The notes below the pieces were generated by a model, which saw only the letters and a list, made by a program, of their open reading frames with translations, did no database searches and was not told where the DNA came from. This document shows positions 1 to 64,000 of a stretch of DNA of 64,000 nt, piece after piece. Source of the DNA: Clostridia bacterium (GTDB lineage: Bacteria > Bacillota > Clostridia > Monoglobales > Monoglobaceae). Numbering within the stretch: position 1 is the first letter of the stretch; each line of letters starts with the position of its first letter. The stretch is taken from contig JAGARO010000013.1 of assembly GCA_017622215.1 (NCBI GenBank), positions 1-64,000 of the forward strand, in the 5' to 3' direction. The translations under genes were made by a program, and so were the position numbers.

Positions 1-2
1 AA

Positions 3-40
3 TAAAAAAGGCGGTACATTCTTTAATAGAACATACCGCC
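3..40 (-). terminator. Rho-independent terminator of the accessory gene pair
   Basis: A stem of about 13 bp (10-22 with 28-40) is followed on the minus strand by a T-run at 3-9. Its base includes the first base of the stop codon of the gene ending at 40, so termination follows translation at once. It closes the two-gene unit at 40-1151. Confidence 0.9.
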
Positions 41-459
41 TACATACTCATTCCCATTCCGGCTTCTTCCTGTTGCTCTGCCATCACTTCATCGAAACGC
101 TCCTTCATATATTCTGCCGGAGAAACTTCTAATGCTCTCCCTGCCGCATTATATGACGGAAGTCCGTTTTCATTTTTGAATTCTTTCTGAGTAGGAATTC
201 TGCCGTTTTCAATCATAAACTTGTCCAAGGCATTTATAACCTCAACTCGGCCCCATATCTGTTGTCCATCAGGAGCCTGTCGCACCTCTATTTGTTTTGC
301 AGGTTCCTGCTTCTGTTGAAGCTTCTGTTCCAAATCCTTTTCTATAAGTTCTGCAACATACTGCTTCTTTGTAACCTGTGCTTCTTTTACAAAGTCATCT
401 AATTTATCAAACACCTCATTAGACAACGCAACTGCTAATACTCTTGTTCCTTCTTGCAT
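40..459 (-). CDS. Hypothetical accessory protein with RHH-like N-terminus
   Basis: This 139-residue protein is not recognised. The first 50 residues (a short beta-like stretch RVLAVALS followed by two predicted helices) look like a ribbon-helix-helix DNA-binding fold, but that is inference. A Gln/Lys-rich linker follows, then a charged C-terminal region containing RIPTQKEF and AAGRALEVSP. The last residues are MGMSM, nearly the same tail as the protein encoded just upstream. A good ribosome site (AAGGAGG) precedes the ATG. It is the second gene of a pair, 20 bp after its partner, and lies on the 3' side of a tRNA gene, which fits cargo of an integrated conjugative or phage element. No enzymatic motif is visible. 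Confidence 0.7.
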   Translation of the reverse strand: MQEGTRVLAVALSNEVFDKLDDFVKEAQVTKKQYVAELIEKDLEQKLQQKQEPAKQIEVRQAPDGQQIWGRVEVINALDKFMIENGRIPTQKEFKNENGLPSYNAAGRALEVSPAEYMKERFDEVMAEQQEEAGMGMSM

Positions 460-479
460 GTGTTATTCCTCCTTCATAT

Positions 480-1151
480 TTATTGCATTGACATTCCCAT
501 GTCTTCTTCGCACTCCTGATCAATCTCTTCCCGAAGCTTCTCATCGAAGTTCGGAACTGATTCCTTAATCTTCTCTTGCACCTGCTCTAACACCTCAGTC
601 TGTTCACTCGACAATTCATATCCGTTGTTTAATGTGTCTTCTGTACAACGATATATTTGCATCATTTCTTTGTCTGTAAACAACTTTGTTGATTGAAGCA
701 ATCCTGATCTTACTGCAAAATCTTCTTTTGCTTTTTCATAATCGGTAAAATAATGACCGTGATACAAAGAATTGTTTGCGTATGACCAAGTTGTGAACTC
801 AAAGGTATTATTTGACCGATGCTCAATTCCGCCAAGTACAACTCCGTTAAATTCTGCAAGCAACTTGTATGGCATATTGAAATCTCTCGCACTGAGTTCT
901 GGAGCATTATCCATCAGATCAATATACTCCTTAACCGTTTTGAAAGCTTTATCAGCTTCTTCAACCAATTTATAAAATTCATCGGTCTTCTCAGTTGCGG
1001 CATTATAACAAATGCCTCCGGGATATCTGATCTCAAAACTCTCTGACTTGCCATATCCAACATTTAATGCAGAATTTTCAACCCAAGTAGTCACACCATC
1101 ATGTTCTGGCAGGTTCTGCTTTACCTGAATCAAAAATCTTTCTACATTCAT
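480..1151 (-). CDS. Hypothetical accessory protein (223 aa)
   Basis: This acidic, soluble-looking 223-residue protein is not recognised. It has no signal peptide or membrane segment. Its centre contains an aromatic-rich stretch (TTWSYANNSLYHGHYF) followed by DYEKAKEDFAVRSGL, a style common in small cargo proteins of clostridial conjugative elements (inference). The C-terminus is very acidic and ends MGMSMQ, matching the MGMSM tail of its downstream partner. An AGGAGG ribosome site precedes the ATG at 1151. A hairpin terminator at 1182-1217 lies immediately upstream, so either the promoter is further upstream and the hairpin attenuates the pair, or the hairpin ends a gene that is no longer recognisable. 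Confidence 0.7.
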   Translation of the reverse strand: MNVERFLIQVKQNLPEHDGVTTWVENSALNVGYGKSESFEIRYPGGICYNAATEKTDEFYKLVEEADKAFKTVKEYIDLMDNAPELSARDFNMPYKLLAEFNGVVLGGIEHRSNNTFEFTTWSYANNSLYHGHYFTDYEKAKEDFAVRSGLLQSTKLFTDKEMMQIYRCTEDTLNNGYELSSEQTEVLEQVQEKIKESVPNFDEKLREEIDQECEEDMGMSMQ

Positions 1152-1181
1152 TTGGTTTCCTCCTTCCTGTAATTTTGGATA

Positions 1182-1217
1182 TAAAAAAAGACGATAACTT
1201 CATTTCTGAAATTATCG
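1182..1217 (-). terminator. Orphan terminator or attenuator ahead of the accessory genes
   Basis: A 9-bp stem with one G-U pair (1192-1200 with 1209-1217) is followed on the minus strand by a run of seven T (1183-1189). No recognisable gene ends here: the 220 bp upstream, back to the tRNA terminator, hold only short broken frames. It is either the 3' end of a lost gene or an attenuator in the leader of the pair at 40-1151. Confidence 0.65.
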
Positions 1218-1245
1218 CCTTCGTTTATCTGTATTAAATTCACTA

Positions 1246-1326
1246 GTTCAAGTCTGGTCTTTATGATGTCCTAGTTTACTATTAAAATATCCTCTAAAAA
1301 CCTACTGTCGTTGGTTCAAGTCTGGT
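1246..1326. repeat. 13-bp direct repeat pair beside the tRNA
   Basis: GTTCAAGTCTGGT occurs exactly at 1246-1258 and again at 1314-1326, 68 bp apart, in non-coding DNA between the tRNA terminator and the accessory genes. The second copy continues into another GGTTCAA. Direct repeats of this size next to a tRNA 3' end resemble integrase or excisionase arm sites, but no integrase is present in the window. Confidence 0.5.
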
Positions 1327-1393
1327 TCAAAACCGCTTGGCATCTACCCTTTTGTTTCAAAACTGATTTTTGCAAAAAGCCCTCAAACCATTG

Positions 1394-1432
1394 AAAAAAG
1401 CGAACAATTTAGATGTCATCTAAATCATTCGC
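1394..1432 (-). terminator. Terminator of the tRNA gene
   Basis: A long, nearly perfect stem (1400-1414 with 1418-1432; two mismatches) begins a few bases past the encoded CCA of the tRNA. On the minus strand it is followed by six T at 1394-1399. It ends the single-gene tRNA unit. Confidence 0.85.
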
Positions 1433-1438
1433 TTCTTT

Positions 1439-1515
1439 TGGTGGATCTTCAGGGACTCGAACCCCGGACCAACCGGTTATGAGCCGGTTGCTCTAACCAA
1501 CTGAGCTAAAGATCC
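1439..1515 (-). tRNA. tRNA with CAT anticodon (probably tRNA-Ile2; else elongator tRNA-Met)
   Basis: This is a 77-nt cloverleaf with the 3' CCA encoded. The acceptor stem is GGATCTT/AAGATCC with discriminator A, the D-loop region is AGCTCAGTTGGTTAGAGC, the anticodon loop is CTCATAA (anticodon CAT), and the T-loop is TTCGAGT. The overall form resembles the Firmicute isoleucine-2 type, in which the CAU anticodon is modified to lysidine, more than elongator methionine tRNA. I cannot settle this by eye. Initiator tRNA is unlikely because the acceptor stem starts with a normal G-C pair. The gene has its own promoter and terminator, and its 3' side borders the accessory genes. Confidence 0.93.
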
Positions 1516-1539
1516 GTATATTGTAAAACAACATCACTA

Positions 1540-1568
1540 ATTATATAATACAATATATGTTTTGTCAA
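1540..1568 (-). promoter_or_regulatory. Promoter of the tRNA gene
   Basis: The minus strand reads TTGACA (1563-1568), 17 bp, TATAAT (1540-1545), which is consensus. The predicted start is about 18 nt before the mature tRNA 5' end. Confidence 0.85.
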
Positions 1569-1580
1569 GCAAAAAATCAA

Positions 1581-2531
1581 TTATTTTTCCACTCTGTTTC
1601 GCATAATTCCGTCAGAAAAAGCAAGAATATTTTCAACAATTTCAGCCATACAACGTTCTCTTGCTTCAAAAGCTCCCCAAGCCATATGAGGAGTCATAAA
1701 AACATTGTCAAAATCCTTGATTTCGTAGAAGGGATGTTCTTCTCCAAAAGGCTCAAGAGAGTAAACATCAGTGCCAAAGCCAAAAAGTTTGCCCGATTTA
1801 ACAGCATCAGCAACAGCCTTTTCATCTGTAACAGCACCTCTTGCCGTGTTAACCAAAACAGAATTTTTTTTCATTTTTTCAATAAGTTCAGCCCCAATTA
1901 GTCCGCGAGTGGCATCAGTCAAAGGTGTATGAACCGAAATAATATCAGCTCTTTTAAAAAGTTCATCAAGGGAAACACATTCCACTCCCTCAATTTTTTC
2001 TCGCTTGTTCACAATAACATTACAGCCAAAAGCTTTTGCAATCTCTCCAACCTTTCTGCCGATATTGCCATAGCCTACAATCCCCCAGGTCTTTCCAGAA
2101 AGCTCAAAATATGTTGGTATAAGTCTGTTTGCAACTCCTGATTCCGAATATTTCCCCTCTCTGACAAAGGCATCATACTGTCTTAAATGCATCAAAAGTT
2201 CAAGTGCAATCCCCACAGTAACCTGTGCCACAGAATCAGTTGAATAACCCACAACGTTAGCAACACCAATTCCCTTTTCTCTGCAAAAATTCAAATCAAC
2301 GTTGTCATAACCCGTTGCAGCAAGACAAATAAGCTTTACCGATTCAGCTCCCGCAAGGGTTTCAGCATTCAGTTTACATTTGTTTGTGATAATCACATCA
2401 GCATCAAAAACTCTGGAGGAAATTTCTCCGTAAGCAGTTTTTTCATAGCGAACAAACTCGCCTAAAGGTTCAAAAATCGAAAAATCAAGTCCCTCACCTA
2501 AAGTGCAGGAATCAAGCATTACAATTTTCAT
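1581..2531 (-). CDS. D-2-hydroxyacid dehydrogenase, NAD-binding
   Basis: A full-length (316 aa) cytosolic member of the D-isomer 2-hydroxyacid dehydrogenase family, which interconverts 2-oxoacids and D-2-hydroxyacids with NAD(P). The Rossmann motif GIVGYGNIG spans residues 150-158. The catalytic triad is visible as Arg231 (NTARGA), Glu260 (DVYSLEP) and His282 (TPHMAWG). The TPHxAWG context is common in glycerate/hydroxypyruvate-type enzymes, but the substrate cannot be fixed from sequence. Its ATG overlaps the ribF stop by 4 bp, so it is the last gene of the rimP-nusA operon, an unusual place for a metabolic dehydrogenase. Confidence 0.9.
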   Translation of the reverse strand: MKIVMLDSCTLGEGLDFSIFEPLGEFVRYEKTAYGEISSRVFDADVIITNKCKLNAETLAGAESVKLICLAATGYDNVDLNFCREKGIGVANVVGYSTDSVAQVTVGIALELLMHLRQYDAFVREGKYSESGVANRLIPTYFELSGKTWGIVGYGNIGRKVGEIAKAFGCNVIVNKREKIEGVECVSLDELFKRADIISVHTPLTDATRGLIGAELIEKMKKNSVLVNTARGAVTDEKAVADAVKSGKLFGFGTDVYSLEPFGEEHPFYEIKDFDNVFMTPHMAWGAFEARERCMAEIVENILAFSDGIMRNRVEK

Positions 2532-3403
2532 AAAATCTCCCTCCTCTTTTTATCATCAACAAGCTGTGAAACTAATTCCTCTTTCGAGTCAAATTTAATA
2601 ATATCCCTGATTTTTTCGTGAAATAAAACAATAATTTCACTTCCGTATAAATCAATTTCAGCGTCCAGAATATGAGTTTCAATATTTACCGACTCAATTC
2701 CAAATGAAGGTTTTCCTCCAATGTTAGTAATCGCCTTATAAACCTCGTCCCCCAATAAAACGCTTGTTGCATAGACACCATGAGCCAATATTGTATCAAC
2801 CTCAATGTTGGCAGTAGGAAAACCAAGCCCCGTCCCAACATTACGCCCTGAAGCAACAATCCCGCGAACAAAGTAATCTCTGCCAAGCATCTGATTTGCT
2901 TTTTTAATCTCACCGTTTTTCAAATAAGACTTAATCAAAGTAGTTGAAACACATTCCACATCAACCTTAACACAATCCACCCTAAAAACATAAGTGTCGC
3001 CACAAAGTTCTTTAAGTAAAGCAACATCCCCCGACTCACCCTTGCCAAAACGGTAGTTAAATCCTACGAAAACAGCTTTCGAATTCATCTTTTCCCTTAT
3101 GTAAAAGTCAACAAAATCCTCACAGGAAATCTGTGAATATTCAGGGGTAAATTCATCTAAAATAACAAAATCAACACCCATTTTCTCAAGGAAAGAAAGC
3201 CTGTCCTCAAGAGAAAAAAGTGTACACGCTGACTTATAATTGTTTTTATACATATAAACAGCAGAGGAAAGCCCGTTTTCCCGGGCATAAGAAACAGTCT
3301 CTTCTATAATATGCCTGTGGCCGATATGAAGAGCTTCAAAGTTCCCAAGAGCAACAGCACAAGGGTCAAAATTTCTAATTTCGGAGAAATCTAAAACAGT
3401 CAT
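2528..3403 (-). CDS. ribF: Bifunctional riboflavin kinase / FAD synthetase
   Basis: RibF (291 aa) phosphorylates riboflavin to FMN and adenylates FMN to FAD. The N-terminal nucleotidyltransferase domain has GNFEALHIGH at residues 20-29, a variant of the usual GxFDGxHxGH (Asp replaced by Glu), and the later FVGFNYRFG block. The C-terminal flavokinase domain carries GLGFPTANI with the metal- and substrate-binding PTAN motif. The length is normal. The gene follows truB with a 4-bp ATGA overlap, a conserved bacterial arrangement, so translation is probably coupled. The Glu variant is the only oddity and I would not infer loss of function from it. Confidence 0.95.
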   Translation of the reverse strand: MTVLDFSEIRNFDPCAVALGNFEALHIGHRHIIEETVSYARENGLSSAVYMYKNNYKSACTLFSLEDRLSFLEKMGVDFVILDEFTPEYSQISCEDFVDFYIREKMNSKAVFVGFNYRFGKGESGDVALLKELCGDTYVFRVDCVKVDVECVSTTLIKSYLKNGEIKKANQMLGRDYFVRGIVASGRNVGTGLGFPTANIEVDTILAHGVYATSVLLGDEVYKAITNIGGKPSFGIESVNIETHILDAEIDLYGSEIIVLFHEKIRDIIKFDSKEELVSQLVDDKKRREIL

Positions 3404-4278
3404 ACCTGTCCCTCACCAAAAAAAGTTTTAAGAATTTTAAAATATCCATTTCCTGACACAGCAATACAAAGAAAATTTTTCTTTTCATCATAGATTCTGC
3501 AATATACCCCATCGGGCAAAGTTGTAGAAGTTTTAATGCCGTTTCTGATTTTCTTCGCATTATTTTCAGCTAAAATAATCTTTTCATAGTCCGAAAAAAC
3601 ATCCTCAATAGAAATCAAAAATCCAAAATCACCTGATTTAGCCTTTTCCTCTACTTCCTCTAAAGTAAAAGAATTTTCAATAAAAAATGAGCCTGAACGG
3701 GTTCTTGTAAGTGCAGACATACACGCCCCGCAACCAAGTTTCTGTCCGATATCGTGGCATAAAGTTCTTATATATGTACCCTTTGAACAGTCAACTTTGA
3801 GTCTCGCCTTATCACCGCTAAACTCAAGAATTTCAATACCTGAAACAGTGATAGTCCTTGCCTCACGCTCTACGACTTTTCCCTCTCGGGCAAGTTCATA
3901 AAGCTTTTTTCCGTCAATTTTAATTGCAGAATACATAGGCGGAATCTGGCTGATTTCATCGACGAATTCGCCGATAACAGTCTCAAAATCCTCACGGGTA
4001 AAACTAACATCAGCTCTGGATAAAACCTCGCCTGAAATATCCTGAGTATCGGTTACAATACCAAAGGTAATTTCAGCGATATATTGCTTTTCATCAGCCA
4101 TAAGGAATTCGGAAATCTTTGTTCCGCGACCGATACACATAGGCAAAACACCTGTTGCATCAGGGTCTAAAGTCCCCGTATGACCAATCTTTTTCATACT
4201 TAAAATCTTCCTGAGACGATAAACAACATCGTGTGAAGTTATCCCCAAAGGCTTATTTATATTTATAACACCGTCCAT
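3400..4278 (-). CDS. truB: tRNA pseudouridine(55) synthase
   Basis: TruB (292 aa) isomerises uridine 55 in the T-loop of nearly all tRNAs. The N-terminus VININKPLGITSHDVV is family-typical. The catalytic aspartate is Asp38 in the GTLDPDATGVL motif. YxxxIKIDGKKLYELAREG (near residue 120) and the CSKGTYIRTLCHDIG block also fit. The C-terminus carries a short extra domain after residue 230. It lies 3 bp after nrnA and overlaps ribF in the translation-factor operon. A GAGGT ribosome site supports the ATG at 4278. Confidence 0.96.
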   Translation of the reverse strand: MDGVININKPLGITSHDVVYRLRKILSMKKIGHTGTLDPDATGVLPMCIGRGTKISEFLMADEKQYIAEITFGIVTDTQDISGEVLSRADVSFTREDFETVIGEFVDEISQIPPMYSAIKIDGKKLYELAREGKVVEREARTITVSGIEILEFSGDKARLKVDCSKGTYIRTLCHDIGQKLGCGACMSALTRTRSGSFFIENSFTLEEVEEKAKSGDFGFLISIEDVFSDYEKIILAENNAKKIRNGIKTSTTLPDGVYCRIYDEKKNFLCIAVSGNGYFKILKTFFGEGQV

Positions 4279-4281
4279 AAA

Positions 4282-5235
4282 TTACCTCAGATGTTCAATA
4301 ATTTTATTAACAACAGTCTCTCTTACAGTTTCCTCATCGCCAAAAAGTGAAAAACCGCTGGCACGAAGATGACCACCGCCCCCAAAGGAAACAGCAATCT
4401 CGGAAACATCAACAGAATAGTTAGACCTTAAGCTTATCTTAAACTCGTCACAGCCTCTTTCACGGACATAAACGCCAACTTCAACCCCGGAAATGCTGTT
4501 TGGAAGATTTGTAATCTTGTCAGCGTCAGCCTCACAAATCCCAGCATTCTCAAAATCCTTAATTGATAAATAAAGGTAAGCAATTTTACCTTCAGCAAAA
4601 TACATAAGCTTGTTTAAGGCTGTTTTCATCAAATCAAAATACTCTTTTGTGTTCGTATCAAAAATTTCTTTAACAAGAGTAGAAAAATCCACGCCAAGGT
4701 CTATAAGCTCCCCTGCAATTCTGTGAGTTCTGGCAGTTGTAGAAGAATACTTAAAATTACCTGTATCAGTCATAATTGCAAGATATAAATCTGAAGCAGT
4801 CGACATAGACATACTATGTCCCATTTCCTTAAGTAAAAGACAGATTATCTCAGCTGTAGCAGGAGCATCAGCATCAACATAGTCAATACTTGCAAAATCC
4901 ACGTGAGTTCTGTGGTGGTCAATGGCAACAGTATTGGAAAACGCCTCAAAATCAGCTGAAAACTCTCCCAAACGGTCCACAGATGCACAGTCAAGTGCAA
5001 TCCACAAATCGCAATCTTCCTTTGTTAAACTACTATTTTTTTCACAGGAAATAAACTTATATTCCTTTGTGGGAACAAAGATACTCTCTAAACAGACAAC
5101 AGCCTCCTTACCCATATCTGAAAGTGCTGACTTCAGTCCAAAGGAACTGCCTAAAGCGTCTCCGTCAGGTCTTGTATGGGTAAAGATAGCAATTTTCTCT
5201 GCAGATTCAATTTTTTTAATAATATTTTCAAACAT
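4282..5235 (-). CDS. nrnA: DHH-family nanoRNase / pAp phosphatase (NrnA-like)
   Basis: This 317-residue DHH/DHHA1 phosphoesterase degrades 2-5 nt RNAs and, in characterised NrnA proteins, dephosphorylates 3'-phosphoadenosine 5'-phosphate. Metal-binding motifs are visible: HTRPDGDAL at 20-28, an Asp near 82 (ALDCAS), DHH at 106-108, and the DHHA1 substrate motif GGGGHLRASG near the C-terminus. Placement between rbfA and truB is the common Firmicute arrangement, consistent with RNA turnover. The substrate assignment rests on family and context. The protein is cytosolic, without membrane segments. Confidence 0.9.
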   Translation of the reverse strand: MFENIIKKIESAEKIAIFTHTRPDGDALGSSFGLKSALSDMGKEAVVCLESIFVPTKEYKFISCEKNSSLTKEDCDLWIALDCASVDRLGEFSADFEAFSNTVAIDHHRTHVDFASIDYVDADAPATAEIICLLLKEMGHSMSMSTASDLYLAIMTDTGNFKYSSTTARTHRIAGELIDLGVDFSTLVKEIFDTNTKEYFDLMKTALNKLMYFAEGKIAYLYLSIKDFENAGICEADADKITNLPNSISGVEVGVYVRERGCDEFKISLRSNYSVDVSEIAVSFGGGGHLRASGFSLFGDEETVRETVVNKIIEHLR

Positions 5236-5244
5236 AGAATCACC

Positions 5245-5583
5245 CTAAAGGTTTTTTAATACTTCGCTTATATGTGAACCATATTCAATTGAATCGTCCA
5301 AAACAAAAACGAATTCAGGTGTATAACGAAGGTCAACACGACTGCCGATTTCACGACGAATGAACCCTGCTGCATTTTTAAGTGCAGCAATGCAATCATT
5401 CTTTGTCTTTTCGTCGCCCATAACGCTGATAAAGGCTTTAGCAACCTTTAAGTCGTTAGCAACCTTAACATTTATAACAGAAGTCATAAGAGGAATTCTC
5501 GGGTCTTTAAGTTCACGGATAATAAGACTGAGTTCCTTTTTAACTTCCTGAGTGATTCTGTCTATTCTCTTAAAATTAGGCAT
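5245..5583 (-). CDS. rbfA: 30S ribosome-binding factor A
   Basis: RbfA (112 aa) binds immature 30S subunits and helps process the 16S rRNA 5' end, notably in the cold. The start MPNFKRIDRITQEVKKELS, the LKDPRI block and the C-terminal FVLDDSIEYGSHI are typical of this single KH-like domain protein. The length is normal. It follows infB by 14 bp and precedes nrnA by 9 bp. A GGGGGT ribosome site precedes the ATG. Confidence 0.95.
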   Translation of the reverse strand: MPNFKRIDRITQEVKKELSLIIRELKDPRIPLMTSVINVKVANDLKVAKAFISVMGDEKTKNDCIAALKNAAGFIRREIGSRVDLRYTPEFVFVLDDSIEYGSHISEVLKNL

Positions 5584-5597
5584 AATTTAAACCCCCT

Positions 5598-7853
5598 TTA
5601 GTCAGGCTTAACCTCTTCCATAATATAAGCTTCGATAACGTCTCCGTCCTTGATATCGTTGAACTTATCGATAGATACACCACATTCGTAGCCCTGAGCA
5701 ACTTCCTTTGCATCATCCTTAAATCTCTTAAGTGAGCCAAGGAGACCCTCGTGAATAACAATACCGTCACGGACAACACGAACAGAGCTGTTTCTCTGGA
5801 TTTTACCGTCAGTTACATAAGCACCGCCGATAGTACCAACACCGGACACTTTAAATGTAGTTCTGATTTCAACATGACCGAGTACAACTTCCTTGAATTT
5901 AGGAGCAAGCATACCCTTAAGAGCCGCCTCAATATCTTCAATGGCATCATAAATTACACGGTAAAGACGGATGTCAACTTCAGCATCTTCAGCAGAAGAT
6001 ACAGCACCAGGTGTAGGTCTTACGTTAAAACCTACGATAATTGCATTAGAAGCACTTGCAAGCATAACGTCAGACTCGTTGATAGCGCCAACAGCCCCGT
6101 GAATTACATTTACACGAACTTCTTCGTTTGTAATTCTCTCCAGGGACTGACGAACAGCCTCAACAGAACCCTGAACGTCTGCCTTAACAATAATACCGAG
6201 TTCCTTCATCTTACCTTCTTCAATCTTGTCAAAGAGGTTGTCAAGAGAAACAGTATTCTTTCTCATCTGTTCTTCCTGTTTAGCCTTGAACTTTCTAGCT
6301 TCAACAACCTGTCTAGCTTTTCTTTCGTCGTTTACTACGTGGAATACGTCTCCGCCTTCAGGGACGTCAGATAAACCTAAGATTTCAACAGGAACACAAG
6401 GACCTGCCTTTTTAATAGACTTACCCTTATCGTCAATCATAGCACGGACACGGCCAACAGTTGTGCCTGCAACGATAATATCGCCAACTCTGACTGTACC
6501 GTTCTGTACGAGAAGAGTTGCAACAGGTCCGCGACCCTTATCAAGCTGTGCTTCGATAACAGTACCCTTACCAGGTCTGTCAGGGTTAGCCTTAAGCTCT
6601 TTCATTTCAGCAACTAAAAGCACCATTTCAAGAAGCTTGTCGATGTTCTGATTCTTTTTAGCAGATACAGGAACACAGATAACATCACCGCCCCATTCTT
6701 CAGGAACAAGACCGTGTTCTGTGAGCTGTTGCTTAACTAAATCAGGGTTAGCAGCTTCCTTATCCATCTTATTGATAGCAACAATAATTGAAACTCCCGC
6801 AGCTTTAGCGTGGTTAATAGCTTCAATTGTCTGTGGCATAATACCGTCGTCTGCAGCAACAACAAGAATTGCAATATCAGTAACCAAAGCACCTCTTGCA
6901 CGCATAGCAGTAAAGGCTTCGTGTCCAGGTGTATCAAGGAAAGTAATCTTGTGGTCGTTAACTCTTACACGGTAAGCACCGATATGCTGAGTAATACCGC
7001 CGAATTCCCCTTCAGTAACATTTGAATTTCTGATTACATCAAGGATAGAAGTTTTACCGTGGTCAACGTGTCCCATTACAACAACGACAGGTGAACGGTC
7101 TTTAAGCTGTTCAGGAGTATCCTCAACATCGTTAAAGAGCTTATCCTCTTCTGTCACAATAATTTCGTGCTCAACAGTGTGTCCCATATCCTCAACGATA
7201 AGAGATGCTGTATCAAAGTCTAAAACTTCGTTAACAGTAGCCATAGTACCAAGGAGCATAAGTCTCTTGATAAGCTCAGCAGGAGACACCTTCATTCTTT
7301 CCGCAAGGTCGCCAACAGTAATTTCATCAGGCACCAAAACTGTTAAAACTTCAGCCTTCTTTTCTTTCTTAACAAGCTTGTCAAAGTTTTCAACATTCTT
7401 TGGCTGTTTACCCTTCTTGTTGTTCTTGTTGGCATTCTTGTCCTTCTTCTTGTTTTCCTTAATGTGTTCAGGAACAAGTTCTTCAAGCTGTTCGTTGTCA
7501 ATTCTGTCAAGGTCAACGTCGTTTACACGGGTGTCAACAACTCTTACCTTTCTTGTTTCAACTTCAACTTCACCAATAGGCTCGTCGCTTACAGGAACTT
7601 CTTCAACGGCCTCCTCTTTCTTTGCCTTTGCCTTCTTTTCAACAGGAACTTCAGGCACAGCAAACATAGCAGAAAAATCTTCTACCTGATTTTTCTGTGT
7701 ATAATATTCAAAAACGAAGTTAAGCTCTTTTTCTGAAAGAGTAGTAAGATTTTTTTCTGTAATACCATTTTCCTTAAGAACTGCAACAATTTCCTTGCTT
7801 GTTATGTTACCAAAGGCTTTGGCAATTTCAGAGACTTTAACTTTATCAATCAT
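5598..7853 (-). CDS. infB: Translation initiation factor IF-2
   Basis: IF-2 (751 aa) is the GTPase that delivers initiator tRNA to the 30S subunit and promotes subunit joining. Residues 1-50 form the IF2_N-like module. Residues 60-170 are a Lys/Glu-rich low-complexity linker, followed by a second IF2_N module. The G domain starts with GHVDHGKT (G1, 261-268) and continues with DTPGHEAF (G3) and NKMD (G4). Beta-barrel and C-terminal tRNA-binding domains follow. The whole protein is within the normal size range for Firmicutes. It sits between ylxQ and rbfA in the conserved nusA-infB operon. Confidence 0.98.
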
Positions 7854-7875
7854 ATTATCCCTCTTTTCTTAAAAA

Positions 7876-8169
7876 TCAATCGGAAAGAACAGATTTAGCA
7901 AAATTTTCATCCATAATGGCGAGAACTGCCGAAATCTCTCTTCCTGTGTATCTTCCAAGTTCTTCTTTGGAAGAAATTTCTATATATTTAACATTGTAAT
8001 ACTCAGATGTGTTTTTAATACGTTTTTTTGTGTTATCTGATGCATCACAGGCACAAATAGTGAGACACACCTTGTTTGTGCGGATATTATCGAGAACCTT
8101 AGCCTCACCGAGAGCAACCTTACCTGCCCTGAAAGCAAGACCAATCATTCTGAGTGCTTTATTATCCAT
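7876..8169 (-). CDS. ylxQ: L7Ae-family RNA-binding protein YlxQ
   Basis: A 97-residue member of the ribosomal L7Ae/L30e family, which binds kink-turn RNA; the role of YlxQ itself is unclear. Typical features are LRMIGLAFRAGKVALGEAK at the N-terminus and VCLTICACDASDNTKKRI in the centre. I place the start at the internal ATG at 8169 and not at the upstream codon of the open frame (8289), because all family similarity begins there. The gene overlaps the ylxR stop by 8 bp, which suggests translational coupling. It lies in the usual ylxR-ylxQ-infB order. Confidence 0.92.
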   Translation of the reverse strand: MDNKALRMIGLAFRAGKVALGEAKVLDNIRTNKVCLTICACDASDNTKKRIKNTSEYYNVKYIEISSKEELGRYTGREISAVLAIMDENFAKSVLSD

Positions 8170-8413
8170 TGATAATCTCCTCAATTCTCTCAAATAAAGA
8201 TTTATCAATACTACCGCCCAGAGCACGTTCAAAGCTTTTCCTCTTAACAGCCGCCGTAAGACATTCGCTGTTTTTGCAGAGATAAGCACCTCTGCCCTGA
8301 GCCTTTAGACTCAAATCAATTTCAGGATTAAGTCCTTTAATGCGTACAATTCTTATAAGGTTTTCCTTGCTTTGAATTTTCCTGCACGCAACACACATTC
8401 TTTCTGAAATCAT
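8162..8413 (-). CDS. ylxR: YlxR family RNA-binding / nucleoid-associated protein
   Basis: An 83-residue DUF448/YlxR protein. The opening RMCVACRK and the downstream GRGAYLCKNSEC supply the conserved Cys residues and basic patch of the family. YlxR is described as a small RNA-binding protein encoded in nusA-infB operons, and in some bacteria it affects RNase P or transcription. The GGAGG ribosome site ahead of the ATG at 8413 is strong. It follows nusA by 11 bp and overlaps ylxQ. Confidence 0.93.
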   Translation of the reverse strand: MISERMCVACRKIQSKENLIRIVRIKGLNPEIDLSLKAQGRGAYLCKNSECLTAAVKRKSFERALGGSIDKSLFERIEEIING

Positions 8414-8424
8414 AGCTCCTCCGA

Positions 8425-9453
8425 TTACTGCTTATCGGACTTTAAGTCAATCTTCCAGCCTGTAAGACGGGCAGCAAGTCTTGCATTCTGTCCTTCCTTG
8501 CCGATAGCAAGAGAAAGCTGGTCGTCTGGAACAACAACAGAGCACATCTTGTTAGCTTCGTCAACTTCGATTGATACAACCTTTGCAGGAGATAAAGCCT
8601 GTGAAACGTATTCAGCAGGGTTCTCGCTGTACTTGATAATGTCAATCTTTTCGCCACGGAGTTCTTCAATAATATTCTGAACTCTCATACCCTTAGGACC
8701 GATACATGTTCCAACTGGATCAACATTTTCATCAGTGGACATTACAGCAATCTTTGTTCTTGAACCAGGTTCACGGGAAAGGCCCATAATCTTGATAACA
8801 CCTGTTTTAATTTCAGGAATTTCAAGTTCAAAAAGGCGTCTAACTAAACCTGGATGTGAACGTGAAACTAAAAGCTGAATACCCTTAACAGAGTTAGCAA
8901 CTTCTACAACAAATACCTTGTATCTTTCGCCGATTTCGTACTTGTCTGATCTTACCTGTTCATTTGGCATAAGTACAGATTCAGTGTTGCCGATTTCAAG
9001 CATAACATTTCTCTTTTCGATATGACGAACAACAGCAGTCATAATATCGTTCTGTCTGTCAGAATATTCATCGAACATTCTTTCTCTTTCTGCCTCTCTC
9101 ATACGCTGGAGCACAACATTTCTTGCTGTCTGTGCAGCAATTCTTCCAAAGTCAGCAGGAGTACATTCAAATTCAACAATGTCGCCGATTTCGTAAGCAC
9201 CGCTGATTTTCTTTGCTTCCTCAATAGAAATTTCCTGTTCTCTGTTTTCAACAGTTTCTACAACAGTTTTCTTTGCAAAAATCTTAATTGCGTTTGTCTT
9301 TTCGTTGATGTCAACACGAACATCTTCAACAGCGCCGTAATTCTTCTTATAAGCGCTGATTAAAGCGTTGTTAAGTGCATCAATAATAACATCTTTTCTG
9401 ATGCCTTTTTCTCTTTCAATGTCATCAAAAATCTTAAATAAACTTTCAGCCAT
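8425..9453 (-). CDS. nusA: Transcription termination/antitermination factor NusA
   Basis: NusA (342 aa) binds RNA polymerase and controls pausing, termination and antitermination. An N-terminal polymerase-binding domain (about 1-125), an S1 domain (135-200) and two KH domains are visible. The KH region includes EPGSRTKIAV, DPVGTCIGPKGMRVQNI and LAIGKEGQNARLAARLTGWKI near the C-terminus. It lacks the acidic C-terminal repeats of proteobacterial NusA, as is normal for Firmicutes. It follows rimP by 16 bp. A weak-tract terminator in the leader of this operon could allow autoregulation. Confidence 0.97.
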   Translation of the reverse strand: MAESLFKIFDDIEREKGIRKDVIIDALNNALISAYKKNYGAVEDVRVDINEKTNAIKIFAKKTVVETVENREQEISIEEAKKISGAYEIGDIVEFECTPADFGRIAAQTARNVVLQRMREAERERMFDEYSDRQNDIMTAVVRHIEKRNVMLEIGNTESVLMPNEQVRSDKYEIGERYKVFVVEVANSVKGIQLLVSRSHPGLVRRLFELEIPEIKTGVIKIMGLSREPGSRTKIAVMSTDENVDPVGTCIGPKGMRVQNIIEELRGEKIDIIKYSENPAEYVSQALSPAKVVSIEVDEANKMCSVVVPDDQLSLAIGKEGQNARLAARLTGWKIDLKSDKQ

Positions 9454-9469
9454 TTTTAATATTCATCTC

Positions 9470-9934
9470 CTAAAATTCAAAATGTAATTTAACGGCAGTA
9501 ACTTCAGAAAGCTCCAGCCTGATATTTTCGTCATTTATCTCAATCTCTACAAATTCCTTTTCCTTGTAGGATAAAAGCTTGCCTGTGAGAGCCTTTGAAC
9601 CGTTTACAGCCTTATAAAGTCCCACATCAACAGTCTCCCCAAGGTATTTCTCGAAATGTTCAGCCTGACGGAGTTTTCTTTCAACCCCAGGTGATGATAC
9701 TTCAAGAAAATAATTGGTTTTTATAGGGTCATTGTTTTCAATTTTCTTGCCAATTTCGTGATTGATATCCTTGCATTCATCAATGGAAATTCCCCCATCT
9801 TTGTCAACAAGAATTCTCATGTAAAAGTGTCCGCCCTCTTTTGTGTATTCTACGTCATAAACGTAGCACCCCAAAGCCTCGGCAACAGGCTTCGCCACAT
9901 CAAAGAAGAACTGTTCAGTTTTTGAAAAATTCAT
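9470..9934 (-). CDS. rimP: Ribosome maturation factor RimP
   Basis: RimP (154 aa from this start) assists 30S assembly. The N-terminal alpha/beta domain has DVEYTKEGGHFYMRILVDK and ISIDECKDINHEIG, and NYFLEVSSPGVERKL leads into the C-terminal SH3-like domain. I chose the ATG at 9934 because AAGGAGG stands about 6 nt before it; the upstream in-frame codon at 9955 lies inside the terminator hairpin. It is the first gene of the nusA-infB operon. Confidence 0.95.
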   Translation of the reverse strand: MNFSKTEQFFFDVAKPVAEALGCYVYDVEYTKEGGHFYMRILVDKDGGISIDECKDINHEIGKKIENNDPIKTNYFLEVSSPGVERKLRQAEHFEKYLGETVDVGLYKAVNGSKALTGKLLSYKEKEFVEIEINDENIRLELSEVTAVKLHFEF

Positions 9935-9952
9935 AACTGCCTCCTTTTTTAA

Positions 9953-9982
9953 CATAAAAGAGTGAGGTTTCCCTCACTCTTT
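9953..9982 (-). terminator. Hairpin terminator/attenuator between the rimP promoter and rimP
   Basis: An 11-bp stem (9957-9967 with 9972-9982, loop of 4) is followed on the minus strand by a short, interrupted T-tract (TTTTATGTT). It lies downstream of the rimP promoter and upstream of the rimP ribosome site. It can therefore end nrdR transcripts and also attenuate the nusA operon. The imperfect U-tract is the form typical of NusA-stimulated terminators. Confidence 0.8.
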
Positions 9983-10008
9983 CTGCAAAACACATATTTC
10001 TTGTATTT

Positions 10009-10037
10009 ATGATACCAAAAAAAGCCCGAATTGTCAA
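10009..10037 (-). promoter_or_regulatory. Promoter of the rimP-nusA-infB operon
   Basis: On the minus strand TTGACA (10032-10037), 17 bp and TATCAT (10009-10014). The -35 box lies directly after the nrdR stop codon (10039). The predicted start near 10002 puts the hairpin at 9957-9982 in the leader. Confidence 0.8.
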
Positions 10038-10038
10038 G

Positions 10039-10491
10039 CTATTTTTTGATAATCTTGGATAATTCCTCCATAAAGGAATTGATATCCTTAAACTGTCTGT
10101 AAACAGACGCAAAACGAACGTATGCAATATCGTCAAGCTTCTGGAGCTCGTCCATAACCATCTGTCCGATTTTTTCAGATGATACTTCACGGATAAGCAT
10201 ATTGGAAAGCTGAAGTTCGATTGATGCAACAACCTCTTCCATCTTGTCAGCAGAGATAGGTCTTTTTTCACAGGCACGTCTGATACCGTTTAAAATTTTA
10301 TCTCTGTCAAAGCTTTCACGAGTTCCGTCTTTCTTTACAACCATAATAGGAACACTTTCAATTTTTTCATAGGTTGTAAATCTTTTACCACACTGAAGAC
10401 ATTCACGTCTTCTTCTGATAGTACTGCCCTCGTCAGTAGAACGAGAGTCGATTACCTTACTTTCAAGATGACCACAAAACAAACAACGCAT
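10039..10491 (-). CDS. nrdR: Transcriptional repressor NrdR
   Basis: NrdR (150 aa) represses ribonucleotide reductase genes in response to ATP/dATP. The N-terminal zinc ribbon is clear: MRCLFCGH with Cys3 and Cys6, and CLQCGKRF supplying the second pair. The remainder is an ATP-cone domain, including [13 protein letters not shown] and [15 protein letters not shown]. The length is normal. It ends the pncB-prs-nrdR unit, which joins PRPP/NAD supply with nucleotide control. Its stop codon abuts the rimP promoter. Confidence 0.97.
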
Positions 10492-10506
10492 TTCATTTCC
10501 TCCGAA

Positions 10507-11640
10507 TTAAATATTTCTATACTTATCTAAAGCAGCATTAATTCTCTTGATTGGGTCAAGGAATTCGCTGATTGAGTGCTCGGAATTAAGCTCGCTAATA
10601 AGCAATGCAACATATTTTGACATATCAACCTGATGATACCAAGGGCAATCAAGAAGACCTGGTCTTGCATAAATTAAGTTTGTTGTAAATACAGCGTCAA
10701 TAATGCCACTTTTATAGGCTTCATTAAACTTGTCAAAGCCCTCTGTAAAGAGACCGAATGTTGAGAAGCAGATAACCTTAGCAGCCTTTCTCTTCTTAAG
10801 CTCACGGCAAACATCAATCATGGAGTCGCCTGAAGCAATCATATCATCAACAACAATAACATTCATTCCTTCAACAGATGTACCAAGGAATTCATGAGCC
10901 AAAATCGGATTCTTACCGTCAACAACCTTTGAATAATCACGTCTCTTGTAGAACATACCAAGCTTCATGCCAAGAACTGAAGAATAATACATACAACGGG
11001 ACATAGCGCCTTCGTCAGGAGAAATAATCATAGTGTTGTCCTTGTTTAAGATGATGTCCTTGTCATACTTAAGACAAGCCTTAATCATCTGGTATGTAGG
11101 CTGAATATTTTCAAAGCTCTTGTTAGGAATAGCACTCTGCACTCTTGCATCATGAGCGTCAAAAGTGATGATATTGTCAACACCCATATTCATAAGTTCT
11201 TGAAGAGCCATAGCACAGTCAAGAGATTCTCTTGCAACTCTCTTATGCTGTCTGCCTTCGTAAAGCATAGGCATAATAACTGTAATTCTCTTAGCCTTAC
11301 CACACATAGCAGAAATAACACGCTTTAAGTCCTGGAAATGGTCATCAGGGCTCATAGGAACGTCCTGACCATACATTTTATATGTAACGCCATAGTTGAA
11401 AACGTCAACAATAAGATATACATCAAATGTTCTTATAGAATGGAGAATAGTAACTTTAGCTTCACCTGTACCAAATCTTGATGGTTTAATTGGAATAAGG
11501 TAAGTTCCTTCCTCTCTTACATCTCCCTCATTAAATTTTTTAAGATAGAAGTCAACTCTGTCGCAGAATTCATCGGTACCGCTAAGACCGATTACACCAA
11601 GTTTCCCTTTGTTGTATGATTCAATAGCAGAACTACTCAT
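10507..11640 (-). CDS. prs: Ribose-phosphate pyrophosphokinase
   Basis: PRPP synthetase transfers pyrophosphate from ATP to ribose 5-phosphate. The PRPP-binding loop VVDDMIASGDS is at 263-273. MLYEGRQHKR and NIITFDAHDARVQ are the ATP-site and metal-site blocks. At 377 residues it is about 60 longer than classical class I Prs, owing to an extended N-terminus and insertions before PDEGAMSR. This long form is, from memory, common in Clostridia. It directly follows pncB (2 bp), whose enzyme consumes PRPP, so the pairing is functional. AAGGAG precedes the ATG. Confidence 0.95.
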   Translation of the reverse strand: MSSSAIESYNKGKLGVIGLSGTDEFCDRVDFYLKKFNEGDVREEGTYLIPIKPSRFGTGEAKVTILHSIRTFDVYLIVDVFNYGVTYKMYGQDVPMSPDDHFQDLKRVISAMCGKAKRITVIMPMLYEGRQHKRVARESLDCAMALQELMNMGVDNIITFDAHDARVQSAIPNKSFENIQPTYQMIKACLKYDKDIILNKDNTMIISPDEGAMSRCMYYSSVLGMKLGMFYKRRDYSKVVDGKNPILAHEFLGTSVEGMNVIVVDDMIASGDSMIDVCRELKKRKAAKVICFSTFGLFTEGFDKFNEAYKSGIIDAVFTTNLIYARPGLLDCPWYHQVDMSKYVALLISELNSEHSISEFLDPIKRINAALDKYRNI

Positions 11641-11642
11641 AA

Positions 11643-13079
11643 TTATTCTCCTTTATTGTTTAATGATAATAAATTATATTTGATATCCCAGAGCTTCTGA
11701 GATAAATCTACATAGTATTCGTGAGGATTTTCAAAACGCTTAACTTCGTCCCAGAGCTTGTCAACCTCTGCGGCACAGTACTGACGGATTTCCTTAACAG
11801 TTGGCGAATTGTAAATTTTTTCACCCTTAACAAAAATCTGTTGAAGAAGTGGTCTGGCAATAAAATCAGTAAGCTTTCTTCTCTTCCAAGTGTGATGTGG
11901 GTCAAAAATTTCATAAGACTTTGTGTCGTCAATCTCCTCATCAAAAAGTGTTATAACGTCAGCAATCGCCATTCCTGTTTCTCTTTCAAAAAGTCTGTAA
12001 ACTTTCTTAAAACCGGGATTAGTAATTTTTGCAACATTCTCCGAAACCTTAATTTTCGGAATAAGCTCACCGTCTTTTTCAATAGCCGAAAGCTTGTAAA
12101 CTCCGCCGAAAACAGGTTCAGACTTTGAAGTGATAAGTCTTTCACCCACGCCGAATGAATCAATCTTCGCGCCCTGCTTTAAAATATCACGGATAATATA
12201 CTCGTCAAGGGAGTTTGAAGCCACAATTTTGCAATCCTCATACCCTGCCTCGTCAAGCATTTTCCTTGCTTTTTTTGATAAATAGGTAATATCACCGCTG
12301 TCAATTCTGATTCCCACAGGCCTTTCGCCCATAGGTTTAAGAACCTCGTCAAAAACCTTAATAGCGTTAGGTACACCTGATTTTAACACATTATAGGTAT
12401 CAACCAGAAGTGTGCAACCCTTAGGATAGGTCTGTGCATAAGCCTTAAATGCTTCATATTCAGAGTCAAAAGACTGAACCCAGCTGTGAGCCATAGTTCC
12501 AAGTGCAGGCACATCAAAAAGCGAATCGGAAATGGTGCAGGCAGTACCTGACGCACCGCCAATGTACGCAGCTCTCGCACCATAAATAGCGCCATCGCCA
12601 CCCTGAGCGCGTCTTGAACCGAATTCCATAACAGGTCTCCCTTCGGCAGCCCTCACAATTCGATTGGACTTTGTAGCAATCAAGCTTTGATGATTTATGA
12701 TAAGAAGTATCATAGTTTCAACAAGCTGAGCCTGAGGAAGGGGTCCGCGGACTGTAACAATAGGCTCTCCGGGAAAAATGGGAGTTCCCTCAGGTATAGC
12801 CCATACATCGCAGGAAAACTTAAAATCACGAAGATATTCTAAAAATCTCTCGTCAAAGATTTTCTTGCTTCTTAAAAATTCAATATCCTCGTCAGTGAAA
12901 TGAAGATTTTCAAGATATTCAATAACCTGCTCCACCCCTGCCATAATGGCAAAACCACCGTTGTCAGGCACCTTTCTGAAGAACATATCAAAACAGCCAA
13001 TTTCATCTGCCATATCGTGGACAAAATAACCATTGGCCATAGTAAGCTCGTAAAAATCTGTAAGTAAAGTATAGTTCAT
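11643..13079 (-). CDS. pncB: Nicotinate phosphoribosyltransferase
   Basis: PncB (478 aa) makes nicotinate mononucleotide from nicotinate and PRPP with ATP hydrolysis, the salvage entry to NAD. Typical blocks are LLTDFYELTMANGYF at the N-terminus, MEFGSRRAQGGDGAIYGARA near 180, PVGIRIDSGDI, and the C-terminal FDPHHTWKRR. I use the ATG at 13079, which has GAGGT about 10 nt upstream; the frame runs 24 bp further with no ribosome site. It heads the pncB-prs-nrdR unit, supplied with PRPP by the next gene. Confidence 0.96.
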   Translation of the reverse strand: MNYTLLTDFYELTMANGYFVHDMADEIGCFDMFFRKVPDNGGFAIMAGVEQVIEYLENLHFTDEDIEFLRSKKIFDERFLEYLRDFKFSCDVWAIPEGTPIFPGEPIVTVRGPLPQAQLVETMILLIINHQSLIATKSNRIVRAAEGRPVMEFGSRRAQGGDGAIYGARAAYIGGASGTACTISDSLFDVPALGTMAHSWVQSFDSEYEAFKAYAQTYPKGCTLLVDTYNVLKSGVPNAIKVFDEVLKPMGERPVGIRIDSGDITYLSKKARKMLDEAGYEDCKIVASNSLDEYIIRDILKQGAKIDSFGVGERLITSKSEPVFGGVYKLSAIEKDGELIPKIKVSENVAKITNPGFKKVYRLFERETGMAIADVITLFDEEIDDTKSYEIFDPHHTWKRRKLTDFIARPLLQQIFVKGEKIYNSPTVKEIRQYCAAEVDKLWDEVKRFENPHEYYVDLSQKLWDIKYNLLSLNNKGE

Positions 13080-13117
13080 TAAGCATACCTCAAATCTCGT
13101 CATAAATTGACAATTTT

Positions 13118-13145
13118 ATTATACCATTAAAAATTAAAAATACAA
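13118..13145 (-). promoter_or_regulatory. Promoter of pncB-prs-nrdR
   Basis: On the minus strand TTGTAT (13140-13145), 16 bp and TATAAT (13118-13123). It leaves a leader of about 30 nt before the pncB ATG. Confidence 0.7.
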
Positions 13146-13216
13146 GTGCTTTTATACGGATTTTTACAAAATATACAAAATATTTTTCCAAGACCCACTA
13201 CACATTGTGTAAATAC

Positions 13217-13243
13217 ATAAAAACCGCTGTCCGAAAACAGCGG
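13217..13243 (-). terminator. Terminator after mgsA
   Basis: Stem CCGCTGT/ACAGCGG (13224-13230 with 13237-13243), followed on the minus strand by a T-rich tract. It ends the maf-mre-mgsA unit 8 bp past the mgsA stop. Confidence 0.85.
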
Positions 13244-13251
13244 TAAATAAA

Positions 13252-13656
13252 CTATTTTTTAGGGTTAACAATATCACGCCAGTCAAGGTCGCCTCTCTGA
13301 AGACCGTGGATAAGAACTTCAGCGGTAGCAACGTTAGTTGCAAGAGGAATATTGTGAATATCACAAAGTCTGAACAAAGCCTGAGCGTCAGGCTCCATAT
13401 CCTTAGCAGTCAAAGGGTCTCTGAAGAAAAGCACAAGGTCAATTTCGTTGTAAGCAATTCTCGCACCAATCTGCTGTTCTCCGCCCTGTGAGCCGGGAAG
13501 AAAGAGACTAACTGGAAGTCCTGTTGAATCAATTATAAGACTGCCTGTGTTACCTGTAGCACAAAGCTTATGATTTTTAAGAATATTCTTATAAGCAATG
13601 CAAAAATCAATCATCAGGTCTTTCTTTTTATCGTGAGCAATGAGAGCTATATTCAT
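13252..13656 (-). CDS. mgsA: Methylglyoxal synthase
   Basis: MgsA (134 aa) converts dihydroxyacetone phosphate to methylglyoxal and phosphate, relieving sugar-phosphate build-up. The phosphate-binding loop ATGNTGSLI, the [13 protein letters not shown] block and the catalytic region [14 protein letters not shown] are all present. The ATG at 13656 is favoured over the upstream in-frame codon (13680) because homology starts at [12 protein letters not shown] and an AGGAAGGTG site precedes it. It is the last gene of the mre cell-shape unit, a linkage seen in many Clostridia. Confidence 0.95.
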
Positions 13657-13695
13657 AATAACACACACCTTCCTGTCCACAAAATCTCCCGTGGA

Positions 13696-14454
13696 CTAAA
13701 ATTTATATCTTTTAACTTTCTTAAAATTTTTAAGTGGAACAATCTCCCCAAAAATTCTTTTAGATATATTACAGAGACATTCACCCGCCAAAGAATTTCT
13801 TTGATTTACAACAAGCTCTCCCCTCTCTGCAGAAAGGAAAATATCGTCATCAAAAGGAATAATTCCCAAAAGCGGTACTCTTAAAATATCAAGTATATCA
13901 TCAACATTTAAGGCTTTATTTTTCTTAATTAAATCCAGTCTGATTTTGTTGATAATAAGGCAACCCTTATCACCGACAAGAGAAAAAATCTTGTCAGCAT
14001 CTCTTATCGACGCCTTGTCAGGATTAGAAATTACACAAACTCTGTCCGAAAGGGAAACAGCCTCCTCAAAAGCTCTTCCAAGAGCCGACGGACAGTCAAT
14101 AAGGATAAAATCAAAATCCTTTTTAAGTTCAGTAATAACGGAAGAAAACTTGTCGAAATCAACTTCGTCAGGAGTTTTAACCTGTGAAGCAGGAACTAAA
14201 AATAATCCGTTACTGTCAACCATAACCTCCTTAATGGTTTTATTGCCCGAAAAAACATCAGACAGGTCAAAAACAATGTTGTTTTCAACACCAAGAGCAA
14301 TATCAAGATTTCTAAGACCAAAATCAAGGTCAATCAAAACAGTTTTTCTTCCAAGAAGGGACAGACCTTTACCGATATTTGATGCAATAACAGTTTTACC
14401 AACTCCGCCTTTTCCCGAAACAAAGGAAACGACAGTTGAATTGCATTCAGCCAT
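13696..14454 (-). CDS. minD: Septum site-determining ATPase MinD
   Basis: A MinD/ParA-family ATPase (252 aa) that normally binds the membrane and recruits the division inhibitor MinC away from midcell. The deviant Walker A motif SGKGGVGKT is at 13-21, LIDLDFGLRNLDIALG follows, and the ILIDCPSALG Walker B region is intact. The C-terminus (ISKRIFGEIVPLKNF plus a basic tail) could act as a membrane-targeting helix. The ATG at 14454 is chosen for the AAGGAGGGG just before it. The usual neighbours minC, minE and rodA are absent between mrdA and mgsA. Confidence 0.92.
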   Translation of the reverse strand: MAECNSTVVSFVSGKGGVGKTVIASNIGKGLSLLGRKTVLIDLDFGLRNLDIALGVENNIVFDLSDVFSGNKTIKEVMVDSNGLFLVPASQVKTPDEVDFDKFSSVITELKKDFDFILIDCPSALGRAFEEAVSLSDRVCVISNPDKASIRDADKIFSLVGDKGCLIINKIRLDLIKKNKALNVDDILDILRVPLLGIIPFDDDIFLSAERGELVVNQRNSLAGECLCNISKRIFGEIVPLKNFKKVKRYKF

Positions 14455-14504
14455 AAAACCCCTCCTTAAAAAACATTCTAACATAATAACTTTGAAATGT
14501 AAAG

Positions 14505-16532
14505 CTATTTAATAAGTGAATTGTAAGATTGAACATTGGAAACAGCGCTTCCAAGTCCAAGATAGTATTCAAAAATATCTCGTCCCACAGACGCCGCAAA
14601 GCTACTGGACGCACCGTGTTCAATTACGATTGCAACAGCAATCTGCGGATTTTCGTATGGAGCAAATCCAACGAATAATACGTTGTCGGAGCCTCTGCTG
14701 ACTTCAGCTGTACCTGTTTTACCACCAACAGCCACAGGGAAATCCTCGAAAACAGCCTTAGCAGTACCGTCAGCCGTAACTCTCTTCATTCCGTCTAAAA
14801 CCGCGTCAACTGTTGACTGTTTAATTGGATTGTCGGATAAAACTTCAGGAGCTTTCTCCATAACAGTTTCCCCGTTATCATATCTTCTGACTTCCTTTAC
14901 AAGATGAAGTCCATATCTTTTTCCGCCATTGATAATTGTTGCAACATAGCTTGCAAGCTGTGCAGGAGTATACATATTATCCGACTGACCAATAGCAGCC
15001 TGAAGTGTATCCCCCGGGTACCATTCAAGCCCGAGCTTATCTCTGTAATCAGGGCCAGCCACAATGCCTGTTGTTTCAGAAAGCTCAATGCCTGTCTTCT
15101 CACCAAGTCCGAACTGATAAGCATACTTGTTAATAGTTTCTATGCCCATAAGACGGCCAACTTCATAATAAAAATAGTTACAGGAAACACCGATTGCCTC
15201 TGAAACATTTATAGTTCCGTGAGTTTCCCCTGTTCTTCTCCATATAAGGCATGTTGGAGTGTATGACGGAGCGTAATACATATATTTTCCTGCATCATAA
15301 ATCTTTGTATTAGGTTCAATCGTTCCGCTTTCAAGAGCCGCAATGCTTGTAAGTGGTTTAAATGTAGAACCAGGTGTATATGCACCGTTTAAAGCACGGT
15401 TAAAAAGAGGCTTGCTCTCGTCCTTTAATAAAGCATCATAATTTTTATTGTATTCATCAGGCTGATAACCAGGGTATGATGCCATAGCAAGAACTTCCCC
15501 TGTTTTAACATCAATACAAACTGCAGCTCCGGATTTCGCATCGTTTCCCGCAGCTTTAATATTTTTCTCAAGAGATTTTTCCGCAACCTCCTGAAGTCTT
15601 GAATCAATGGTAAGCATAGCATAGTAGTCAGTTTCAGGCTGTTTTTTCATAAGGACCTGAGAAATATCCCCGACCTTTGTCTGCTCAACCTGCTTATAAC
15701 CGTCTTTACCCTTAAGGTAAGGCTCTAAAACCTTTTCAATACCATCTTTACCAATGATATCGTTCATGCCATAGCCTTCATCCTTAAGCACATCATATTC
15801 CTCTTTATATATAATTCCAGTTCTGCCAAGAATATGCGAAGCAAGACTACCGTTCACATAAGAACGTTTAGGCTCAATCTCCACAGAAACGCCAAGAAGA
15901 TTACCATAGTTTTCTTCAATCTTCTGCACAGCATCCATATCTACATCTACCGCAAAAGTAAATGGATTAGTAGAATTAAAAAGCTTTTCCTCCATAGTAT
16001 AACGAACAGCAATAATATCAAAGGCCTCTTCGTCTTCATACTTTGAGGATATGCCGTACCTGTTCCTGTAATAGCTCATAATCTCCCCGACAGTAGAAAA
16101 CTTGTCAAGTTTATGCTCCTTCCTCCACTTTGTAAGTTCAGCCTTCTTATCATCAGTCTGATACTTAAAGTTGTAGTAAGGATAAGCTAAAGGAAATTCA
16201 TTTATATATTCAATTTCATCTTCCTTTGCAATAGCCACAAGGCCTGCAACAGTTTTGTTAAGCTCCTCATCACTTAAATCAAGGTCCTGAATCTGCACAT
16301 AAAAGCCCATACTGTTAGTAACCATAGGTCTGCCATAACGGTCAAAAATCTCACCTCTCGGCGCTTTAATAGCAAAAGACCTGATGGAACGGGTACTTAT
16401 AATCTGTTTATAGCTGTCGCCTTTAACAATCTGCAGATTAAAAAGCTGAACAGCACAAATAAGTGCAAAAACAAAAATCCCGATAAAGAGAATAACAAGT
16501 CTGCTCTTTGGGTTATTCTTCAATTTTTTCAC
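14505..16532 (-). CDS. mrdA: Penicillin-binding protein 2, elongasome transpeptidase
   Basis: A 675-residue class B PBP that cross-links peptidoglycan during side-wall elongation. One N-terminal membrane anchor (about residues 11-33) precedes the dimerisation domain (PRGEIFDRYGRPM at 58-70). The transpeptidase domain shows the three active-site motifs: STFK at 389-392 with the nucleophilic Ser389, SCN at 450-452 and KTG at 604-606. It starts with GTG overlapping the mreD stop by 4 bp. Its glycosyltransferase partner RodA is not in this cluster. Confidence 0.96.
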   Translation of the reverse strand: MKKLKNNPKSRLVILFIGIFVFALICAVQLFNLQIVKGDSYKQIISTRSIRSFAIKAPRGEIFDRYGRPMVTNSMGFYVQIQDLDLSDEELNKTVAGLVAIAKEDEIEYINEFPLAYPYYNFKYQTDDKKAELTKWRKEHKLDKFSTVGEIMSYYRNRYGISSKYEDEEAFDIIAVRYTMEEKLFNSTNPFTFAVDVDMDAVQKIEENYGNLLGVSVEIEPKRSYVNGSLASHILGRTGIIYKEEYDVLKDEGYGMNDIIGKDGIEKVLEPYLKGKDGYKQVEQTKVGDISQVLMKKQPETDYYAMLTIDSRLQEVAEKSLEKNIKAAGNDAKSGAAVCIDVKTGEVLAMASYPGYQPDEYNKNYDALLKDESKPLFNRALNGAYTPGSTFKPLTSIAALESGTIEPNTKIYDAGKYMYYAPSYTPTCLIWRRTGETHGTINVSEAIGVSCNYFYYEVGRLMGIETINKYAYQFGLGEKTGIELSETTGIVAGPDYRDKLGLEWYPGDTLQAAIGQSDNMYTPAQLASYVATIINGGKRYGLHLVKEVRRYDNGETVMEKAPEVLSDNPIKQSTVDAVLDGMKRVTADGTAKAVFEDFPVAVGGKTGTAEVSRGSDNVLFVGFAPYENPQIAVAIVIEHGASSSFAASVGRDIFEYYLGLGSAVSNVQSYNSLIK

Positions 16533-17035
16533 CTGTCAGCATCAGCAAAAGCCAATGCAAATTTTTTCAAAATAAAATAATCAATCACAGCAATAATTGC
16601 ATTGTATAAGCCTTTAATCATAATAACGTGGACAAAAGCAAACCAAAAACCAATTCCATTTCTCCAGACGAGAGAAACAAAAAGGTAAATAGTTTCAGTA
16701 AGCACAGAGGCTAAAAAAACAACTACTGCAACAACGATAACGTTATAGCCAGACAGAAAATATGAACGTCCCAAAGCAAGAAAATATCCCACAAGGAGAT
16801 ATAAAACAGCGCTAAGTCCTATCTTCTGTCCAATCAAAAAGTCAAATGCAAGTCCAAAAATAAAGCCGATAAATGCAGTTTCTCTCTCTTTTGCAAAGAA
16901 TGCAACACAGATTACGTAAGTGAGAAAAAGGGACGGTTTAACCCCTGCAATTTCAAGAAAATTAAAGAGTGTAGCCTGAAATGCAACACAGAGAACAAGA
17001 AAAACGGAATGGAGAATATACTTCAAATCAATCAC
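16529..17035 (-). CDS. mreD: Rod-shape determining protein MreD
   Basis: A hydrophobic 168-residue protein with five or six predicted membrane segments, the typical MreD layout; sequence identity in the family is low. It stands between mreC (1 bp upstream gap) and mrdA (4-bp overlap), which secures the assignment. MreD is part of the membrane complex that links MreB filaments to wall synthesis. The start codon is GTG, directly after the mreC stop. Confidence 0.93.
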   Translation of the reverse strand: MIDLKYILHSVFLVLCVAFQATLFNFLEIAGVKPSLFLTYVICVAFFAKERETAFIGFIFGLAFDFLIGQKIGLSAVLYLLVGYFLALGRSYFLSGYNVIVVAVVVFLASVLTETIYLFVSLVWRNGIGFWFAFVHVIMIKGLYNAIIAVIDYFILKKFALAFADADR

Positions 17036-17908
17036 CTACTCCTCTATGTCTGCAGAATCAATGGACTCCACAACGCTAAAATCGTTTGTAACAACCAAGA
17101 CCTTTTTGATTTTTTCAAGGTCAACTCCGGTTTCAACAACAGCATACTGTGAAATACTCTGGAGGTCAGCCTTAATTTCAGTAACTCTGCCAATGGTAAT
17201 GCCTTTAGGATAAACACCGCCAAGTCCTGAAGTTTCAACGCTGTCTCCCACAACAATGTCAGAGTTTTTTGAAAGATACAAAAGCTTACAAACCGATGAA
17301 CCGTCCGAGAGTCGTTCACCTGCAATAACTCCCATTTCCCCTGAACGTAGAACCATTGAGCCAATAGAATTTGACGGGTCAGTAATCAGTGTAACCTTCG
17401 CCCAGTTAGAACCAACATCGGTAATCTTTCCAACGAGCATCTTGTCAGCAGAAACAACAACATCATTTACATCAATTCCAGACGCAGTCCCCTTATCAAT
17501 GGTCATAGTGCTGAGCCAGTCCGACGGGTTACGTCCCACAACTTCAGCCGCCTGAAATTCAAGTTCAGGGTAAGCATTTTTAAGTGACAAAATACGTCTT
17601 AACTCTTCATTTTCAGTTTTAAAAAGGTTGTTTTTATTAACCTGTTGTTTAAGAATAGAATTTTCATTTTTAAGCTTTTCAATTTCTTGAAGCAATTTAT
17701 CCTTGTCCCCGAAGTTTTCAAAGAATGAGGATACAGATGAGGACAGCTTGTACGCCCCCTCCTGCACAGGAGTAAAAACAATTCTGCATATATTTTCAGC
17801 CCATGTGGACTTTGTTCTGACAGCATTCAGAACACCAAAAAATATAGATAGAACAACAACAATTGCAAAAAGAGATGAAAGAACTTTATTCTTAAAAAGT
17901 TTCTTCAA
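17036..17908 (-). CDS. mreC: Rod-shape determining protein MreC
   Basis: A bitopic membrane protein (290 aa) with an N-terminal transmembrane helix (about residues 10-30). A coiled coil follows (LLQEIEKLKNENSILKQQVN), then the periplasmic-facing beta domain containing VVGRNPSDWLSTMTIDKG and VYPKGITIGRV. MreC organises the elongasome outside the membrane. The start is TTG at 17908, the only plausible initiator before the anchor. It lies 15 bp after mreB. Confidence 0.95.
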   Translation of the reverse strand: MKKLFKNKVLSSLFAIVVVLSIFFGVLNAVRTKSTWAENICRIVFTPVQEGAYKLSSSVSSFFENFGDKDKLLQEIEKLKNENSILKQQVNKNNLFKTENEELRRILSLKNAYPELEFQAAEVVGRNPSDWLSTMTIDKGTASGIDVNDVVVSADKMLVGKITDVGSNWAKVTLITDPSNSIGSMVLRSGEMGVIAGERLSDGSSVCKLLYLSKNSDIVVGDSVETSGLGGVYPKGITIGRVTEIKADLQSISQYAVVETGVDLEKIKKVLVVTNDFSVVESIDSADIEE

Positions 17909-17923
17909 TTATATCAGCCTTTC

Positions 17924-18922
17924 TTATGACATAAGAGCGCGCATTGTATCAATTTCATCAAGGGCCTTTGATGCACCGAAAGCAACACTTTCCATAGGAG
18001 ATTCAGCGATGTAAACAGGAATTTCTGTAATCTTTTCAATAAGCTTGCCAAGACCCATAAGGGTTGCACCGCCACCGCTTAAAACAATACCAGAATCAAA
18101 AATATCAGCAGCAAGTTCAGGCGGAGTCTTTTCAAGTACAGACTTAACTCCGTCTAAAATCTGTTCTAAACAATCCTTGAGCGCTTCTCTTATTTCAACA
18201 GATGTAATTGTAACGTCCTTAGGAAGACCTGTAACAATATCACGTCCTCTTACAGATGTTTCAAGTTCTTCTTTAAGGGGATAAACTGCACCAATCTTCT
18301 TCTTAACATCTTCCGCAGTAATTTCACCGATGTTTAAGTTGCTCTTTTTCTTTATGTAAGCAACGATGTTTTCGTCAAATACGTTACCCGCAATCTTAAG
18401 TGAAGCTGACTGAACAATGCCGCCAAGTGAAACAACCGCAATCTCAGTAATACCGCCGCCAACATCAACAACCATCGAACCGTATGGACGGTTAACTTCG
18501 ATTCCTGAGCCAATAGCAGCAGCCATAGGAGATTCAAGTAAAAATACTTCTTTTGCCCCTGCAGCAAGAGTAGCCTCCTTAACAGCTCTCTTTTCTACTT
18601 CAGTTATAAGTGAAGGGATACAAACAACAGCTCTAGGCTTAAAAAGAGGAGATTTAGTAGCTCTTCTAATGAATGCCTTAAGCATAGCAACTGTAATATT
18701 AAAATTTGCAATAACGCCCTCTTTGATAGGGCAAACAGCAACAAGCCCTGTTGGTGTTCTTCCAAGCATTTCTTTTGCTTCCATACCAACAGCAACAAGC
18801 TTACCTGTGTTTTCATCAACAGCAGCAACAGTAGGTTCGCTTAAAAGAATTTCTCTGTTCTTGCCTGTAATAATTGTGTTTGAAGTACCAAGGTCAATGC
18901 CAATTTCTTTAATAAAATTCAT
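17924..18922 (-). CDS. mreB: Rod-shape determining actin-like protein MreB
   Basis: A 332-residue bacterial actin that polymerises on the inner membrane face and guides lateral wall synthesis. The phosphate-1 motif GIDLGTSNTIIT, the phosphate-2 motif VVDVGGGITEIAVVSLGG and the adenosine motif GIVLSGGGATLMGLGK are all present. The length is normal. GGAGG precedes the ATG at 18922. It directly follows maf and leads mreC-mreD-mrdA-minD. Confidence 0.97.
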   Translation of the reverse strand: MNFIKEIGIDLGTSNTIITGKNREILLSEPTVAAVDENTGKLVAVGMEAKEMLGRTPTGLVAVCPIKEGVIANFNITVAMLKAFIRRATKSPLFKPRAVVCIPSLITEVEKRAVKEATLAAGAKEVFLLESPMAAAIGSGIEVNRPYGSMVVDVGGGITEIAVVSLGGIVQSASLKIAGNVFDENIVAYIKKKSNLNIGEITAEDVKKKIGAVYPLKEELETSVRGRDIVTGLPKDVTITSVEIREALKDCLEQILDGVKSVLEKTPPELAADIFDSGIVLSGGGATLMGLGKLIEKITEIPVYIAESPMESVAFGASKALDEIDTMRALMS

Positions 18923-18925
18923 AAT

Positions 18926-19519
18926 TTATACCTCCGTTTTTGTATTAATTACAAAATTAAATTTACTTTTTAATATATTACATAATGTGCAGACAGGAAG
19001 GCCTACAACATTAAAATAATCTCCGTTAATTCCTTCGATAAGAAGTGAGCCAAGATTCTGAATTCCATAGGCACCGGCCTTGTCATCACTTTCACCGGTA
19101 GCTACGTACCACATAATTTCTTCTTGTGTAAGTTTCTTGAACCTTACCTTTGTTTCAGTGCTTGTAAGGGATGTAACCTCGCCCTTTCTGATATAGAGCG
19201 CTGTATATACGCTGTGTTCTCTGCCACTTAATAAATTAAGCATACGTACAGCGTCATCCTTGTCTTTAGGTTTCCCAAGTACCATATCATCTATAACAAC
19301 AATTGTATCAGCCGATATAACAAGCTCATCGGTCAAATTGTTGTCCCTGTAAACATTGTCTCCCTTATCCCTTGCAATTGCCATGCATAATTCCTTAGGG
19401 GACAAGTTTTCCCTGAATATTTCAGGAGAATCGTCAGGAATAATCTCAAACTTAAGACCAATATTCTGAAGAAGTTCACATCTTCTGGGCGATTTAGACG
19501 CCAAAATTATCTTTTCCAA
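18926..19519 (-). CDS. maf: Maf-like nucleoside triphosphate pyrophosphatase
   Basis: A 197-residue Maf protein that hydrolyses non-canonical or modified NTPs (dTTP/UTP type in many bacteria) to monophosphates. The N-terminal IILASKSPRRCELLQNIG, VISADTIVV and KDKDDAVRMLNLLSGREHSV motifs are diagnostic. The start is TTG at 19519. A possible promoter (TTGGCA, 16 bp, TATATA on the minus strand) overlaps the stop of the upstream acyltransferase. maf followed by mreB is a conserved Firmicute arrangement. Confidence 0.95.
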   Translation of the reverse strand: MEKIILASKSPRRCELLQNIGLKFEIIPDDSPEIFRENLSPKELCMAIARDKGDNVYRDNNLTDELVISADTIVVIDDMVLGKPKDKDDAVRMLNLLSGREHSVYTALYIRKGEVTSLTSTETKVRFKKLTQEEIMWYVATGESDDKAGAYGIQNLGSLLIEGINGDYFNVVGLPVCTLCNILKSKFNFVINTKTEV

Positions 19520-19552
19520 AAAAACTAACCTTCTTTATATAGGACAAGTGGT

Positions 19553-20545
19553 TTAGTTGCCAATCCTTTTTATTTTTTTAAGCCCAATAACAATATACCT
19601 TACCGCTACGCTTGATATTCCTGTCAGAACAAGGGCTAATATTATACCCACAAATATGTTATCACATATTTTTATTAACGATGTATTATATCCTATAAAT
19701 AAGCAATGTGTAAGATATATATTATATGAATAGCGGTCGGATATTTTGAGGAGAGTATTATAATTTTTTACCTTATCAAAAAATCGGTAAAGCCAGAAAA
19801 ACAACACACATCCTGATAGAGTTTGAGTGTAAATAAAAATTATTTCTGATAATGATCCAATAATGTAAATATACCTTACAAATATTGTTATAATAATTGC
19901 AATAACAGACAACATTGAAAGACATATCATTATTTTTGTTGTTTTGTTTGAGTCTATATTATATCTTTTAAACAAAAAATAAGGAATATATGCCCTTATG
20001 AGTACTCCAAAACTAAGTGGTATATCAATTGTAAGAAATAATATCTGTCCCAAACCCAAAAATAAAATGAAAAATATCCAGAATTTAACATCACTTTTAC
20101 ATTTGCAATTGATTTTTTGAATAAGGGGTAATGTAAAATAAAATACCAGAATATATGTAAGAAACCAAAGTTGTATAAACATCCATGAATCTTTTAAAAA
20201 TGCTTCCCCACCTAATCCTGAAAAAATTGCAGCAAGAACTTTTTTTAATGAGATATCGCCTATAAAAGTAAATACAATAATTGTGAGGATGCTAACAACA
20301 ACCGCAGGCAATGAAATCTCATAATATCTATGTTTTAGCCATTTATAAATCTCTTTAATTTCCCTGTTTGAATAGAGAAAACCAGAAATACAAAAAAACA
20401 TAACCAATCCAAGATTAAGCCAGTCGGTAAAATAATGCAAATTACCAAAGGTGTTTTCCAGCTGTTGGAATATGTGCAACACGACAACCATAACAGTTGA
20501 GATCATTCTAATCAAGGAAATCCTAACATCTTTATTAACTATCAT
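19553..20545 (-). CDS. Acyltransferase family 3 membrane protein
   Basis: A 330-residue integral membrane protein of the acyltransferase-3 family, with about ten predicted membrane helices and the N-terminal signature helix IRMISTVMVVVLHIFQQ containing the conserved His. Such proteins O-acetylate cell-surface glycans or lipids. The acceptor here is unknown. The coding sequence is noticeably richer in A/T than its neighbours and stands alone between two conserved operons, so it may be recently acquired. AGGAG precedes the ATG. Confidence 0.85.
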   Translation of the reverse strand: MIVNKDVRISLIRMISTVMVVVLHIFQQLENTFGNLHYFTDWLNLGLVMFFCISGFLYSNREIKEIYKWLKHRYYEISLPAVVVSILTIIVFTFIGDISLKKVLAAIFSGLGGEAFLKDSWMFIQLWFLTYILVFYFTLPLIQKINCKCKSDVKFWIFFILFLGLGQILFLTIDIPLSFGVLIRAYIPYFLFKRYNIDSNKTTKIMICLSMLSVIAIIITIFVRYIYIIGSLSEIIFIYTQTLSGCVLFFWLYRFFDKVKNYNTLLKISDRYSYNIYLTHCLFIGYNTSLIKICDNIFVGIILALVLTGISSVAVRYIVIGLKKIKRIGN

Positions 20546-20621
20546 TTTGAAATTCTCCTATCAATATTAAATATAGATGATATCCATAATAAATTTATTA
20601 AACTTTTATAACGTATGAAAA

Positions 20622-21137
20622 TTAGGTAAGTGTTTTATATTGTCTCGGCAAATTTCGCATATGTTTTAATATTTTCAATGCACAAATTCCTGTAATAAAT
20701 CCTCCAAGAACTCCCAAAACGATAAGTACAGGAAGATAAACAATTATCCTAAAGCTCATAAATGTTGCCATAGCTACAATAATCTGCCCTAAGTTATGAG
20801 TTACAGCACCACATACCGAAATCCCCACAGGACTGAATTTTTCTGTCTTTACAATCATATAACCCATAAGGGATGAGCTAAGGATTGCACCAACAACGCT
20901 ATATGGAATAGCCGACACTCCTCCAAAGAGCAATGCCCCTAAAAAAGCCCTCAACGTAGCTATTATAATTGCATTTAAGGGTCCCAAAAGGTAAATATTT
21001 ATAATGGTTACAATGTTAGATAAACCAATCTTTCCACCTGGAAGAACAGCAATAGGAATAAGGCTTTCCATATACTGAAGTACAAGTCCAAGGGCAATAA
21101 AAATACCCATTAAAACAACTTTCTTACCCTTATTCAT
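20622..21137 (-). CDS. Gx transporter family / heptaprenyl diphosphate synthase component I-like protein
   Basis: A 171-residue membrane protein with five or six helices. Its opening KKVVLMGIFIALGLVLQYM and the PGGKIGLSNIVTI block match the Hpre_diP_synt_I/Gx transporter family, related to ECF-type S components. Despite the family name, transport and not isoprenoid synthesis is the likely role; the substrate is unknown. It overlaps the preceding NusG domain II gene by the start/stop bases, a pairing seen repeatedly in Firmicutes, which suggests a shared function. Confidence 0.85.
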   Translation of the reverse strand: MNKGKKVVLMGIFIALGLVLQYMESLIPIAVLPGGKIGLSNIVTIINIYLLGPLNAIIIATLRAFLGALLFGGVSAIPYSVVGAILSSSLMGYMIVKTEKFSPVGISVCGAVTHNLGQIIVAMATFMSFRIIVYLPVLIVLGVLGGFITGICALKILKHMRNLPRQYKTLT

Positions 21138-21499
21138 CAGTACGCCACCTTATCTACGGAAGAATTTCCAACAACATCAATTACAAGGTGTAATGGCACA
21201 CAGACTATAACCTGACTGCCTTTTGAAATTCTACCCATATTTTCACAGTATTTATCAGGACAATCCGAGGATAATACCTCTGCCTCACCATTCTTAACAG
21301 AAAGTGTGCAGTTACCATATTCTGTGGAAATTTTGATATCTTCATCTGTTAAAAGACTGTATCGGCCGTATTCCTTTCCGTCAAGGCTTACCCTGACAGT
21401 GTCCGAAACATCAAAGGCAAAACAAAGGGTGAAACAATATAAAATTATAGCAAAGACAAGAAGAAAAATAATCAAAATCCTGTCATATTTTGTCGTCAT
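21137..21499 (-). CDS. NusG domain II-containing membrane-anchored protein
   Basis: A 120-residue protein with one N-terminal membrane helix (about 8-28) and an extracytoplasmic beta domain of the NusG_II type. The domain includes SVKNGEAEVLSSDCPDKYC and VCVPLHLVI. The DCPDxxC motif with two Cys is characteristic of this family. It is not a transcription factor. It sits 0 bp after the U32 gene and overlaps the Gx transporter gene, and probably works with the latter at the membrane. Its function is not established. Confidence 0.85.
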   Translation of the reverse strand: MTTKYDRILIIFLLVFAIILYCFTLCFAFDVSDTVRVSLDGKEYGRYSLLTDEDIKISTEYGNCTLSVKNGEAEVLSSDCPDKYCENMGRISKGSQVIVCVPLHLVIDVVGNSSVDKVAY

Positions 21500-23581
21500 T
21501 TATAAAACTCCTTTGTAAAAGTGTCCCCTTGTATAATCTATGTTTATTTCTCCACCGCTGAAGATATAATCGCATATCTTCTGACATTCTTTTTCAGTTT
21601 CAATTGTAAAATAAACCATTGGTTTAGAAATTCCTGCACGCCTTATTTCATCAACTTTATCAAGCATAAATACAGGCTTTGCGTTAAGCAAAATGCTACG
21701 ACATTCTCCCATATCCTTGATAACAGGGAGTTTTTCGCCCTTTCTGTCAAATATATAACCCACTCCGTCGCATTTACATTTATCTGCATTTTTTAATATA
21801 CAATTCTCTGTAAGCATCAGCGGAGTGTAGCCGTAAACCGTTGATATAACAGGGATTGGCTTGACTATATCCCTGATTTGAGGCAGGGTTAGTTCAGGGG
21901 AAAGTTCGCAGGAAATGAATTTATTTCCTTTTCCGCAACTCTCCGCAAGTTTTAAGTGGAACAAAGCGAAACTATTGAAGATATTAAGCCTGAAATTGCC
22001 GTAAAGTTCGCAATTCTCATAAATTTCAAGTAAAGAAATGTTAGAAATTTCAAACTTTCTAAAGCCTTTTTCCATAAGACTTACTATTTTATCTTTAATT
22101 TCTCGTGTTATAATCCCAGGAGCAGCAACTACAAGATTTTCTTTCCCAGAAAAATAGTCAATATCCGACAAAATAAGATTATATGGGACAAAAATCTTCC
22201 CAAAATTATAGTTTTTAACTATATCAAATTGTTTCTTGTTATTTACTTTTACATAATATTCAAAATCATCGTCTTTTTCAGCTGAAATTTCCTTAAAAAT
22301 CTCACTAAAATCAACTTCTTTTCTTTCTCTTTTTTTACTTTCTAAAAGCTGTTTTTCCGCGTGGTTAAGGGCTTCACGACGAAGTTCGTTAAGAACTTTT
22401 TTAGGAAGAAATATATTATCATCAAGTTCAATTTCAATATCAGTTATCTGGGCGAAAGTGCCGCCTGTTTTTGAAATCTGTGCAATAACATCTTCCTTTG
22501 TTATTGGATTCTTCTCTGCCTCACAGCAGACAAAATCCGACATAAATTCAATTTCTTCTACATTTTCTGACAGATTTTTCAGCCTTATTAAAGCCCTTTT
22601 TCCATTCTTTAAGCTTAAAAATGCCGAAAACTTGCGCTTTATTTCGGTTGGTGTATCCATTTCATAGTTATTAAGCACATAAGGGTTTTCAGGCTTATGA
22701 AAACAAAACATTTCTGTGCCTTTTTTCCCCTCTAAATAACCATTGGTCTGTCCGCCACGGTTAAAAACTGTATCAAGCAAAACTCTGTCCTTTTTTGAAA
22801 CAGATTTTTCGTCAATTATTCTTCTATAAACTCCTGTTACAGCTGACACATAATCTGTGCCTTTCATTCTGCCCTCAATTTTAAGTGAGGCAACACCGAT
22901 ATCACTAAGCGCCTGAACATAGTCCACACCGCATAAATCCTTAAGGCTTAAAAGATTCTTCTTTTCGACCTCAATTTCTCCCGAATAAAGAAGTCGGCAT
23001 GGCTGGGCACATTTACCTCTGTTACCTGACCTGCCACCGAAAAAGCTACTCATAAGGCATTGTCCCGAATAGCTCATACAAAGTGCGCCGTGAATAAAAA
23101 TTTCAAGCTCTATATCTGAATTTTCTTTAATATACTTTATTTCCTCAAAGCTAAGCTCTCTTGACAAAACTACTCTCTTAAAGCCAAGCTTCTCAAGGTA
23201 GAGAGCACCCTCTAAATTATGGATAGTCATCTGGGTACTACCATGAACTGACATTTCGGGAAAGTTTTTTAAGACTATATCTGCAACGCCTAAATCCTGA
23301 ACTATAACTCCGTCAACACCAATTTCATAGAGAAAACAAAGGTATCCTAAAAGTTCCTCAATTTCCCTGTCAGTAACTAATGTATTAACTGTTACATAAA
23401 CAGCCTTCCCGCGAAGATGACAGAAATCCACTGCCTCTTCCATTTCCTCATTATTAAAGTTATCTGCATAGCTTCTTGCACCGAAGTTATTGCCTGCAAG
23501 ATAGACTGCGTCTGCACCATTTAAAATAGCAGACTTTAAACACTCCATATTCCCTGCAGGAGCAAGTAATTCAACACTCAC
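21500..23581 (-). CDS. U32 family peptidase / rRNA or tRNA hydroxylation protein
   Basis: A 693-residue U32-family protein with an N-terminal TIM-like domain and a DUF3656-type C-terminal part. The family signature ELEIFIHGALCMSYSGQC and the cysteines in GNRGKCAQPCRLLY form the conserved cluster. Members such as RlhA and TrhP act in prephenate-dependent hydroxylation of rRNA or tRNA; a protease role is doubtful. The start is GTG at 23581 with AAGGGG upstream. It follows zapA by 11 bp, a conserved pairing in Clostridia. Confidence 0.92.
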   Translation of the reverse strand: MSVELLAPAGNMECLKSAILNGADAVYLAGNNFGARSYADNFNNEEMEEAVDFCHLRGKAVYVTVNTLVTDREIEELLGYLCFLYEIGVDGVIVQDLGVADIVLKNFPEMSVHGSTQMTIHNLEGALYLEKLGFKRVVLSRELSFEEIKYIKENSDIELEIFIHGALCMSYSGQCLMSSFFGGRSGNRGKCAQPCRLLYSGEIEVEKKNLLSLKDLCGVDYVQALSDIGVASLKIEGRMKGTDYVSAVTGVYRRIIDEKSVSKKDRVLLDTVFNRGGQTNGYLEGKKGTEMFCFHKPENPYVLNNYEMDTPTEIKRKFSAFLSLKNGKRALIRLKNLSENVEEIEFMSDFVCCEAEKNPITKEDVIAQISKTGGTFAQITDIEIELDDNIFLPKKVLNELRREALNHAEKQLLESKKRERKEVDFSEIFKEISAEKDDDFEYYVKVNNKKQFDIVKNYNFGKIFVPYNLILSDIDYFSGKENLVVAAPGIITREIKDKIVSLMEKGFRKFEISNISLLEIYENCELYGNFRLNIFNSFALFHLKLAESCGKGNKFISCELSPELTLPQIRDIVKPIPVISTVYGYTPLMLTENCILKNADKCKCDGVGYIFDRKGEKLPVIKDMGECRSILLNAKPVFMLDKVDEIRRAGISKPMVYFTIETEKECQKICDYIFSGGEINIDYTRGHFYKGVL

Positions 23582-23592
23582 AAAAATACCCC

Positions 23593-23976
23593 TTAAAAAT
23601 GATTTCTTAAATTCTCAATTTCTGCTTCTCTTTTTACAAGCTCGATTTCAAGACTATGAATCTCTTCCTTAAGATTTTCACATTCCAATTCCAATTCGTC
23701 ATATTTTTCCTTAAGAGCATTATACTTTACTCTCATATTTTCATTTTCTTCTGCATAGTCATCATCGTCAAGTCCAGCCTTACAGCACATATCAGCCATA
23801 TTAAGTGCCGCAAGTATTGCAGCATAGGCTGTGCTTAAATGTCTGTAATTTTTTGTAATCATTTTCATCTGTTCATCAACCATAACTGCAACCTTCTGCA
23901 CATAAGCAGGCTTTTCATCACTTACAAGGTTATAGTCCATTCCGTTGATTTTAACTGTTACTTTTCTTTTTTCCAT
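23593..23976 (-). CDS. zapA: Cell division protein ZapA
   Basis: A 127-residue ZapA, a cytosolic coiled-coil protein that bundles FtsZ filaments at the division site. The N-terminal globular part begins KRKVTVKINGMDYNLVSDE. The central ALNMADMCCKAG region is typical, and a long coiled coil follows (KYDELELECENLKEEI). It lies between nudix and the U32 peptidase gene in the nfn operon, an arrangement of unrelated genes that is common in Clostridia. Confidence 0.92.
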   Translation of the reverse strand: MEKRKVTVKINGMDYNLVSDEKPAYVQKVAVMVDEQMKMITKNYRHLSTAYAAILAALNMADMCCKAGLDDDDYAEENENMRVKYNALKEKYDELELECENLKEEIHSLEIELVKREAEIENLRNHF

Positions 23977-23996
23977 TATAAATCCCCCACCAGAAT

Positions 23997-24530
23997 TTAT
24001 TTGAGATATTCCATAGCCTTAAAAAATCCGATTACTGTCTTTGCATCATTTATCTCATTATTCATTATCATTTCTTTAACTTCGGAAATATCATATTTAT
24101 AAACATCTAAATATTCGTCTTCGTCAAGGTGTACTTCGCCTTTGTACAACCCTCTTGCAAGATACAAATGAGTTACCTCATCATCAAAACCAGGGGAGGG
24201 ATACATATAGCCAAGATATGTAAACTCCTTTGCCTTATACCCTGTTTCTTCCTCAAGCTCACGTCTTCCGCATTCTTCTATGTCTTCATTTTTATCAAGC
24301 TTTCCTGCAGGTAGCTCTATTATCGCCTTTTCAATGGGCTTTCTGTACTGCTTAACCATTAAAATTTTATTATCATCAGTAATTGCAACAATTCCAACTC
24401 CACCCGGATGCTCAACAATATCACGAAGAGCTGTTTTTCCGTCAGGAAGCTCAACTGTATCAACTCTCAAGTTTACAACTATTCCGTCATAAATCCTCTT
24501 TGTAGAGACTGTTTTTTCTTCATAAATCAT
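23997..24530 (-). CDS. NUDIX hydrolase (ADP-ribose pyrophosphatase type)
   Basis: A 177-residue NUDIX enzyme. The Nudix box is intact, from GKLDKNEDIEECG into RRELEEETGY, with the metal-binding glutamates in REXXEE. The N-terminal stretch VVNLRVDTVELPDG and the DEVTHLYLARGL block point to the ADP-sugar pyrophosphatase group, which hydrolyses ADP-ribose to AMP and ribose 5-phosphate. The protein is cytosolic. It follows nfnL by 5 bp. Confidence 0.92.
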   Translation of the reverse strand: MIYEEKTVSTKRIYDGIVVNLRVDTVELPDGKTALRDIVEHPGGVGIVAITDDNKILMVKQYRKPIEKAIIELPAGKLDKNEDIEECGRRELEEETGYKAKEFTYLGYMYPSPGFDDEVTHLYLARGLYKGEVHLDEDEYLDVYKYDISEVKEMIMNNEINDAKTVIGFFKAMEYLK

Positions 24531-24535
24531 ATTCC

Positions 24536-25924
24536 CTACTCCTTATTTTTAAGGTATTCGTCAATGGACTTTGCCGCTGTCTTTCCCGCACCCATTGCGA
24601 GAATAACTGTTGCCGCACCGGAAACTGCGTCTCCTCCTGCGTAAACACCCTCTTTACTTGTCGCACAGGTTTCCTCGTTTACCACAAAGCAACCTCTCTG
24701 GTTTGTTTCTAAATCAGGAGTTGTATTTCTTATAAGAGGATTCGGGGACTGTCCGATTGCCATTACAACCGAATCAACATCAATCATAAACTCTGAATTT
24801 TCAATAGGAGCAACCTGTCGTCTGCCCTTTTCATCCTTTTCCTTAAGCTCCATCCTTACACATTCAAGCTTTTTAACCCAGCCGTCTTCGCCGTGAATTT
24901 TAATCGGATTTGTTAGAAGCTTAAATTCAATTCCCTCTTCTTTTGCGTGTGCAACTTCTTCAAGTCTTGCAGGCATTTCCTCCTCGGAGCGTCTGTAAAC
25001 AAGATATACATTTTCTGCTCCAAGTCTTACTGCACATCTTACAGCGTCCATTGCAACATTTCCGCCACCGACAACTGCAACATTCTTTCCGATATAAATC
25101 GGCGTATCATATTCAGGGAACTTATACGCCTTAAGAAGATTTATTCTTGTTAAAAATTCATTAGCAGAATAAACTCCGTTTAAGTTCTCTCCCTCAATAT
25201 TCATAAAGCTTGGAAGACCTGCGCCTGTGCCGATGAAAGCTGCGTCAAAACCTTCTTTTTCAAGAAGTTCATCAACAGAGAGCACCTTACCGATTACCAT
25301 ATTGGTTTCGATTTTGACGCCCATTTTTGTAAGATTATCAATTTCAGTCTGCACAATAGTTTTTGGAAGTCTGAACTCGGGAATTCCGTACATAAGAACT
25401 CCGCCTGCTGTGTGAAGTGCCTCGAAAACTGTTACATCATAGCCGAGTTTTGCTAAATCGCCTGCACAGGTAAGACCTGCAGGACCTGAGCCGATGATTG
25501 CAACCTTTTTGCCGTTTTTCTCTATACTTTTAATTTCGTTTTTGCCGTTTTTAATATGCCAGTCAGCAACAAATCTCTCAAGTCTGCCGATTGAAACCGG
25601 CTCACCCTTAATTCCCCTGACGCAGTATTTTTCGCACTGCTTTTCCTGTGGACAGACTCTTCCGCAGACTGCAGGCAGGGTGCTTGTTTCTGCAATAACT
25701 TTATAAGCTTCCTCAAATTTACCATCTGCTACGAGAGCTATAAATTCAGGAATTTTGACCATTACGGGACAGCCTTTCATACAAGGCTTATGCTTACAAT
25801 TCAGGCATCTTTTTGCTTCTTTTATCGCCATTTCAGCTGTGTAGCCAAGAGCTACCTCGCTGAAGTTTTTGTTTCGTACATCAGGATCCTGATGTGGCAT
25901 TGGGACTCTAAAATTATCTTCCAT
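24536..25924 (-). CDS. nfnB: NfnL / glutamate synthase small subunit-like NADPH oxidoreductase
   Basis: The large subunit (462 aa) of NADH-dependent reduced ferredoxin:NADP oxidoreductase, an electron-bifurcating flavoprotein. The N-terminal cysteine cluster CLNCKHKPCMKGCP and CGRVCPQEKQCEKYC bind iron-sulphur centres. FAD and NADPH sites are GSGPAGLTCAG and VAVVGGGNVAMDAVRCA. Alone it could be taken for GltD, but the overlapping nfnS gene identifies the bifurcating enzyme. The ATG at 25924 is preferred to the TTG 6 bp earlier because GGAGGG is 8 nt before it. It overlaps nfnS by 11 bp. Confidence 0.92.
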   Translation of the reverse strand: MEDNFRVPMPHQDPDVRNKNFSEVALGYTAEMAIKEAKRCLNCKHKPCMKGCPVMVKIPEFIALVADGKFEEAYKVIAETSTLPAVCGRVCPQEKQCEKYCVRGIKGEPVSIGRLERFVADWHIKNGKNEIKSIEKNGKKVAIIGSGPAGLTCAGDLAKLGYDVTVFEALHTAGGVLMYGIPEFRLPKTIVQTEIDNLTKMGVKIETNMVIGKVLSVDELLEKEGFDAAFIGTGAGLPSFMNIEGENLNGVYSANEFLTRINLLKAYKFPEYDTPIYIGKNVAVVGGGNVAMDAVRCAVRLGAENVYLVYRRSEEEMPARLEEVAHAKEEGIEFKLLTNPIKIHGEDGWVKKLECVRMELKEKDEKGRRQVAPIENSEFMIDVDSVVMAIGQSPNPLIRNTTPDLETNQRGCFVVNEETCATSKEGVYAGGDAVSGAATVILAMGAGKTAAKSIDEYLKNKE

Positions 25925-26762
25925 TTTCAAAGCCCTCCATTCTACAACTGTGCTTTTCTCTGCCCTGATTTTCAGCGTCCTTAAACATTTTTGAACGGAG
26001 GATTGCGCTGTCGAAATCTACAAGGTGGCCGTCAAAATCCGGACCGTCAACGCAGGCAAATTTTGTTTCGCCACCAACTGTGATTCTACAGCCGCCGCAC
26101 ATTCCTGTACCGTCAATCATTACAGGATTCATTGAAACAATTGTTTTAATTCCGTATTTTTTAGTAAGCTCTGAAACTGCTTTCATCATAACGAGTGGAC
26201 CGATTGCGATAACTAAATCGTAATTTTTTCCGCTATTTATCAGTTCCTCAAGTTTCTGTGTTACAAAGCCTTTATTTCCGTTTGAGCCGTCGTCTGTCAT
26301 CACATAAAGGTTATCGCAAACGTTTTTACACATATCCTCGATTATAACGAGATCCTTATTTCTAAAGCCTGTTATCATATCTACCTTTGCGCCAAGTTTA
26401 TTGAGCTTTTTCGCCTGTGGGTAGGCGATTGCTGTACCTAAGCCACCGCCGATTACAGCTACATTTTTAACGTCGTCAAAATGGGAGGCAACGCCCAGGG
26501 GACCAACGAAATCAAGGATTTCATCGCCCTCGTTTAAGGTGTTTAAGAGCATAGTTGTGCCACCGACAATCTGGAAAATGATTGTTACTGTGCCTTTTTC
26601 GCGGTCAAAGTCAGCGATTGTGAAAGGGACTCTTTCGCCCTGGTCGTTTACCCTTAAAATTATAAACTGGCCAGGTTCAGCCTTTTTCGCGATTTTCGGC
26701 GCATAAACTTCTATTAAAGTGACTGTATCATTTAAGATTTCTTTCCTTAAAATTTTATACAT
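25914..26762 (-). CDS. nfnA: NfnS, ferredoxin:NADP oxidoreductase small subunit
   Basis: A 282-residue FAD- and [2Fe-2S]-binding protein of the dihydroorotate dehydrogenase electron-transfer (PyrK) family. It contains the FAD site GERVPFTIADFD, the NAD site NVAVIGGGLGTAIAYP and the C-terminal cysteines MCGGCRITVG and FACVDGPDFDGH. With NfnL it couples NADH, reduced ferredoxin and NADPH pools. The operon's promoter with consensus -10 lies about 45 bp upstream. Confidence 0.92.
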   Translation of the reverse strand: MYKILRKEILNDTVTLIEVYAPKIAKKAEPGQFIILRVNDQGERVPFTIADFDREKGTVTIIFQIVGGTTMLLNTLNEGDEILDFVGPLGVASHFDDVKNVAVIGGGLGTAIAYPQAKKLNKLGAKVDMITGFRNKDLVIIEDMCKNVCDNLYVMTDDGSNGNKGFVTQKLEELINSGKNYDLVIAIGPLVMMKAVSELTKKYGIKTIVSMNPVMIDGTGMCGGCRITVGGETKFACVDGPDFDGHLVDFDSAILRSKMFKDAENQGREKHSCRMEGFENGR

Positions 26763-26809
26763 TTTAACGACTGCCTTCTTCTAAAAATAGTTATAAAATA
26801 CCGATTAAT

Positions 26810-26838
26810 ATTATATCACACTCTTTAGGTTTCTGCAA
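26810..26838 (-). promoter_or_regulatory. Promoter of the nfnS-nfnL operon
   Basis: On the minus strand TTGCAG (26833-26838), 17 bp and TATAAT (26810-26815) with a TG-like extension. The predicted leader is about 40 nt. The promoter lies downstream of the terminator at 26863, so nfn is independent of lysA. Confidence 0.8.
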
Positions 26839-26862
26839 GATTATTTTACATTATTTTCAAAA

Positions 26863-26893
26863 TAAAAAAGAGTGGCAAAAAGCCACTCTTTTT
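26863..26893 (-). terminator. Terminator, upstream member of a twin pair
   Basis: Stem AAAAAGAGTGGC/GCCACTCTTTTT (26865-26876 with 26882-26893) with a T-run on both strands. It is nearly identical to the lysA terminator at 27003-27029, but no coding gene ends just upstream. It may be the 3' end of the small RNA unit starting near 26961. Confidence 0.85.
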
Positions 26894-26961
26894 ATGCGAG
26901 ACAAACGGTTTAGAAGCAAACTTTTTTATAGTTCATGTCAAGTCGGGGTAAAAGTTTTATT
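26864..26961 (-). ncRNA. Candidate small RNA between two terminators
   Basis: A promoter (26968-26996) and a terminator (26863-26893) bracket about 100 nt with no ribosome site or open frame of note on the minus strand. The upstream lysA terminator separates it from dapA-lysA, and nfn has its own promoter downstream. It would yield a short transcript ending in a strong hairpin. It matches no RNA family that I recognise, so this is inference from signals alone. Confidence 0.4.
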
Positions 26962-26967
26962 ATAATA

Positions 26968-26996
26968 ATTTTAACATATAAGATTTTATATTTCAA
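26968..26996 (-). promoter_or_regulatory. Promoter of the candidate small RNA
   Basis: On the minus strand TTGAAA (26991-26996), 17 bp and TAAAAT (26968-26973), placed directly after the lysA terminator. The surrounding DNA is very A/T-rich, so a chance match is possible. Confidence 0.5.
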
Positions 26997-27002
26997 CTAT
27001 AA

Positions 27003-27029
27003 AAAAAGAGTGGCGGGGCCACTCTTTTT
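27003..27029 (-). terminator. Terminator of dapA-lysA
   Basis: Stem AAAAAGAGTGGC/GCCACTCTTTTT (27003-27014 with 27018-27029) with a GGG loop. It begins 1 bp past the lysA stop and is followed by a T-run on the minus strand. Confidence 0.92.
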
Positions 27030-27030
27030 G

Positions 27031-28320
27031 TTAGATATCGTTTCTTACTATATCTTCTAAGGATTCGCGTTTTACTGCGATATATTCCTTATCCTTTGCA
27101 AGAATTAAAATTGCAGGACGACAGATTCTATTATAATTTGACGCCATGGAGTAGTTATATGCGCCTGTGGTGCAGACTGCGATAATATCGCCTCTTTCTG
27201 TTTCAGGGAGCATAACATCTTCCTGTATTATATCCCCTGATTCACAGCATCTTCCTACGACTGACGCCTTGAATATCTTTCCTTCCTCAGCTTTGCCAGC
27301 ATTTATAACTGTATATTTAGAGCCATAAAGGGCAAAACGTGGGTTATCTGTCATACCGCCGTCGATTGATACATAATTCTTATAGCCTGTGATTTTCTTA
27401 ACTGTTCCGCAGGTGTAAAGTGTCATTCCTGCATCAGCTACGATAGACCTGCCAGGCTCCATTAAAATCTTTGGAACATTTATTCCCAAAGCATTACACT
27501 TTTCCTTAATGAAAATGGAAACTGTTTTAATATTTTCCCTAATATCTATACTTGGGTCTGCGTCTGTATATGGAACTCCGTAACCACCGCCAAGGTCCAG
27601 CTGTTTCGCTTCAAAACCATAAACATCCTTCATTTCCTTAATGAAATCAAGCATAATTTCAGAGCCTCTTAAGAATGTGTCTGAGTCGAAAACCTGGGAG
27701 CCGATATGACAATGGAAGCCCATAAGCTCAATATTTTCGCACTTTAAAGTATGTCCCACGATCTCCTTAGCCTGTCCTGTTTCAATGGCTGTGCCGAACT
27801 TTGAGTCAACCTTACCTGTGTTTACTGCCTCATATGTATGAGGGTCAATTCCAGGTGTTAAACGAAGTAAAATCTTCTGCTTTACGCCCTTTTCTCCTGC
27901 AATTTTTTCGATTGCATCAACCTCTTCTACATTATCTACAACAAAATATCCCATTTTGTTATCAATTGCAAATTCGATGTCTGCATCTGTTTTATTATTG
28001 CTATGGAAATACACGTTTTCAAGGGAAATTCCTGCCTTTAAGGCTGTGAAAATTTCACCGCTTGAAACTACGTCGAAGCCTGAGCCTTCTGCATTTAAAA
28101 TCTCATACATCTTCTTGAATGAGCAAGCTTTACTTGCATATAAAACCTGTGCATCATCAAAATATTCCTTTAATGCTTCACGGTAAATGCTTATCTTTTC
28201 CCTAATCTTTTCCTCGTCCATTATATAAAGAGGTGTGCCGTATTCTTTTGCTAAGCTACATACATCTCTGCCTGCAAAAGTGAGGTGGCCATTTTCTATA
28301 CCGATATTATTACAAATCAT
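27031..28320 (-). CDS. lysA: Diaminopimelate decarboxylase
   Basis: LysA (429 aa) decarboxylates meso-diaminopimelate to lysine, the last step of the pathway, with pyridoxal phosphate. The PLP lysine lies in VLYASKACSFK, followed by the FDVVSSGE block. ELMGFHCHIGSQV, LDLGGGYGVPY, EPGRSIVADAG and the C-terminal CCESGDI (partner active site) complete the fold type III signature. It follows dapA by 2 bp and is under the same lysine riboswitch. Confidence 0.97.
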   Translation of the reverse strand: MICNNIGIENGHLTFAGRDVCSLAKEYGTPLYIMDEEKIREKISIYREALKEYFDDAQVLYASKACSFKKMYEILNAEGSGFDVVSSGEIFTALKAGISLENVYFHSNNKTDADIEFAIDNKMGYFVVDNVEEVDAIEKIAGEKGVKQKILLRLTPGIDPHTYEAVNTGKVDSKFGTAIETGQAKEIVGHTLKCENIELMGFHCHIGSQVFDSDTFLRGSEIMLDFIKEMKDVYGFEAKQLDLGGGYGVPYTDADPSIDIRENIKTVSIFIKEKCNALGINVPKILMEPGRSIVADAGMTLYTCGTVKKITGYKNYVSIDGGMTDNPRFALYGSKYTVINAGKAEEGKIFKASVVGRCCESGDIIQEDVMLPETERGDIIAVCTTGAYNYSMASNYNRICRPAILILAKDKEYIAVKRESLEDIVRNDI

Positions 28321-28322
28321 TC

Positions 28323-29213
28323 TTACTTTCTCCTTATTCCTGCCTGTTCCATAAGTGCATAAAGCTTCTTTTCATTATCCTCTTCCATTGGTGTAAGTGG
28401 AAGTCTTAAATAGTTTTCACAATATCCCATATAGCTCATTGCTGATTTTACAGGGATTGGATTTACTTCGCAGAAAAGTGCATTTATGAGGTCAAGATAT
28501 TCAAGCTGTTTTGCTCTGCTTTCCTTTACATTTCCATTTAAGAAATCGTGACAAATTGCCGATGTTTCCTTTGGAAGAAGGTTAGATAAAACTGAAATTA
28601 CGCCCTTGCCTCCTAAAGACATTACAGGTACAATCTGGTCATCGTTGCCTGAATAAATGTCGAGGTCATCGCCACAGAGAGCTGCAATTTCAGCAATCTG
28701 GGACATATTTCCGCTTGCTTCCTTAATAGCAACAATCTTTGGATTCTTCGCAAGTTCTTTGCAGGTTGCAGGTGTAATATTTACTCCTGTTCTTGATGGA
28801 ACATTATAAAGAATAATTGGCTTTGTTGAAACCTCTGCAATCTGATTGAACATCTTTACAAGGCCTTTCTGTGTAGCCTTATTATAGTATGGTGTTACAA
28901 CCAAAAGGGCGTCTGCGCCAACTTCGCAGGCATACTTTGAAAGGCTTAAAGCATAGTCAGTATCGTTACTGCCTGTGCCTGCAATAACTGGAACTCTGCC
29001 ATTTACTTTTTCAACTGCAAACTTAATAACCTCTCTATGCTCTTCATCTGTGAGTGTTGAGCCTTCGCCTGTTGTTCCTGCAACAACGATTGCGTCAATA
29101 CCCTCTTTAATCTGCCACTCAATAAGCTCTTCAAATTTTCCGTAATCTACCCCGTTTTCGTCAAGTGGGGTGATGATTGCCGTAGCGGCTCCTGTGAAAA
29201 CTGTTTCTTTCAT
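28323..29213 (-). CDS. dapA: 4-hydroxy-tetrahydrodipicolinate synthase
   Basis: DapA (296 aa) condenses pyruvate with aspartate semialdehyde, the committed step of the lysine/diaminopimelate branch. The motif VVAGTTGEGSTLTDEEH, the Tyr in LYNVPSRTG and the Schiff-base lysine in IVAIKEASGN are present. The length is normal for a TIM-barrel tetramer subunit. AAGGAG precedes the ATG at 29213. Expression is controlled by a lysine riboswitch and terminator in the 240-nt leader. Confidence 0.97.
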   Translation of the reverse strand: MKETVFTGAATAIITPLDENGVDYGKFEELIEWQIKEGIDAIVVAGTTGEGSTLTDEEHREVIKFAVEKVNGRVPVIAGTGSNDTDYALSLSKYACEVGADALLVVTPYYNKATQKGLVKMFNQIAEVSTKPIILYNVPSRTGVNITPATCKELAKNPKIVAIKEASGNMSQIAEIAALCGDDLDIYSGNDDQIVPVMSLGGKGVISVLSNLLPKETSAICHDFLNGNVKESRAKQLEYLDLINALFCEVNPIPVKSAMSYMGYCENYLRLPLTPMEEDNEKKLYALMEQAGIRRK

Positions 29214-29234
29214 TTTCTACATCTCCTTAAAACT

Positions 29235-29267
29235 AAAAAATAGAGATAGTATAGAAATACTATCTCT
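29235..29267 (-). terminator. Expression-platform terminator of the lysine riboswitch
   Basis: A perfect 11-bp stem (29242-29252 with 29257-29267) with loop of 4 and six T on the minus strand. It lies between the aptamer and dapA, so it serves as the riboswitch off-switch. Confidence 0.92.
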
Positions 29268-29289
29268 AAATATACATAGGTATAGTTAA

Positions 29290-29451
29290 GATAGCACTCC
29301 GCAATTGCTTGCGACAGCAAAAGAGATATTATTCCCAGTTGCCAGAACAGACTTACACCTCGTCTGCCTTCGGCACCGATACCTTTCCCTGGCAAAAGCT
29401 TTTGTGAAAGCCTTTATTTGCAAGGTAATCATTACCAAGTGCGCCTCTATC
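29290..29451 (-). promoter_or_regulatory. Lysine riboswitch (L-box) aptamer
   Basis: On the minus strand the conserved core elements appear in order: GATAGAGGCGC at the 5' end, GAAAGGTATCGGTGCCGAAG in the middle, CTGGCAACTGGG, and GAGTGCTATC closing the P1 stem (GATAG with CTATC). This is the five-way-junction L-box layout. Bound lysine favours the terminator at 29235-29267. The downstream genes are dapA and lysA, which confirms the ligand. Confidence 0.92.
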
Positions 29452-29457
29452 CCGATT

Positions 29458-29486
29458 AGTATAACATAAGGAAATTCCTATGTCAA
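29458..29486 (-). promoter_or_regulatory. Promoter of dapA-lysA
   Basis: On the minus strand TTGACA (29481-29486), 17 bp and TATACT (29458-29463). The -35 box directly follows the vorC stop codon (29487), so the upstream operon must end in or read through this region. Confidence 0.85.
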
Positions 29487-30023
29487 CTATTTTTCGTAAT
29501 TATAGCCTAATTCTATTGCCTTTTTATTAAGGTCAAACAAATCCTGCTTTCTTGCAGATACAACCTTTTTAAGACCTGCTTCTAAGTTTTCAATAGAAAT
29601 TACGCCTGTCTTCTTAATAATATATCCAACAAGAATCATATTTGCAAGACCTGTTAAGCCTTCGTCTGATGCCATTTTTGTAGCAGGAATGTAATGAACA
29701 TTTACATCTGTTCTCTTAACTTCTCTTGAGATAAGTGAGCTATCAACGAAAATATGTCCGTTTTCGATTGTGCTGTCTTCATACTTATCAAGTGATGGAA
29801 GGTTCATTGCAACCAAAACATCAGGCTTATCAATGATTGGTGAGCCGATTTTTTCGTTACTTAAGATTACGCTACAGCTTGCTGTACCGCCACGCATTTC
29901 AGGGCCGTAGGATGGAAGCCATGAAACATTTTTATCTTCAATTAAGCCTTCATAAGCCAAGAATTTGCCTGAAAACAAAATACCCTGACCGCCGAAGCCT
30001 GCAATTAAAATCTGTGTAGTCAT
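29487..30023 (-). CDS. vorC: 2-oxoacid:ferredoxin oxidoreductase, gamma subunit
   Basis: The 178-residue catalytic gamma subunit of a four-subunit 2-oxoacid:ferredoxin oxidoreductase. It opens with the typical [17 protein letters not shown] and has [15 protein letters not shown] in the middle. The enzyme interconverts a 2-oxoacid plus CoA with an acyl-CoA, CO2 and reduced ferredoxin. It overlaps the beta gene by one base. A linked branched-chain aminotransferase suggests branched-chain 2-oxoacids; 2-oxoglutarate is the main alternative. Confidence 0.92.
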
Positions 30024-30772
30024 TATTCTTCCTCCTTTGCAAACTTATCCTTATATACGCCAAGTGGATAGTAAGGAATCATATTTTCTTCAAGCCACTT
30101 AAGTGATTTATCAGGAGCCATACCCCAGTTTGTAGGACATGTTGAAAGCACTTCTACAAGTGAGAAGCCCTTACCTTCAATCTGGTTCTGGAATGCCTTT
30201 TTAATAGCCTTTTTAGCCTTTTTAACGTTAGCTACGTTATTAACTGCAACTCTCTCTAAATATGTTGCACCGTCAACCTTAGAAAGCATTTCGCAAACCT
30301 TAACAGGGAAGCCAACAGCCTCTGTATCTCTTCCGTATGGAGAAGTCTGTGTAACCTGTCCAGGAAGTGTTGTAGGAGCCATCTGACCGCCTGTCATACC
30401 GTAAATTGCATTATTTACGAAAATTACAGTGATATTTTCACCTCTTGCAGCAGAATGAACTGTTTCTGCTGTACCGATAGCTGCAAGGTCACCGTCGCCC
30501 TGATATGTGAATACTATATTATTCTTATCTGAACGCTTAACACCTGTTGCAACAGCAGGAGCACGGCCGTGTGCTGCCTGTACCATATCGCAGTTAAAAT
30601 AATTATATGTAAATACTGAGCAACCAACAGATGCAACGCCGATTGTTTTGCCCTGTATTCCAAGCTCGTCAATAGCTTCTGCTACGAGTCTATGGATAAT
30701 ACCGTGAGTACAACCCGGACAATAATGGAGAGGAGCGTCTGTTAATGCCTTTGGTTTTTCAAATACTACCAT
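30023..30772 (-). CDS. vorA: 2-oxoacid:ferredoxin oxidoreductase, TPP-binding beta subunit
   Basis: The thiamine-diphosphate-binding subunit (249 aa). It shows HYCPGCTHGIIHRLVAEA at the N-terminus and the TPP motif TYQGDGDLAAIGTAETVHSA with the GDGD core. VNNAIYGMTGGQMAPTT is the metal/diphosphate-binding continuation. The length is usual for the heterotetrameric class. The ATG overlaps the vorB stop by one base. Substrate choice rests on operon context with ilvE. Confidence 0.93.
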   Translation of the reverse strand: MVVFEKPKALTDAPLHYCPGCTHGIIHRLVAEAIDELGIQGKTIGVASVGCSVFTYNYFNCDMVQAAHGRAPAVATGVKRSDKNNIVFTYQGDGDLAAIGTAETVHSAARGENITVIFVNNAIYGMTGGQMAPTTLPGQVTQTSPYGRDTEAVGFPVKVCEMLSKVDGATYLERVAVNNVANVKKAKKAIKKAFQNQIEGKGFSLVEVLSTCPTNWGMAPDKSLKWLEENMIPYYPLGVYKDKFAKEEE

Positions 30773-31836
30773 TATTTTACACCTCCGTTTACTTCCTTAA
30801 TCTTTTCAAGAACTTCAGCAGTTGATGGAATCATACCGCCAACTCTGTTACAAAGTTCTACAGGCTTTTTACATCTGATTGCAAGTTCAATATCTTCAAT
30901 CATCTGTCCCATTGAAAGTTCAACTGAAATAAACGCCTTTACCTTATCAGCAGCAGCATTTAAAACTTTCTTAGGGAATGGCCAGAGTGTGATTGGTCTA
31001 ATCATACCAACCTTGATGCCCTGCTTTCTAGCTTCATCAATTGCATTCTGTGATACTCTTGATGCAACACCGAAAGCTACTACGCAGATTTCAGCATCTT
31101 CCATTCTGTATTCTTCATACATTGCTTCATTTTCTTCAATCTGCTTATATCTTTCAAATCTTTCAAAGTTAAACTTTTCAAGTTCACTTGCTTCTAAGAA
31201 GAGTGAGTTTACAATATTAGGCTTTCTTTCGCCCTTTGTACCTGTTAAAGCCCATGACTTATCATATTCCTTGATTTCACCCATATCAAGTGATACAGGT
31301 TCCATCATCTGTCCCATTGTACCATCTGATAAAATCATTGCAGGAATTCTGTATTTTTCAGCTAAGTCAAAGCCCTTAAATACCATATCTACCATTTCCT
31401 GAACTGAGTTTGGTGCTAAAACGAGAGTATGGAAATCCCCGTGTCCTGCACCTCTTGTAGCCTGGAAGTAGTCGGACTGTGATGGCTGGATACCGCCAAG
31501 ACCAGGGCCGCCACGCTGTACATTAACAACTAAAGCAGGGAGGTCACAGCCTGCAAGATATGAAAGCCCCTCGCTCTTAAGTGAAATACCAGGGCTTGAG
31601 GAAGAAGTCATAACCCTCTTACCTGTGGCTGCTACGCCGATTACCATATTTATAGCTGCAATTTCTGATTCAGCCTGGAGGAATACACCTCCGTCAATTT
31701 TTGGCATTCTTTTTGCCATATATGCAGCAACTTCTGTCTGCGGTGTGATTGGATAGCCGAAATAATGATGACATCCAGCCATTATTGCCGCTTCAGCAAG
31801 TGCTTCATTTCCTTTCATCAATACCTTTTCTGACAT
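30772..31836 (-). CDS. vorB: 2-oxoacid:ferredoxin oxidoreductase, alpha subunit (VorB)
   Basis: A 354-residue alpha subunit. The N-terminal pyrimidine-binding domain reads KGNEALAEAAIMAGCHHYFG with YPITPQTE. QAESEIAAINMVIGVAATGK and MTSSSSPGISLKSEGLSYLAG are family blocks, and the C-terminal transketolase-like domain follows. It lies 12 bp after the ferredoxin gene. Together the four genes (ferredoxin, alpha, beta, gamma) encode a complete VOR/KOR enzyme. Confidence 0.93.
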   Translation of the reverse strand: MSEKVLMKGNEALAEAAIMAGCHHYFGYPITPQTEVAAYMAKRMPKIDGGVFLQAESEIAAINMVIGVAATGKRVMTSSSSPGISLKSEGLSYLAGCDLPALVVNVQRGGPGLGGIQPSQSDYFQATRGAGHGDFHTLVLAPNSVQEMVDMVFKGFDLAEKYRIPAMILSDGTMGQMMEPVSLDMGEIKEYDKSWALTGTKGERKPNIVNSLFLEASELEKFNFERFERYKQIEENEAMYEEYRMEDAEICVVAFGVASRVSQNAIDEARKQGIKVGMIRPITLWPFPKKVLNAAADKVKAFISVELSMGQMIEDIELAIRCKKPVELCNRVGGMIPSTAEVLEKIKEVNGGVK

Positions 31837-31848
31837 TTTTTCTCCTCC

Positions 31849-32052
31849 TTACTTTTCTACTGTTATAACGCAATCAGGACACATTGTTGCACAGAATGCA
31901 CAGCCAATGCAATTCTCCTGCTCTGTAACTTCTGCAGGGTGATAGCCCTTAATATTAAGTTCATCAGAAAGTTTTACAATACCTTTTGGACAAGCTCCTA
32001 CGCAAAGTCCACAACCTTTACAGGTGTCTTTATCAAAGGTTACTTTTGCCAT
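31849..32052 (-). CDS. vorD: 2[4Fe-4S] ferredoxin, delta subunit of the oxidoreductase
   Basis: A 67-residue ferredoxin with two complete cluster motifs, CKGCGLCVGACP and CIGCAFCATMCP, ending in CVITVEK. It carries electrons out of (or, in the synthetic direction, into) the adjacent oxidoreductase. Its spacing of 12 bp to vorB and 2 bp to the P-loop ATPase gene shows it belongs to this operon and is not a free-standing ferredoxin gene. Confidence 0.93.
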   Translation of the reverse strand: MAKVTFDKDTCKGCGLCVGACPKGIVKLSDELNIKGYHPAEVTEQENCIGCAFCATMCPDCVITVEK

Positions 32053-32054
32053 AT

Positions 32055-32756
32055 TTATTCATCCCTTTCTTTAAGCCAAGATTGTTTTACATACATCTTA
32101 AGAGGAAACAAATTCTCTTCTATTTCCTCTTTTGCTTTATCATAAATTGCATCCCATACTGTTGTCATCTTAATTGGAAGTCCGCTTAACTGAGATACAT
32201 TTTTTGCATATTCCATTGACGAAACAACCGTTTCTACCGTTGTTTCCTCGCCGATATTTGAGTTATTTACTATCCCTGTAAACTTAAGTCCGCAGGCATC
32301 CTCAATCTCTTTCATAATTTCAATTGTGCCCTCGGGAGTGCCTGTCATAAATCTATGCTTATTTATAACAAAAAGCATTTCATAATCATTTTCTTCCAAG
32401 ATTAAAGGAACATATCTGCCAAGTGCCAGCGCTCCTCTGTCGTCTCCGCCAACGTCTAAAACTCCTTTGCAGTCTTTGTCTGCAAAAACTGAATAAGTTT
32501 CAGCGGGCAGGGCAGGAACGTCAACATTTGTGTTTGCATATTCAGAGGAAATAAGCTTAATACCCTTATCCTTAAGGATTTTTTCGCTATCCTTTGTCCT
32601 GAAATACGGATTTACAATATCCAAGTCTGCAATAACAGTTTTATTCCCCAAATCATTTAAGTAAATTGCGTAGTTTACAGCAATATTTGTCTTTCCGCTT
32701 CCGTAATGGCCTGCGAAAACTGTAATTCTTTTGCTTGTTAAATTATTACTGACCAA
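32055..32756 (-). CDS. P-loop ATPase of the MinD/CobQ type, oxidoreductase-linked
   Basis: A 233-residue cytosolic SIMIBI-class ATPase. The Walker A motif is GHYGSGKT (residues 16-23), which lacks the first deviant lysine of true MinD/ParA. ADLDIVNPYFR follows, with VLDVGGDDRGALALGRY as the Walker B/switch region. No cysteine cluster is visible. The start is TTG at 32756 with GAGG upstream, and it overlaps ilvE by 19 bp. Its fixed place directly before the ferredoxin gene suggests a role in assembly, maturation or regulation of the oxidoreductase. That role is inference; I know of no proven function. Confidence 0.8.
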   Translation of the reverse strand: MVSNNLTSKRITVFAGHYGSGKTNIAVNYAIYLNDLGNKTVIADLDIVNPYFRTKDSEKILKDKGIKLISSEYANTNVDVPALPAETYSVFADKDCKGVLDVGGDDRGALALGRYVPLILEENDYEMLFVINKHRFMTGTPEGTIEIMKEIEDACGLKFTGIVNNSNIGEETTVETVVSSMEYAKNVSQLSGLPIKMTTVWDAIYDKAKEEIEENLFPLKMYVKQSWLKERDE

Positions 32757-33802
32757 TTATTCTCATCCTCTATTTTACCTGACTGGATACCTGTGATTGT
32801 ATCGTAGAGTTTCTTACTTAATTCACCGATTTCTTCGTTATTGATAAGCATTACATCATCTACGTATCTGAGCTTTCCAACAGGTGAGATAACTGCGGCT
32901 GTACCTGTGCCCCAGCATTCTTCAAGCTTTCCGTTCTTCTGTGCTTCGATAAGTTCGTCAACTGAAATCTTTCTTTCTTCTACTTCATATCCCCAATCGC
33001 GGCAAAGCTTGAGAACTGAATTTCTAGTAATACCAGGAAGGATACTTCCGTTAAGTGCTGGAGTTAAAACCTTTCCGTCAATCTTGAAGAAGATATTCAT
33101 AGCTCCAACTTCTTCAATATACTTTCTTTCTACACCGTCAAGCCATAATACCTGTGAATATCCGTCGTCGTGTGCCTTAACCTGTGCCTTTAAAGATGCA
33201 GCGTAGTTACCGCCTGTTTTTGCAAAGCCCATACCGCCTTTGACTGCTCTTACATATTCGTCCTCAATCCAGATTCCAACAGGCTTAAGTCCGCTTGCGT
33301 AGTAAGCACCACTTGGAGAAAGGATAATAATAAACTTATATGTCTTAGATGGTGCAACACCTAAAAATGCGTCTGTTGCAATAATAAACGGTCTTATGTA
33401 AAGAGATGTTCCCTCTTCTTCAGGAATCCAGTCTCTGTCAACATCTACAACAGCTTTAACTGCATCTACAAAGTCCTCAACAGGAATCTGTGGGATACAA
33501 AGTCTGTCGTTTGTATCATTTGTTCTCTTTGCGTTCATATCAGGTCTGAAAAGACGGGCTGTGTTATTTTCGCCTCTGTACGCCTTAAGACCTTCAAACA
33601 TTTCCTGTCCGTAGTGGAACACCATTGATGCAGGGGATAATGTAATATCCTGGAACGGTACTATTCTTGCATCATGCCAGCCCTTGCCTTCTGTGTAGTC
33701 CATAACAAACATATGGTCTGTAAAAATCTTACCAAATCCAAGAGCCTCGCCCTTCTTTGGTTTTTCCTTTAATACTGTAGCTTTTTCAATTCTGATTTCC
33801 AT
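32738..33802 (-). CDS. ilvE: Branched-chain amino acid aminotransferase
   Basis: IlvE (354 aa) is a PLP fold type IV enzyme that interconverts Val, Leu and Ile with their 2-oxoacids. Visible blocks are FHYGQEMFEGLKAY, NDTNDRLCIP, GTSLYIRPFI, GNYAASLKAQ with the PLP lysine, KYIEEVGAMN and ECWGTGTAAVISPVG. The gene lies 3 bp after metA and overlaps the ATPase gene. Its linkage to a 2-oxoacid:ferredoxin oxidoreductase fits either fermentation of branched-chain amino acids or their synthesis from branched acyl-CoA. Confidence 0.95.
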   Translation of the reverse strand: MEIRIEKATVLKEKPKKGEALGFGKIFTDHMFVMDYTEGKGWHDARIVPFQDITLSPASMVFHYGQEMFEGLKAYRGENNTARLFRPDMNAKRTNDTNDRLCIPQIPVEDFVDAVKAVVDVDRDWIPEEEGTSLYIRPFIIATDAFLGVAPSKTYKFIIILSPSGAYYASGLKPVGIWIEDEYVRAVKGGMGFAKTGGNYAASLKAQVKAHDDGYSQVLWLDGVERKYIEEVGAMNIFFKIDGKVLTPALNGSILPGITRNSVLKLCRDWGYEVEERKISVDELIEAQKNGKLEECWGTGTAAVISPVGKLRYVDDVMLINNEEIGELSKKLYDTITGIQSGKIEDENNWSVII

Positions 33803-33805
33803 TTT

Positions 33806-34738
33806 TTATTCCTCGCTTTGGTCTTTAATATCGTTTACATTATATGGTGTTGTCTGGTAGACAAAATAATTTAACCAGTTTGTGTAAAGGAGATTTGCAT
33901 GGGCTTTCCATGTGGCAAGTGGCTCCTTTGTGGCATCATCATCAGGAAAATAATTTTCAGGGATATCAGGATTTATTCCTGCGTTCATATCCCTTATATA
34001 TTCCTTTTTAAGTGTGTCGGCGTCATACTCTGAATGGCCTGTAATAAAGAACTGTCTGCCGTTCATTCCCGACACAATATATATTCCAGCCTCTTCCGAA
34101 GAGGACAGAATCTTAAGTTTTGGATTATTTTCAATCTCTTCTCTTAAAACTGTTGTATTTCTGGAATGTGGCACTAAAAATTCATCATCAAAGCCACGGA
34201 GAAGAATTGAATTTTTATAATCTGCTTTATGTTTATAAATACCAGACAGCTTTTTAGGAAGTCTGTACTTTTTCACTCCGTAGTGGTAATACAGACCTGC
34301 CTGCGCTCCCCAGCAAATATGGAATGTGCTTGTTACGTTATGCTTTGTCCACTCCATAATCTCGCAAATCTCTTCCCAATACTCAACCTCTTCAAATTCA
34401 AGAAGTTCAACAGGAGCACCTGTTATAATCATACCGTCAAATTTCTGGTCCTTGACATCATCAAAGGTTTTATAAAAGGCAAGTAAATGCTCCTTTGATG
34501 TGTTCTTGGATTCATAACTCTTGGTTCTTATAAACTCCATTTCAACCTGCAAAGGTGTATTTCCAAGCATTCTTGCAAGCTGGGTCTCTGTATCAATTTT
34601 AAGGGGCATCAGGTTAAGCACCAATATTTTAAGAGGTCTTATGTCCTGTGTAATAGCCCTTGTTTCAGTCATTACGAAAATATTTTCCTGTTCAAGCTGT
34701 TTTACCGCAGGCAATCCGTCCTTGATTTTAATAGGCAT
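33806..34738 (-). CDS. metA: Homoserine O-acetyltransferase (MetA type)
   Basis: MetA (310 aa) activates homoserine for methionine synthesis. The nucleophile is Cys142 in HICWGAQAG, and the His/Glu pair is in [11 protein letters not shown]. Residue 111 is Glu (GAPVELLEF). In characterised MetA proteins Glu here selects acetyl-CoA and Gly selects succinyl-CoA, so the product should be O-acetylhomoserine despite the family name succinyltransferase. This suits the next enzyme in the operon, MetY. It follows metY by 3 bp. Confidence 0.95.
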
Positions 34739-34741
34739 AAA

Positions 34742-36013
34742 TTATACCTCCAATGCCTGTTTAATATCCTCAATAATATCTTCAGCATCCTCAAGTCCAC
34801 ATGAAAATCTTATTAAATCAGGTGAAACTCCGCAGGCAACAAGTTCATCATCGCTGAGCTGTCTGTGAGTTGCACTTGCAGGGTGGAGGCAACATGTCTT
34901 TGAATCTGCTACATGAGTTTCAATTGAAGCAAGTTTAAGATTCTTCATAAACTTTTCTGCTGCAGCTCTTCCGCCCTTTACGCCGAAGCTTACAACTCCG
35001 CAGGAACCGTTTGGAAGATACTTCTTAGCAAGTTCAAAGTCTTCGTCACCCTCTAATTCACAATACTTAACCCATGAAATCTTATCGTTATTTTCAAGGA
35101 ACCTTGCAACCTTCATTGCATTTTCACAATGTCTCTTCATTCTGAGAGAAAGACTTTCAAGTCCTAAGTTAATATAATAAGCGTTCTGCGGAGACTGGAT
35201 TGCACCAAAGTCTCTCATAAGCTGTGCTGTAGCTTTTGTAATAAAGGCACCCTCTAAACCAAAGCGTTCTGTATATGTTACGCCGTGGTAGCTTTCGTCA
35301 GGTGTGCAAAGTCCTGCAAATCTTTCAGGGTACTTTGTCCAGTCAAACTTACCTGAATCAACGATTGCACCGCCTACGCCTGAAGCGTGGCCGTCAATAT
35401 ACTTTGTTGTAGAATGTGTAACAATATCTGCGCCGAATTCAAATGGGCGACAGTTGATTGGTGTAGGGAATGTGTTATCAATAATAAGTGGAACTCCCAT
35501 TTCGTGAGCAACCTTGGCAAACTTTTCAATATCAAGCACCTTAAGTGCAGGGTTTGCAATTGTTTCACCGAAAACAGCCTTTGTATTAGGCTTAAAAGCA
35601 GCCCTGATTTCCTCTTCTGTTGCATCAGGGGAAACGAATGTAAAATCAATTCCCATCTTTCTCATTGTAACATTGAAAAGATTAAAAGTTCCGCCGTAAA
35701 TACTTGTTGATGAGATAACGTGGTCTCCGCAGGATGCAATATTAAAAATTGCAAAGAAGTTTGCAGCCTGACCTGATGATGTGAGCATTGCTGCTGTACC
35801 ACCTTCTAAGTCGCAAATTCTTGCGGCAACTAAATCGTTAGTTGGGTTCTGGAGTCTGGAATAGAAATAGCCTGACGCTTCAAGGTCAAAAAGCTTTCCC
35901 ATATCCTCAGAAGTATCATACTTAAATGTTGTACTCTGGTAAATCGGTATCTGTCTTGGCTCTCCATTCTTTGGACTATAGCCTGACTGTACGCACTTTG
36001 TATCAATTCTCAT
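34742..36013 (-). CDS. metY: O-acetylhomoserine sulfhydrylase
   Basis: MetY (423 aa) is a Cys/Met-metabolism PLP enzyme making homocysteine from O-acetylhomoserine and sulphide. The opening DTKCVQSGYSPKNGEPRQIP with YQSTTF is typical. The PLP lysine is in THSTTKYIDGHASGVGG, and SLRMKRHCENAM is a further family block. I use the ATG at 36013, which has GGAGGG 7 nt upstream; the longer open frame (to 36106) runs through the leader terminator. It is the first enzyme gene of the metY-metA-ilvE-vor operon. Confidence 0.95.
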   Translation of the reverse strand: MRIDTKCVQSGYSPKNGEPRQIPIYQSTTFKYDTSEDMGKLFDLEASGYFYSRLQNPTNDLVAARICDLEGGTAAMLTSSGQAANFFAIFNIASCGDHVISSTSIYGGTFNLFNVTMRKMGIDFTFVSPDATEEEIRAAFKPNTKAVFGETIANPALKVLDIEKFAKVAHEMGVPLIIDNTFPTPINCRPFEFGADIVTHSTTKYIDGHASGVGGAIVDSGKFDWTKYPERFAGLCTPDESYHGVTYTERFGLEGAFITKATAQLMRDFGAIQSPQNAYYINLGLESLSLRMKRHCENAMKVARFLENNDKISWVKYCELEGDEDFELAKKYLPNGSCGVVSFGVKGGRAAAEKFMKNLKLASIETHVADSKTCCLHPASATHRQLSDDELVACGVSPDLIRFSCGLEDAEDIIEDIKQALEV

Positions 36014-36060
36014 ATTTATCCCTCCGATATTTTTTAAAAATAATATTAACTGTTTTAATA

Positions 36061-36091
36061 AAAATAGGCTTACGACGCTATGCCGTAAGCC
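36061..36091 (-). terminator. Leader terminator ahead of metY
   Basis: Stem GGCTTACG/CGTAAGCC (36067-36074 with 36084-36091, loop of 9), followed on the minus strand by a T-rich tract. It lies 31 nt after the leader peptide stop and about 50 nt before metY, so metY expression requires readthrough. Confidence 0.85.
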
Positions 36092-36122
36092 CAATTTTGA
36101 ATACAAAAATCCAAAAATATGC

Positions 36123-36218
36123 TTATTTTACACGACAATCAGCGCTCTTATGCATTCCTTTCTTAAGTAGCATGACAGCGCACATCATATTCACGATAAA
36201 AAAAGCATTTGAAATCAT
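36123..36218 (-). CDS. Met-rich leader peptide or small membrane protein upstream of metY
   Basis: An ATG at 36218 opens a 31-codon frame ending TAA at 36123, with a strong GAGGT ribosome site 6 nt upstream and a consensus promoter about 25 nt ahead. The product contains five Met (positions 1, 11, 12, 16, 22) and two Cys (13, 28). A hydrophobic stretch covers about residues 5-18 (AFFIVNMMCAVMLL), and a basic tail follows with KKGMHK. It precedes a terminator and the methionine genes, so an attenuator peptide is likely. A membrane microprotein is the alternative. The codons around Met16 and Met22 can pair as an RNA hairpin (GCGCT with AGCGC, ATGC with GCAT). Confidence 0.7.
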   Translation of the reverse strand: MISNAFFIVNMMCAVMLLKKGMHKSADCRVK

Positions 36219-36248
36219 ATTCTTACCTCTTTTTGTAAATATGTAGAT

Positions 36249-36277
36249 ATTATATCACTAAAACCCTTATCTGTCAA
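36249..36277 (-). promoter_or_regulatory. Promoter of the leader peptide and metY operon
   Basis: On the minus strand TTGACA (36272-36277), 17 bp and TATAAT (36249-36254), both perfect consensus. The predicted start is near 36242. Confidence 0.9.
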
Positions 36278-36281
36278 CACT

Positions 36282-36311
36282 TTTTACGCTATTTTACGGC
36301 ATATTTTTACG
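36282..36311. repeat. Three TTTTACG repeats upstream of the metY promoter
   Basis: TTTTACG occurs at 36282-36288, 36292-36298 and 36305-36311, spaced 10 and 13 bp, just upstream of the -35 box. About one helical turn apart, they could be activator or repressor sites. They could also be chance in A/T-rich DNA. Confidence 0.35.
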
Positions 36312-36315
36312 ATTT

Positions 36316-37506
36316 TTATTTAGTTAATTTTGTTAAAACTTTACCAAGGATTTCTATACCTTTTTCTATTCTTTCATCATCCATTGTGGAGTAATTAAGT
36401 CTAAAAGAATTACAAGGTTTTTCCATATCAACCATAAATGTACTACCAGGTACAAAAACTACCTTTTCTTTCATACATTCCTTGGAAACATCGATTGAAT
36501 CAAAGCCCTCAGGAAGAGTGCACCAGATAAAAATTCCACCCTTTGGCTTTGTATATTTTACTGTGTCAGGGAAATGTTTATCCATTGCCTTAATCATTAC
36601 ATCACACTTATGTGCATATAACATTCTTGCCTTTTCGATATTTCCGTCAAGGTCAAAGTTTTCTATAAATTCATAAGCCATAAGCTGAGTAATCATTGGT
36701 GTATGAACATCGGAAACCTGCTTGGCTACAACCATTTTCCCGATAAGCTCCTTACAACCCATACAGAAACCTATTCTCATACCAGGTGCAAGTACCTTTG
36801 AGAATGAACCTGCGTATAAAACAATACCCTCTGTGTCAAAGGACTTGATTGTTGGCACTTTTTCTCCGTCAAAAGTAAGCTCACCATAAGGGTTATCCTC
36901 AATAATAATTATATTATTCTTAAGGGCAACCTCATAAAGCTTCTTTCTCTTCTCAAGGCTCATTGTATTGCCTGACGGATTCTGGAAAGTTGGGATTGTA
37001 TAGATAATTTTTACATTATCATTTTCGGCAATCTTCGATTCAAGCTCCTCAATATTCATTCCGTCTTCTTCCACTGAAACCCCAACAAGCTTTGCATTAA
37101 AGGAACGGAAACAGTTAAGTGCACCAATAAAGCTTGGCTCTTCAACTATTACAACATCTCCCTCATTAAGAAGACACTTTGAACAAAGCTCAATGCCCTG
37201 CTGTCCGCCTGAAACGATAATCAAATCATCGTTTTCTGTGCCGATATTTTCTCTGTTTCTAAGGCGGTTTTTGACTGCCTCACGAAGTGGCATATAACCC
37301 TCTGTAACACCGTACTGAAGGGATAAAACAGGGTTTTCAGCAAGATACTTTTCAGCTATTTTTGAAAGTTCAACATTTGGGAATGTATCAGGAGATGGGT
37401 TTCCGCCTGCTAAAGAAATATAAGACGGGTCTCCTGCAACCTTAAAGATTTCTCTTATTGCAGAGCCCTTTATTTTACTCATTTTCTCTGAAAAAGTGAT
37501 ATTCAT
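36316..37506 (-). CDS. PLP-dependent aminotransferase, class I (aromatic/2-aminoadipate type)
   Basis: A 396-residue fold type I aminotransferase of the group containing 2-aminoadipate and MocR-type aromatic aminotransferases, here without a DNA-binding domain. Landmarks are SLAGGNPSPDTFP, the YGVTEGYMPLRE block, VSGGQQGIEL, YTIPTFQNPSGNTMS, IEDNPYGEL and the PLP lysine in YAGSFSKVLAPGMRIGF. It ends the tyrosine T-box operon, and in that setting aromatic 2-oxoacids (4-hydroxyphenylpyruvate, phenylpyruvate, indolepyruvate) are the likely partners. This is inference from context. Confidence 0.9.
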   Translation of the reverse strand: MNITFSEKMSKIKGSAIREIFKVAGDPSYISLAGGNPSPDTFPNVELSKIAEKYLAENPVLSLQYGVTEGYMPLREAVKNRLRNRENIGTENDDLIIVSGGQQGIELCSKCLLNEGDVVIVEEPSFIGALNCFRSFNAKLVGVSVEEDGMNIEELESKIAENDNVKIIYTIPTFQNPSGNTMSLEKRKKLYEVALKNNIIIIEDNPYGELTFDGEKVPTIKSFDTEGIVLYAGSFSKVLAPGMRIGFCMGCKELIGKMVVAKQVSDVHTPMITQLMAYEFIENFDLDGNIEKARMLYAHKCDVMIKAMDKHFPDTVKYTKPKGGIFIWCTLPEGFDSIDVSKECMKEKVVFVPGSTFMVDMEKPCNSFRLNYSTMDDERIEKGIEILGKVLTKLTK

Positions 37507-37509
37507 ACT

Positions 37510-37947
37510 TTACTCCTTAATTCTGTAAACATCTGATGGCTTAACCATTTCAATATGGTTTTCTACAAACACCTTTTCTGCCTTTTCGTCATCATCTGTC
37601 TGGAATACCATAAGGGCTTTGCCTGACACCTGACCTACAAAGGCATACATATATTCTACGCTGATTTCTGCATCACCGAGAACCTTAAGTGCCTTTGAAA
37701 GTCCACCACATTCATCCTCAATAACAACAGCTAAAACCTCTGAAATTTTAGAGATTACACCCTGTTCCTTAAGTATTGCTCTTGCTTTATCTACATCATC
37801 AACAATAAGTCTTAAAATACCAAAATCTGTTGTATCAGCCAGGGATAAAGCACTGATATTTATTCCGTTTTTACTGATATCATCAATAATCTGTTCAAGT
37901 CGTCCGAATTTATTTTCTACGAAAATTGAAAGCTGTTTTATTCTCAT
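37510..37947 (-). CDS. ACT domain protein, amino acid-binding
   Basis: A 145-residue protein made of two ACT domains: the first begins KQLSIFVENKFGRLEQIID, the second VLAVVIEDECGGLSKALKVL. Stand-alone ACT pairs bind amino acids and regulate partner enzymes. The gene lies between paaK (ATG overlapping TAA) and the aminotransferase gene (3 bp). ACT proteins accompany phenylacetate-CoA ligase and IOR genes in many Clostridia. It may give feedback inhibition by aromatic amino acids, which is inference. Confidence 0.9.
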   Translation of the reverse strand: MRIKQLSIFVENKFGRLEQIIDDISKNGINISALSLADTTDFGILRLIVDDVDKARAILKEQGVISKISEVLAVVIEDECGGLSKALKVLGDAEISVEYMYAFVGQVSGKALMVFQTDDDEKAEKVFVENHIEMVKPSDVYRIKE

Positions 37948-39263
37948 TATTTGTTACCTCCAACTAAATTTCGTCTGTCTATAATTCTCTTTGCCTTGCC
38001 CTCGCTACGCTCAATTGACTTAGGGTTTACAAGCCTTACCTTTGGACCAATTCCAAGTGTTGAACGAAGCTCTGCTGTAATCTGTTTTTCAATCTTTTCA
38101 ATAGCCTTAACGCTATCTGCTAAAAGATTTTCACTCATTTCAACGTTGATTTCAAATACGTCAGTATTATTTTCTCTGTCAACGATAATCTGGTAGTTTG
38201 GTGTAACCTGATTCCCAACTTTAAGAAGCACTTCTTCAATCTGTGATGGGAATACATTTACACCTCTGATAATCATCATATCATCACTTCTGCCCTGTGG
38301 CTTATTCATTCTTATATGGGTTCTTCCGCACTTACAAGGCTCATAATTAAGTGAACAGATATCCCTTGTTCTGTATCTTATTACAGGGAAGCCCTCTTTT
38401 GTAATAGTTGTAAATACAAGTTCACCCTTTGAACCCTCAGGAAGTACCTCGCCTGTGTCAGGTTCAATGATTTCTGCAATAAAATTATCTTCGCAGATGT
38501 GCATGCCGCACTGGCATTCACATTCATAAGATACGCCCGGTCCTAAAATTTCAGAAAGTCCATAGATATCATAAGCCTTGATATTAAGCTTTCTTTCGAT
38601 TTCCTTACGCATTTCCTCTGTCCAAGGCTCTGCACCAAAAATACCTGCCTTGAGCTTGAGCTGGTCTAAAACGCCCATTTCTTCAGCTGCTTCAGCTAAA
38701 TAGAGAGCATAAGACGGGGTACAACAAAGAACTGTTGAACCGAAGTCAATCATTGTTTTAATCTGTCTTTGTGTATTTCCTGCAGAAATAGGAATTGCAG
38801 TTGCACCGATTTTTACTGCACCGTCATGAGCACCGAAACCGCCTGTGAAAAGTCCGAGACCGTAGGCTACATGAACAAAAGAATTTTCGTCTGCGCCCAC
38901 AGCTTTAAGCATTCTCGCAAAGCAATCTGCCCACATATCAAGGTCATTTTCTGTGTAACCAACTACAATCTGCTTACCTGTTGTGCCTGATGAGGCGTGA
39001 ACTCGTCTGATTTCACTCATTGGAACCGCAAAAAGACCGTAAGGATAGTAATCCCTTAAGTCATTTTTATATGAAAACGGAAGCTTTTTAAGGTCTTCTA
39101 CGCCCTGAACATCCTCAGGTTTTAAGCCTTTTTCGTCCATTCTGTTACGAAAAAGTTCTACATTTTCATACATTCTTTTAACCTGCCATTTAAGTCTTTC
39201 GCCCTGAAGTTTTACAAGTTCCTCTCTTGGCATGGTTTCAATATCTTTCTGCCACATTGACAT
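37947..39263 (-). CDS. paaK: Phenylacetate-CoA ligase
   Basis: A 438-residue adenylate-forming ligase that converts phenylacetate (or related aryl acids) to the CoA thioester with ATP. Family motifs: RVHASSGTTGKQIVVGYT (phosphate loop), LKAGIFGAEPWTEEMR, YDIYGLSEILGPG and the C-terminal RSDDMMIIRGVNVFPSQIE. I use the ATG at 39263, preceded by AGAAGGA; the open frame extends 39 bp upstream into iorB. Clustering with iorAB suggests that it feeds or receives aryl-acetyl-CoA of the indolepyruvate oxidoreductase. Confidence 0.95.
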   Translation of the reverse strand: MSMWQKDIETMPREELVKLQGERLKWQVKRMYENVELFRNRMDEKGLKPEDVQGVEDLKKLPFSYKNDLRDYYPYGLFAVPMSEIRRVHASSGTTGKQIVVGYTENDLDMWADCFARMLKAVGADENSFVHVAYGLGLFTGGFGAHDGAVKIGATAIPISAGNTQRQIKTMIDFGSTVLCCTPSYALYLAEAAEEMGVLDQLKLKAGIFGAEPWTEEMRKEIERKLNIKAYDIYGLSEILGPGVSYECECQCGMHICEDNFIAEIIEPDTGEVLPEGSKGELVFTTITKEGFPVIRYRTRDICSLNYEPCKCGRTHIRMNKPQGRSDDMMIIRGVNVFPSQIEEVLLKVGNQVTPNYQIIVDRENNTDVFEINVEMSENLLADSVKAIEKIEKQITAELRSTLGIGPKVRLVNPKSIERSEGKAKRIIDRRNLVGGNK

Positions 39264-39279
39264 ATTTTGTCCTTCTTTC

Positions 39280-39840
39280 TTATAAGTTATATCCCATTTC
39301 AAACGCCTTAAGGTTTACATCAAGGAATTTTTCAGGAACTGTTGTCTTAATTGTTTCAACCCATTTTTCATAGGCAATATCAGTATTTTTAGCCATTACA
39401 CCGATTAAAACTACGTTAACCGCCTTTGAGTTTCCTGCCTCTTTGGCAATATCCAAAGCTTCTACCTCTGTTAAATCAATATTTTCACGAAGTTTATCAC
39501 CGATATTTTCAGGATACTCTGTTGCACCGATTATAACAGGCATTGGATTTATCTTCTGGTTATTAACAATCATTTTTCCGCCTTTTTTAAGGAAAGGCAT
39601 TGCTCTGTATGCTTCAAGCATTTCAAAAGCGAGAATGATATCTGCCTCACCCTTATCAATTACAGGAGAGAAAACCTTATCACCAAATTTAACATAAGTT
39701 ACAACGGAGCCACCTCTCTGGCTCATTCCGTGTACTTCGGAAACTTTTACATCATAACCCTCGTTTATAACTGTATTACCTAAAATTCGGCTTGCAAGGA
39801 GGGTACCCTGTCCGCCTACGCCTACTATCATGATATTCAT
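39280..39840 (-). CDS. iorB: Indolepyruvate ferredoxin oxidoreductase, beta subunit
   Basis: IorB (186 aa) is the gamma-type subunit of the two-subunit arylpyruvate:ferredoxin oxidoreductase. The start MNIMIVGVGGQGTLLASRI is typical, with SEVHGMSQRGGSVVTYVKFG in the centre. The ATG at 39840 has AAGGAGG upstream, directly after the iorA stop; the longer open frame lies inside iorA. With IorA it interconverts arylpyruvate plus CoA with aryl-acetyl-CoA, CO2 and reduced ferredoxin. Confidence 0.95.
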   Translation of the reverse strand: MNIMIVGVGGQGTLLASRILGNTVINEGYDVKVSEVHGMSQRGGSVVTYVKFGDKVFSPVIDKGEADIILAFEMLEAYRAMPFLKKGGKMIVNNQKINPMPVIIGATEYPENIGDKLRENIDLTEVEALDIAKEAGNSKAVNVVLIGVMAKNTDIAYEKWVETIKTTVPEKFLDVNLKAFEMGYNL

Positions 39841-39841
39841 A

Positions 39842-41584
39842 TTAGTTTTCCTCCTTTGTGATTGCATCGAAAGGACATACATTTATACAAAGACCACAGC
39901 CGTTACACTGATTTAAGTCAATCTTAACGCCGTCGCCATCTGCTGAAATAGCAGGACATCCAAGCTTCATACACATCTTACACTTTTTACACTTATCTGT
40001 AATTGTGCAGTGGCCTGTGTATTTAACTGACTTTAAAAGCGCACATGGTCTCTGTGCGATAATTACGGAAGGTTCTTCTCTATTAACCTCTTCCTTAACT
40101 ACCTTTTCAAAATTCTTAACATCGAATGGGTCTGCAACTGTTATATGGTCAATTCCAACAGCCTTACAGAGTGCAATTAAGTCAACCTGCTTTGTAGATT
40201 CTTTTCTAATTGTCATTCCTGTTGTAGGGTTATCCTGATGGCCTGTCATACCTGTGATTGAGTTATCAAGAATAATTACAGTATTATTGCCCTTATTATA
40301 AACAATATCAACTAAACCTGTGATACCTGAATGCATAAAGGTTGAGTCGCCGATAACTGAAACAAGCTTCTTATTAAACTCACTTCCTCTTGCCTTTGCC
40401 ATACCGTGAGCTGCTGACACTGACGCGCCCATACAGATTGTTGTATCAACGGACTGGAGTGGGGCTACTGCGCCTAATGTATAACAACCGATATCCCCTG
40501 AAACAACAAGTCCAAGCTTTTTAAGTACATAGAATGTGCCTCTGTGCGGACAGCCTGCACACATTACAGGCGGTCTTATCGGAATATTTTCCTGAAGTTC
40601 TGCACATTCAGGTGCATCTTCGTTAAGTACAACCTTTTTAATCATTGACGGTGTATACTCTCCAAGTAAAGTAAACTTTTCCTTGCCAATTACATCTACG
40701 CCGATTGCTTTGCAGTGGTCTTCGATTACAGGGTCAAGTTCCTCAATTACATAAACCTTATCAAACTTCTCTGCAAAATCCTTTATAAGCTTTTCAGGGA
40801 GTGGATAAACCATTCCAAGCTTAAGATAAGACACCTTATCTCCTAAAGCTTCTTTAGAGTACATATAAGCAATACCGCTTGTAATTACACCGATTTTTGT
40901 ATCATTTATTTCTGTTTTATTAAAAGCATCTGTTTCAGCAAGAGCCTTAAGCTTTTCAATTCTTTCTTCAACTACAACGTGTCTTGCCTTTGCCATTGCA
41001 GGCATCATAACAAATTTTGGAATATTCTTTTCATAAGGCTTAACTTCCTTATTTTCCCTGTCCTTAAGCTCAACCAAACTCTGGGAATGGGAAACTCTTG
41101 TGGATAATCTTATAAACACAGGAGTGTCATATTCTTCAGACAAATCAAAAGCTTTTCTTGTAAACTCCTTACATTCCTCTGAATCTGACGGCTCAAGCAT
41201 TGCAATCTTTGAAGCCTTTGCATAATGTCTTGAATCCTGTTCGTTCTGTGAGGAATGCATACCAGGGTCGTCTGCTACGCAGAACACAAGACCGCCGTTT
41301 ACACCTGTATAACTTACTGTAAACACAGGGTCAGCCATAACATTAAGACCTACGTGCTTCATACAGCTCATAGCTCTTGCACCGCCGATTGAAGCACCGA
41401 TTGCAACTTCCGCTGCTACCTTTTCGTTTGGTGCCCACTCTGCATAAACTTCTTCTTTATCAAATTTAACTATTTCCTCTGTTATCTCTGTACTTGGTGT
41501 GCCAGGATATGAGGAGCATACTCTAACCCCTGCTTCATAAGCACCACGGGCTACAGCTGCGTTTCCAAGCAATAATTTCTTCAT
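39842..41584 (-). CDS. iorA: Indolepyruvate ferredoxin oxidoreductase, alpha subunit
   Basis: IorA (580 aa) fuses the alpha, TPP-binding and ferredoxin modules. The N-terminal LLGNAAVARGAYEAGVRV opens the pyrimidine domain. SVIGDSTFMHSGITGLVDIV is the TPP site, and two cluster motifs at the C-terminus, CKKCKMCMKLGCP and CNGCGLCINVCP, carry [4Fe-4S]. Preferred substrates in characterised enzymes are indolepyruvate, phenylpyruvate and 4-hydroxyphenylpyruvate. It follows the acyl-CoA ligase gene by 3 bp in the tyrosine T-box operon. Confidence 0.97.
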   Translation of the reverse strand: MKKLLLGNAAVARGAYEAGVRVCSSYPGTPSTEITEEIVKFDKEEVYAEWAPNEKVAAEVAIGASIGGARAMSCMKHVGLNVMADPVFTVSYTGVNGGLVFCVADDPGMHSSQNEQDSRHYAKASKIAMLEPSDSEECKEFTRKAFDLSEEYDTPVFIRLSTRVSHSQSLVELKDRENKEVKPYEKNIPKFVMMPAMAKARHVVVEERIEKLKALAETDAFNKTEINDTKIGVITSGIAYMYSKEALGDKVSYLKLGMVYPLPEKLIKDFAEKFDKVYVIEELDPVIEDHCKAIGVDVIGKEKFTLLGEYTPSMIKKVVLNEDAPECAELQENIPIRPPVMCAGCPHRGTFYVLKKLGLVVSGDIGCYTLGAVAPLQSVDTTICMGASVSAAHGMAKARGSEFNKKLVSVIGDSTFMHSGITGLVDIVYNKGNNTVIILDNSITGMTGHQDNPTTGMTIRKESTKQVDLIALCKAVGIDHITVADPFDVKNFEKVVKEEVNREEPSVIIAQRPCALLKSVKYTGHCTITDKCKKCKMCMKLGCPAISADGDGVKIDLNQCNGCGLCINVCPFDAITKEEN

Positions 41585-41587
41585 ATT

Positions 41588-43231
41588 TTAACCCTCCTGA
41601 ATTTCGTTCTGCTGTGCTACTACGGACTCTCCGCAGTATTTCTTTCTTAAAACAGGCTTTTCAATTTTACCTGTTGGGTTTCTTGGTACGTCTGCGAAAA
41701 TTACCTTTCTCGGTCTCTTATATCTAGGAAGAGCTGAGCAGAAATCTACTACCTCTGCTTCTGTCATTTCCATTCCCTCTTTTACCTGAATAATTGCTGT
41801 TGCAATTTCTCCAAGTCTTGCATCAGGAAGACCGATTACAGCAACGTCGCTTATCTTATCGCACTTTCTCAAATAATCTTCAATCTGCACAGGGTAAAGG
41901 TTTTCACCGCCTGAAATAATAACGTCTTTCTTTCTGTCAACAAGATAGATAAATCCGTCTTCGTCCTCCTGTGCCATATCTCCTGTAAAGAGCCAGCCGT
42001 CCTCCAAAACTTCCTTTGTGGACTTTTCGTCTTTATAATACTCTGTCATAACGCCAGGGCCTTTGACTGCAAGTTCGCCAACCTCGCCTTTAGCCACGAC
42101 CTTTCTGTTTCCGTCAACAATCTTTGTTTCCCAGCCAAAGCCTGCCTTACCGATTGCGCCAACCTTATGTTCATTTTCAACGCCAAGATGAACACAACCT
42201 GGTCCGATTGACTCAGATAAACCGTAGTTTGTGTCGTAAGCGTGATTCGGAAAATACCTCTTCCATCTCTTAATTAAACTTGGCGGAACAGGCTGTGCAC
42301 CGATATGCATAAGTCTCCACTGCTTAAGTTCATAGTCTTCAGGATTTATTTCGCCTCTTTCAATTGCATCTAAAATATCCTGTGCCCACGGAACTAAAAG
42401 CCAAACGATAGAACATTTTTCTTCTGAAACTGCTTTTAAAATCCATTCAGGCTTAATTCCCTTAAGAAGAACTGCCTTACCGCCCATTATAAAGCTACCG
42501 AACCAGTGCATTTTCGCACCTGTATGATATAGTGGCGGAATACAAAGAAATACGTCATCTTTTGTCTGTGAATGGTGCGCCTGTTCAGTCATAGCAGCGT
42601 GCATTAAACTTCTGTGTTTATGTAAAATCGCCTTTGGAAAGCCTGTTGTACCAGATGAAAAATAGATTGCACCAAAGTCGTCGTCTGTAAGCTCAACCTC
42701 AGGGTTCTTTGAGGATGCATACTTTACAAGCTGTTCATGGCTTTCAGCAAAAGTAGGACAATCTCCGCCTACATAAAGCCACATCTTAACCTTCGGGCAT
42801 CTGTCACAAATTTCCTCAACTCGTCCGATAAATTCAGGACCGAAGATAATTACATCTGCATCTGCCAAATCCAGACAGTACTTGATTTCATCAGAGGAAT
42901 ATCTGTAATTAAGAGGAACTGCGAGAGCTCCTGTTTTAAGCACTCCGAAATATATCGGCAACCACTCGATACAGTTCATTAAAAGAATTGCAACCTTATC
43001 CCCTTTTTTAATTCCGCGGGAAAGTAAAAGGTTTGCAGTTCTGTTTGCATTTTTATTGAACTGGCTCCATGTGATTTCTTTTCTGTATGCCTGACTTGGA
43101 TTTGCTTCAATAAGTGAATACTCTCTCCAGGTCATTCTCCCCTGATTTTCATGGGTAGGATTGATTTCTATCAGTGCTGTGTCAGCAGGGTAGAAATCTG
43201 CATTTTTCTTAAGTATGTCTGTAATAGGCAT
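41588..43231 (-). CDS. AMP-binding acyl-CoA ligase with N-terminal 20-residue duplication
   Basis: A 547-residue class I adenylate-forming enzyme. The phosphate loop is IYFSSGTTGFPKA, and NYGLSESIGPG, LFTGDMAQEDEDGFIYLVDR and the C-terminal PTGKIEKP lysine are canonical. Residues 20-38 and 40-58 are diverged tandem copies (both LIE-x-NP ... TW-x-x-Y/F). The substrate is unknown; beside iorAB and paaK an aryl acid such as 4-hydroxyphenylacetate or indoleacetate is likely. AAGGAG precedes the ATG. It follows the symporter gene by 12 bp. Confidence 0.92.
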   Translation of the reverse strand: MPITDILKKNADFYPADTALIEINPTHENQGRMTWREYSLIEANPSQAYRKEITWSQFNKNANRTANLLLSRGIKKGDKVAILLMNCIEWLPIYFGVLKTGALAVPLNYRYSSDEIKYCLDLADADVIIFGPEFIGRVEEICDRCPKVKMWLYVGGDCPTFAESHEQLVKYASSKNPEVELTDDDFGAIYFSSGTTGFPKAILHKHRSLMHAAMTEQAHHSQTKDDVFLCIPPLYHTGAKMHWFGSFIMGGKAVLLKGIKPEWILKAVSEEKCSIVWLLVPWAQDILDAIERGEINPEDYELKQWRLMHIGAQPVPPSLIKRWKRYFPNHAYDTNYGLSESIGPGCVHLGVENEHKVGAIGKAGFGWETKIVDGNRKVVAKGEVGELAVKGPGVMTEYYKDEKSTKEVLEDGWLFTGDMAQEDEDGFIYLVDRKKDVIISGGENLYPVQIEDYLRKCDKISDVAVIGLPDARLGEIATAIIQVKEGMEMTEAEVVDFCSALPRYKRPRKVIFADVPRNPTGKIEKPVLRKKYCGESVVAQQNEIQEG

Positions 43232-43243
43232 TACTATTCTCCT

Positions 43244-44782
43244 TTACTCGTCACCAAGGGATTCCTTGGCTGATACCAATATTTTTTTATTATAACATTC
43301 GAACATCTGTTCTACTTTTTCTTCATCAGGTTTCTTTGTAATCCAACTTACAACAGGAACTAAAATCAGTCCTGCAAGCATTACGAAAACTCCGCAATTT
43401 ATCGGAGATTTAAGGAAATCAACAAACATTCCCTTAAAGAACAAATTAAGAACCATTAAACCTGCACCGAATATAAAGCTAACCCATACTGACGCCTTTG
43501 TGGTCTTCTTCCAGTACAAGCCGTACAGGAAAGGTGCAAGAAAAGCACCTGCCAACGCACCCCAGGAAATTCCCATAAGCTGTGCGATGAATGTAACACT
43601 GCTCTTATACTGAACAATTGCAATTATTGCAGAGATTGCAATAAATACTACAATCAATAGTCTCATAATCAAAAGCTGTTTCTTCTGGTTTAAATTCTTT
43701 ACTATATTATCCTTAATTACATCAAGTGTAAGTGTTGAGCTTGACGCCAATACAAGTGATGAAAGTGTTGACATTGACGCTGAAAGCACAAGCACAATCA
43801 CTATCGCAATAAGTGCATCAGGAAGCTTTGAAACCATATTTGGAATGATTGAGTCAAAACCGCCTGTGGCTACATCCTCTCCAAAAAGTCTTCCGAAACC
43901 GCCAAGGAAGTAACAACCGCCTGCAACAATAACCGCAAAAATTGTAGAAATTACTGTTCCCTTATTTATACTCTTTTCACTCTTGATTGAGTAGAACTTC
44001 TGTACCATCTGCGGAAGTCCCCATGTACCAAGAGAAGTAAGAATTACTACGCAAATAAGATTAAGAGGGTCAGGTCCGAAGAATGATGCAAACACGCCTG
44101 GTGCTGTGGATACTGTCGGGTCGGAAACATTGGCAAGGGCTATGAGTGAGCCTGCAAATCCGCCGTTTAAGTTAAGTACAGAAATTATTACAGCTACAAT
44201 TCCCACAAGCATAATAATTCCCTGAATAAAATCATTAATTGCAGTAGCCATATAACCGCCTGCAATAACATAGATACCTGTGAGGATTGCCATAATTAAA
44301 ACACATACTGTATAGTCAATGCCAGGGAAAGCCATTGAGAAAAGTCTTGATAAACCGTTATAAAGGGAGGCTGTGTATGGAATTAAAAAGATAAAAATTA
44401 TGATTGATGCCCCAACCTTTAATTTGTTACTCGAAAATCTTGTGCCGAAAAATTCAGGCATTGTTGCACTCTTTAAGTGCTGTGTCATAAGTCTTGTTCT
44501 TCGTCCTAAAATCATCCACGCCATAAGAGAGCCGATAAAGGCGTTTCCAAGGCCTATCCATGTGGACGCTACACCGAATTTCCATCCGAATTGTCCTGCG
44601 TAACCTACGAAAATTACCGCTGAAAAATAGGAAGTTCCATATGCGAAAGCTGTAAGCCAAGGGCCTACTGACCTGCCGCCGAGAACGAAGCCGTTTACGT
44701 CTGTGGCGTGTTTACTGCAATAGATGCCAACACCTATCATTACAGCGAAGAACACTACTAGCATTGTGATTTTGATTGTCAT
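43244..44782 (-). CDS. Sodium:solute symporter family protein
   Basis: A 512-residue SSS-family transporter with about 13 membrane helices. Family features include GGRSVGPWLTAFAYGTSYFS near the N-terminus and GTWGLPQMVQKFYSIKSEKS in the middle. I use the ATG at 44782, 9 bp inside the longest frame, because the AAAGGA ribosome site fits it and leaves no room for the first ATG. As the first gene under a tyrosine T-box, with aryl-CoA ligases next, it probably imports aryl carboxylates or an aromatic amino acid. Substrate inferred only. Confidence 0.92.
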   Translation of the reverse strand: MTIKITMLVVFFAVMIGVGIYCSKHATDVNGFVLGGRSVGPWLTAFAYGTSYFSAVIFVGYAGQFGWKFGVASTWIGLGNAFIGSLMAWMILGRRTRLMTQHLKSATMPEFFGTRFSSNKLKVGASIIIFIFLIPYTASLYNGLSRLFSMAFPGIDYTVCVLIMAILTGIYVIAGGYMATAINDFIQGIIMLVGIVAVIISVLNLNGGFAGSLIALANVSDPTVSTAPGVFASFFGPDPLNLICVVILTSLGTWGLPQMVQKFYSIKSEKSINKGTVISTIFAVIVAGGCYFLGGFGRLFGEDVATGGFDSIIPNMVSKLPDALIAIVIVLVLSASMSTLSSLVLASSSTLTLDVIKDNIVKNLNQKKQLLIMRLLIVVFIAISAIIAIVQYKSSVTFIAQLMGISWGALAGAFLAPFLYGLYWKKTTKASVWVSFIFGAGLMVLNLFFKGMFVDFLKSPINCGVFVMLAGLILVPVVSWITKKPDEEKVEQMFECYNKKILVSAKESLGDE

Positions 44783-44817
44783 TTTTACCATTCCTTTCTT
44801 TCTGGAGGAACGGGTAT

Positions 44818-45089
44818 AAAAAAACCGTCCTCCTGTAAATCAGAGGACGGATATATTCCGTGGTACCACCTCAGTTCGCCATTGTCTCACGGCAACAGCC
44901 TTATCAGGTACAAACATACCTTAGTTCTATAACGGGAACTCCCGTTGCAGCCTACTCATTTCTTTTCGGTGCACAACTCGCAGAATGTATTCAATCAGCT
45001 TTCGTCATTGTCTCGCACCACCCGACAACTCTCTCAAGACTCCACACTGACCTACTTGTTTCCGGTCATCGTCTTTAATATTAAGATTA
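44818..45089 (-). promoter_or_regulatory. Tyrosine T-box riboswitch with terminator
   Basis: This leader shows T-box architecture on the minus strand. Stem I carries GAGAGTTGTCGGGTGGTGCG, the specifier loop reads GAATACATTCTGCGAG, and the antiterminator T-box is GGTGGTACCACGG (44858-44870). The terminator stem is 44825-44832 with 44843-44850 and a run of T. Aligning the specifier loop to the glyQS-type pattern codon-A-TTCT gives TAC (44987-44989), tyrosine. Uncharged tRNA-Tyr should therefore turn on the symporter-ligase-IOR-PaaK operon. Confidence 0.93.
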
Positions 45090-45095
45090 CTACAT

Positions 45096-45124
45096 ATTAT
45101 AATATTCTTTATTTTATTTGTCAA
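45096..45124 (-). promoter_or_regulatory. Promoter of the T-box operon
   Basis: On the minus strand TTGACA (45119-45124), 17 bp and TATAAT (45096-45101), perfect consensus. Start near 45089. Confidence 0.9.
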
Positions 45125-45142
45125 CACTTTTCGCTAATTTTT

Positions 45143-45595
45143 TTAATATACAAGATTTTTTATCAAAAATTCTCTATACGCCTCTTCTATGCTGTTTTCT
45201 ATTTCCTTTATGTGGTTTGTTATCCTGAATTTTACAAATCCATCTATATTTAACGTCTTATACAAAAAAAAGTAATTTTTTAGTTCTGTCAGTGCTATTT
45301 CATAAATTATTTTATCAAAATTTTTCAATTCATTTATATATTTATAAAAATCTTCCCATAACAGAGATATTATCTCGTTGTGGTTCATTAGAGAAATTGT
45401 GAAAACTATCTTTTCCTTATATTTTTTGCAGATATATCTGCTTATCAAATTCCGTATTTCTTCCTCTTTATCCTCGTCAAAGGTCATCATATACTGTCTT
45501 CCGTTTATCTGTATCATTCCCCGTGAGTTCCCACTTCTCTTAAGTTCCTCAGGAAAATCCTCTGTGTCCTTGCCTACTCCAAAGATAATCTCCAC
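45143..45595 (-). CDS. YtxC-like sporulation-associated protein, short
   Basis: A 150-residue protein with N-terminal VEIIFGVGKD and a C-terminal stretch GFVKFRITNHIKEIENSIEE, which resembles the end of the putative sporulation protein YtxC. It is shorter than I remember for that family, so the match is tentative. The start is taken as GTG at 45595, because AGGAGG lies 6 nt upstream; the frame also has a TTG 21 bp earlier without a site. It follows the DUF6873 gene by 10 bp. Function unknown. Confidence 0.5.
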   Translation of the reverse strand: MEIIFGVGKDTEDFPEELKRSGNSRGMIQINGRQYMMTFDEDKEEEIRNLISRYICKKYKEKIVFTISLMNHNEIISLLWEDFYKYINELKNFDKIIYEIALTELKNYFFLYKTLNIDGFVKFRITNHIKEIENSIEEAYREFLIKNLVY

Positions 45596-45605
45596 AGTCT
45601 TCCTC

Positions 45606-46283
45606 CTAATCTCCAAAAAACACCAATGTTCCTATATCCTTAAGCTTTCCTCTTTTCAGGCACACTATCTCTTTATCAACAAATTCCTTTATTTTTTCGT
45701 AATCCTTATGGGATGTTATATCCCCTGCAAAATAAATTTTCTCTCCATCATAGCCTGATGCTCCGCCGATAAATCCATTGTCGTAGCCCTCAAGTTCAAC
45801 CTCTCCTGAAGTTATTTTGCAGACATTAAAACCATTTTCTTTAAGGATTTTTGCTGTGCCTTTATCTTCTGTTATAACCGATTTATCCCCTGTTATACAT
45901 AAACTGCACTTGGCGTAACCTTGTTTAACATTTATAATTTCAATATTTTTCCCGATTTCATCGTCTGTATATTCTGCATTTGCCACAGCTACGCCACAAA
46001 GCCCTGCTACATTATATGGAATATCGTGGGGATATGTGCCTGTGGGAGTTTTAGTCCCCTTTATCAATTCCACATTTTTCGGTAAAAATTTTCTGTAATA
46101 ATCAAAGCAATCAGGTGACACAATAGCTTTATAGGAATTTAAAAAGAATATCTGCATATCAGGATGTGTTGATGTGCTGTTATGAACTTCTGAAAGCTCT
46201 GTGGATTTAATATATTTGATTTTAAGTTTATCAAGATTTTCAAAAATCTCTTTATCTGCATTTTTATCGACAATAAACCCCAT
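45606..46283 (-). CDS. DUF6873-like (GME-fold) protein
   Basis: A 225-residue cytosolic protein that appears to belong to a DUF6873-type family with the fold of guanidino-group-modifying enzymes. The assignment comes from the overall pattern: an early STSTHPDMQIFFLN, YPHDIPYNVAGL in the middle and GFIGGASGYDG late. No catalytic activity can be claimed. The ATG at 46283 is preferred to the GTG 9 bp upstream because AGGTG is spaced correctly for it. Its partner downstream is the YtxC-like gene. Confidence 0.6.
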   Translation of the reverse strand: MGFIVDKNADKEIFENLDKLKIKYIKSTELSEVHNSTSTHPDMQIFFLNSYKAIVSPDCFDYYRKFLPKNVELIKGTKTPTGTYPHDIPYNVAGLCGVAVANAEYTDDEIGKNIEIINVKQGYAKCSLCITGDKSVITEDKGTAKILKENGFNVCKITSGEVELEGYDNGFIGGASGYDGEKIYFAGDITSHKDYEKIKEFVDKEIVCLKRGKLKDIGTLVFFGD

Positions 46284-46373
46284 TTTTATCACCTTTTTAA
46301 TCTTTTCTCATACTATATCGTAAAGCAATCAATCGACTGATATATTTTATATCTCGGTTGTTTATATATATTG

Positions 46374-46407
46374 ATGTCCCATCATAGTAAAAATTATGAT
46401 GGGACAT
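46374..46407 (-). other. Perfect 13-bp hairpin spanning the uvrC stop codon
   Basis: ATGTCCCATCATA (46374-46386) pairs exactly with 46395-46407. The stem contains the last uvrC codons and stop. On the minus strand it is followed by an A/T mix and not a T-run, so it is not a standard intrinsic terminator; it may protect the 3' end. Confidence 0.7.
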
Positions 46408-48247
46408 TATTCTTGTAATAATTTATTATTTCTTTTGCAACTTTTTCCCCTGCAACTGCTTTCAGTTCTTCAAAGGCTGCAGTTTTAATTTTATCAACTG
46501 AAACAAAGGTTTCAAGAAGTTTCTTCCTGGTTTCAGGACCTACTCCCTTTATATTCTCCAGTTCAGACTTTGTCATTTCGTCACCGTGTTTCTTCCTGAA
46601 GGAGCTTATTGCAAATCTATGAACTTCATCCTGAATACAGGTTATAAAATTCATAATTTCATGACTAATCTCAAGTTCATTTTCACCGTCTGTTATTCCT
46701 CTTGTTCTGTGTCTTTCATCCTTCACAAGACCAAAAAGAGGAATTTCCTCGCCCAAGGATTCAAGGACTGTTTTAACTGAATTTACATGGCCTTTTCCGC
46801 CGTCTAAAAGTATCAGGTCAGGCAGTGGCAGAAATTTTGCATCTTCCTTTTGGAGAGTGCCGTCAGCAATTGCGTCCTGTTCCTTATAGCTTTCAGTTAT
46901 TCGCCTGTAAATTACCTCTTTTATACTCTTATAGTCGTCTGCACCCTCGACTGTTTTTATATTAAACTTTCGGTAATCCTTTTTTGACATCTTTCCGTCA
47001 ACATAAACAATCTCTGCGCCGATACTGTTTTTGCCTGAAATGTTTGAAATATCATAGCTTTCAATTCTTACAGGAATTTTCTCAAGTCCTAAGATTTCCT
47101 TTAATTCCTTTAATATCTGATTGGCGTCAATTTTTTCTTTATTTCTTTTAAACAGATACTGCTTATAGGCTTCTTTAGCGTTGGTTTCTGCCATTTTTAC
47201 AAGGTCTTTCTTTATTCCGCGCTGTGGAATTTTCACCTCTGTTTTTCTGCCATTTTTCTCTGTAAGCCAACTTTCAATTACGTCCCTGTCCTCAATTTCA
47301 AAAGGAATCAGAATTTCAGGAGGAACATTTGTGGAGGCATAGTAGAACTGTTTTATGAAGTTTCCAAGGGTTTCATTATCCTCATTAAACACATCCTCAA
47401 AAACTTCAAATTCCCGTCCGATAATCTTGCCGTTTCGCATATAGAAAACCTGGATTGCAACAGTATCATTTTCTCTGTAAAAGCCGAAAATATCCCTGTT
47501 TTCGCCGTCTGTAACAATGGCTTTCTGGCGTTCCTCAAGCATTCGGATATCTTTAATCTTATCCCTTAATTTTGCAGCCTTTTCGTACTCATATTTTTCA
47601 GAGGCTTCATACATTTTAGCCTCTAAATTTTTTATAATTTCACCTGTGTAGCCCTTTAAAACTGACACAAGCTCTTCTACATTTTTATTATATTCTTCCT
47701 TTGAAATTTTGCCCTCGCAAGGGCCTGTGCACTGCTTTATATGGTAATAAAGGCAGGTTCTTTTATTCTTTCTAAAGCCCTCTTTACAGTTTCTAAGCAT
47801 AAAAATATTTCTAAGGGTTGTGATTGTATCCCGCACTGAAATTGCGCTCATATAAGGACCAAAGTATCTTCCTCCGTCCTTTATCAGCTTTCTTGTAAGC
47901 AAAATTCTTGGGTAATCTTCTTTTGTGATTTTTATATATGGATACTGCTTATCGTCTTTTAATAAGATATTATACTTTGGTCTGTATTTCTTGATAAGGT
48001 TACACTCCAAAACCAATGCTTCAGCTTCTGTGTCTGTGAGAATATAATCAAAGTCATGGACTCTTGAAACCATTTGTTTTGTTTTTTCAGTATGGCTTTT
48101 AAGATTAACAAAATATTGGCTCACTCTGTTTTTGAGAGCCTTACTCTTTCCTACATAAATTACCTTACCTGTTTCGTCTTTCATTATATAAACGCCCGGT
48201 GTTTTAGGCAGTTTCTTAATCTTTTCTTTAATTCTTGCCATTGACAT
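46394..48247 (-). CDS. uvrC: Excinuclease ABC subunit C
   Basis: UvrC (617 aa) makes the two incisions of nucleotide excision repair. The N-terminal GIY-YIG nuclease reads PGVYIMKDETGKVIYVGKS. A UVR motif (EYEKAAKLRDKI) lies near residue 210, and the RNase H-like C-terminal nuclease contains ESYDISNISG and DLILLDGGKGHVN. Two helix-hairpin-helix motifs (LENIKGVGPETRKKLLETF and AGEKVAKEI) end the protein. The length is normal. AAAGGAGGTGA supports the ATG at 48247. Confidence 0.97.
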   Translation of the reverse strand: MSMARIKEKIKKLPKTPGVYIMKDETGKVIYVGKSKALKNRVSQYFVNLKSHTEKTKQMVSRVHDFDYILTDTEAEALVLECNLIKKYRPKYNILLKDDKQYPYIKITKEDYPRILLTRKLIKDGGRYFGPYMSAISVRDTITTLRNIFMLRNCKEGFRKNKRTCLYYHIKQCTGPCEGKISKEEYNKNVEELVSVLKGYTGEIIKNLEAKMYEASEKYEYEKAAKLRDKIKDIRMLEERQKAIVTDGENRDIFGFYRENDTVAIQVFYMRNGKIIGREFEVFEDVFNEDNETLGNFIKQFYYASTNVPPEILIPFEIEDRDVIESWLTEKNGRKTEVKIPQRGIKKDLVKMAETNAKEAYKQYLFKRNKEKIDANQILKELKEILGLEKIPVRIESYDISNISGKNSIGAEIVYVDGKMSKKDYRKFNIKTVEGADDYKSIKEVIYRRITESYKEQDAIADGTLQKEDAKFLPLPDLILLDGGKGHVNSVKTVLESLGEEIPLFGLVKDERHRTRGITDGENELEISHEIMNFITCIQDEVHRFAISSFRKKHGDEMTKSELENIKGVGPETRKKLLETFVSVDKIKTAAFEELKAVAGEKVAKEIINYYKNNVPS

Positions 48248-48268
48248 ATTCTCACCTCCTTTAGCTTA

Positions 48269-48295
48269 CAAAAAATGCCTTACTTTCGTAAGGCA
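48269..48295 (-). terminator. Terminator after crh
   Basis: Stem TGCCTTAC/GTAAGGCA (48276-48283 with 48288-48295, loop TTTC), followed on the minus strand by a run of T. It separates crh from uvrC. Confidence 0.9.
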
Positions 48296-48304
48296 ATTCA
48301 TTTA

Positions 48305-48562
48305 TTATAATTCATTTTCAAGCATATTGATAAGGTCTTTTACAGCCTTTTCTTCATCGGAGCCCTCGGCACCGATTGTAATTGTCATTCCTTTCTGAAT
48401 TCCAAGGGAAAGAACACCGAGCAAACTCTTAGCATTCATTCTTCTCTCTCCCAGTTCAACCCAGATTGATGACTTATAATCATTAGCTTTCTGTATAAAA
48501 AATGTAGCTGTTCTTGCCTGAAGACCAACCTGATTCTGAATAACTATCTCTTTAGCAAACAT
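48305..48562 (-). CDS. crh: HPr-like catabolite repression protein Crh
   Basis: An 85-residue HPr-fold protein. The residue phosphorylated by EI in HPr, His15, is Gln15 here (VGLQARTA), while the HPr kinase site Ser46 is kept (NAKSLLGVL). This combination defines Crh, which cannot carry PTS phosphate but, once Ser-phosphorylated, assists CcpA in carbon repression in Bacillus. It is a single-gene unit with its own promoter and terminator. No hprK or ccpA is in the window. Confidence 0.9.
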   Translation of the reverse strand: MFAKEIVIQNQVGLQARTATFFIQKANDYKSSIWVELGERRMNAKSLLGVLSLGIQKGMTITIGAEGSDEEKAVKDLINMLENEL

Positions 48563-48603
48563 TATTAACGCTCCTTAGCATCCTCTGTATCAATATATAT
48601 TTT

Positions 48604-48632
48604 AGAATATCAAAAAAAAGGCTTAAAGTCAA
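48604..48632 (-). promoter_or_regulatory. Promoter of crh
   Basis: On the minus strand TTGACT (48627-48632), 17 bp and TATTCT (48604-48609). The -35 box overlaps the end of the rluA-family gene. Confidence 0.7.
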
Positions 48633-49513
48633 CAGTTTTTTAAAATTTTTAACATATATTCAGGAATTTTTGTTTCAAAATCCATTTTTTTATCTGTTAT
48701 CGGGTGATTAAAGCTCAATTTATAGGCGTGAAGTGCCTGCCCTTTTGACAGTTCTCTGTCCTCTGTTCCATAGAGCCAGTCCCCTGCAAGAGGGTGTCCT
48801 GTATATGAAAAATGAACTCTAATCTGGTGGGTTCTGCCTGTCTTCAGTTCAATATCAATCAGTGAATATTTTTCCGTACTCTCTATGGTTTTATACACTG
48901 TTACTGCAGGTTTTCCGTCAGGTCTGACCTCACGTTTCATAACTGTATCCTCTACCCTTTCAATTGGAGCGTCGATAATTCCCTCATCCTCTGTTTTACC
49001 CAGGACTACTGCCATATACTTTCTCTTAAAGGTCTTATTTTTAATCTGTTCGCAGAGTCTTGCGTGAGAATATCTATTTTTAGCAATTACACATATTCCT
49101 GATGTGTCCTTATCGAGTCTGTTTACAATATGAAACTGGTGCATTTCTCCATTATTTTTCCAATGATACATTATCCCGTTGGCTAAAGTATTATCGTAAT
49201 TTTTCAGTGATGGGTGGACTGCCATTTCCTTTGGCTTATTTACAACTAAAATTGCCTCGTCTTCATACAAAATCTCAAAATCAAGTTTTGTGGGAACTAT
49301 ATCACATTCCTCATTTTCGGAAATGTCCGCTGTTAAAATATCCCCAGCTTTTACCGTATCAATGCTTTTACAGATTTCATTATTCAGCTTTAGTTTTCCA
49401 TTTAATTTAAGGTTTATAAAGAGGCCTGAGGAAATTTTAAGCTCCCTTTTGCAGATTTGCTCAACTTTTTTTCCTGTATCTTCATCTTTAACCTCATATT
49501 TTAAGATATTCAT
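48629..49513 (-). CDS. RluA family pseudouridine synthase
   Basis: A 294-residue RNA pseudouridine synthase with an N-terminal S4-like region (about 1-60) and a catalytic domain. The catalytic Asp is in HIVNRLDKDTSGICVIAK, and the ELKTGRTHQIRVHFSYTGHPLAGDWLYG block is diagnostic of the RluA/RluC/RluD group. The exact rRNA or tRNA target cannot be told from sequence. The start is ATG with AGGAG about 10 nt upstream. Confidence 0.93.
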   Translation of the reverse strand: MNILKYEVKDEDTGKKVEQICKRELKISSGLFINLKLNGKLKLNNEICKSIDTVKAGDILTADISENEECDIVPTKLDFEILYEDEAILVVNKPKEMAVHPSLKNYDNTLANGIMYHWKNNGEMHQFHIVNRLDKDTSGICVIAKNRYSHARLCEQIKNKTFKRKYMAVVLGKTEDEGIIDAPIERVEDTVMKREVRPDGKPAVTVYKTIESTEKYSLIDIELKTGRTHQIRVHFSYTGHPLAGDWLYGTEDRELSKGQALHAYKLSFNHPITDKKMDFETKIPEYMLKILKNC

Positions 49514-49539
49514 AAATGAATTTACTCCTGTAGTTTTAA

Positions 49540-49567
49540 GAAAAACAGATGCACTAAGGCATCTGTT
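49540..49567 (-). terminator. Terminator of the glycosidase-like gene
   Basis: Stem AACAGATGC/GCATCTGTT (49544-49552 with 49559-49567), followed by T on the minus strand. It lies just past the stop at 49574. Confidence 0.85.
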
Positions 49568-49573
49568 TAATCT

Positions 49574-51547
49574 TTAATATTCAAGAACCAACATCTGATG
49601 ATTTTCAATCTTTGGTACAACGAACTCATATCTGCCATTCTCTTCAGTAAATGAAATTTCTTCACCTGTTGGAGCAAGGTATGCTTTTCTTATCTTTTTA
49701 TCAAGCTTTAAGCTTACCTTTGTATCATAAATTGGCACGATATCTTCTACCACTTCAACGCCGTAGCCTCTCTTAACAGGGGAAACATAAAGAAGGTGAA
49801 CAACATATCTGTTCTCTTCTTTCTGTTCATTGATTGTTGTAACGCCTTGAGCCAAGAGATTTGTTTTAAGGCTCTTATTATCTCCCAAAAGGCGGTCAAT
49901 TGCATAGAAAAGCACCTTTTTGGCAATCATTGTTCCCATATCTGCATACTCTGTAAAGAGGTTCCAACCAATATAAATTCCGTCTTTACCCTCGATAATT
50001 CCAGGGCAGAATGGCTCACCTGTGTTCGGTGTGTGCTGATGGGATGAGAAGTGAAGATTTGTTCTGTTAAAGAATGGATTTTCACGGCTTGCTAAAACTT
50101 TGCCGCCCTTTTCTTTAATTGTCTGCGCCTTTGCATATACTAAGAATGCTGAATTATCATAACAGTCAAGTTCAAAATCAGGTCTTAAATATGTTGGATT
50201 GAACTCTGATTCGCCAACATATTCCGCACCGAAGTCAAGGGCAAAGGCTGTTTTATCTTCGTTTAAGCCTGATTCACCTGTGGCTAAAACCTTACCGCCA
50301 TTCTTAACAAAATCTTTGATTTTATCCCTAAGTTTATCATTTATATGAGCTAAATCAGGTAAAATAAGGACCTTATAATTATTAAAATCAATTTCTGTAT
50401 CAACAAAATCAAACAAATAATGACCTTCAAGCATAATTCTGCTTGCGCCTGCATCAATGTTCTTTGTCTGGGCAGCCTGACCTGTGCTGTATGCACGTTC
50501 AACTGATTCATAAGAGAGCACAGCTATATCCGTAACCGCTGTTACATTATCAAGCCAAGGCTCTTTTTCTTCAATTTCCTTATAGCCCTCGCCAATCATC
50601 TTATATGTAGCCATTTCCATTTTACCTGATGGGTGGAGCTGGTCCCCGATTGAAGACTTTGCTCCGAAAGCTGCAGAAAGGGCTGTTTCATATCTGATTG
50701 CATTCGGATGCTTGAAACCGCCGAATTCGCCCCATGAGAAATGGAATTTGCCTGTCATACCAAGGTAGTCCATTCCGAGATTTCTTACATAAGTTGCTGA
50801 AATCGGGAAGTGGTCATAACCCCAACCGCCTGTAGGCAAGCTTTCAAGTTCTAAATGTGTGTTCATATGTGCAAGGTCGCGTCTGCCTGCAATAATATGT
50901 CCGCCGTTATGAAAAACAGGAAGACCCGGGGTTACACTGTCAATAGATTCTCTGACTCTCTTTGTGTAGTTTGCATATACTCTTTCTGCAAGTTCATTTA
51001 CATTATGAATATCAAATGGGTCCTTGCCCTCAGAGAGCATTGTTCTTCGGCAGTTTGAGCAATAGCAAGGCTGAACTCCAACAATATCAAGGAAAATTCC
51101 GTCTGCATCATAATTCTTACAAACTTCGATAATCTGCTCTAAAAGATAGTCAAGATATGGCGTATTCATACAGAATTTATGGTAGCCTGCTTCTTTATAA
51201 GTTGGCACCCATGTTGTATTGTCATTTTCGTCCCTTACAAGCCATTCAGGATGTCTTATTACCATTTTTTCATCAAGGCCTGCTGAAAGATATACAGGAG
51301 TTTTAACTCCGATTTCGTGGGCTGCCTCAAGCTGTGCCTTAAGCAAATCAAACTTTAAATGTGGATGAATTTCATTCTTCTCACTTGGGTGATACGCCCA
51401 GCCGTGATGACACTTTGAGAAAAGTGTTATTGAATCAACATGGCCCGCTTTAAGAGCGTCCTGAAACTCCTTTTTATCAAATTTTTCTCCTATATTTTCA
51501 ATAAATTCACTTGTGTGAAAATCTAAATGAACCTGTCTGAATCGCAT
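49574..51547 (-). CDS. Glycoside hydrolase-like protein with beta-galactosidase trimerisation domain
   Basis: A 657-residue cytosolic protein (no signal peptide). Residues 1-330 form a TIM-barrel of the hypothetical glycosyl hydrolase (GHL) type, starting RFRQVHLDFHTSEFIENIG. NYDADGIFLDIVGVQPCYC holds a likely acidic catalytic residue and a Cys cluster (CYCSNCRR). Residues about 360-550 resemble the beta-galactosidase trimerisation domain (YKVLILPDLAHINDKLRD). The sugar substrate is unknown. It has its own promoter and terminator. Confidence 0.8.
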   Translation of the reverse strand: MRFRQVHLDFHTSEFIENIGEKFDKKEFQDALKAGHVDSITLFSKCHHGWAYHPSEKNEIHPHLKFDLLKAQLEAAHEIGVKTPVYLSAGLDEKMVIRHPEWLVRDENDNTTWVPTYKEAGYHKFCMNTPYLDYLLEQIIEVCKNYDADGIFLDIVGVQPCYCSNCRRTMLSEGKDPFDIHNVNELAERVYANYTKRVRESIDSVTPGLPVFHNGGHIIAGRRDLAHMNTHLELESLPTGGWGYDHFPISATYVRNLGMDYLGMTGKFHFSWGEFGGFKHPNAIRYETALSAAFGAKSSIGDQLHPSGKMEMATYKMIGEGYKEIEEKEPWLDNVTAVTDIAVLSYESVERAYSTGQAAQTKNIDAGASRIMLEGHYLFDFVDTEIDFNNYKVLILPDLAHINDKLRDKIKDFVKNGGKVLATGESGLNEDKTAFALDFGAEYVGESEFNPTYLRPDFELDCYDNSAFLVYAKAQTIKEKGGKVLASRENPFFNRTNLHFSSHQHTPNTGEPFCPGIIEGKDGIYIGWNLFTEYADMGTMIAKKVLFYAIDRLLGDNKSLKTNLLAQGVTTINEQKEENRYVVHLLYVSPVKRGYGVEVVEDIVPIYDTKVSLKLDKKIRKAYLAPTGEEISFTEENGRYEFVVPKIENHQMLVLEY

Positions 51548-51591
51548 AACTGCCTCCTGTGTGTTTAATAATTTAGATTTATATTAAAATT

Positions 51592-51620
51592 ATTATAACA
51601 TTCACTAAACGCTTTTTCAA
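51592..51620 (-). promoter_or_regulatory. Promoter of the glycosidase-like gene
   Basis: On the minus strand TTGAAA (51615-51620), 17 bp and TATAAT (51592-51597). The -35 is only 7 bp from that of tmcAL on the other strand. Confidence 0.8.
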
Positions 51621-51627
51621 GTTTATA

Positions 51628-51656
51628 TTGAAAAAATTCTCTAAATGTGCTACACT
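51628..51656 (+). promoter_or_regulatory. Promoter of tmcAL
   Basis: TTGAAA (51628-51633), 17 bp and TACACT (51651-51656). The expected start near 51663 leaves only about 12 nt before the TTG start codon. Confidence 0.75.
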
Positions 51657-51674
51657 TTTCCTGAGGTGAGAATT

Positions 51675-52781
51675 TTGAAGGTTGCAGGAATAATCTGTGA
51701 GTACAATCCGTTCCATCTGGGACATAAATTTCATATTGAAGAAACCCGCAGAATTACGGGGGCAGATTATGTCGTTGCAATTATGAGCGGTAACTTTGTT
51801 CAGCGTGGGGATATTGCCATTTACGACAAGTTATCAAGGGCGAAAACTGCTTGTCAGAACGGTGCCGATTTAGTCATCGAGCTTCCCGCAATTTACTCCC
51901 TTGCAGGTGCTGAAATTTTTGCATCAAAGGCTGTTGAAATCCTTATAGGACTTAACTGCATCGACTATTTATCTTTTGGTGCTGAAACTGATGATGTTGC
52001 TGAGCTTGAACGAGTTGCAGAGATTATTCTTTCTGAAGATGAAGACTACAAGGGAAAACTTTCACAAGCATTGGGACAAGGTTTATCCTTTGCCTCAGCA
52101 CGAGAGATTGCTGTAGGCTCGGATTTACTTAAAACTCCTAACAACATTCTTGCTGTTGAATACATTAAGGCTATAAAAAAGCTTGGGGCTTCATTTTGTC
52201 CCGTGGCTGTAAAGCGCTCTGTCAATCACGATTCTGACGAGGTTTCAGGCAAGTTTACCTCTGCTTCAAACATTCGCGCTGAAATTAAAATGGGACATTT
52301 TGATTTGGTAAAAAAATATGTCCCACAGGGCTTTGATTTTTCTCAAAAAGCCCACTTTATTGAGGATTTAGAAAAGTCAATTATTTCTTCACTGTTACTA
52401 AAAACTCCTGAGGAATTAAGGCTTATTTCTGATGTTTCCGAGGGATTGGAGAACAGAATCTTAAAATGTGCAAAAGAGTGTTCGGGCTTTATGGAGCTTT
52501 GCGACGCTGTTAAGTCAAAACGTTATGCTCACAGCAGAATCAGGAGAATTCTCCTCCATTCTTACTTAGGAATTACAGCCGAAATGCAGAAGGAAGCTCC
52601 GTCATATATAAGAATTCTGGACTTCAATTCAAATGGGCAAGAACTCTTAAACAAAATAAAACAAGCGACAGATTTGCCGCTTGTTAAAAATACATCCGAT
52701 GTTAACAGGCTTAAAAATCCTGTTATAAAAAACCAATGGGACAGAGAATTATTGTTCGATAAAATCTTTAACCTTTTTTGA
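51675..52781 (+). CDS. tmcAL: tRNA(Met) cytidine acetate ligase
   Basis: TmcAL (368 aa) makes N4-acetylcytidine at the wobble base of elongator tRNA-Met using acetate and ATP. The nucleotidyltransferase motif GIICEYNPFHLGHKFHI is at the N-terminus, with AIMSGNFVQRGDIAIYDK and VIELPAIYSLAGAEIFA following. The open frame extends to an ATG at 51645, but that codon lies inside the promoter spacer. TTG at 51675 with GAGGTG 6 nt upstream is the credible start. Confidence 0.92.
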   Translation: MKVAGIICEYNPFHLGHKFHIEETRRITGADYVVAIMSGNFVQRGDIAIYDKLSRAKTACQNGADLVIELPAIYSLAGAEIFASKAVEILIGLNCIDYLSFGAETDDVAELERVAEIILSEDEDYKGKLSQALGQGLSFASAREIAVGSDLLKTPNNILAVEYIKAIKKLGASFCPVAVKRSVNHDSDEVSGKFTSASNIRAEIKMGHFDLVKKYVPQGFDFSQKAHFIEDLEKSIISSLLLKTPEELRLISDVSEGLENRILKCAKECSGFMELCDAVKSKRYAHSRIRRILLHSYLGITAEMQKEAPSYIRILDFNSNGQELLNKIKQATDLPLVKNTSDVNRLKNPVIKNQWDRELLFDKIFNLF

Positions 52782-54036
52782 TTTTATCCCAATATTCCTT
52801 TGCCAGCTGTTCGGTTTTATTATCACCAAATTCGTAATACTTTTTATTTTTGATTTTATCAGGCAGATATTGCTGTTTCACGTAATGATTTGGATAATCG
52901 TGTGGATACAGGTAATTCTGCCCTTTTTTTACGTTTCCTTCGCCGTCATAGTGCTTATTCTGTAAATTCCTTGGAATTTCGCTCGTGTCAATATTTTCAA
53001 TATCCCACATTGCCTGATTTATAGCATTATAGGCTGAATTCGATTTTGGAGCTGTAGCAGCGAGAATAACTGCATCAGCAAGAGGAATTCTTGCCTCCGG
53101 AAGTCCAAGCATAAGCGCCATATCTACCGCTGATTTTACAATTGGAATAATCATTGGATAGGCAAGTCCAACATCTTCGCAGGCACAAGCCATAAGGCGT
53201 CTGCAGGCGGACTGTAAATCCTCGGACTGTAATAATCTTGCAAGATAATGGACCGCTGCGTCAGGGTCGGAGCCTCTTATTGACTTCTGCAGACCGCTTA
53301 CAATATCATAATGATTTTCGCCGTTTTTATCATATTTCAAGGACTTTTTCTGGGTTGCCTGTTCTGCTAATTCAATGGTAATTTCAACATTTCCATCTTT
53401 ATTAAGGGGAGTTGTGCTAACAAGAACCTCAAGGGAATTCAGCGCCTTTCTAACATCTCCGTTGGACATTTCAGAAAGGTGTTCAAGAACATCCTCTCCT
53501 AAAATAATCTTCGTTTCAATGTCTTCCTCAAGAATTGAAATTGCTCTTTCAAGTGCCCTTTCAATATCCTTTGGTTCAACAGGCTTAAATTCGAAAACTG
53601 TACTACGGCTTAAAATTGCATTATACACATAAAAATACGGATTTTCAGTTGTACTTGCAATAAGTGTAATCTTGCCGTTTTCAGTATATTCAAGGAGGGA
53701 CTGTTGCTGTTTCTTATTGAAGTTCTGAATTTCGTCAAGATACAAAACAACACCATTTGTCCCCATAAGACCGTCGGCGCTCTGGCACACCTCTTTTACA
53801 TCTGCAACAGAGGCATTTGTGGCGTTAAGCTTAAAAAGAGTCTTCCCCGCAGACTTTGCAATTATATTTGCAACTGTGGTTTTGCCTGTACCTGAGGGGC
53901 CGTAGAAAATCATATTAGGGATGTTTCCTGACCTTAAAATGTTTGACAGTATTTTATTTTCTCCAATTATATGACCCTGTCCTACAACTTCTTCAAGTTT
54001 TTCAGGACGAATACGGTCAGCAAGTGGTTTATTCAT
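52768..54036 (-). CDS. rarA: Replication-associated recombination protein A
   Basis: A 422-residue AAA+ ATPase of the RarA/Mgs1/WRNIP1 family, which acts at stalled replication forks. Walker A is [11 protein letters not shown], Walker [14 protein letters not shown], and the sensor/arginine region [18 protein letters not shown] follows. The C-terminal tetramerisation part contains [14 protein letters not shown]. It overlaps the glyA stop by 8 bp and converges on tmcAL with a 14-bp overlap of the two stop ends. Confidence 0.95.
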
Positions 54037-55267
54037 AAAGTGGGTATTTCTTGCAGAGCTTGTCTACTCTGTTTCTAATTTCTTCTTTTGAATTTTCAAA
54101 ATCGGAAATTGTTAAGTAGATAAGATCAGCAATTTCCTCCATATCTTCTTCTACCATTCCGCGTGATGTTACTGCAGGTGTACCAAGTCTTATACCGCTT
54201 GTTATAAATGGACTTGCAGGGTCATTCGGAACAGCATTTTTATTACATGTAATTCCAACTTCATCAAGTCTGTGTTCAAGTTCTTTACCTGTAATATCCA
54301 TACCGATAAGGTTTACAAGCATAAGGTGGTTATCTGTGCCACCTGATACAATCTTAATCCCCTTATTTAAAAGTGCATTACAAAGCGCCTTTGCATTCTT
54401 CTTAATCTGTGTCTGATACTTTACAAAGTCTTCGGATAATGCTTCCTTAAAGCACACTGCTTTACCTGCGATAACGTGCATTAAAGGACCGCCCTGACAA
54501 CCCGGGAAGATTGCAGAGTTAATCATCTTTCCGTACTTTTCCTTACAGAGAATAAGACCGCCTCTTGGACCTCTTAAAGTCTTATGAGTTGTAGTAGTAA
54601 CAAAATCAGCATAAGGAACTGGGCTTGGATGAAGACCTGTTGCAACAAGGCCTGCAATATGAGCAATATCAACCATCATATAAGCTCCAACCTTATCACA
54701 GATTTCTCTTACCCTCTTAAAGTCAATCTCTCTTGAGTATGCTGATGCACCTGCTAAAATGAGCTTTGGTTTATGCTCTAAAGCAAGTTTTTCCATATTA
54801 TCATAATCAATTGTTTCTGTAACAGGGTCAAGACCATAAGGCACACAGTTAAAATATTTACCTGAAATATTAACAGGTGAACCATGGCTTAAATGACCGC
54901 CTTCGGCTAAGCTCATACCCATATAAGTATCTCCTGGCTGCATTGTAGCGAAGAATACTGCAAGGTTAGCGGAAGCACCTGAATGTGGCTGAACATTGGC
55001 AAATTCTGCGCCGAATACTTCCTTTGCTCTGTCGATTGCAAGCTGTTCAACAATATCTACATATTCACAACCGCCATAGTATCTCTTTCCAGGGTAGCCT
55101 TCTGCATATTTATTTGTAAGAGGTGAACCCATTGCTTCTATAACAGCTGGGCTGACAAAGTTTTCAGATGCAATAAGTTCAATTTTTGTACGCTGTCTGT
55201 TTAATTCCTGCGCCATTGCGTCTGCAAGTTCGTTGTCCTGTTTTCTTATAATGTCAAAATTATACAT
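54029..55267 (-). CDS. glyA: Serine hydroxymethyltransferase
   Basis: GlyA (412 aa) interconverts serine and glycine with tetrahydrofolate, the main source of one-carbon units. Family blocks: [34 protein letters not shown], and the PLP lysine in [18 protein letters not shown] use the ATG at 55267; GGAGG is 7 nt upstream, and the in-frame TTG 15 bp earlier overlaps that site. It shares its promoter region with nth on the opposite strand. Confidence 0.96.
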
Positions 55268-55288
55268 TTGTTTTTCCTCCAATACTTC

Positions 55289-55317
55289 TTTACAATTATA
55301 GTCTTTTATATTATACT
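55289..55317 (+). promoter_or_regulatory. Promoter of nth
   Basis: TTTACA (55289-55294), 17 bp and TATACT (55312-55317). The -10 overlaps the glyA -10 on the other strand. Confidence 0.7.
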
Positions 55318-55338
55318 ATATTAAAATTGGTTTTTCAA
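55310..55338 (-). promoter_or_regulatory. Promoter of glyA
   Basis: On the minus strand TTGAAA (55333-55338), 17 bp and TATAAT (55310-55315). Confidence 0.8.
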
Positions 55339-55351
55339 GAGGTATTTGACT

Positions 55352-55999
55352 ATGAAAGAAACTATTTCACAGAAAAAAGAAAGAGTTTTAAAGATTATTG
55401 ATATATTCGACATAATTTACAAGGGGGCAGACTGCACTTTGGACTACGAAAACCCTCTTCAGCTACTTATTGCGACACAGCTTGCTGCACAATGTACTGA
55501 CGCAAGAGTTAATCTTGTTACGCCTGCATTATTTAAAAAATATCCTGATGCAGAAAGCTTTGCGGAGGCTGATATAACCGAGCTTGAGGAAATCATCCGT
55601 TCCTGCGGTTTCTACAAAAACAAGGCTAAAAACATTATTGGCACAGGTAAAAAGCTTATGGCTGATTTTGGAGGGGAAGTTCCGTCAACACTTGATGAGC
55701 TTCTTACTCTTCCCGGGGTTGGGCGAAAAACCGCGAACCTTGTTTTAGGGGATGTTTTCGGCACACCGGGAATTGTAGTTGACACTCACGCTACAAGAAT
55801 TTCCAATTTACTTGGGCTTACAAAATCCAAAGACCCATACAAAATCGAGCTTGACCTTATGAAGGTTGTTCCAAAGGAAAAATGGTCATCTTTCTGCCAT
55901 CAGCTTGTAACTCACGGCAGGGAATACTGTATTGCACGAAGACCAAAGTGTCTTGAATGTCCAATTTCAGAATATTGCAATAAAAAAGACGAGGCATAA
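55352..55999 (+). CDS. nth: Endonuclease III
   Basis: Nth (215 aa) is a DNA glycosylase/AP lyase removing oxidised pyrimidines. The helix-hairpin-helix is LLTLPGVGRKTANLVLGDVFG, with the catalytic lysine and, further on, Asp in VVDTHATRISNLLGL. The C-terminal [4Fe-4S] motif CIARRPKCLECPISEYC is intact. ATG at 55352 is preferred to the TTG 6 bp upstream on ribosome-site spacing (AAGAGGT). The terminator hairpin begins inside its last codons. Confidence 0.96.
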   Translation: MKETISQKKERVLKIIDIFDIIYKGADCTLDYENPLQLLIATQLAAQCTDARVNLVTPALFKKYPDAESFAEADITELEEIIRSCGFYKNKAKNIIGTGKKLMADFGGEVPSTLDELLTLPGVGRKTANLVLGDVFGTPGIVVDTHATRISNLLGLTKSKDPYKIELDLMKVVPKEKWSSFCHQLVTHGREYCIARRPKCLECPISEYCNKKDEA

Positions 56000-56011
56000 A
56001 CCTCGTCTTTT
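55984..56011 (+). terminator. Terminator of nth spanning its stop codon
   Basis: An 11-bp perfect stem AAAAGACGAGG/CCTCGTCTTTT (55984-55994 with 56001-56011). The loop contains the nth stop codon, and a T-run lies on both strands, so it can also end rpmE transcription from the other side. Confidence 0.9.
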
Positions 56012-56053
56012 GTGTAGTAAAATTTTTTGAATCCACAAATATTTGTGATACGG

Positions 56054-56257
56054 TTATTTGTCAAGACCGTAACGCTTCTTAAACTTATCAACACGTCCAC
56101 CTGTATCGATAAGCTTCTGCTTACCTGTAAAGAATGGGTGGCAAGCTGAACAAATTTCAATACTGATGTTTTCCTTTGTTGAACCTGTTTCGATTACATT
56201 ACCGCAGGCACACTTGATTGTTGTCTGCTTATAATCTGGATGAATTCCTTCTCTCAT
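56054..56257 (-). CDS. rpmE: 50S ribosomal protein L31
   Basis: L31 (67 aa) of the zinc-binding (C+) type: the Cys residues in IKCACGNV and ICSACHPF form the zinc site, so it is not the zinc-free paralogue. [14 protein letters not shown] and the [17 protein letters not shown] block are canonical. It has its own promoter and a leader of about 65 nt. AGAGGTG precedes the ATG. Confidence 0.97.
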
Positions 56258-56327
56258 TTATTTTCACCTCTTTCTATAGAGTCATAAATAACAATTTAAA
56301 AACGTGCATAATCAAACACACTATGTT

Positions 56328-56355
56328 ATTATACCATAATTTTTTCGAATTGCAA
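56328..56355 (-). promoter_or_regulatory. Promoter of rpmE
   Basis: On the minus strand TTGCAA (56350-56355), 16 bp and TATAAT (56328-56333). Confidence 0.75.
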
Positions 56356-56363
56356 GTATTTTT

Positions 56364-56981
56364 TTATTTTTTTTCAAAATTCTTGTATTTTTCGAAAATT
56401 TTAACTATTATATCACTATTTTCTCCCATTAAAATCAGCTCTCCCTCTGTTCTAAGAGATGCAAGGAGCACTGCAAGAGAAATTTCTTCACTATTCCAGG
56501 AATAGCAGGCGTCCGCAGACAAAACCTGTTTTCCTCTTATTTTAAGGGCATTTCCCTCAACCCTGATGTCTGCACCAAGGTGGGAAAGTTCCGAAACCAA
56601 ACCTTTGAGCAAATCCACTTTGCCTGTTCGTAAAGTAATGGCATTTTTAATTATACTCTCGCCTTTTAAGAAACAACAAAGGACTGCAACCGGGATAATC
56701 ATTTCAGGACAAGGTAAATTATCAACCTCAACAGCTTTCATAACTCCCGTCTGTTTTGCCCATAATTTATCCTTTTCCTTATGTATAATCCCGCCTGACT
56801 CTTCAATAACATCAAGGATAGATTCTGCAATTTTCTTATCCTTATCCCCTAAATTTTTCAGTACAAGATTACAGCCTAAAGCGTCTGCAACAAGTAAATA
56901 TGCAGTTATACAGGGACTATATTCAGATACCTTTTTAACGTCAAAACTTCCTGTCATTATTCCGCTTTTAATTGTAATCAT
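56364..56981 (-). CDS. Half-length EPSP synthase (AroA)-like protein, probably inactive
   Basis: A 205-residue protein resembling one half of the enolpyruvyl transferase (AroA/MurA) fold. AYLLVADALGCNLVLKNLG matches the second-half repeat, LCCFLKGESIIKNAITLRTG follows, and LGADIRVEGNALKIRG closes the subdomain. Full AroA is about 430 residues, so the other half is missing. The acidic KESDR-type and DHR-type active-site motifs are replaced (TGKVD, WNSEE). It follows the ROK glucokinase gene by about 20 bp. A non-catalytic binding protein or decayed paralogue are both possible. Confidence 0.65.
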   Translation of the reverse strand: MITIKSGIMTGSFDVKKVSEYSPCITAYLLVADALGCNLVLKNLGDKDKKIAESILDVIEESGGIIHKEKDKLWAKQTGVMKAVEVDNLPCPEMIIPVAVLCCFLKGESIIKNAITLRTGKVDLLKGLVSELSHLGADIRVEGNALKIRGKQVLSADACYSWNSEEISLAVLLASLRTEGELILMGENSDIIVKIFEKYKNFEKK

Positions 56982-57002
56982 ATTTTTTCACTCTTTATAA
57001 AT

Positions 57003-57950
57003 TTATTTAATCAATGCCTTTGCAGCAAAGGCTGCACCGATAATTCCTGCCTCATTAAAGAGAGTTGCAACCTTAATTTCTGTTCTTCTTAAAAGCTTAT
57101 TATAATCATTTTCTTCAACAAGCTTTCTGACAGGTGCAATTAAATATTCTCCCTCACGGCTTATTCCTCCGCCTACAACAATAATTTCAGGCTGGAAGAT
57201 ATTTACAAGGTTTGTAATACCCTCTGCTACATACTCAACATACTTATTTACAACCTTAAGGGCTGTCTTATCGCCTCTTTTAGCTGCATCAAAAGATGTT
57301 CTTCCGCTTACTGAGCCGTATTCCTTAACGATTTCGTGCATTATGCTATCAGGGTCTTCAGCCATTGCCTCTTTTGTCTGTCTGATAAGAGCTGTAACGG
57401 AGGCATATGTTTCCCAGCATCCCTTTCTTCCGCAGGTACACTGTTCTCCGTCCTTAATAAGTGTTGTATGTCCAACTTCGGCACCTGCACCGTTGAAGCC
57501 TCTGTATATCTTCTTATCAAGAATAATTCCTCCGCCTACGCCTGTGCCGAGAGTTACAGCCAAAAAGCTTGAGGCATTATCTCCTGATGCAAAATATTCG
57601 CCGTATGCCGCAGCGTTTGCGTCATTTTCAACTGCAACAGGTACATCAAAATATTTCTGCATTTCGTCTCTTAGCGGTGTCATATTAAATCTTATATTAT
57701 TTGAATATACAACTACACCGTTATCAGAGTCAATTGTACCAGGGCTACCGATACCGATTGCCTTAACTTCAGATTTATCTATATTATTTTCCTTAAGAAG
57801 CTTTTCAGCAAGTACAGCCATATCCTTAACAATTTCTGTATAATCTCTTTCGCTCATTGTTGGGGTTGAGCCTGATGCGATAAGTTTTCCTTTCTCGCTT
57901 ACAAGACCTACAGCTATATTTGTACCGCCTAAGTCAATTCCTATAAACAT
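57003..57950 (-). CDS. glk: ROK family glucokinase
   Basis: A 315-residue ROK-family sugar kinase, most likely glucokinase. The ATP motif is GIDLGGTNIAVGLV, the substrate region VENDANAAAYGEYF, and LGTGVGGGIILDKKIYRG follows. The ROK zinc site CTCGRKGCWETYAS supports kinase, not regulator, function, as does the absence of a helix-turn-helix. It is transcribed divergently from galK, so the two sugar kinases may be linked in hexose use. Confidence 0.9.
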   Translation of the reverse strand: MFIGIDLGGTNIAVGLVSEKGKLIASGSTPTMSERDYTEIVKDMAVLAEKLLKENNIDKSEVKAIGIGSPGTIDSDNGVVVYSNNIRFNMTPLRDEMQKYFDVPVAVENDANAAAYGEYFASGDNASSFLAVTLGTGVGGGIILDKKIYRGFNGAGAEVGHTTLIKDGEQCTCGRKGCWETYASVTALIRQTKEAMAEDPDSIMHEIVKEYGSVSGRTSFDAAKRGDKTALKVVNKYVEYVAEGITNLVNIFQPEIIVVGGGISREGEYLIAPVRKLVEENDYNKLLRRTEIKVATLFNEAGIIGAAFAAKALIK

Positions 57951-57981
57951 AATTTCACCTCAAAAGCCATATTTTTACTTG

Positions 57982-58010
57982 ATTATACCATAACAAAAAT
58001 AACTTGTAAA
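57982..58010 (-). promoter_or_regulatory. Promoter of the ROK glucokinase gene
   Basis: On the minus strand TTTACA (58005-58010), 17 bp and TATAAT (57982-57987). Confidence 0.8.
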
Positions 58011-58032
58011 TACCTAAAATATTAAAAAACCC

Positions 58033-58061
58033 TTTACTTATTTTCATTTTTATTCTATAAT
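58033..58061 (+). promoter_or_regulatory. Promoter of galK
   Basis: TTTACT (58033-58038), 17 bp and TATAAT (58056-58061). AAGGAG and the ATG follow after about 25 nt. Confidence 0.75.
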
Positions 58062-58092
58062 ATATTTATATTTTCGGCTAAGGAGAACTTTT

Positions 58093-59280
58093 ATGGAAAT
58101 TATTGATATTAAAAAACAATTTATTGAAACTTTCGGCGGTTCTGACGAAGAGCTCCGTGTTTTTACTTCACCGGGCAGAGTTAACCTTATCGGTGAACAC
58201 ATTGACTACTGCGGAGGCCACGTTTTTCCTGCTGCACTTACTATGAAAACTACTATTGTGGCTAGAAAAAGAAACGACAACATTATCCGTCTTAAAGCTA
58301 CTGACCTTGACATTTTAGTTGAAACAACTATCGAAGATATGGCTTCACTTAAAGGAAAACTCAAGTGGGGCGACTATCAGCTTGGGGTTGCTATCGAACT
58401 TATGAATGCAGGCTACGACATTGTGGGTTGCGACCTTTTATACGACGACACAACTCCTCACGGCGGCGGACTTTCTTCTTCTGCTGCTATCGAGGTTTCA
58501 ACTGCTCTTATGTTTGCAACTTTCTCCAACGAGAAAAAGGGCATTGACGTTCCTGTTGATATGATTGAAATGGCTAAACTTTCACAGCTTGCCGAGCACA
58601 ACTTTATCGAAGTTAACTGTGGTATTATGGACCAGTTTGCATCTGCTATGGGCAAAAAGGACCACGCAATTTTCTTAAACTGCTCAAACCTTGACTTTGA
58701 ACACATCCCTCTTGAACTTGGGGATGCCTGTCTTGTGCTTACAAACACAAACAAAAAGCACAGCCTCGGTGCTTCAAAATACAACGAACGCCGTATGGAA
58801 TGTGAAGAAGGTCTTAACGCTCTTAAAACTGTTCTTCCAGGCATCAACGAACTTGCTGAGGTTTCAGTTGAGGACTTTGAATCACACAAAGAGGTTATCA
58901 CAAACGAAATTACAAGAAAGAGAATCAAGCACGTAGTTTACGAATGCGACAGAGTTTTACGTTCTGTTTCAGCTCTTAAATCCGGCGACATCGCTACATT
59001 CGGTCAGCTTATGAATCAGTCTCACGATTCACTCAGATACGACTATGAAGTAACTTGCGATGAGCTTGACCTTTTGGCCGATGAAGCAAGAAAGCTTTCA
59101 GGCGTTATAGGTTCAAGAATGACAGGCGCAGGCTTTGGCGGTTGCACTGTTTCAATCGTTAAAAAGGACGCTGTTCCGGAATTTAAGGAAAAGCTTGGCA
59201 AGATTTATCTTGAAACCTTTGGACATCCTTGCGATTTCTACATTTCAGAAATTGGCGACGGCGGACGAGAAATTAAATAA
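58093..59280 (+). CDS. galK: Galactokinase
   Basis: GalK (395 aa) phosphorylates galactose, the first Leloir step. The GHMP motifs are clear: SPGRVNLIGEHIDYCGGHVF near residue 30, TPHGGGLSSSAAIEVS as the ATP loop, NCGIMDQFASAMG with the catalytic Asp, and GSRMTGAGFGGCTVSIV near the C-terminus. It is monocistronic, with promoter and terminator. The other galactose genes (galT, galE) are not in the window. Its coding sequence is richer in C at wobble positions than most neighbours. Confidence 0.96.
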   Translation: MEIIDIKKQFIETFGGSDEELRVFTSPGRVNLIGEHIDYCGGHVFPAALTMKTTIVARKRNDNIIRLKATDLDILVETTIEDMASLKGKLKWGDYQLGVAIELMNAGYDIVGCDLLYDDTTPHGGGLSSSAAIEVSTALMFATFSNEKKGIDVPVDMIEMAKLSQLAEHNFIEVNCGIMDQFASAMGKKDHAIFLNCSNLDFEHIPLELGDACLVLTNTNKKHSLGASKYNERRMECEEGLNALKTVLPGINELAEVSVEDFESHKEVITNEITRKRIKHVVYECDRVLRSVSALKSGDIATFGQLMNQSHDSLRYDYEVTCDELDLLADEARKLSGVIGSRMTGAGFGGCTVSIVKKDAVPEFKEKLGKIYLETFGHPCDFYISEIGDGGREIK

Positions 59281-59290
59281 CATACATAAA

Positions 59291-59318
59291 AAGGCAGTTC
59301 CAAAAATGGAACTGCCTT
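59291..59318 (+). terminator. Bidirectional terminator between galK and the EF-G2 gene
   Basis: A perfect 12-bp stem AAGGCAGTTCCA/TGGAACTGCCTT (59291-59302 with 59307-59318) with an A/T tract on both sides. Confidence 0.9.
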
Positions 59319-59324
59319 ATTTTA

Positions 59325-61385
59325 TTATTTATTACTTTCTGCAATTACTTTTTCAACTACGTTTGGTGGGGCGTCCTGATATCTTTCAAATTCAAATTCA
59401 TAATAGCCCTTACCCTGTGTAATTGACCACAAATCTGACGAATATGAATGCATCATTGCCATTGGAATTTCACCCTCAATAAGTGTAGTTCCGTCGCCCT
59501 GCGGTGTCATACCAAGCATCTGTCCGCGACGCTTATTTATATCACCGATTATATCTCCGGTATAGCCATCAGGAACGCATACCTTTAACTTTCCAACAGG
59601 CTCAAGCAAAACGGGACTTGCCTGTTCCATACCTGCTTTGAACGCCTGGGCTGCGGCTGTCTTAAACGCCATTTCAGATGAGTCAACCGGATGATATGAG
59701 CCGTCAACAAGAGTTGCCTTTAAGCCTACCATTGGGTATCCTGCAAGAACACCCTGTTTCATACATTCCTGAAGTCCTTTTTCTACTGCAGGGAAGTAAT
59801 TTTTAGGGACTGAACCTCCGAATACCTTTTCTTCAAAAAGCAAACCGTCATCGTACGGCTCAAATTCAATCCATACATGACCATACTGACCGTGGCCACC
59901 TGACTGTTTCTTATGCTTACCTTCAACCTTTACTGATTTACGAATTGCTTCGCGGTATGCAACCTTTGGCTCTGTTAAATCAACCTCAACTCCGAACTTT
60001 GTTTTAAGCTTATTGACAATAATATCAATATGCTGTTCGCCCATACCTTTAATTATCATCTGGCGGGTTTCTGTATTATTTTCAACTCTGAATGTTTTAT
60101 CTTCATCCATAAGCTTACTCAGGCCCTGACTTATTTTATCTTCGTCGCCCTTCGCCTTTGGCACAACTGCCATTGAGGTATTTGGTTTTGAGAATTCAAT
60201 TCCGTCAATTACAATTCTGTCAGTTACACTGCAAAGTGTATCACCTGTATTTGTTTCAGCAAGCTTTGTAACTGCGCCGATATCCCCTGCGTTCAGCTTT
60301 TCAACTTCAATCTGTTTCTTACCCACAACTGTATAAATTTTACCAATTCTTTCATTTGTGCCTGAAACAGAATTATAAACTGTTGTATCAGGAGTCATAA
60401 TTCCTGAATAAACTTTAAAATATGAAAGCTTACCAACGTATGGGTCAGCAACTGTCTTAAACACGAATGCTGCCAGCGGGTCATTTACATCAATCTTTCT
60501 TCTTGCATCTGAACCGTCTTCTTTATGGGCAATAAAGAAATCATCAGATGAATTAGGAGATGGTAAATAAGCCACAATTGCGTTCATAAGTGATGCAATT
60601 CCAAGCTTATTAAAGGCACTTCCGCAAAGCACAGGAACGATTTCACCTGAGGCTACACCGTTACGGAGAACCTCATAGGTTTCAGCAAGAGTAAATGTGT
60701 CCCCCGCAAAATATCTTTCCATCATCTCTTCAGAGCTTTCTGCAACTGCCTCATTTATCATCTCACGAACAGGAGCAATTTCATCGTCCATTCCATCAGG
60801 AATCGGGGCTGTAACAGTCATATCGCCCATATATTTTCTTGCTTCGCCCTCAACTACATTAACGAAGCCTGTTATTTTTTCTCCCTCACGGATTGGAACC
60901 TGTAAAGGAGCGATTCTCTTTCCGTATTTCTCACGGAGCTGGTCTAAAACTCCGTAATAGTTAACTCTTTCATCGTCAACCTTATTTATAAATATCATCT
61001 TCGGGATTCCTGCGTCCTCAGCGTATTTCCACGCCTTTTCAGCACCAACAGTAAGTCCCGACTTACCACTTAAAACAATTATAGCTGCGTCTGCAACCTT
61101 GATACTTTGCTGTACTTCGCCAACAAAGTCAAAGTATCCGGGGGTATCTATAATATTAAACTTTGTACCATTCCAGTCACATGTAGCTACTGCTGCACTA
61201 ATCGAGAATTTACGCCTGATTTCTTCAGGGTCAAAGTCCATTACGGTATTTCCGTCCTGTGTCTTTCCCATTCTCTCGATTGAACCCGCCGTGTTCAGAA
61301 TTGCTTCTGCCAGCGATGTCTTTCCCGAGTTACCATGTCCTAAAAGACAAAAGTTTTTGATTTTTGATGTGTCATACATTTTCAT
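59325..61385 (-). CDS. EF-G-like GTPase (EF-G2 type)
   Basis: A 686-residue translational GTPase with the EF-G domain order: G domain, domain II, and III-V with AYREAIRKSVKVEGKHKKQS and GGHGQYGHVWIEF. The G1 loop is GHGNSGKTSL where canonical EF-G has AHIDAGKTT, and switch residues differ, marking the second EF-G-like clade of Firmicutes with an unclear role. DTPGYFDF and NKVDDE are the G3 and G4 motifs. The main fusA gene is not here. AAGGAGGG precedes the ATG, and an inverted repeat lies in the leader. Confidence 0.92.
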   Translation of the reverse strand: MKMYDTSKIKNFCLLGHGNSGKTSLAEAILNTAGSIERMGKTQDGNTVMDFDPEEIRRKFSISAAVATCDWNGTKFNIIDTPGYFDFVGEVQQSIKVADAAIIVLSGKSGLTVGAEKAWKYAEDAGIPKMIFINKVDDERVNYYGVLDQLREKYGKRIAPLQVPIREGEKITGFVNVVEGEARKYMGDMTVTAPIPDGMDDEIAPVREMINEAVAESSEEMMERYFAGDTFTLAETYEVLRNGVASGEIVPVLCGSAFNKLGIASLMNAIVAYLPSPNSSDDFFIAHKEDGSDARRKIDVNDPLAAFVFKTVADPYVGKLSYFKVYSGIMTPDTTVYNSVSGTNERIGKIYTVVGKKQIEVEKLNAGDIGAVTKLAETNTGDTLCSVTDRIVIDGIEFSKPNTSMAVVPKAKGDEDKISQGLSKLMDEDKTFRVENNTETRQMIIKGMGEQHIDIIVNKLKTKFGVEVDLTEPKVAYREAIRKSVKVEGKHKKQSGGHGQYGHVWIEFEPYDDGLLFEEKVFGGSVPKNYFPAVEKGLQECMKQGVLAGYPMVGLKATLVDGSYHPVDSSEMAFKTAAAQAFKAGMEQASPVLLEPVGKLKVCVPDGYTGDIIGDINKRRGQMLGMTPQGDGTTLIEGEIPMAMMHSYSSDLWSITQGKGYYEFEFERYQDAPPNVVEKVIAESNK

Positions 61386-61404
61386 TTTTCAACCCTCCTT
61401 ATAT

Positions 61405-61429
61405 ATAAATAACAGAAACTGTTACTTAT
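61405..61429. promoter_or_regulatory. Inverted repeat in the EF-G2 leader
   Basis: ATAAATAACAG (61405-61415) and CTGTTACTTAT (61419-61429) are an 11-bp inverted repeat with one mismatch and a 3-bp spacer, just downstream of the -10. This is a plausible operator or a small RNA hairpin; the regulator is unknown. Confidence 0.4.
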
Positions 61430-61435
61430 ATTCTT

Positions 61436-61464
61436 ATTATACATTATTGTTTCAAGCATTTCAA
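61436..61464 (-). promoter_or_regulatory. Promoter of the EF-G2 gene
   Basis: On the minus strand TTGAAA (61459-61464), 17 bp and TATAAT (61436-61441). Confidence 0.8.
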
Positions 61465-61530
61465 CTAAAAACCAAACAATCTTTTATTATTTTTTTGTGC
61501 ATTTTCGCTAAAAATTTAGCCTTATGTATT

Positions 61531-61558
61531 AAAAAAACACCCTATCGGGTGTTTTTTT
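61531..61558 (-). terminator. Terminator of parE-parC
   Basis: Stem of AAAAAACACCC with GGGTGTTTTTT and loop TATC (61531-61558), with T-runs on both strands, beginning 3 bp past the parC stop. Confidence 0.9.
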
Positions 61559-61561
61559 AAT

Positions 61562-63748
61562 TTACATATCGTCAAATGATAACTGTTCATTGCCTGTGTC
61601 TTCCTGTTTTATAAAGGCACCTTTGGCAGGAATATTCTTTGTTCTGTAATACTTTGCCTCTGTAAACGGACACTCTTCAAGAGTGCAAACCTTATTTACG
61701 ATACTGCCCTTTTTAGAGAGCATTACAGATACGCCCTGAGTATTTTTAGTTGTCTTTAAGGCAATCTGGGAAGTATTAAACACAAGGGCTTTTCCGATAT
61801 TACTGAAGGCACAAAGCTCAATATCCTCTGTTATATAAAGCATTGTAACAAGAGGTGAAGCAAGTGAATATGCGTTAGACAGTTTCTTTCTCTTTGTCTT
61901 TGTTTCATATCCCTTAATATCAACCTTTGCCATTTTACCGTTTTCAAAACAGAATAAAATTGAGCCCTTATAGTCGCTTGTTACAATCATCCCCACAACA
62001 TCCTCTCCGCTTTCCATACCGAGAAGATTTGGCAGATATTCGCCAATCTGACTTGCACGGCAGTCAGGGATATCGTGGACTCTTGTTTTATAAACATCAC
62101 CGCTTGAGGCAAACATAAGAACGTGGTCTGTGTTATTTACCTCAATTTCCTGTATAATCTCGTCCTCTTCCTTAAGCTTATGCTCACCGCTCATACGAAG
62201 TGCCTGAACTGAGATTTTCTTAATATAATTATGCTTTGTACGGTAGAGCCTACACCTGAATTCAGGGATTGTTTCTTCTGCCACAACCTCAGTTGCCTCT
62301 TCCTCGGAAACTACTGTTGTACGGCGTTCCTCTCCGTATTTTTTAGCAATCTCTTTGAGCTGTTTCTCGATAACCTTTTCGATTTTCTTTGGACTTTCAA
62401 GCGTACTCTGAAGTTCCTCAATCTCTTTCTTTAAGTTTTCGATATCTGCTGTTCTCTTTAAGATATATTCCTTATTTAAGTTACGGAGCTTGATTTCAGC
62501 AACAAAATCAGCCTGCACTTCGTCAATTCCAAAGCCTTTCATAAGGTTAGGGATTACCATTGCATCTTCTTCTGTTTCCCTTACTATCTTTACAGCTTTA
62601 TCAATATCTAAAAGTATCTTTTCAAGGCCCTCAAGTAAATGTAATCTCTCGCTCTTCTTGCCAATTTCAAATTCAAGGTAACGTCTTACGCTGTTCTTCC
62701 TGAATCTAAGCCATTCGCACAAGATATCATTTACACCTAATACCATTGGCGAGCCTTCAACTAAAATATTAAAATTACATGGGAAAGAATCCTGAAGTGA
62801 AGTATGCTTGAATATCTTTGCCATAACCTTTTCAGGGTCTGTGCCACGCTTTAAGTCGATTGTTATCTTAAGACCCTTTTTATCGGTTTCATCTCGTATA
62901 TCTGAAACTTCCTTAAGTTTATTTCCTTTAATCAAGTCAACAATCTTTTCGATTATCGCTTCAACTGTGGTTGTATAAGGTATTTCATAGATATCAATGC
63001 AGTTCTGCTTCTTATCGTATCTGTACTTACCGCGGAGCTTTATTGAGCCTCTGCCCGTTGTAAATACCTCACGCATTGTTTCCTCATTATAAAGCACCTC
63101 TCCCCCTGTGGAGAAATCAGGTCCCTTTATAATCTCTGTAAGGTCTGCCTCAGGATTTTTCATTACTTCGATTGTGGCATCGCAAATTTCCTTTAAGTTA
63201 AAGCTACAGATATTTGACGCCATACCTACGGCAATACCCTGATTCGGGTTAACTAAAATATTCGGGAATGTTACAGGGAGCAAGGTTGGCTCCTTAAGGT
63301 TTCCGTCGTAGTTATCAACGAAATCTACTGTATTCTTATCGATATTTGCAAAAATTTCATTACAGATGCCTGCAAGCTTTACCTCTGTATATCTTGAGGC
63401 TGCGTACGCCATATCCCTTGAGTACTGCCTACCGAAGTTACCCTTTGACTCTACAAAAGGGTGAAGAAGTGCCTGATGTCCCTCTGTAAGTCTTACCATT
63501 GTTTCGTAAATGGCAGCGTCGCCGTGAGGGTTCAGTTTCATTGTTGAGCCTACAACGTTTGCAGACTTTGTAAGACGCCCTGTTAAAAGTCCCATTTTAT
63601 ACATTGTATAAAGGAGCTTTCTATGGGACGGCTTAAAGCCGTCAATCTCAGGGATTGCTCTTGACACAATTACGCTCATTGCATAAGGCATATAGTTAGT
63701 TTCAAGAGTATCTGTTATATATTGTTCCTGTATAATAGGTTCAGACAT
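61562..63748 (-). CDS. parC: DNA topoisomerase IV subunit A
   Basis: A 728-residue type IIA topoisomerase A subunit. The N-terminal breakage-reunion domain has SRAIPEIDGFKPSHRKLLY, the quinolone-region HGDAAIYETMVRLTEGHQ and the catalytic Tyr in AASRYTEVKLA. A coiled coil (ENLKKEIEELQSTLESPKKI) and a C-terminal beta-propeller follow. It is shorter than typical GyrA, and the gene lies directly after a GyrB/ParE-type gene without dnaA-region neighbours, so ParC is favoured. GGGAGG overlaps the end of parE. Confidence 0.9.
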   Translation of the reverse strand: MSEPIIQEQYITDTLETNYMPYAMSVIVSRAIPEIDGFKPSHRKLLYTMYKMGLLTGRLTKSANVVGSTMKLNPHGDAAIYETMVRLTEGHQALLHPFVESKGNFGRQYSRDMAYAASRYTEVKLAGICNEIFANIDKNTVDFVDNYDGNLKEPTLLPVTFPNILVNPNQGIAVGMASNICSFNLKEICDATIEVMKNPEADLTEIIKGPDFSTGGEVLYNEETMREVFTTGRGSIKLRGKYRYDKKQNCIDIYEIPYTTTVEAIIEKIVDLIKGNKLKEVSDIRDETDKKGLKITIDLKRGTDPEKVMAKIFKHTSLQDSFPCNFNILVEGSPMVLGVNDILCEWLRFRKNSVRRYLEFEIGKKSERLHLLEGLEKILLDIDKAVKIVRETEEDAMVIPNLMKGFGIDEVQADFVAEIKLRNLNKEYILKRTADIENLKKEIEELQSTLESPKKIEKVIEKQLKEIAKKYGEERRTTVVSEEEATEVVAEETIPEFRCRLYRTKHNYIKKISVQALRMSGEHKLKEEDEIIQEIEVNNTDHVLMFASSGDVYKTRVHDIPDCRASQIGEYLPNLLGMESGEDVVGMIVTSDYKGSILFCFENGKMAKVDIKGYETKTKRKKLSNAYSLASPLVTMLYITEDIELCAFSNIGKALVFNTSQIALKTTKNTQGVSVMLSKKGSIVNKVCTLEECPFTEAKYYRTKNIPAKGAFIKQEDTGNEQLSFDDM

Positions 63749-63759
63749 TTTGTTCCTCC

Positions 63760-64000
63760 CTATGATAAATCAGTCATATCAATGTAATTATGACCGTTTT
63801 CTGCTATATAATCTTTTCTTCCGCTTAAGTTATCACCAAGTAGCAAATCAAACACCTGGGCTGTTCTCTCTGCATCTGACGGCATAACTTTTATAAGTCG
63901 TCTTGTTTCAGGGTTCATTGTTGTTTCCCACATCATTTCAGGCTGGTTTTCACCAAGACCCTTTGAACGCTGAATAATCGGTTTTTTATCTCCGATTTTT
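63760..64000 (-). CDS. parE: DNA topoisomerase IV subunit B, C-terminal fragment (cut by window edge)
   Basis: The last 79 codons of a GyrB/ParE-type subunit, running off the window. The TOPRIM-end motif IIQRSKGLGENQPEMMWETT is followed by MNPETRRLIKV and a short tail ending TDLS. The stop (63760-63762) is 11 bp before the parC ATG. Pairing with the ParC-like gene makes ParE more likely than GyrB. Confidence 0.9.
   Translation of the reverse strand, partial: KIGDKKPIIQRSKGLGENQPEMMWETTMNPETRRLIKVMPSDAERTAQVFDLLLGDNLSGRKDYIAENGHNYIDMTDLS

Follow-up and report, generated by a model that had tools for sequence, protein, structure and literature searches.

A methionine- and cysteine-rich leader peptide upstream of metY in an uncultured Clostridia bacterium as a probable ribosome-mediated transcription attenuator

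The metY-metA-ilvE operon of an uncultured Clostridia bacterium is preceded by a short leader on the same, minus, strand, which very probably acts as a ribosome-mediated transcription attenuator sensing methionine and perhaps cysteine, as judged from comparative sequence data and RNA modelling. S-box and T-box RNAs are the textbook control of Firmicute methionine genes, and the leader most likely takes the role usual for an S-box or Met T-box. The evidence consists of the elements of the leader and their conservation, the recurrence of Met/Cys-rich frames before metY in other Clostridia, and RNA pairings that compete with each other in silico. Coordinates refer to the window, the whole stretch of 64,000 nucleotides that was analysed, and all its features described here lie on the minus strand.

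The leader sits between an aminotransferase gene (37506-36316), the last of the operon upstream, and the start of metY at 36013. The metY gene, encoding an O-acetylhomoserine sulfhydrylase (34742-36013; TIGR01326, 577 bits against a cut-off of 495), is followed at gaps of a few bases by metA, encoding a homoserine O-acetyltransferase (33806-34738; NF047918, 499 bits, cut-off 460.5), and by the branched-chain aminotransferase gene ilvE (32738-33802; NF009897), the third gene of the apparent operon, 3 nt after metA. The match of MetA to an O-acetyltransferase model is in keeping with a MetY of the O-acetylhomoserine type. The operon upstream of the leader had been read from the letters alone as VOR, which was not borne out: it matches indolepyruvate oxidoreductase (IOR; TIGR03336, 760 bits, cut-off 651) and includes an IOR beta subunit. 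Nor does any evidence support the branched-chain control of the leader that had been considered. A T-box (45078-44840, 124 bits) precedes a sodium/solute symporter gene, an acyl-CoA ligase gene and the IOR operon; its specifier, read by eye from the alignment, is probably UAC, which suggests tyrosine. A lysine riboswitch (29457-29284, 72.8 bits) was found as well, with a diaminopimelate-decarboxylase-like frame at 28320-27031.

Transcription of the leader can be assigned to a sigma-70 type promoter with an extended -10 element (36249-36277), TTGACA-17-TATAAT, in which 12 of 12 consensus positions are matched at a spacing of 17 and TG precedes the second hexamer; the sequence-only reading had rightly called it perfect. 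Just upstream, three spaced copies of CGTAAAA (36316-36278), unchanged in the same-genus genome, are a possible operator or UP element. The frame (36123-36218) starts with ATG downstream of the Shine-Dalgarno (SD) sequence GAGG, and its 31 codons encode MISNAFFIVNMMCAVMLLKKGMHKSADCRVK, with Met at positions 1, 11, 12, 16 and 22 and Cys at 13 and 28, which agrees with the strong ribosome site, five Met and two Cys codons described before. The leader RNA is strongly folded (z = -5.1 against shuffles), and the hairpin previously placed around codons 13-25 appears in the minimum-free-energy fold at codons 13-26 (36142-36181), where it may be a pause hairpin. The intrinsic terminator described ahead of metY was located at 36065-36093, a stem of 12 pairs (-18.8 kcal/mol) followed by the U tract TTTTTATT.

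Met/Cys-rich SD-led short frames are by themselves not rare: there are 483 short SD-led frames in the 64 kb, a handful of them Met/Cys-rich, and one that was checked falls within a gene. What is rare is such a frame directly ahead of a gene start. Under a fixed criterion (an SD, 8-40 codons, at least 3 Met after the start and Met+Cys of at least 18%), such leaders were found in 8 of 114 metY upstream regions and in none (0 of 521) of the regions upstream of other genes in the same loci, and dinucleotide shuffling gave 0.18 leaders on average. Fisher p-values were 9e-7, and 1.5e-4 with each lineage counted once, both descriptive since the first examples were already known when the criterion was fixed. 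The search of related Clostridia proposed earlier yielded Met/Cys-rich SD-led frames before metY in five lineages: the genus of the window; L038 (MNAVSLKNKDMMMCGMMMCHAYFCFR); the L048 clade (MMMLLMCNSKNMLSPCLRMPQRAKA, MMRMCNCKEFLSACSMPFGA and the L185 and L186 peptides, MMKRMCEKKKLFLSLGMPFGA and MMRMCCCEKVSFALCMPFLGRKM); L080/L135 (MMCHMWNMIMLVLAY) together with L134 (MMSNMMMPVSAY); and L088 (MKSLYLNYNMMMCTCAFKN). L185 and L186, which are nearest to the L048 lineage, were added after the criterion results and bear the Met/Cys leader too. L038, L048, L090, L185 and L186 likewise have an intrinsic terminator after the frame and ahead of the first gene, and a metA-like frame lies 3' of metY in five of the five loci looked at.

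Leaders of different lineages have no common sequence by eye and have the Met/Cys frames alone in common. On a quick metY tree the leader trait requires at least four changes, so that gain or loss was repeated. Within one clade of four species (L184, L185, L186 and L187), codons 1-7 retain their Met/Cys cluster while the remaining peptide varies, and between L134 and L135, whose metY genes are 96% identical, the frame and its Met runs are retained despite a 9-nt length change. Most metY relatives, and with them the remainder of the window's family, are without such a leader: no Met/Cys-rich frames were found in the metY leaders of its family and order relatives, nor in those of the relatives of the L038 genome. 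The metH loci of the leader-bearing genomes have no Met leader, and a MetQ-type lipoprotein is absent from all eight genomes examined. Upstream of metY in L138, L107 and L111, T-box-like ends (GGTACCGCGG) were observed; T-box and leader peptide therefore seem to alternate in that position. In L088 (1-2634 and 2985 onward), symporter and IOR genes likewise stand beside metY-metA, though on the opposite strand, and the two modules may travel together. The metY genes of L083 and L084, on contigs named Spirochaetales and Treponema, are 78% identical to that of the window, compared with about 73% in the window's own family, which suggests transfer or mis-binning.

Within the genus, the 182-nt leader shows 0 differences from that of the closest leader-bearing genome, whereas 18 differences are seen at the 180 fourfold sites of metY (10%) and 6 at 47 positions of the spacer past the terminator; the 79 nt upstream of the promoter differ at one. 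Purifying selection on the leader is thus supported by the comparison, with codon-level and RNA-level selection inseparable because the window peptide is known from two near-identical genomes only.

The sequence-only reading had recognized a difficulty for a classic attenuator, in that the last Met codon lies about 55 nt before the terminator stem and an intermediate pairing or a trans-acting factor is needed. Such a pairing, 36143-36109 with 36102-36077, was found by computed folding. Its 5' part, GCUG AU UGUCGUG at codons 25-30 (36131-36143; GCUG 36143-36140, UGUCGUG 36137-36131), emerged in the fold with the ribosome at codons 13-22, and its inner 5' part (36109-36123) consists of AGC (36123-36121) and UUUUGGAU (36116-36109). 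The 3' partners, AUUCAAAA (36102-36095), GCU (36090-36088), UACGGCA (36087-36081) and UAGC (36080-36077), overlap the 5' arm and loop of the terminator. A ribosome stopped at Met22 would end just short of the antiterminator, and the distance from Met22 to the terminator is accounted for because the pairing starts 12 nt downstream of that codon's first base. The hairpin at codons 13-26 overlaps just the outer antiterminator pairs. Inspection by eye had suggested another pairing, GCGCU..AUGC with the loop of the terminator, but the computed antiterminator was preferred to it.

In the model, the ribosome covers 12 nt from the first base of the A-site codon, the transcript is cut after the terminator loop, and the readout is the probability that RNA upstream sequesters the terminator 5' arm, P(antiterminator). 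For the window leader, this in silico probability is 0.84 with the ribosome anywhere from codon 10 to codon 22 and falls to 0.06 at the stop codon; 2% of shuffles of the intervening RNA attain 0.84; a modelled stall at Cys28, inside the antiterminator, gives 0.49. E. coli trpL, the sole positive control since the terminators of thrL, hisL and leuL were missed by the automatic finder, yields 0.71 with the ribosome at the Trp codons, 0.01 with it at the stop and 0.07 in its absence. These values match how the trp system is known to behave. Window-like behaviour was modelled for L038, L048, L090, L185 and L186, and weakly for L135, while the model fails for L088 and L134 (two of nine leaders). 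Across the L048 clade, the arm of the antiterminator varies together with that of the terminator, through one double change (G-C to A-U) and several one-sided changes. Met and Cys codons occupy permissive positions only marginally above other codons (p 0.01-0.10). The predicted energies are -17.1 kcal/mol for the antiterminator versus -18.8 for the terminator, and on equilibrium folding of the window leader the terminator (0.96) wins at every ribosome position; the switch must therefore be kinetic.

From these observations a mechanism can be proposed, in which the leader would be translated, the ribosome would stall on it, and the choice between the RNA structures would be made kinetically in response to methionine. 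With ample charged tRNA-Met, and probably tRNA-Cys too, the ribosome would reach the stop codon and cover codons 25-31, blocking the 5' part of the antiterminator, so that the terminator would form and transcription end before metY. Under methionine shortage, it would stall before reaching the antiterminator, at Met11, Met12, Cys13, Met16 or Met22; the antiterminator could then form before the 3' arm of the terminator is made, allowing RNA polymerase to read through. The earlier proposal that readthrough depends on how ribosomes behave at Met codons thus gains support from the recurrence, the apparent purifying selection and the well-placed predicted antiterminator.

Methionine attenuators might, more tentatively, form a separate, repeatedly arisen, default-ON variant, in which, without an effective protector hairpin, either stalling or failed initiation would lead to readthrough. 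Attenuators of the trp type shut off when untranslated; in the trp/his type, a protector (1:2) hairpin terminates the untranslated leader, which is not universal among attenuators. Methionine shortage also depletes initiator fMet-tRNA, and therefore a methionine leader may go untranslated. Without a ribosome, readthrough is predicted (0.65-0.96) for the window, L048, L090, L185 and L135, and is not clearly predicted (0.26-0.40) for L038, L186, L088 and L134.

It is rather unlikely that the same leader senses cysteine or general sulfur supply, with the Cys codons setting the stall. Cys codons do occur in most leaders, often within the Met cluster (MMC, MMMC, MCNC, MCCC), and MetY-type enzymes, by the name of TIGR01326, can also make cysteine; however, the L134 peptide contains Met and no Cys, Met codons equal or outnumber Cys codons in nearly every leader, and the position of Cys28 inside the antiterminator would make a stall there less helpful. 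Improbable, too, is a non-ribosomal switch, in which the frame would be incidental and the terminator would be controlled by a protein or by an unrecognised RNA that senses a metabolite or tRNA. Conservation over the full length of the leader and its strong folding would fit such a switch, as would the usual reliance of Firmicutes on S-box and T-box RNAs. However, no relevant Rfam match was found in the leader even at E-values up to 10, nor in the loci of 20 relatives, and other lineages have Met/Cys frames in common with the window and no visible RNA sequence. By covariance-model scan, no SAM-I riboswitch (S-box, RF00162) was detected in the leader or anywhere in the genome, and no T-box (RF00230) in the leader, the nearest of the three in the genome being that at 45078-44840; the reported lack of both RNAs at the leader therefore held. 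Least probable of all is a small functional, perhaps membrane, protein that is expressed from a promoter and terminator of its own and has no part in metY control, which the complete gene-like unit (promoter, SD, frame, terminator), hydrophobic centre and basic tail had brought to mind, but which is rejected because no conserved peptide was found: the frame was found only in the genus, the genome holds no second copy, Pfam gives no match, and peptides at the same position in other lineages differ in all but Met and Cys.

Ribosome-mediated attenuation by methionine supply is thus the preferred reading. In several separate Clostridia lineages it would add another RNA route to the control of methionine biosynthesis, and its recurrence suggests that leader peptides arise repeatedly before the same gene. 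RNA-family searches cannot see leaders of this kind, since these conserve codon content alone and neither sequence nor fold. They also raise the question of attenuation for an amino acid that is needed to start the leader peptide, and the default-ON variant would be the most interesting since methionine shortage also starves initiation.

Leader-peptide attenuators are already known, Firmicutes included; for Firmicute methionine biosynthesis, a methionine leader peptide was not found described in the open-access literature, a scope outside which most subscription papers lie. As is proposed for the window leader, the S-box riboswitch and Met T-box control Firmicute methionine genes by premature termination, but they respond directly to SAM or uncharged tRNA, and neither was found in the window leader. 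In Firmicutes, hisZ/hisS leader peptides replace T-boxes (PMC2965389), and two further reports describe a leucine-rich attenuator peptide of S. aureus (PMC5794164) and the Listeria ilv leader (PMC5864092); all three are cases of Firmicute leader-peptide attenuation, but for His or branched-chain amino acids. In Actinobacteria, Cys leaders precede cys operons (PMC1262725), and the metL leader before metNIQ of Streptomyces lividans is reported to encode a Met-containing peptide, MSTTSDRTPATEATTTPGARCMCRRMCAF, which mixes Met and Cys (PMC8079986). Unlike the window leader, metL belongs to an Actinobacterium and a transporter operon, is leaderless and has no clear intrinsic terminator reported (PMC8079986). 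With E. coli trpL the window leader shares a short frame with codons for the end product, a terminator, a competing antiterminator and modelled position dependence, whereas it uses Met and Cys in place of Trp and has no sequence relation. In the untranslated state, the model predicts trpL to be OFF (P(antiterminator) 0.07) and the window leader to be ON (0.83).
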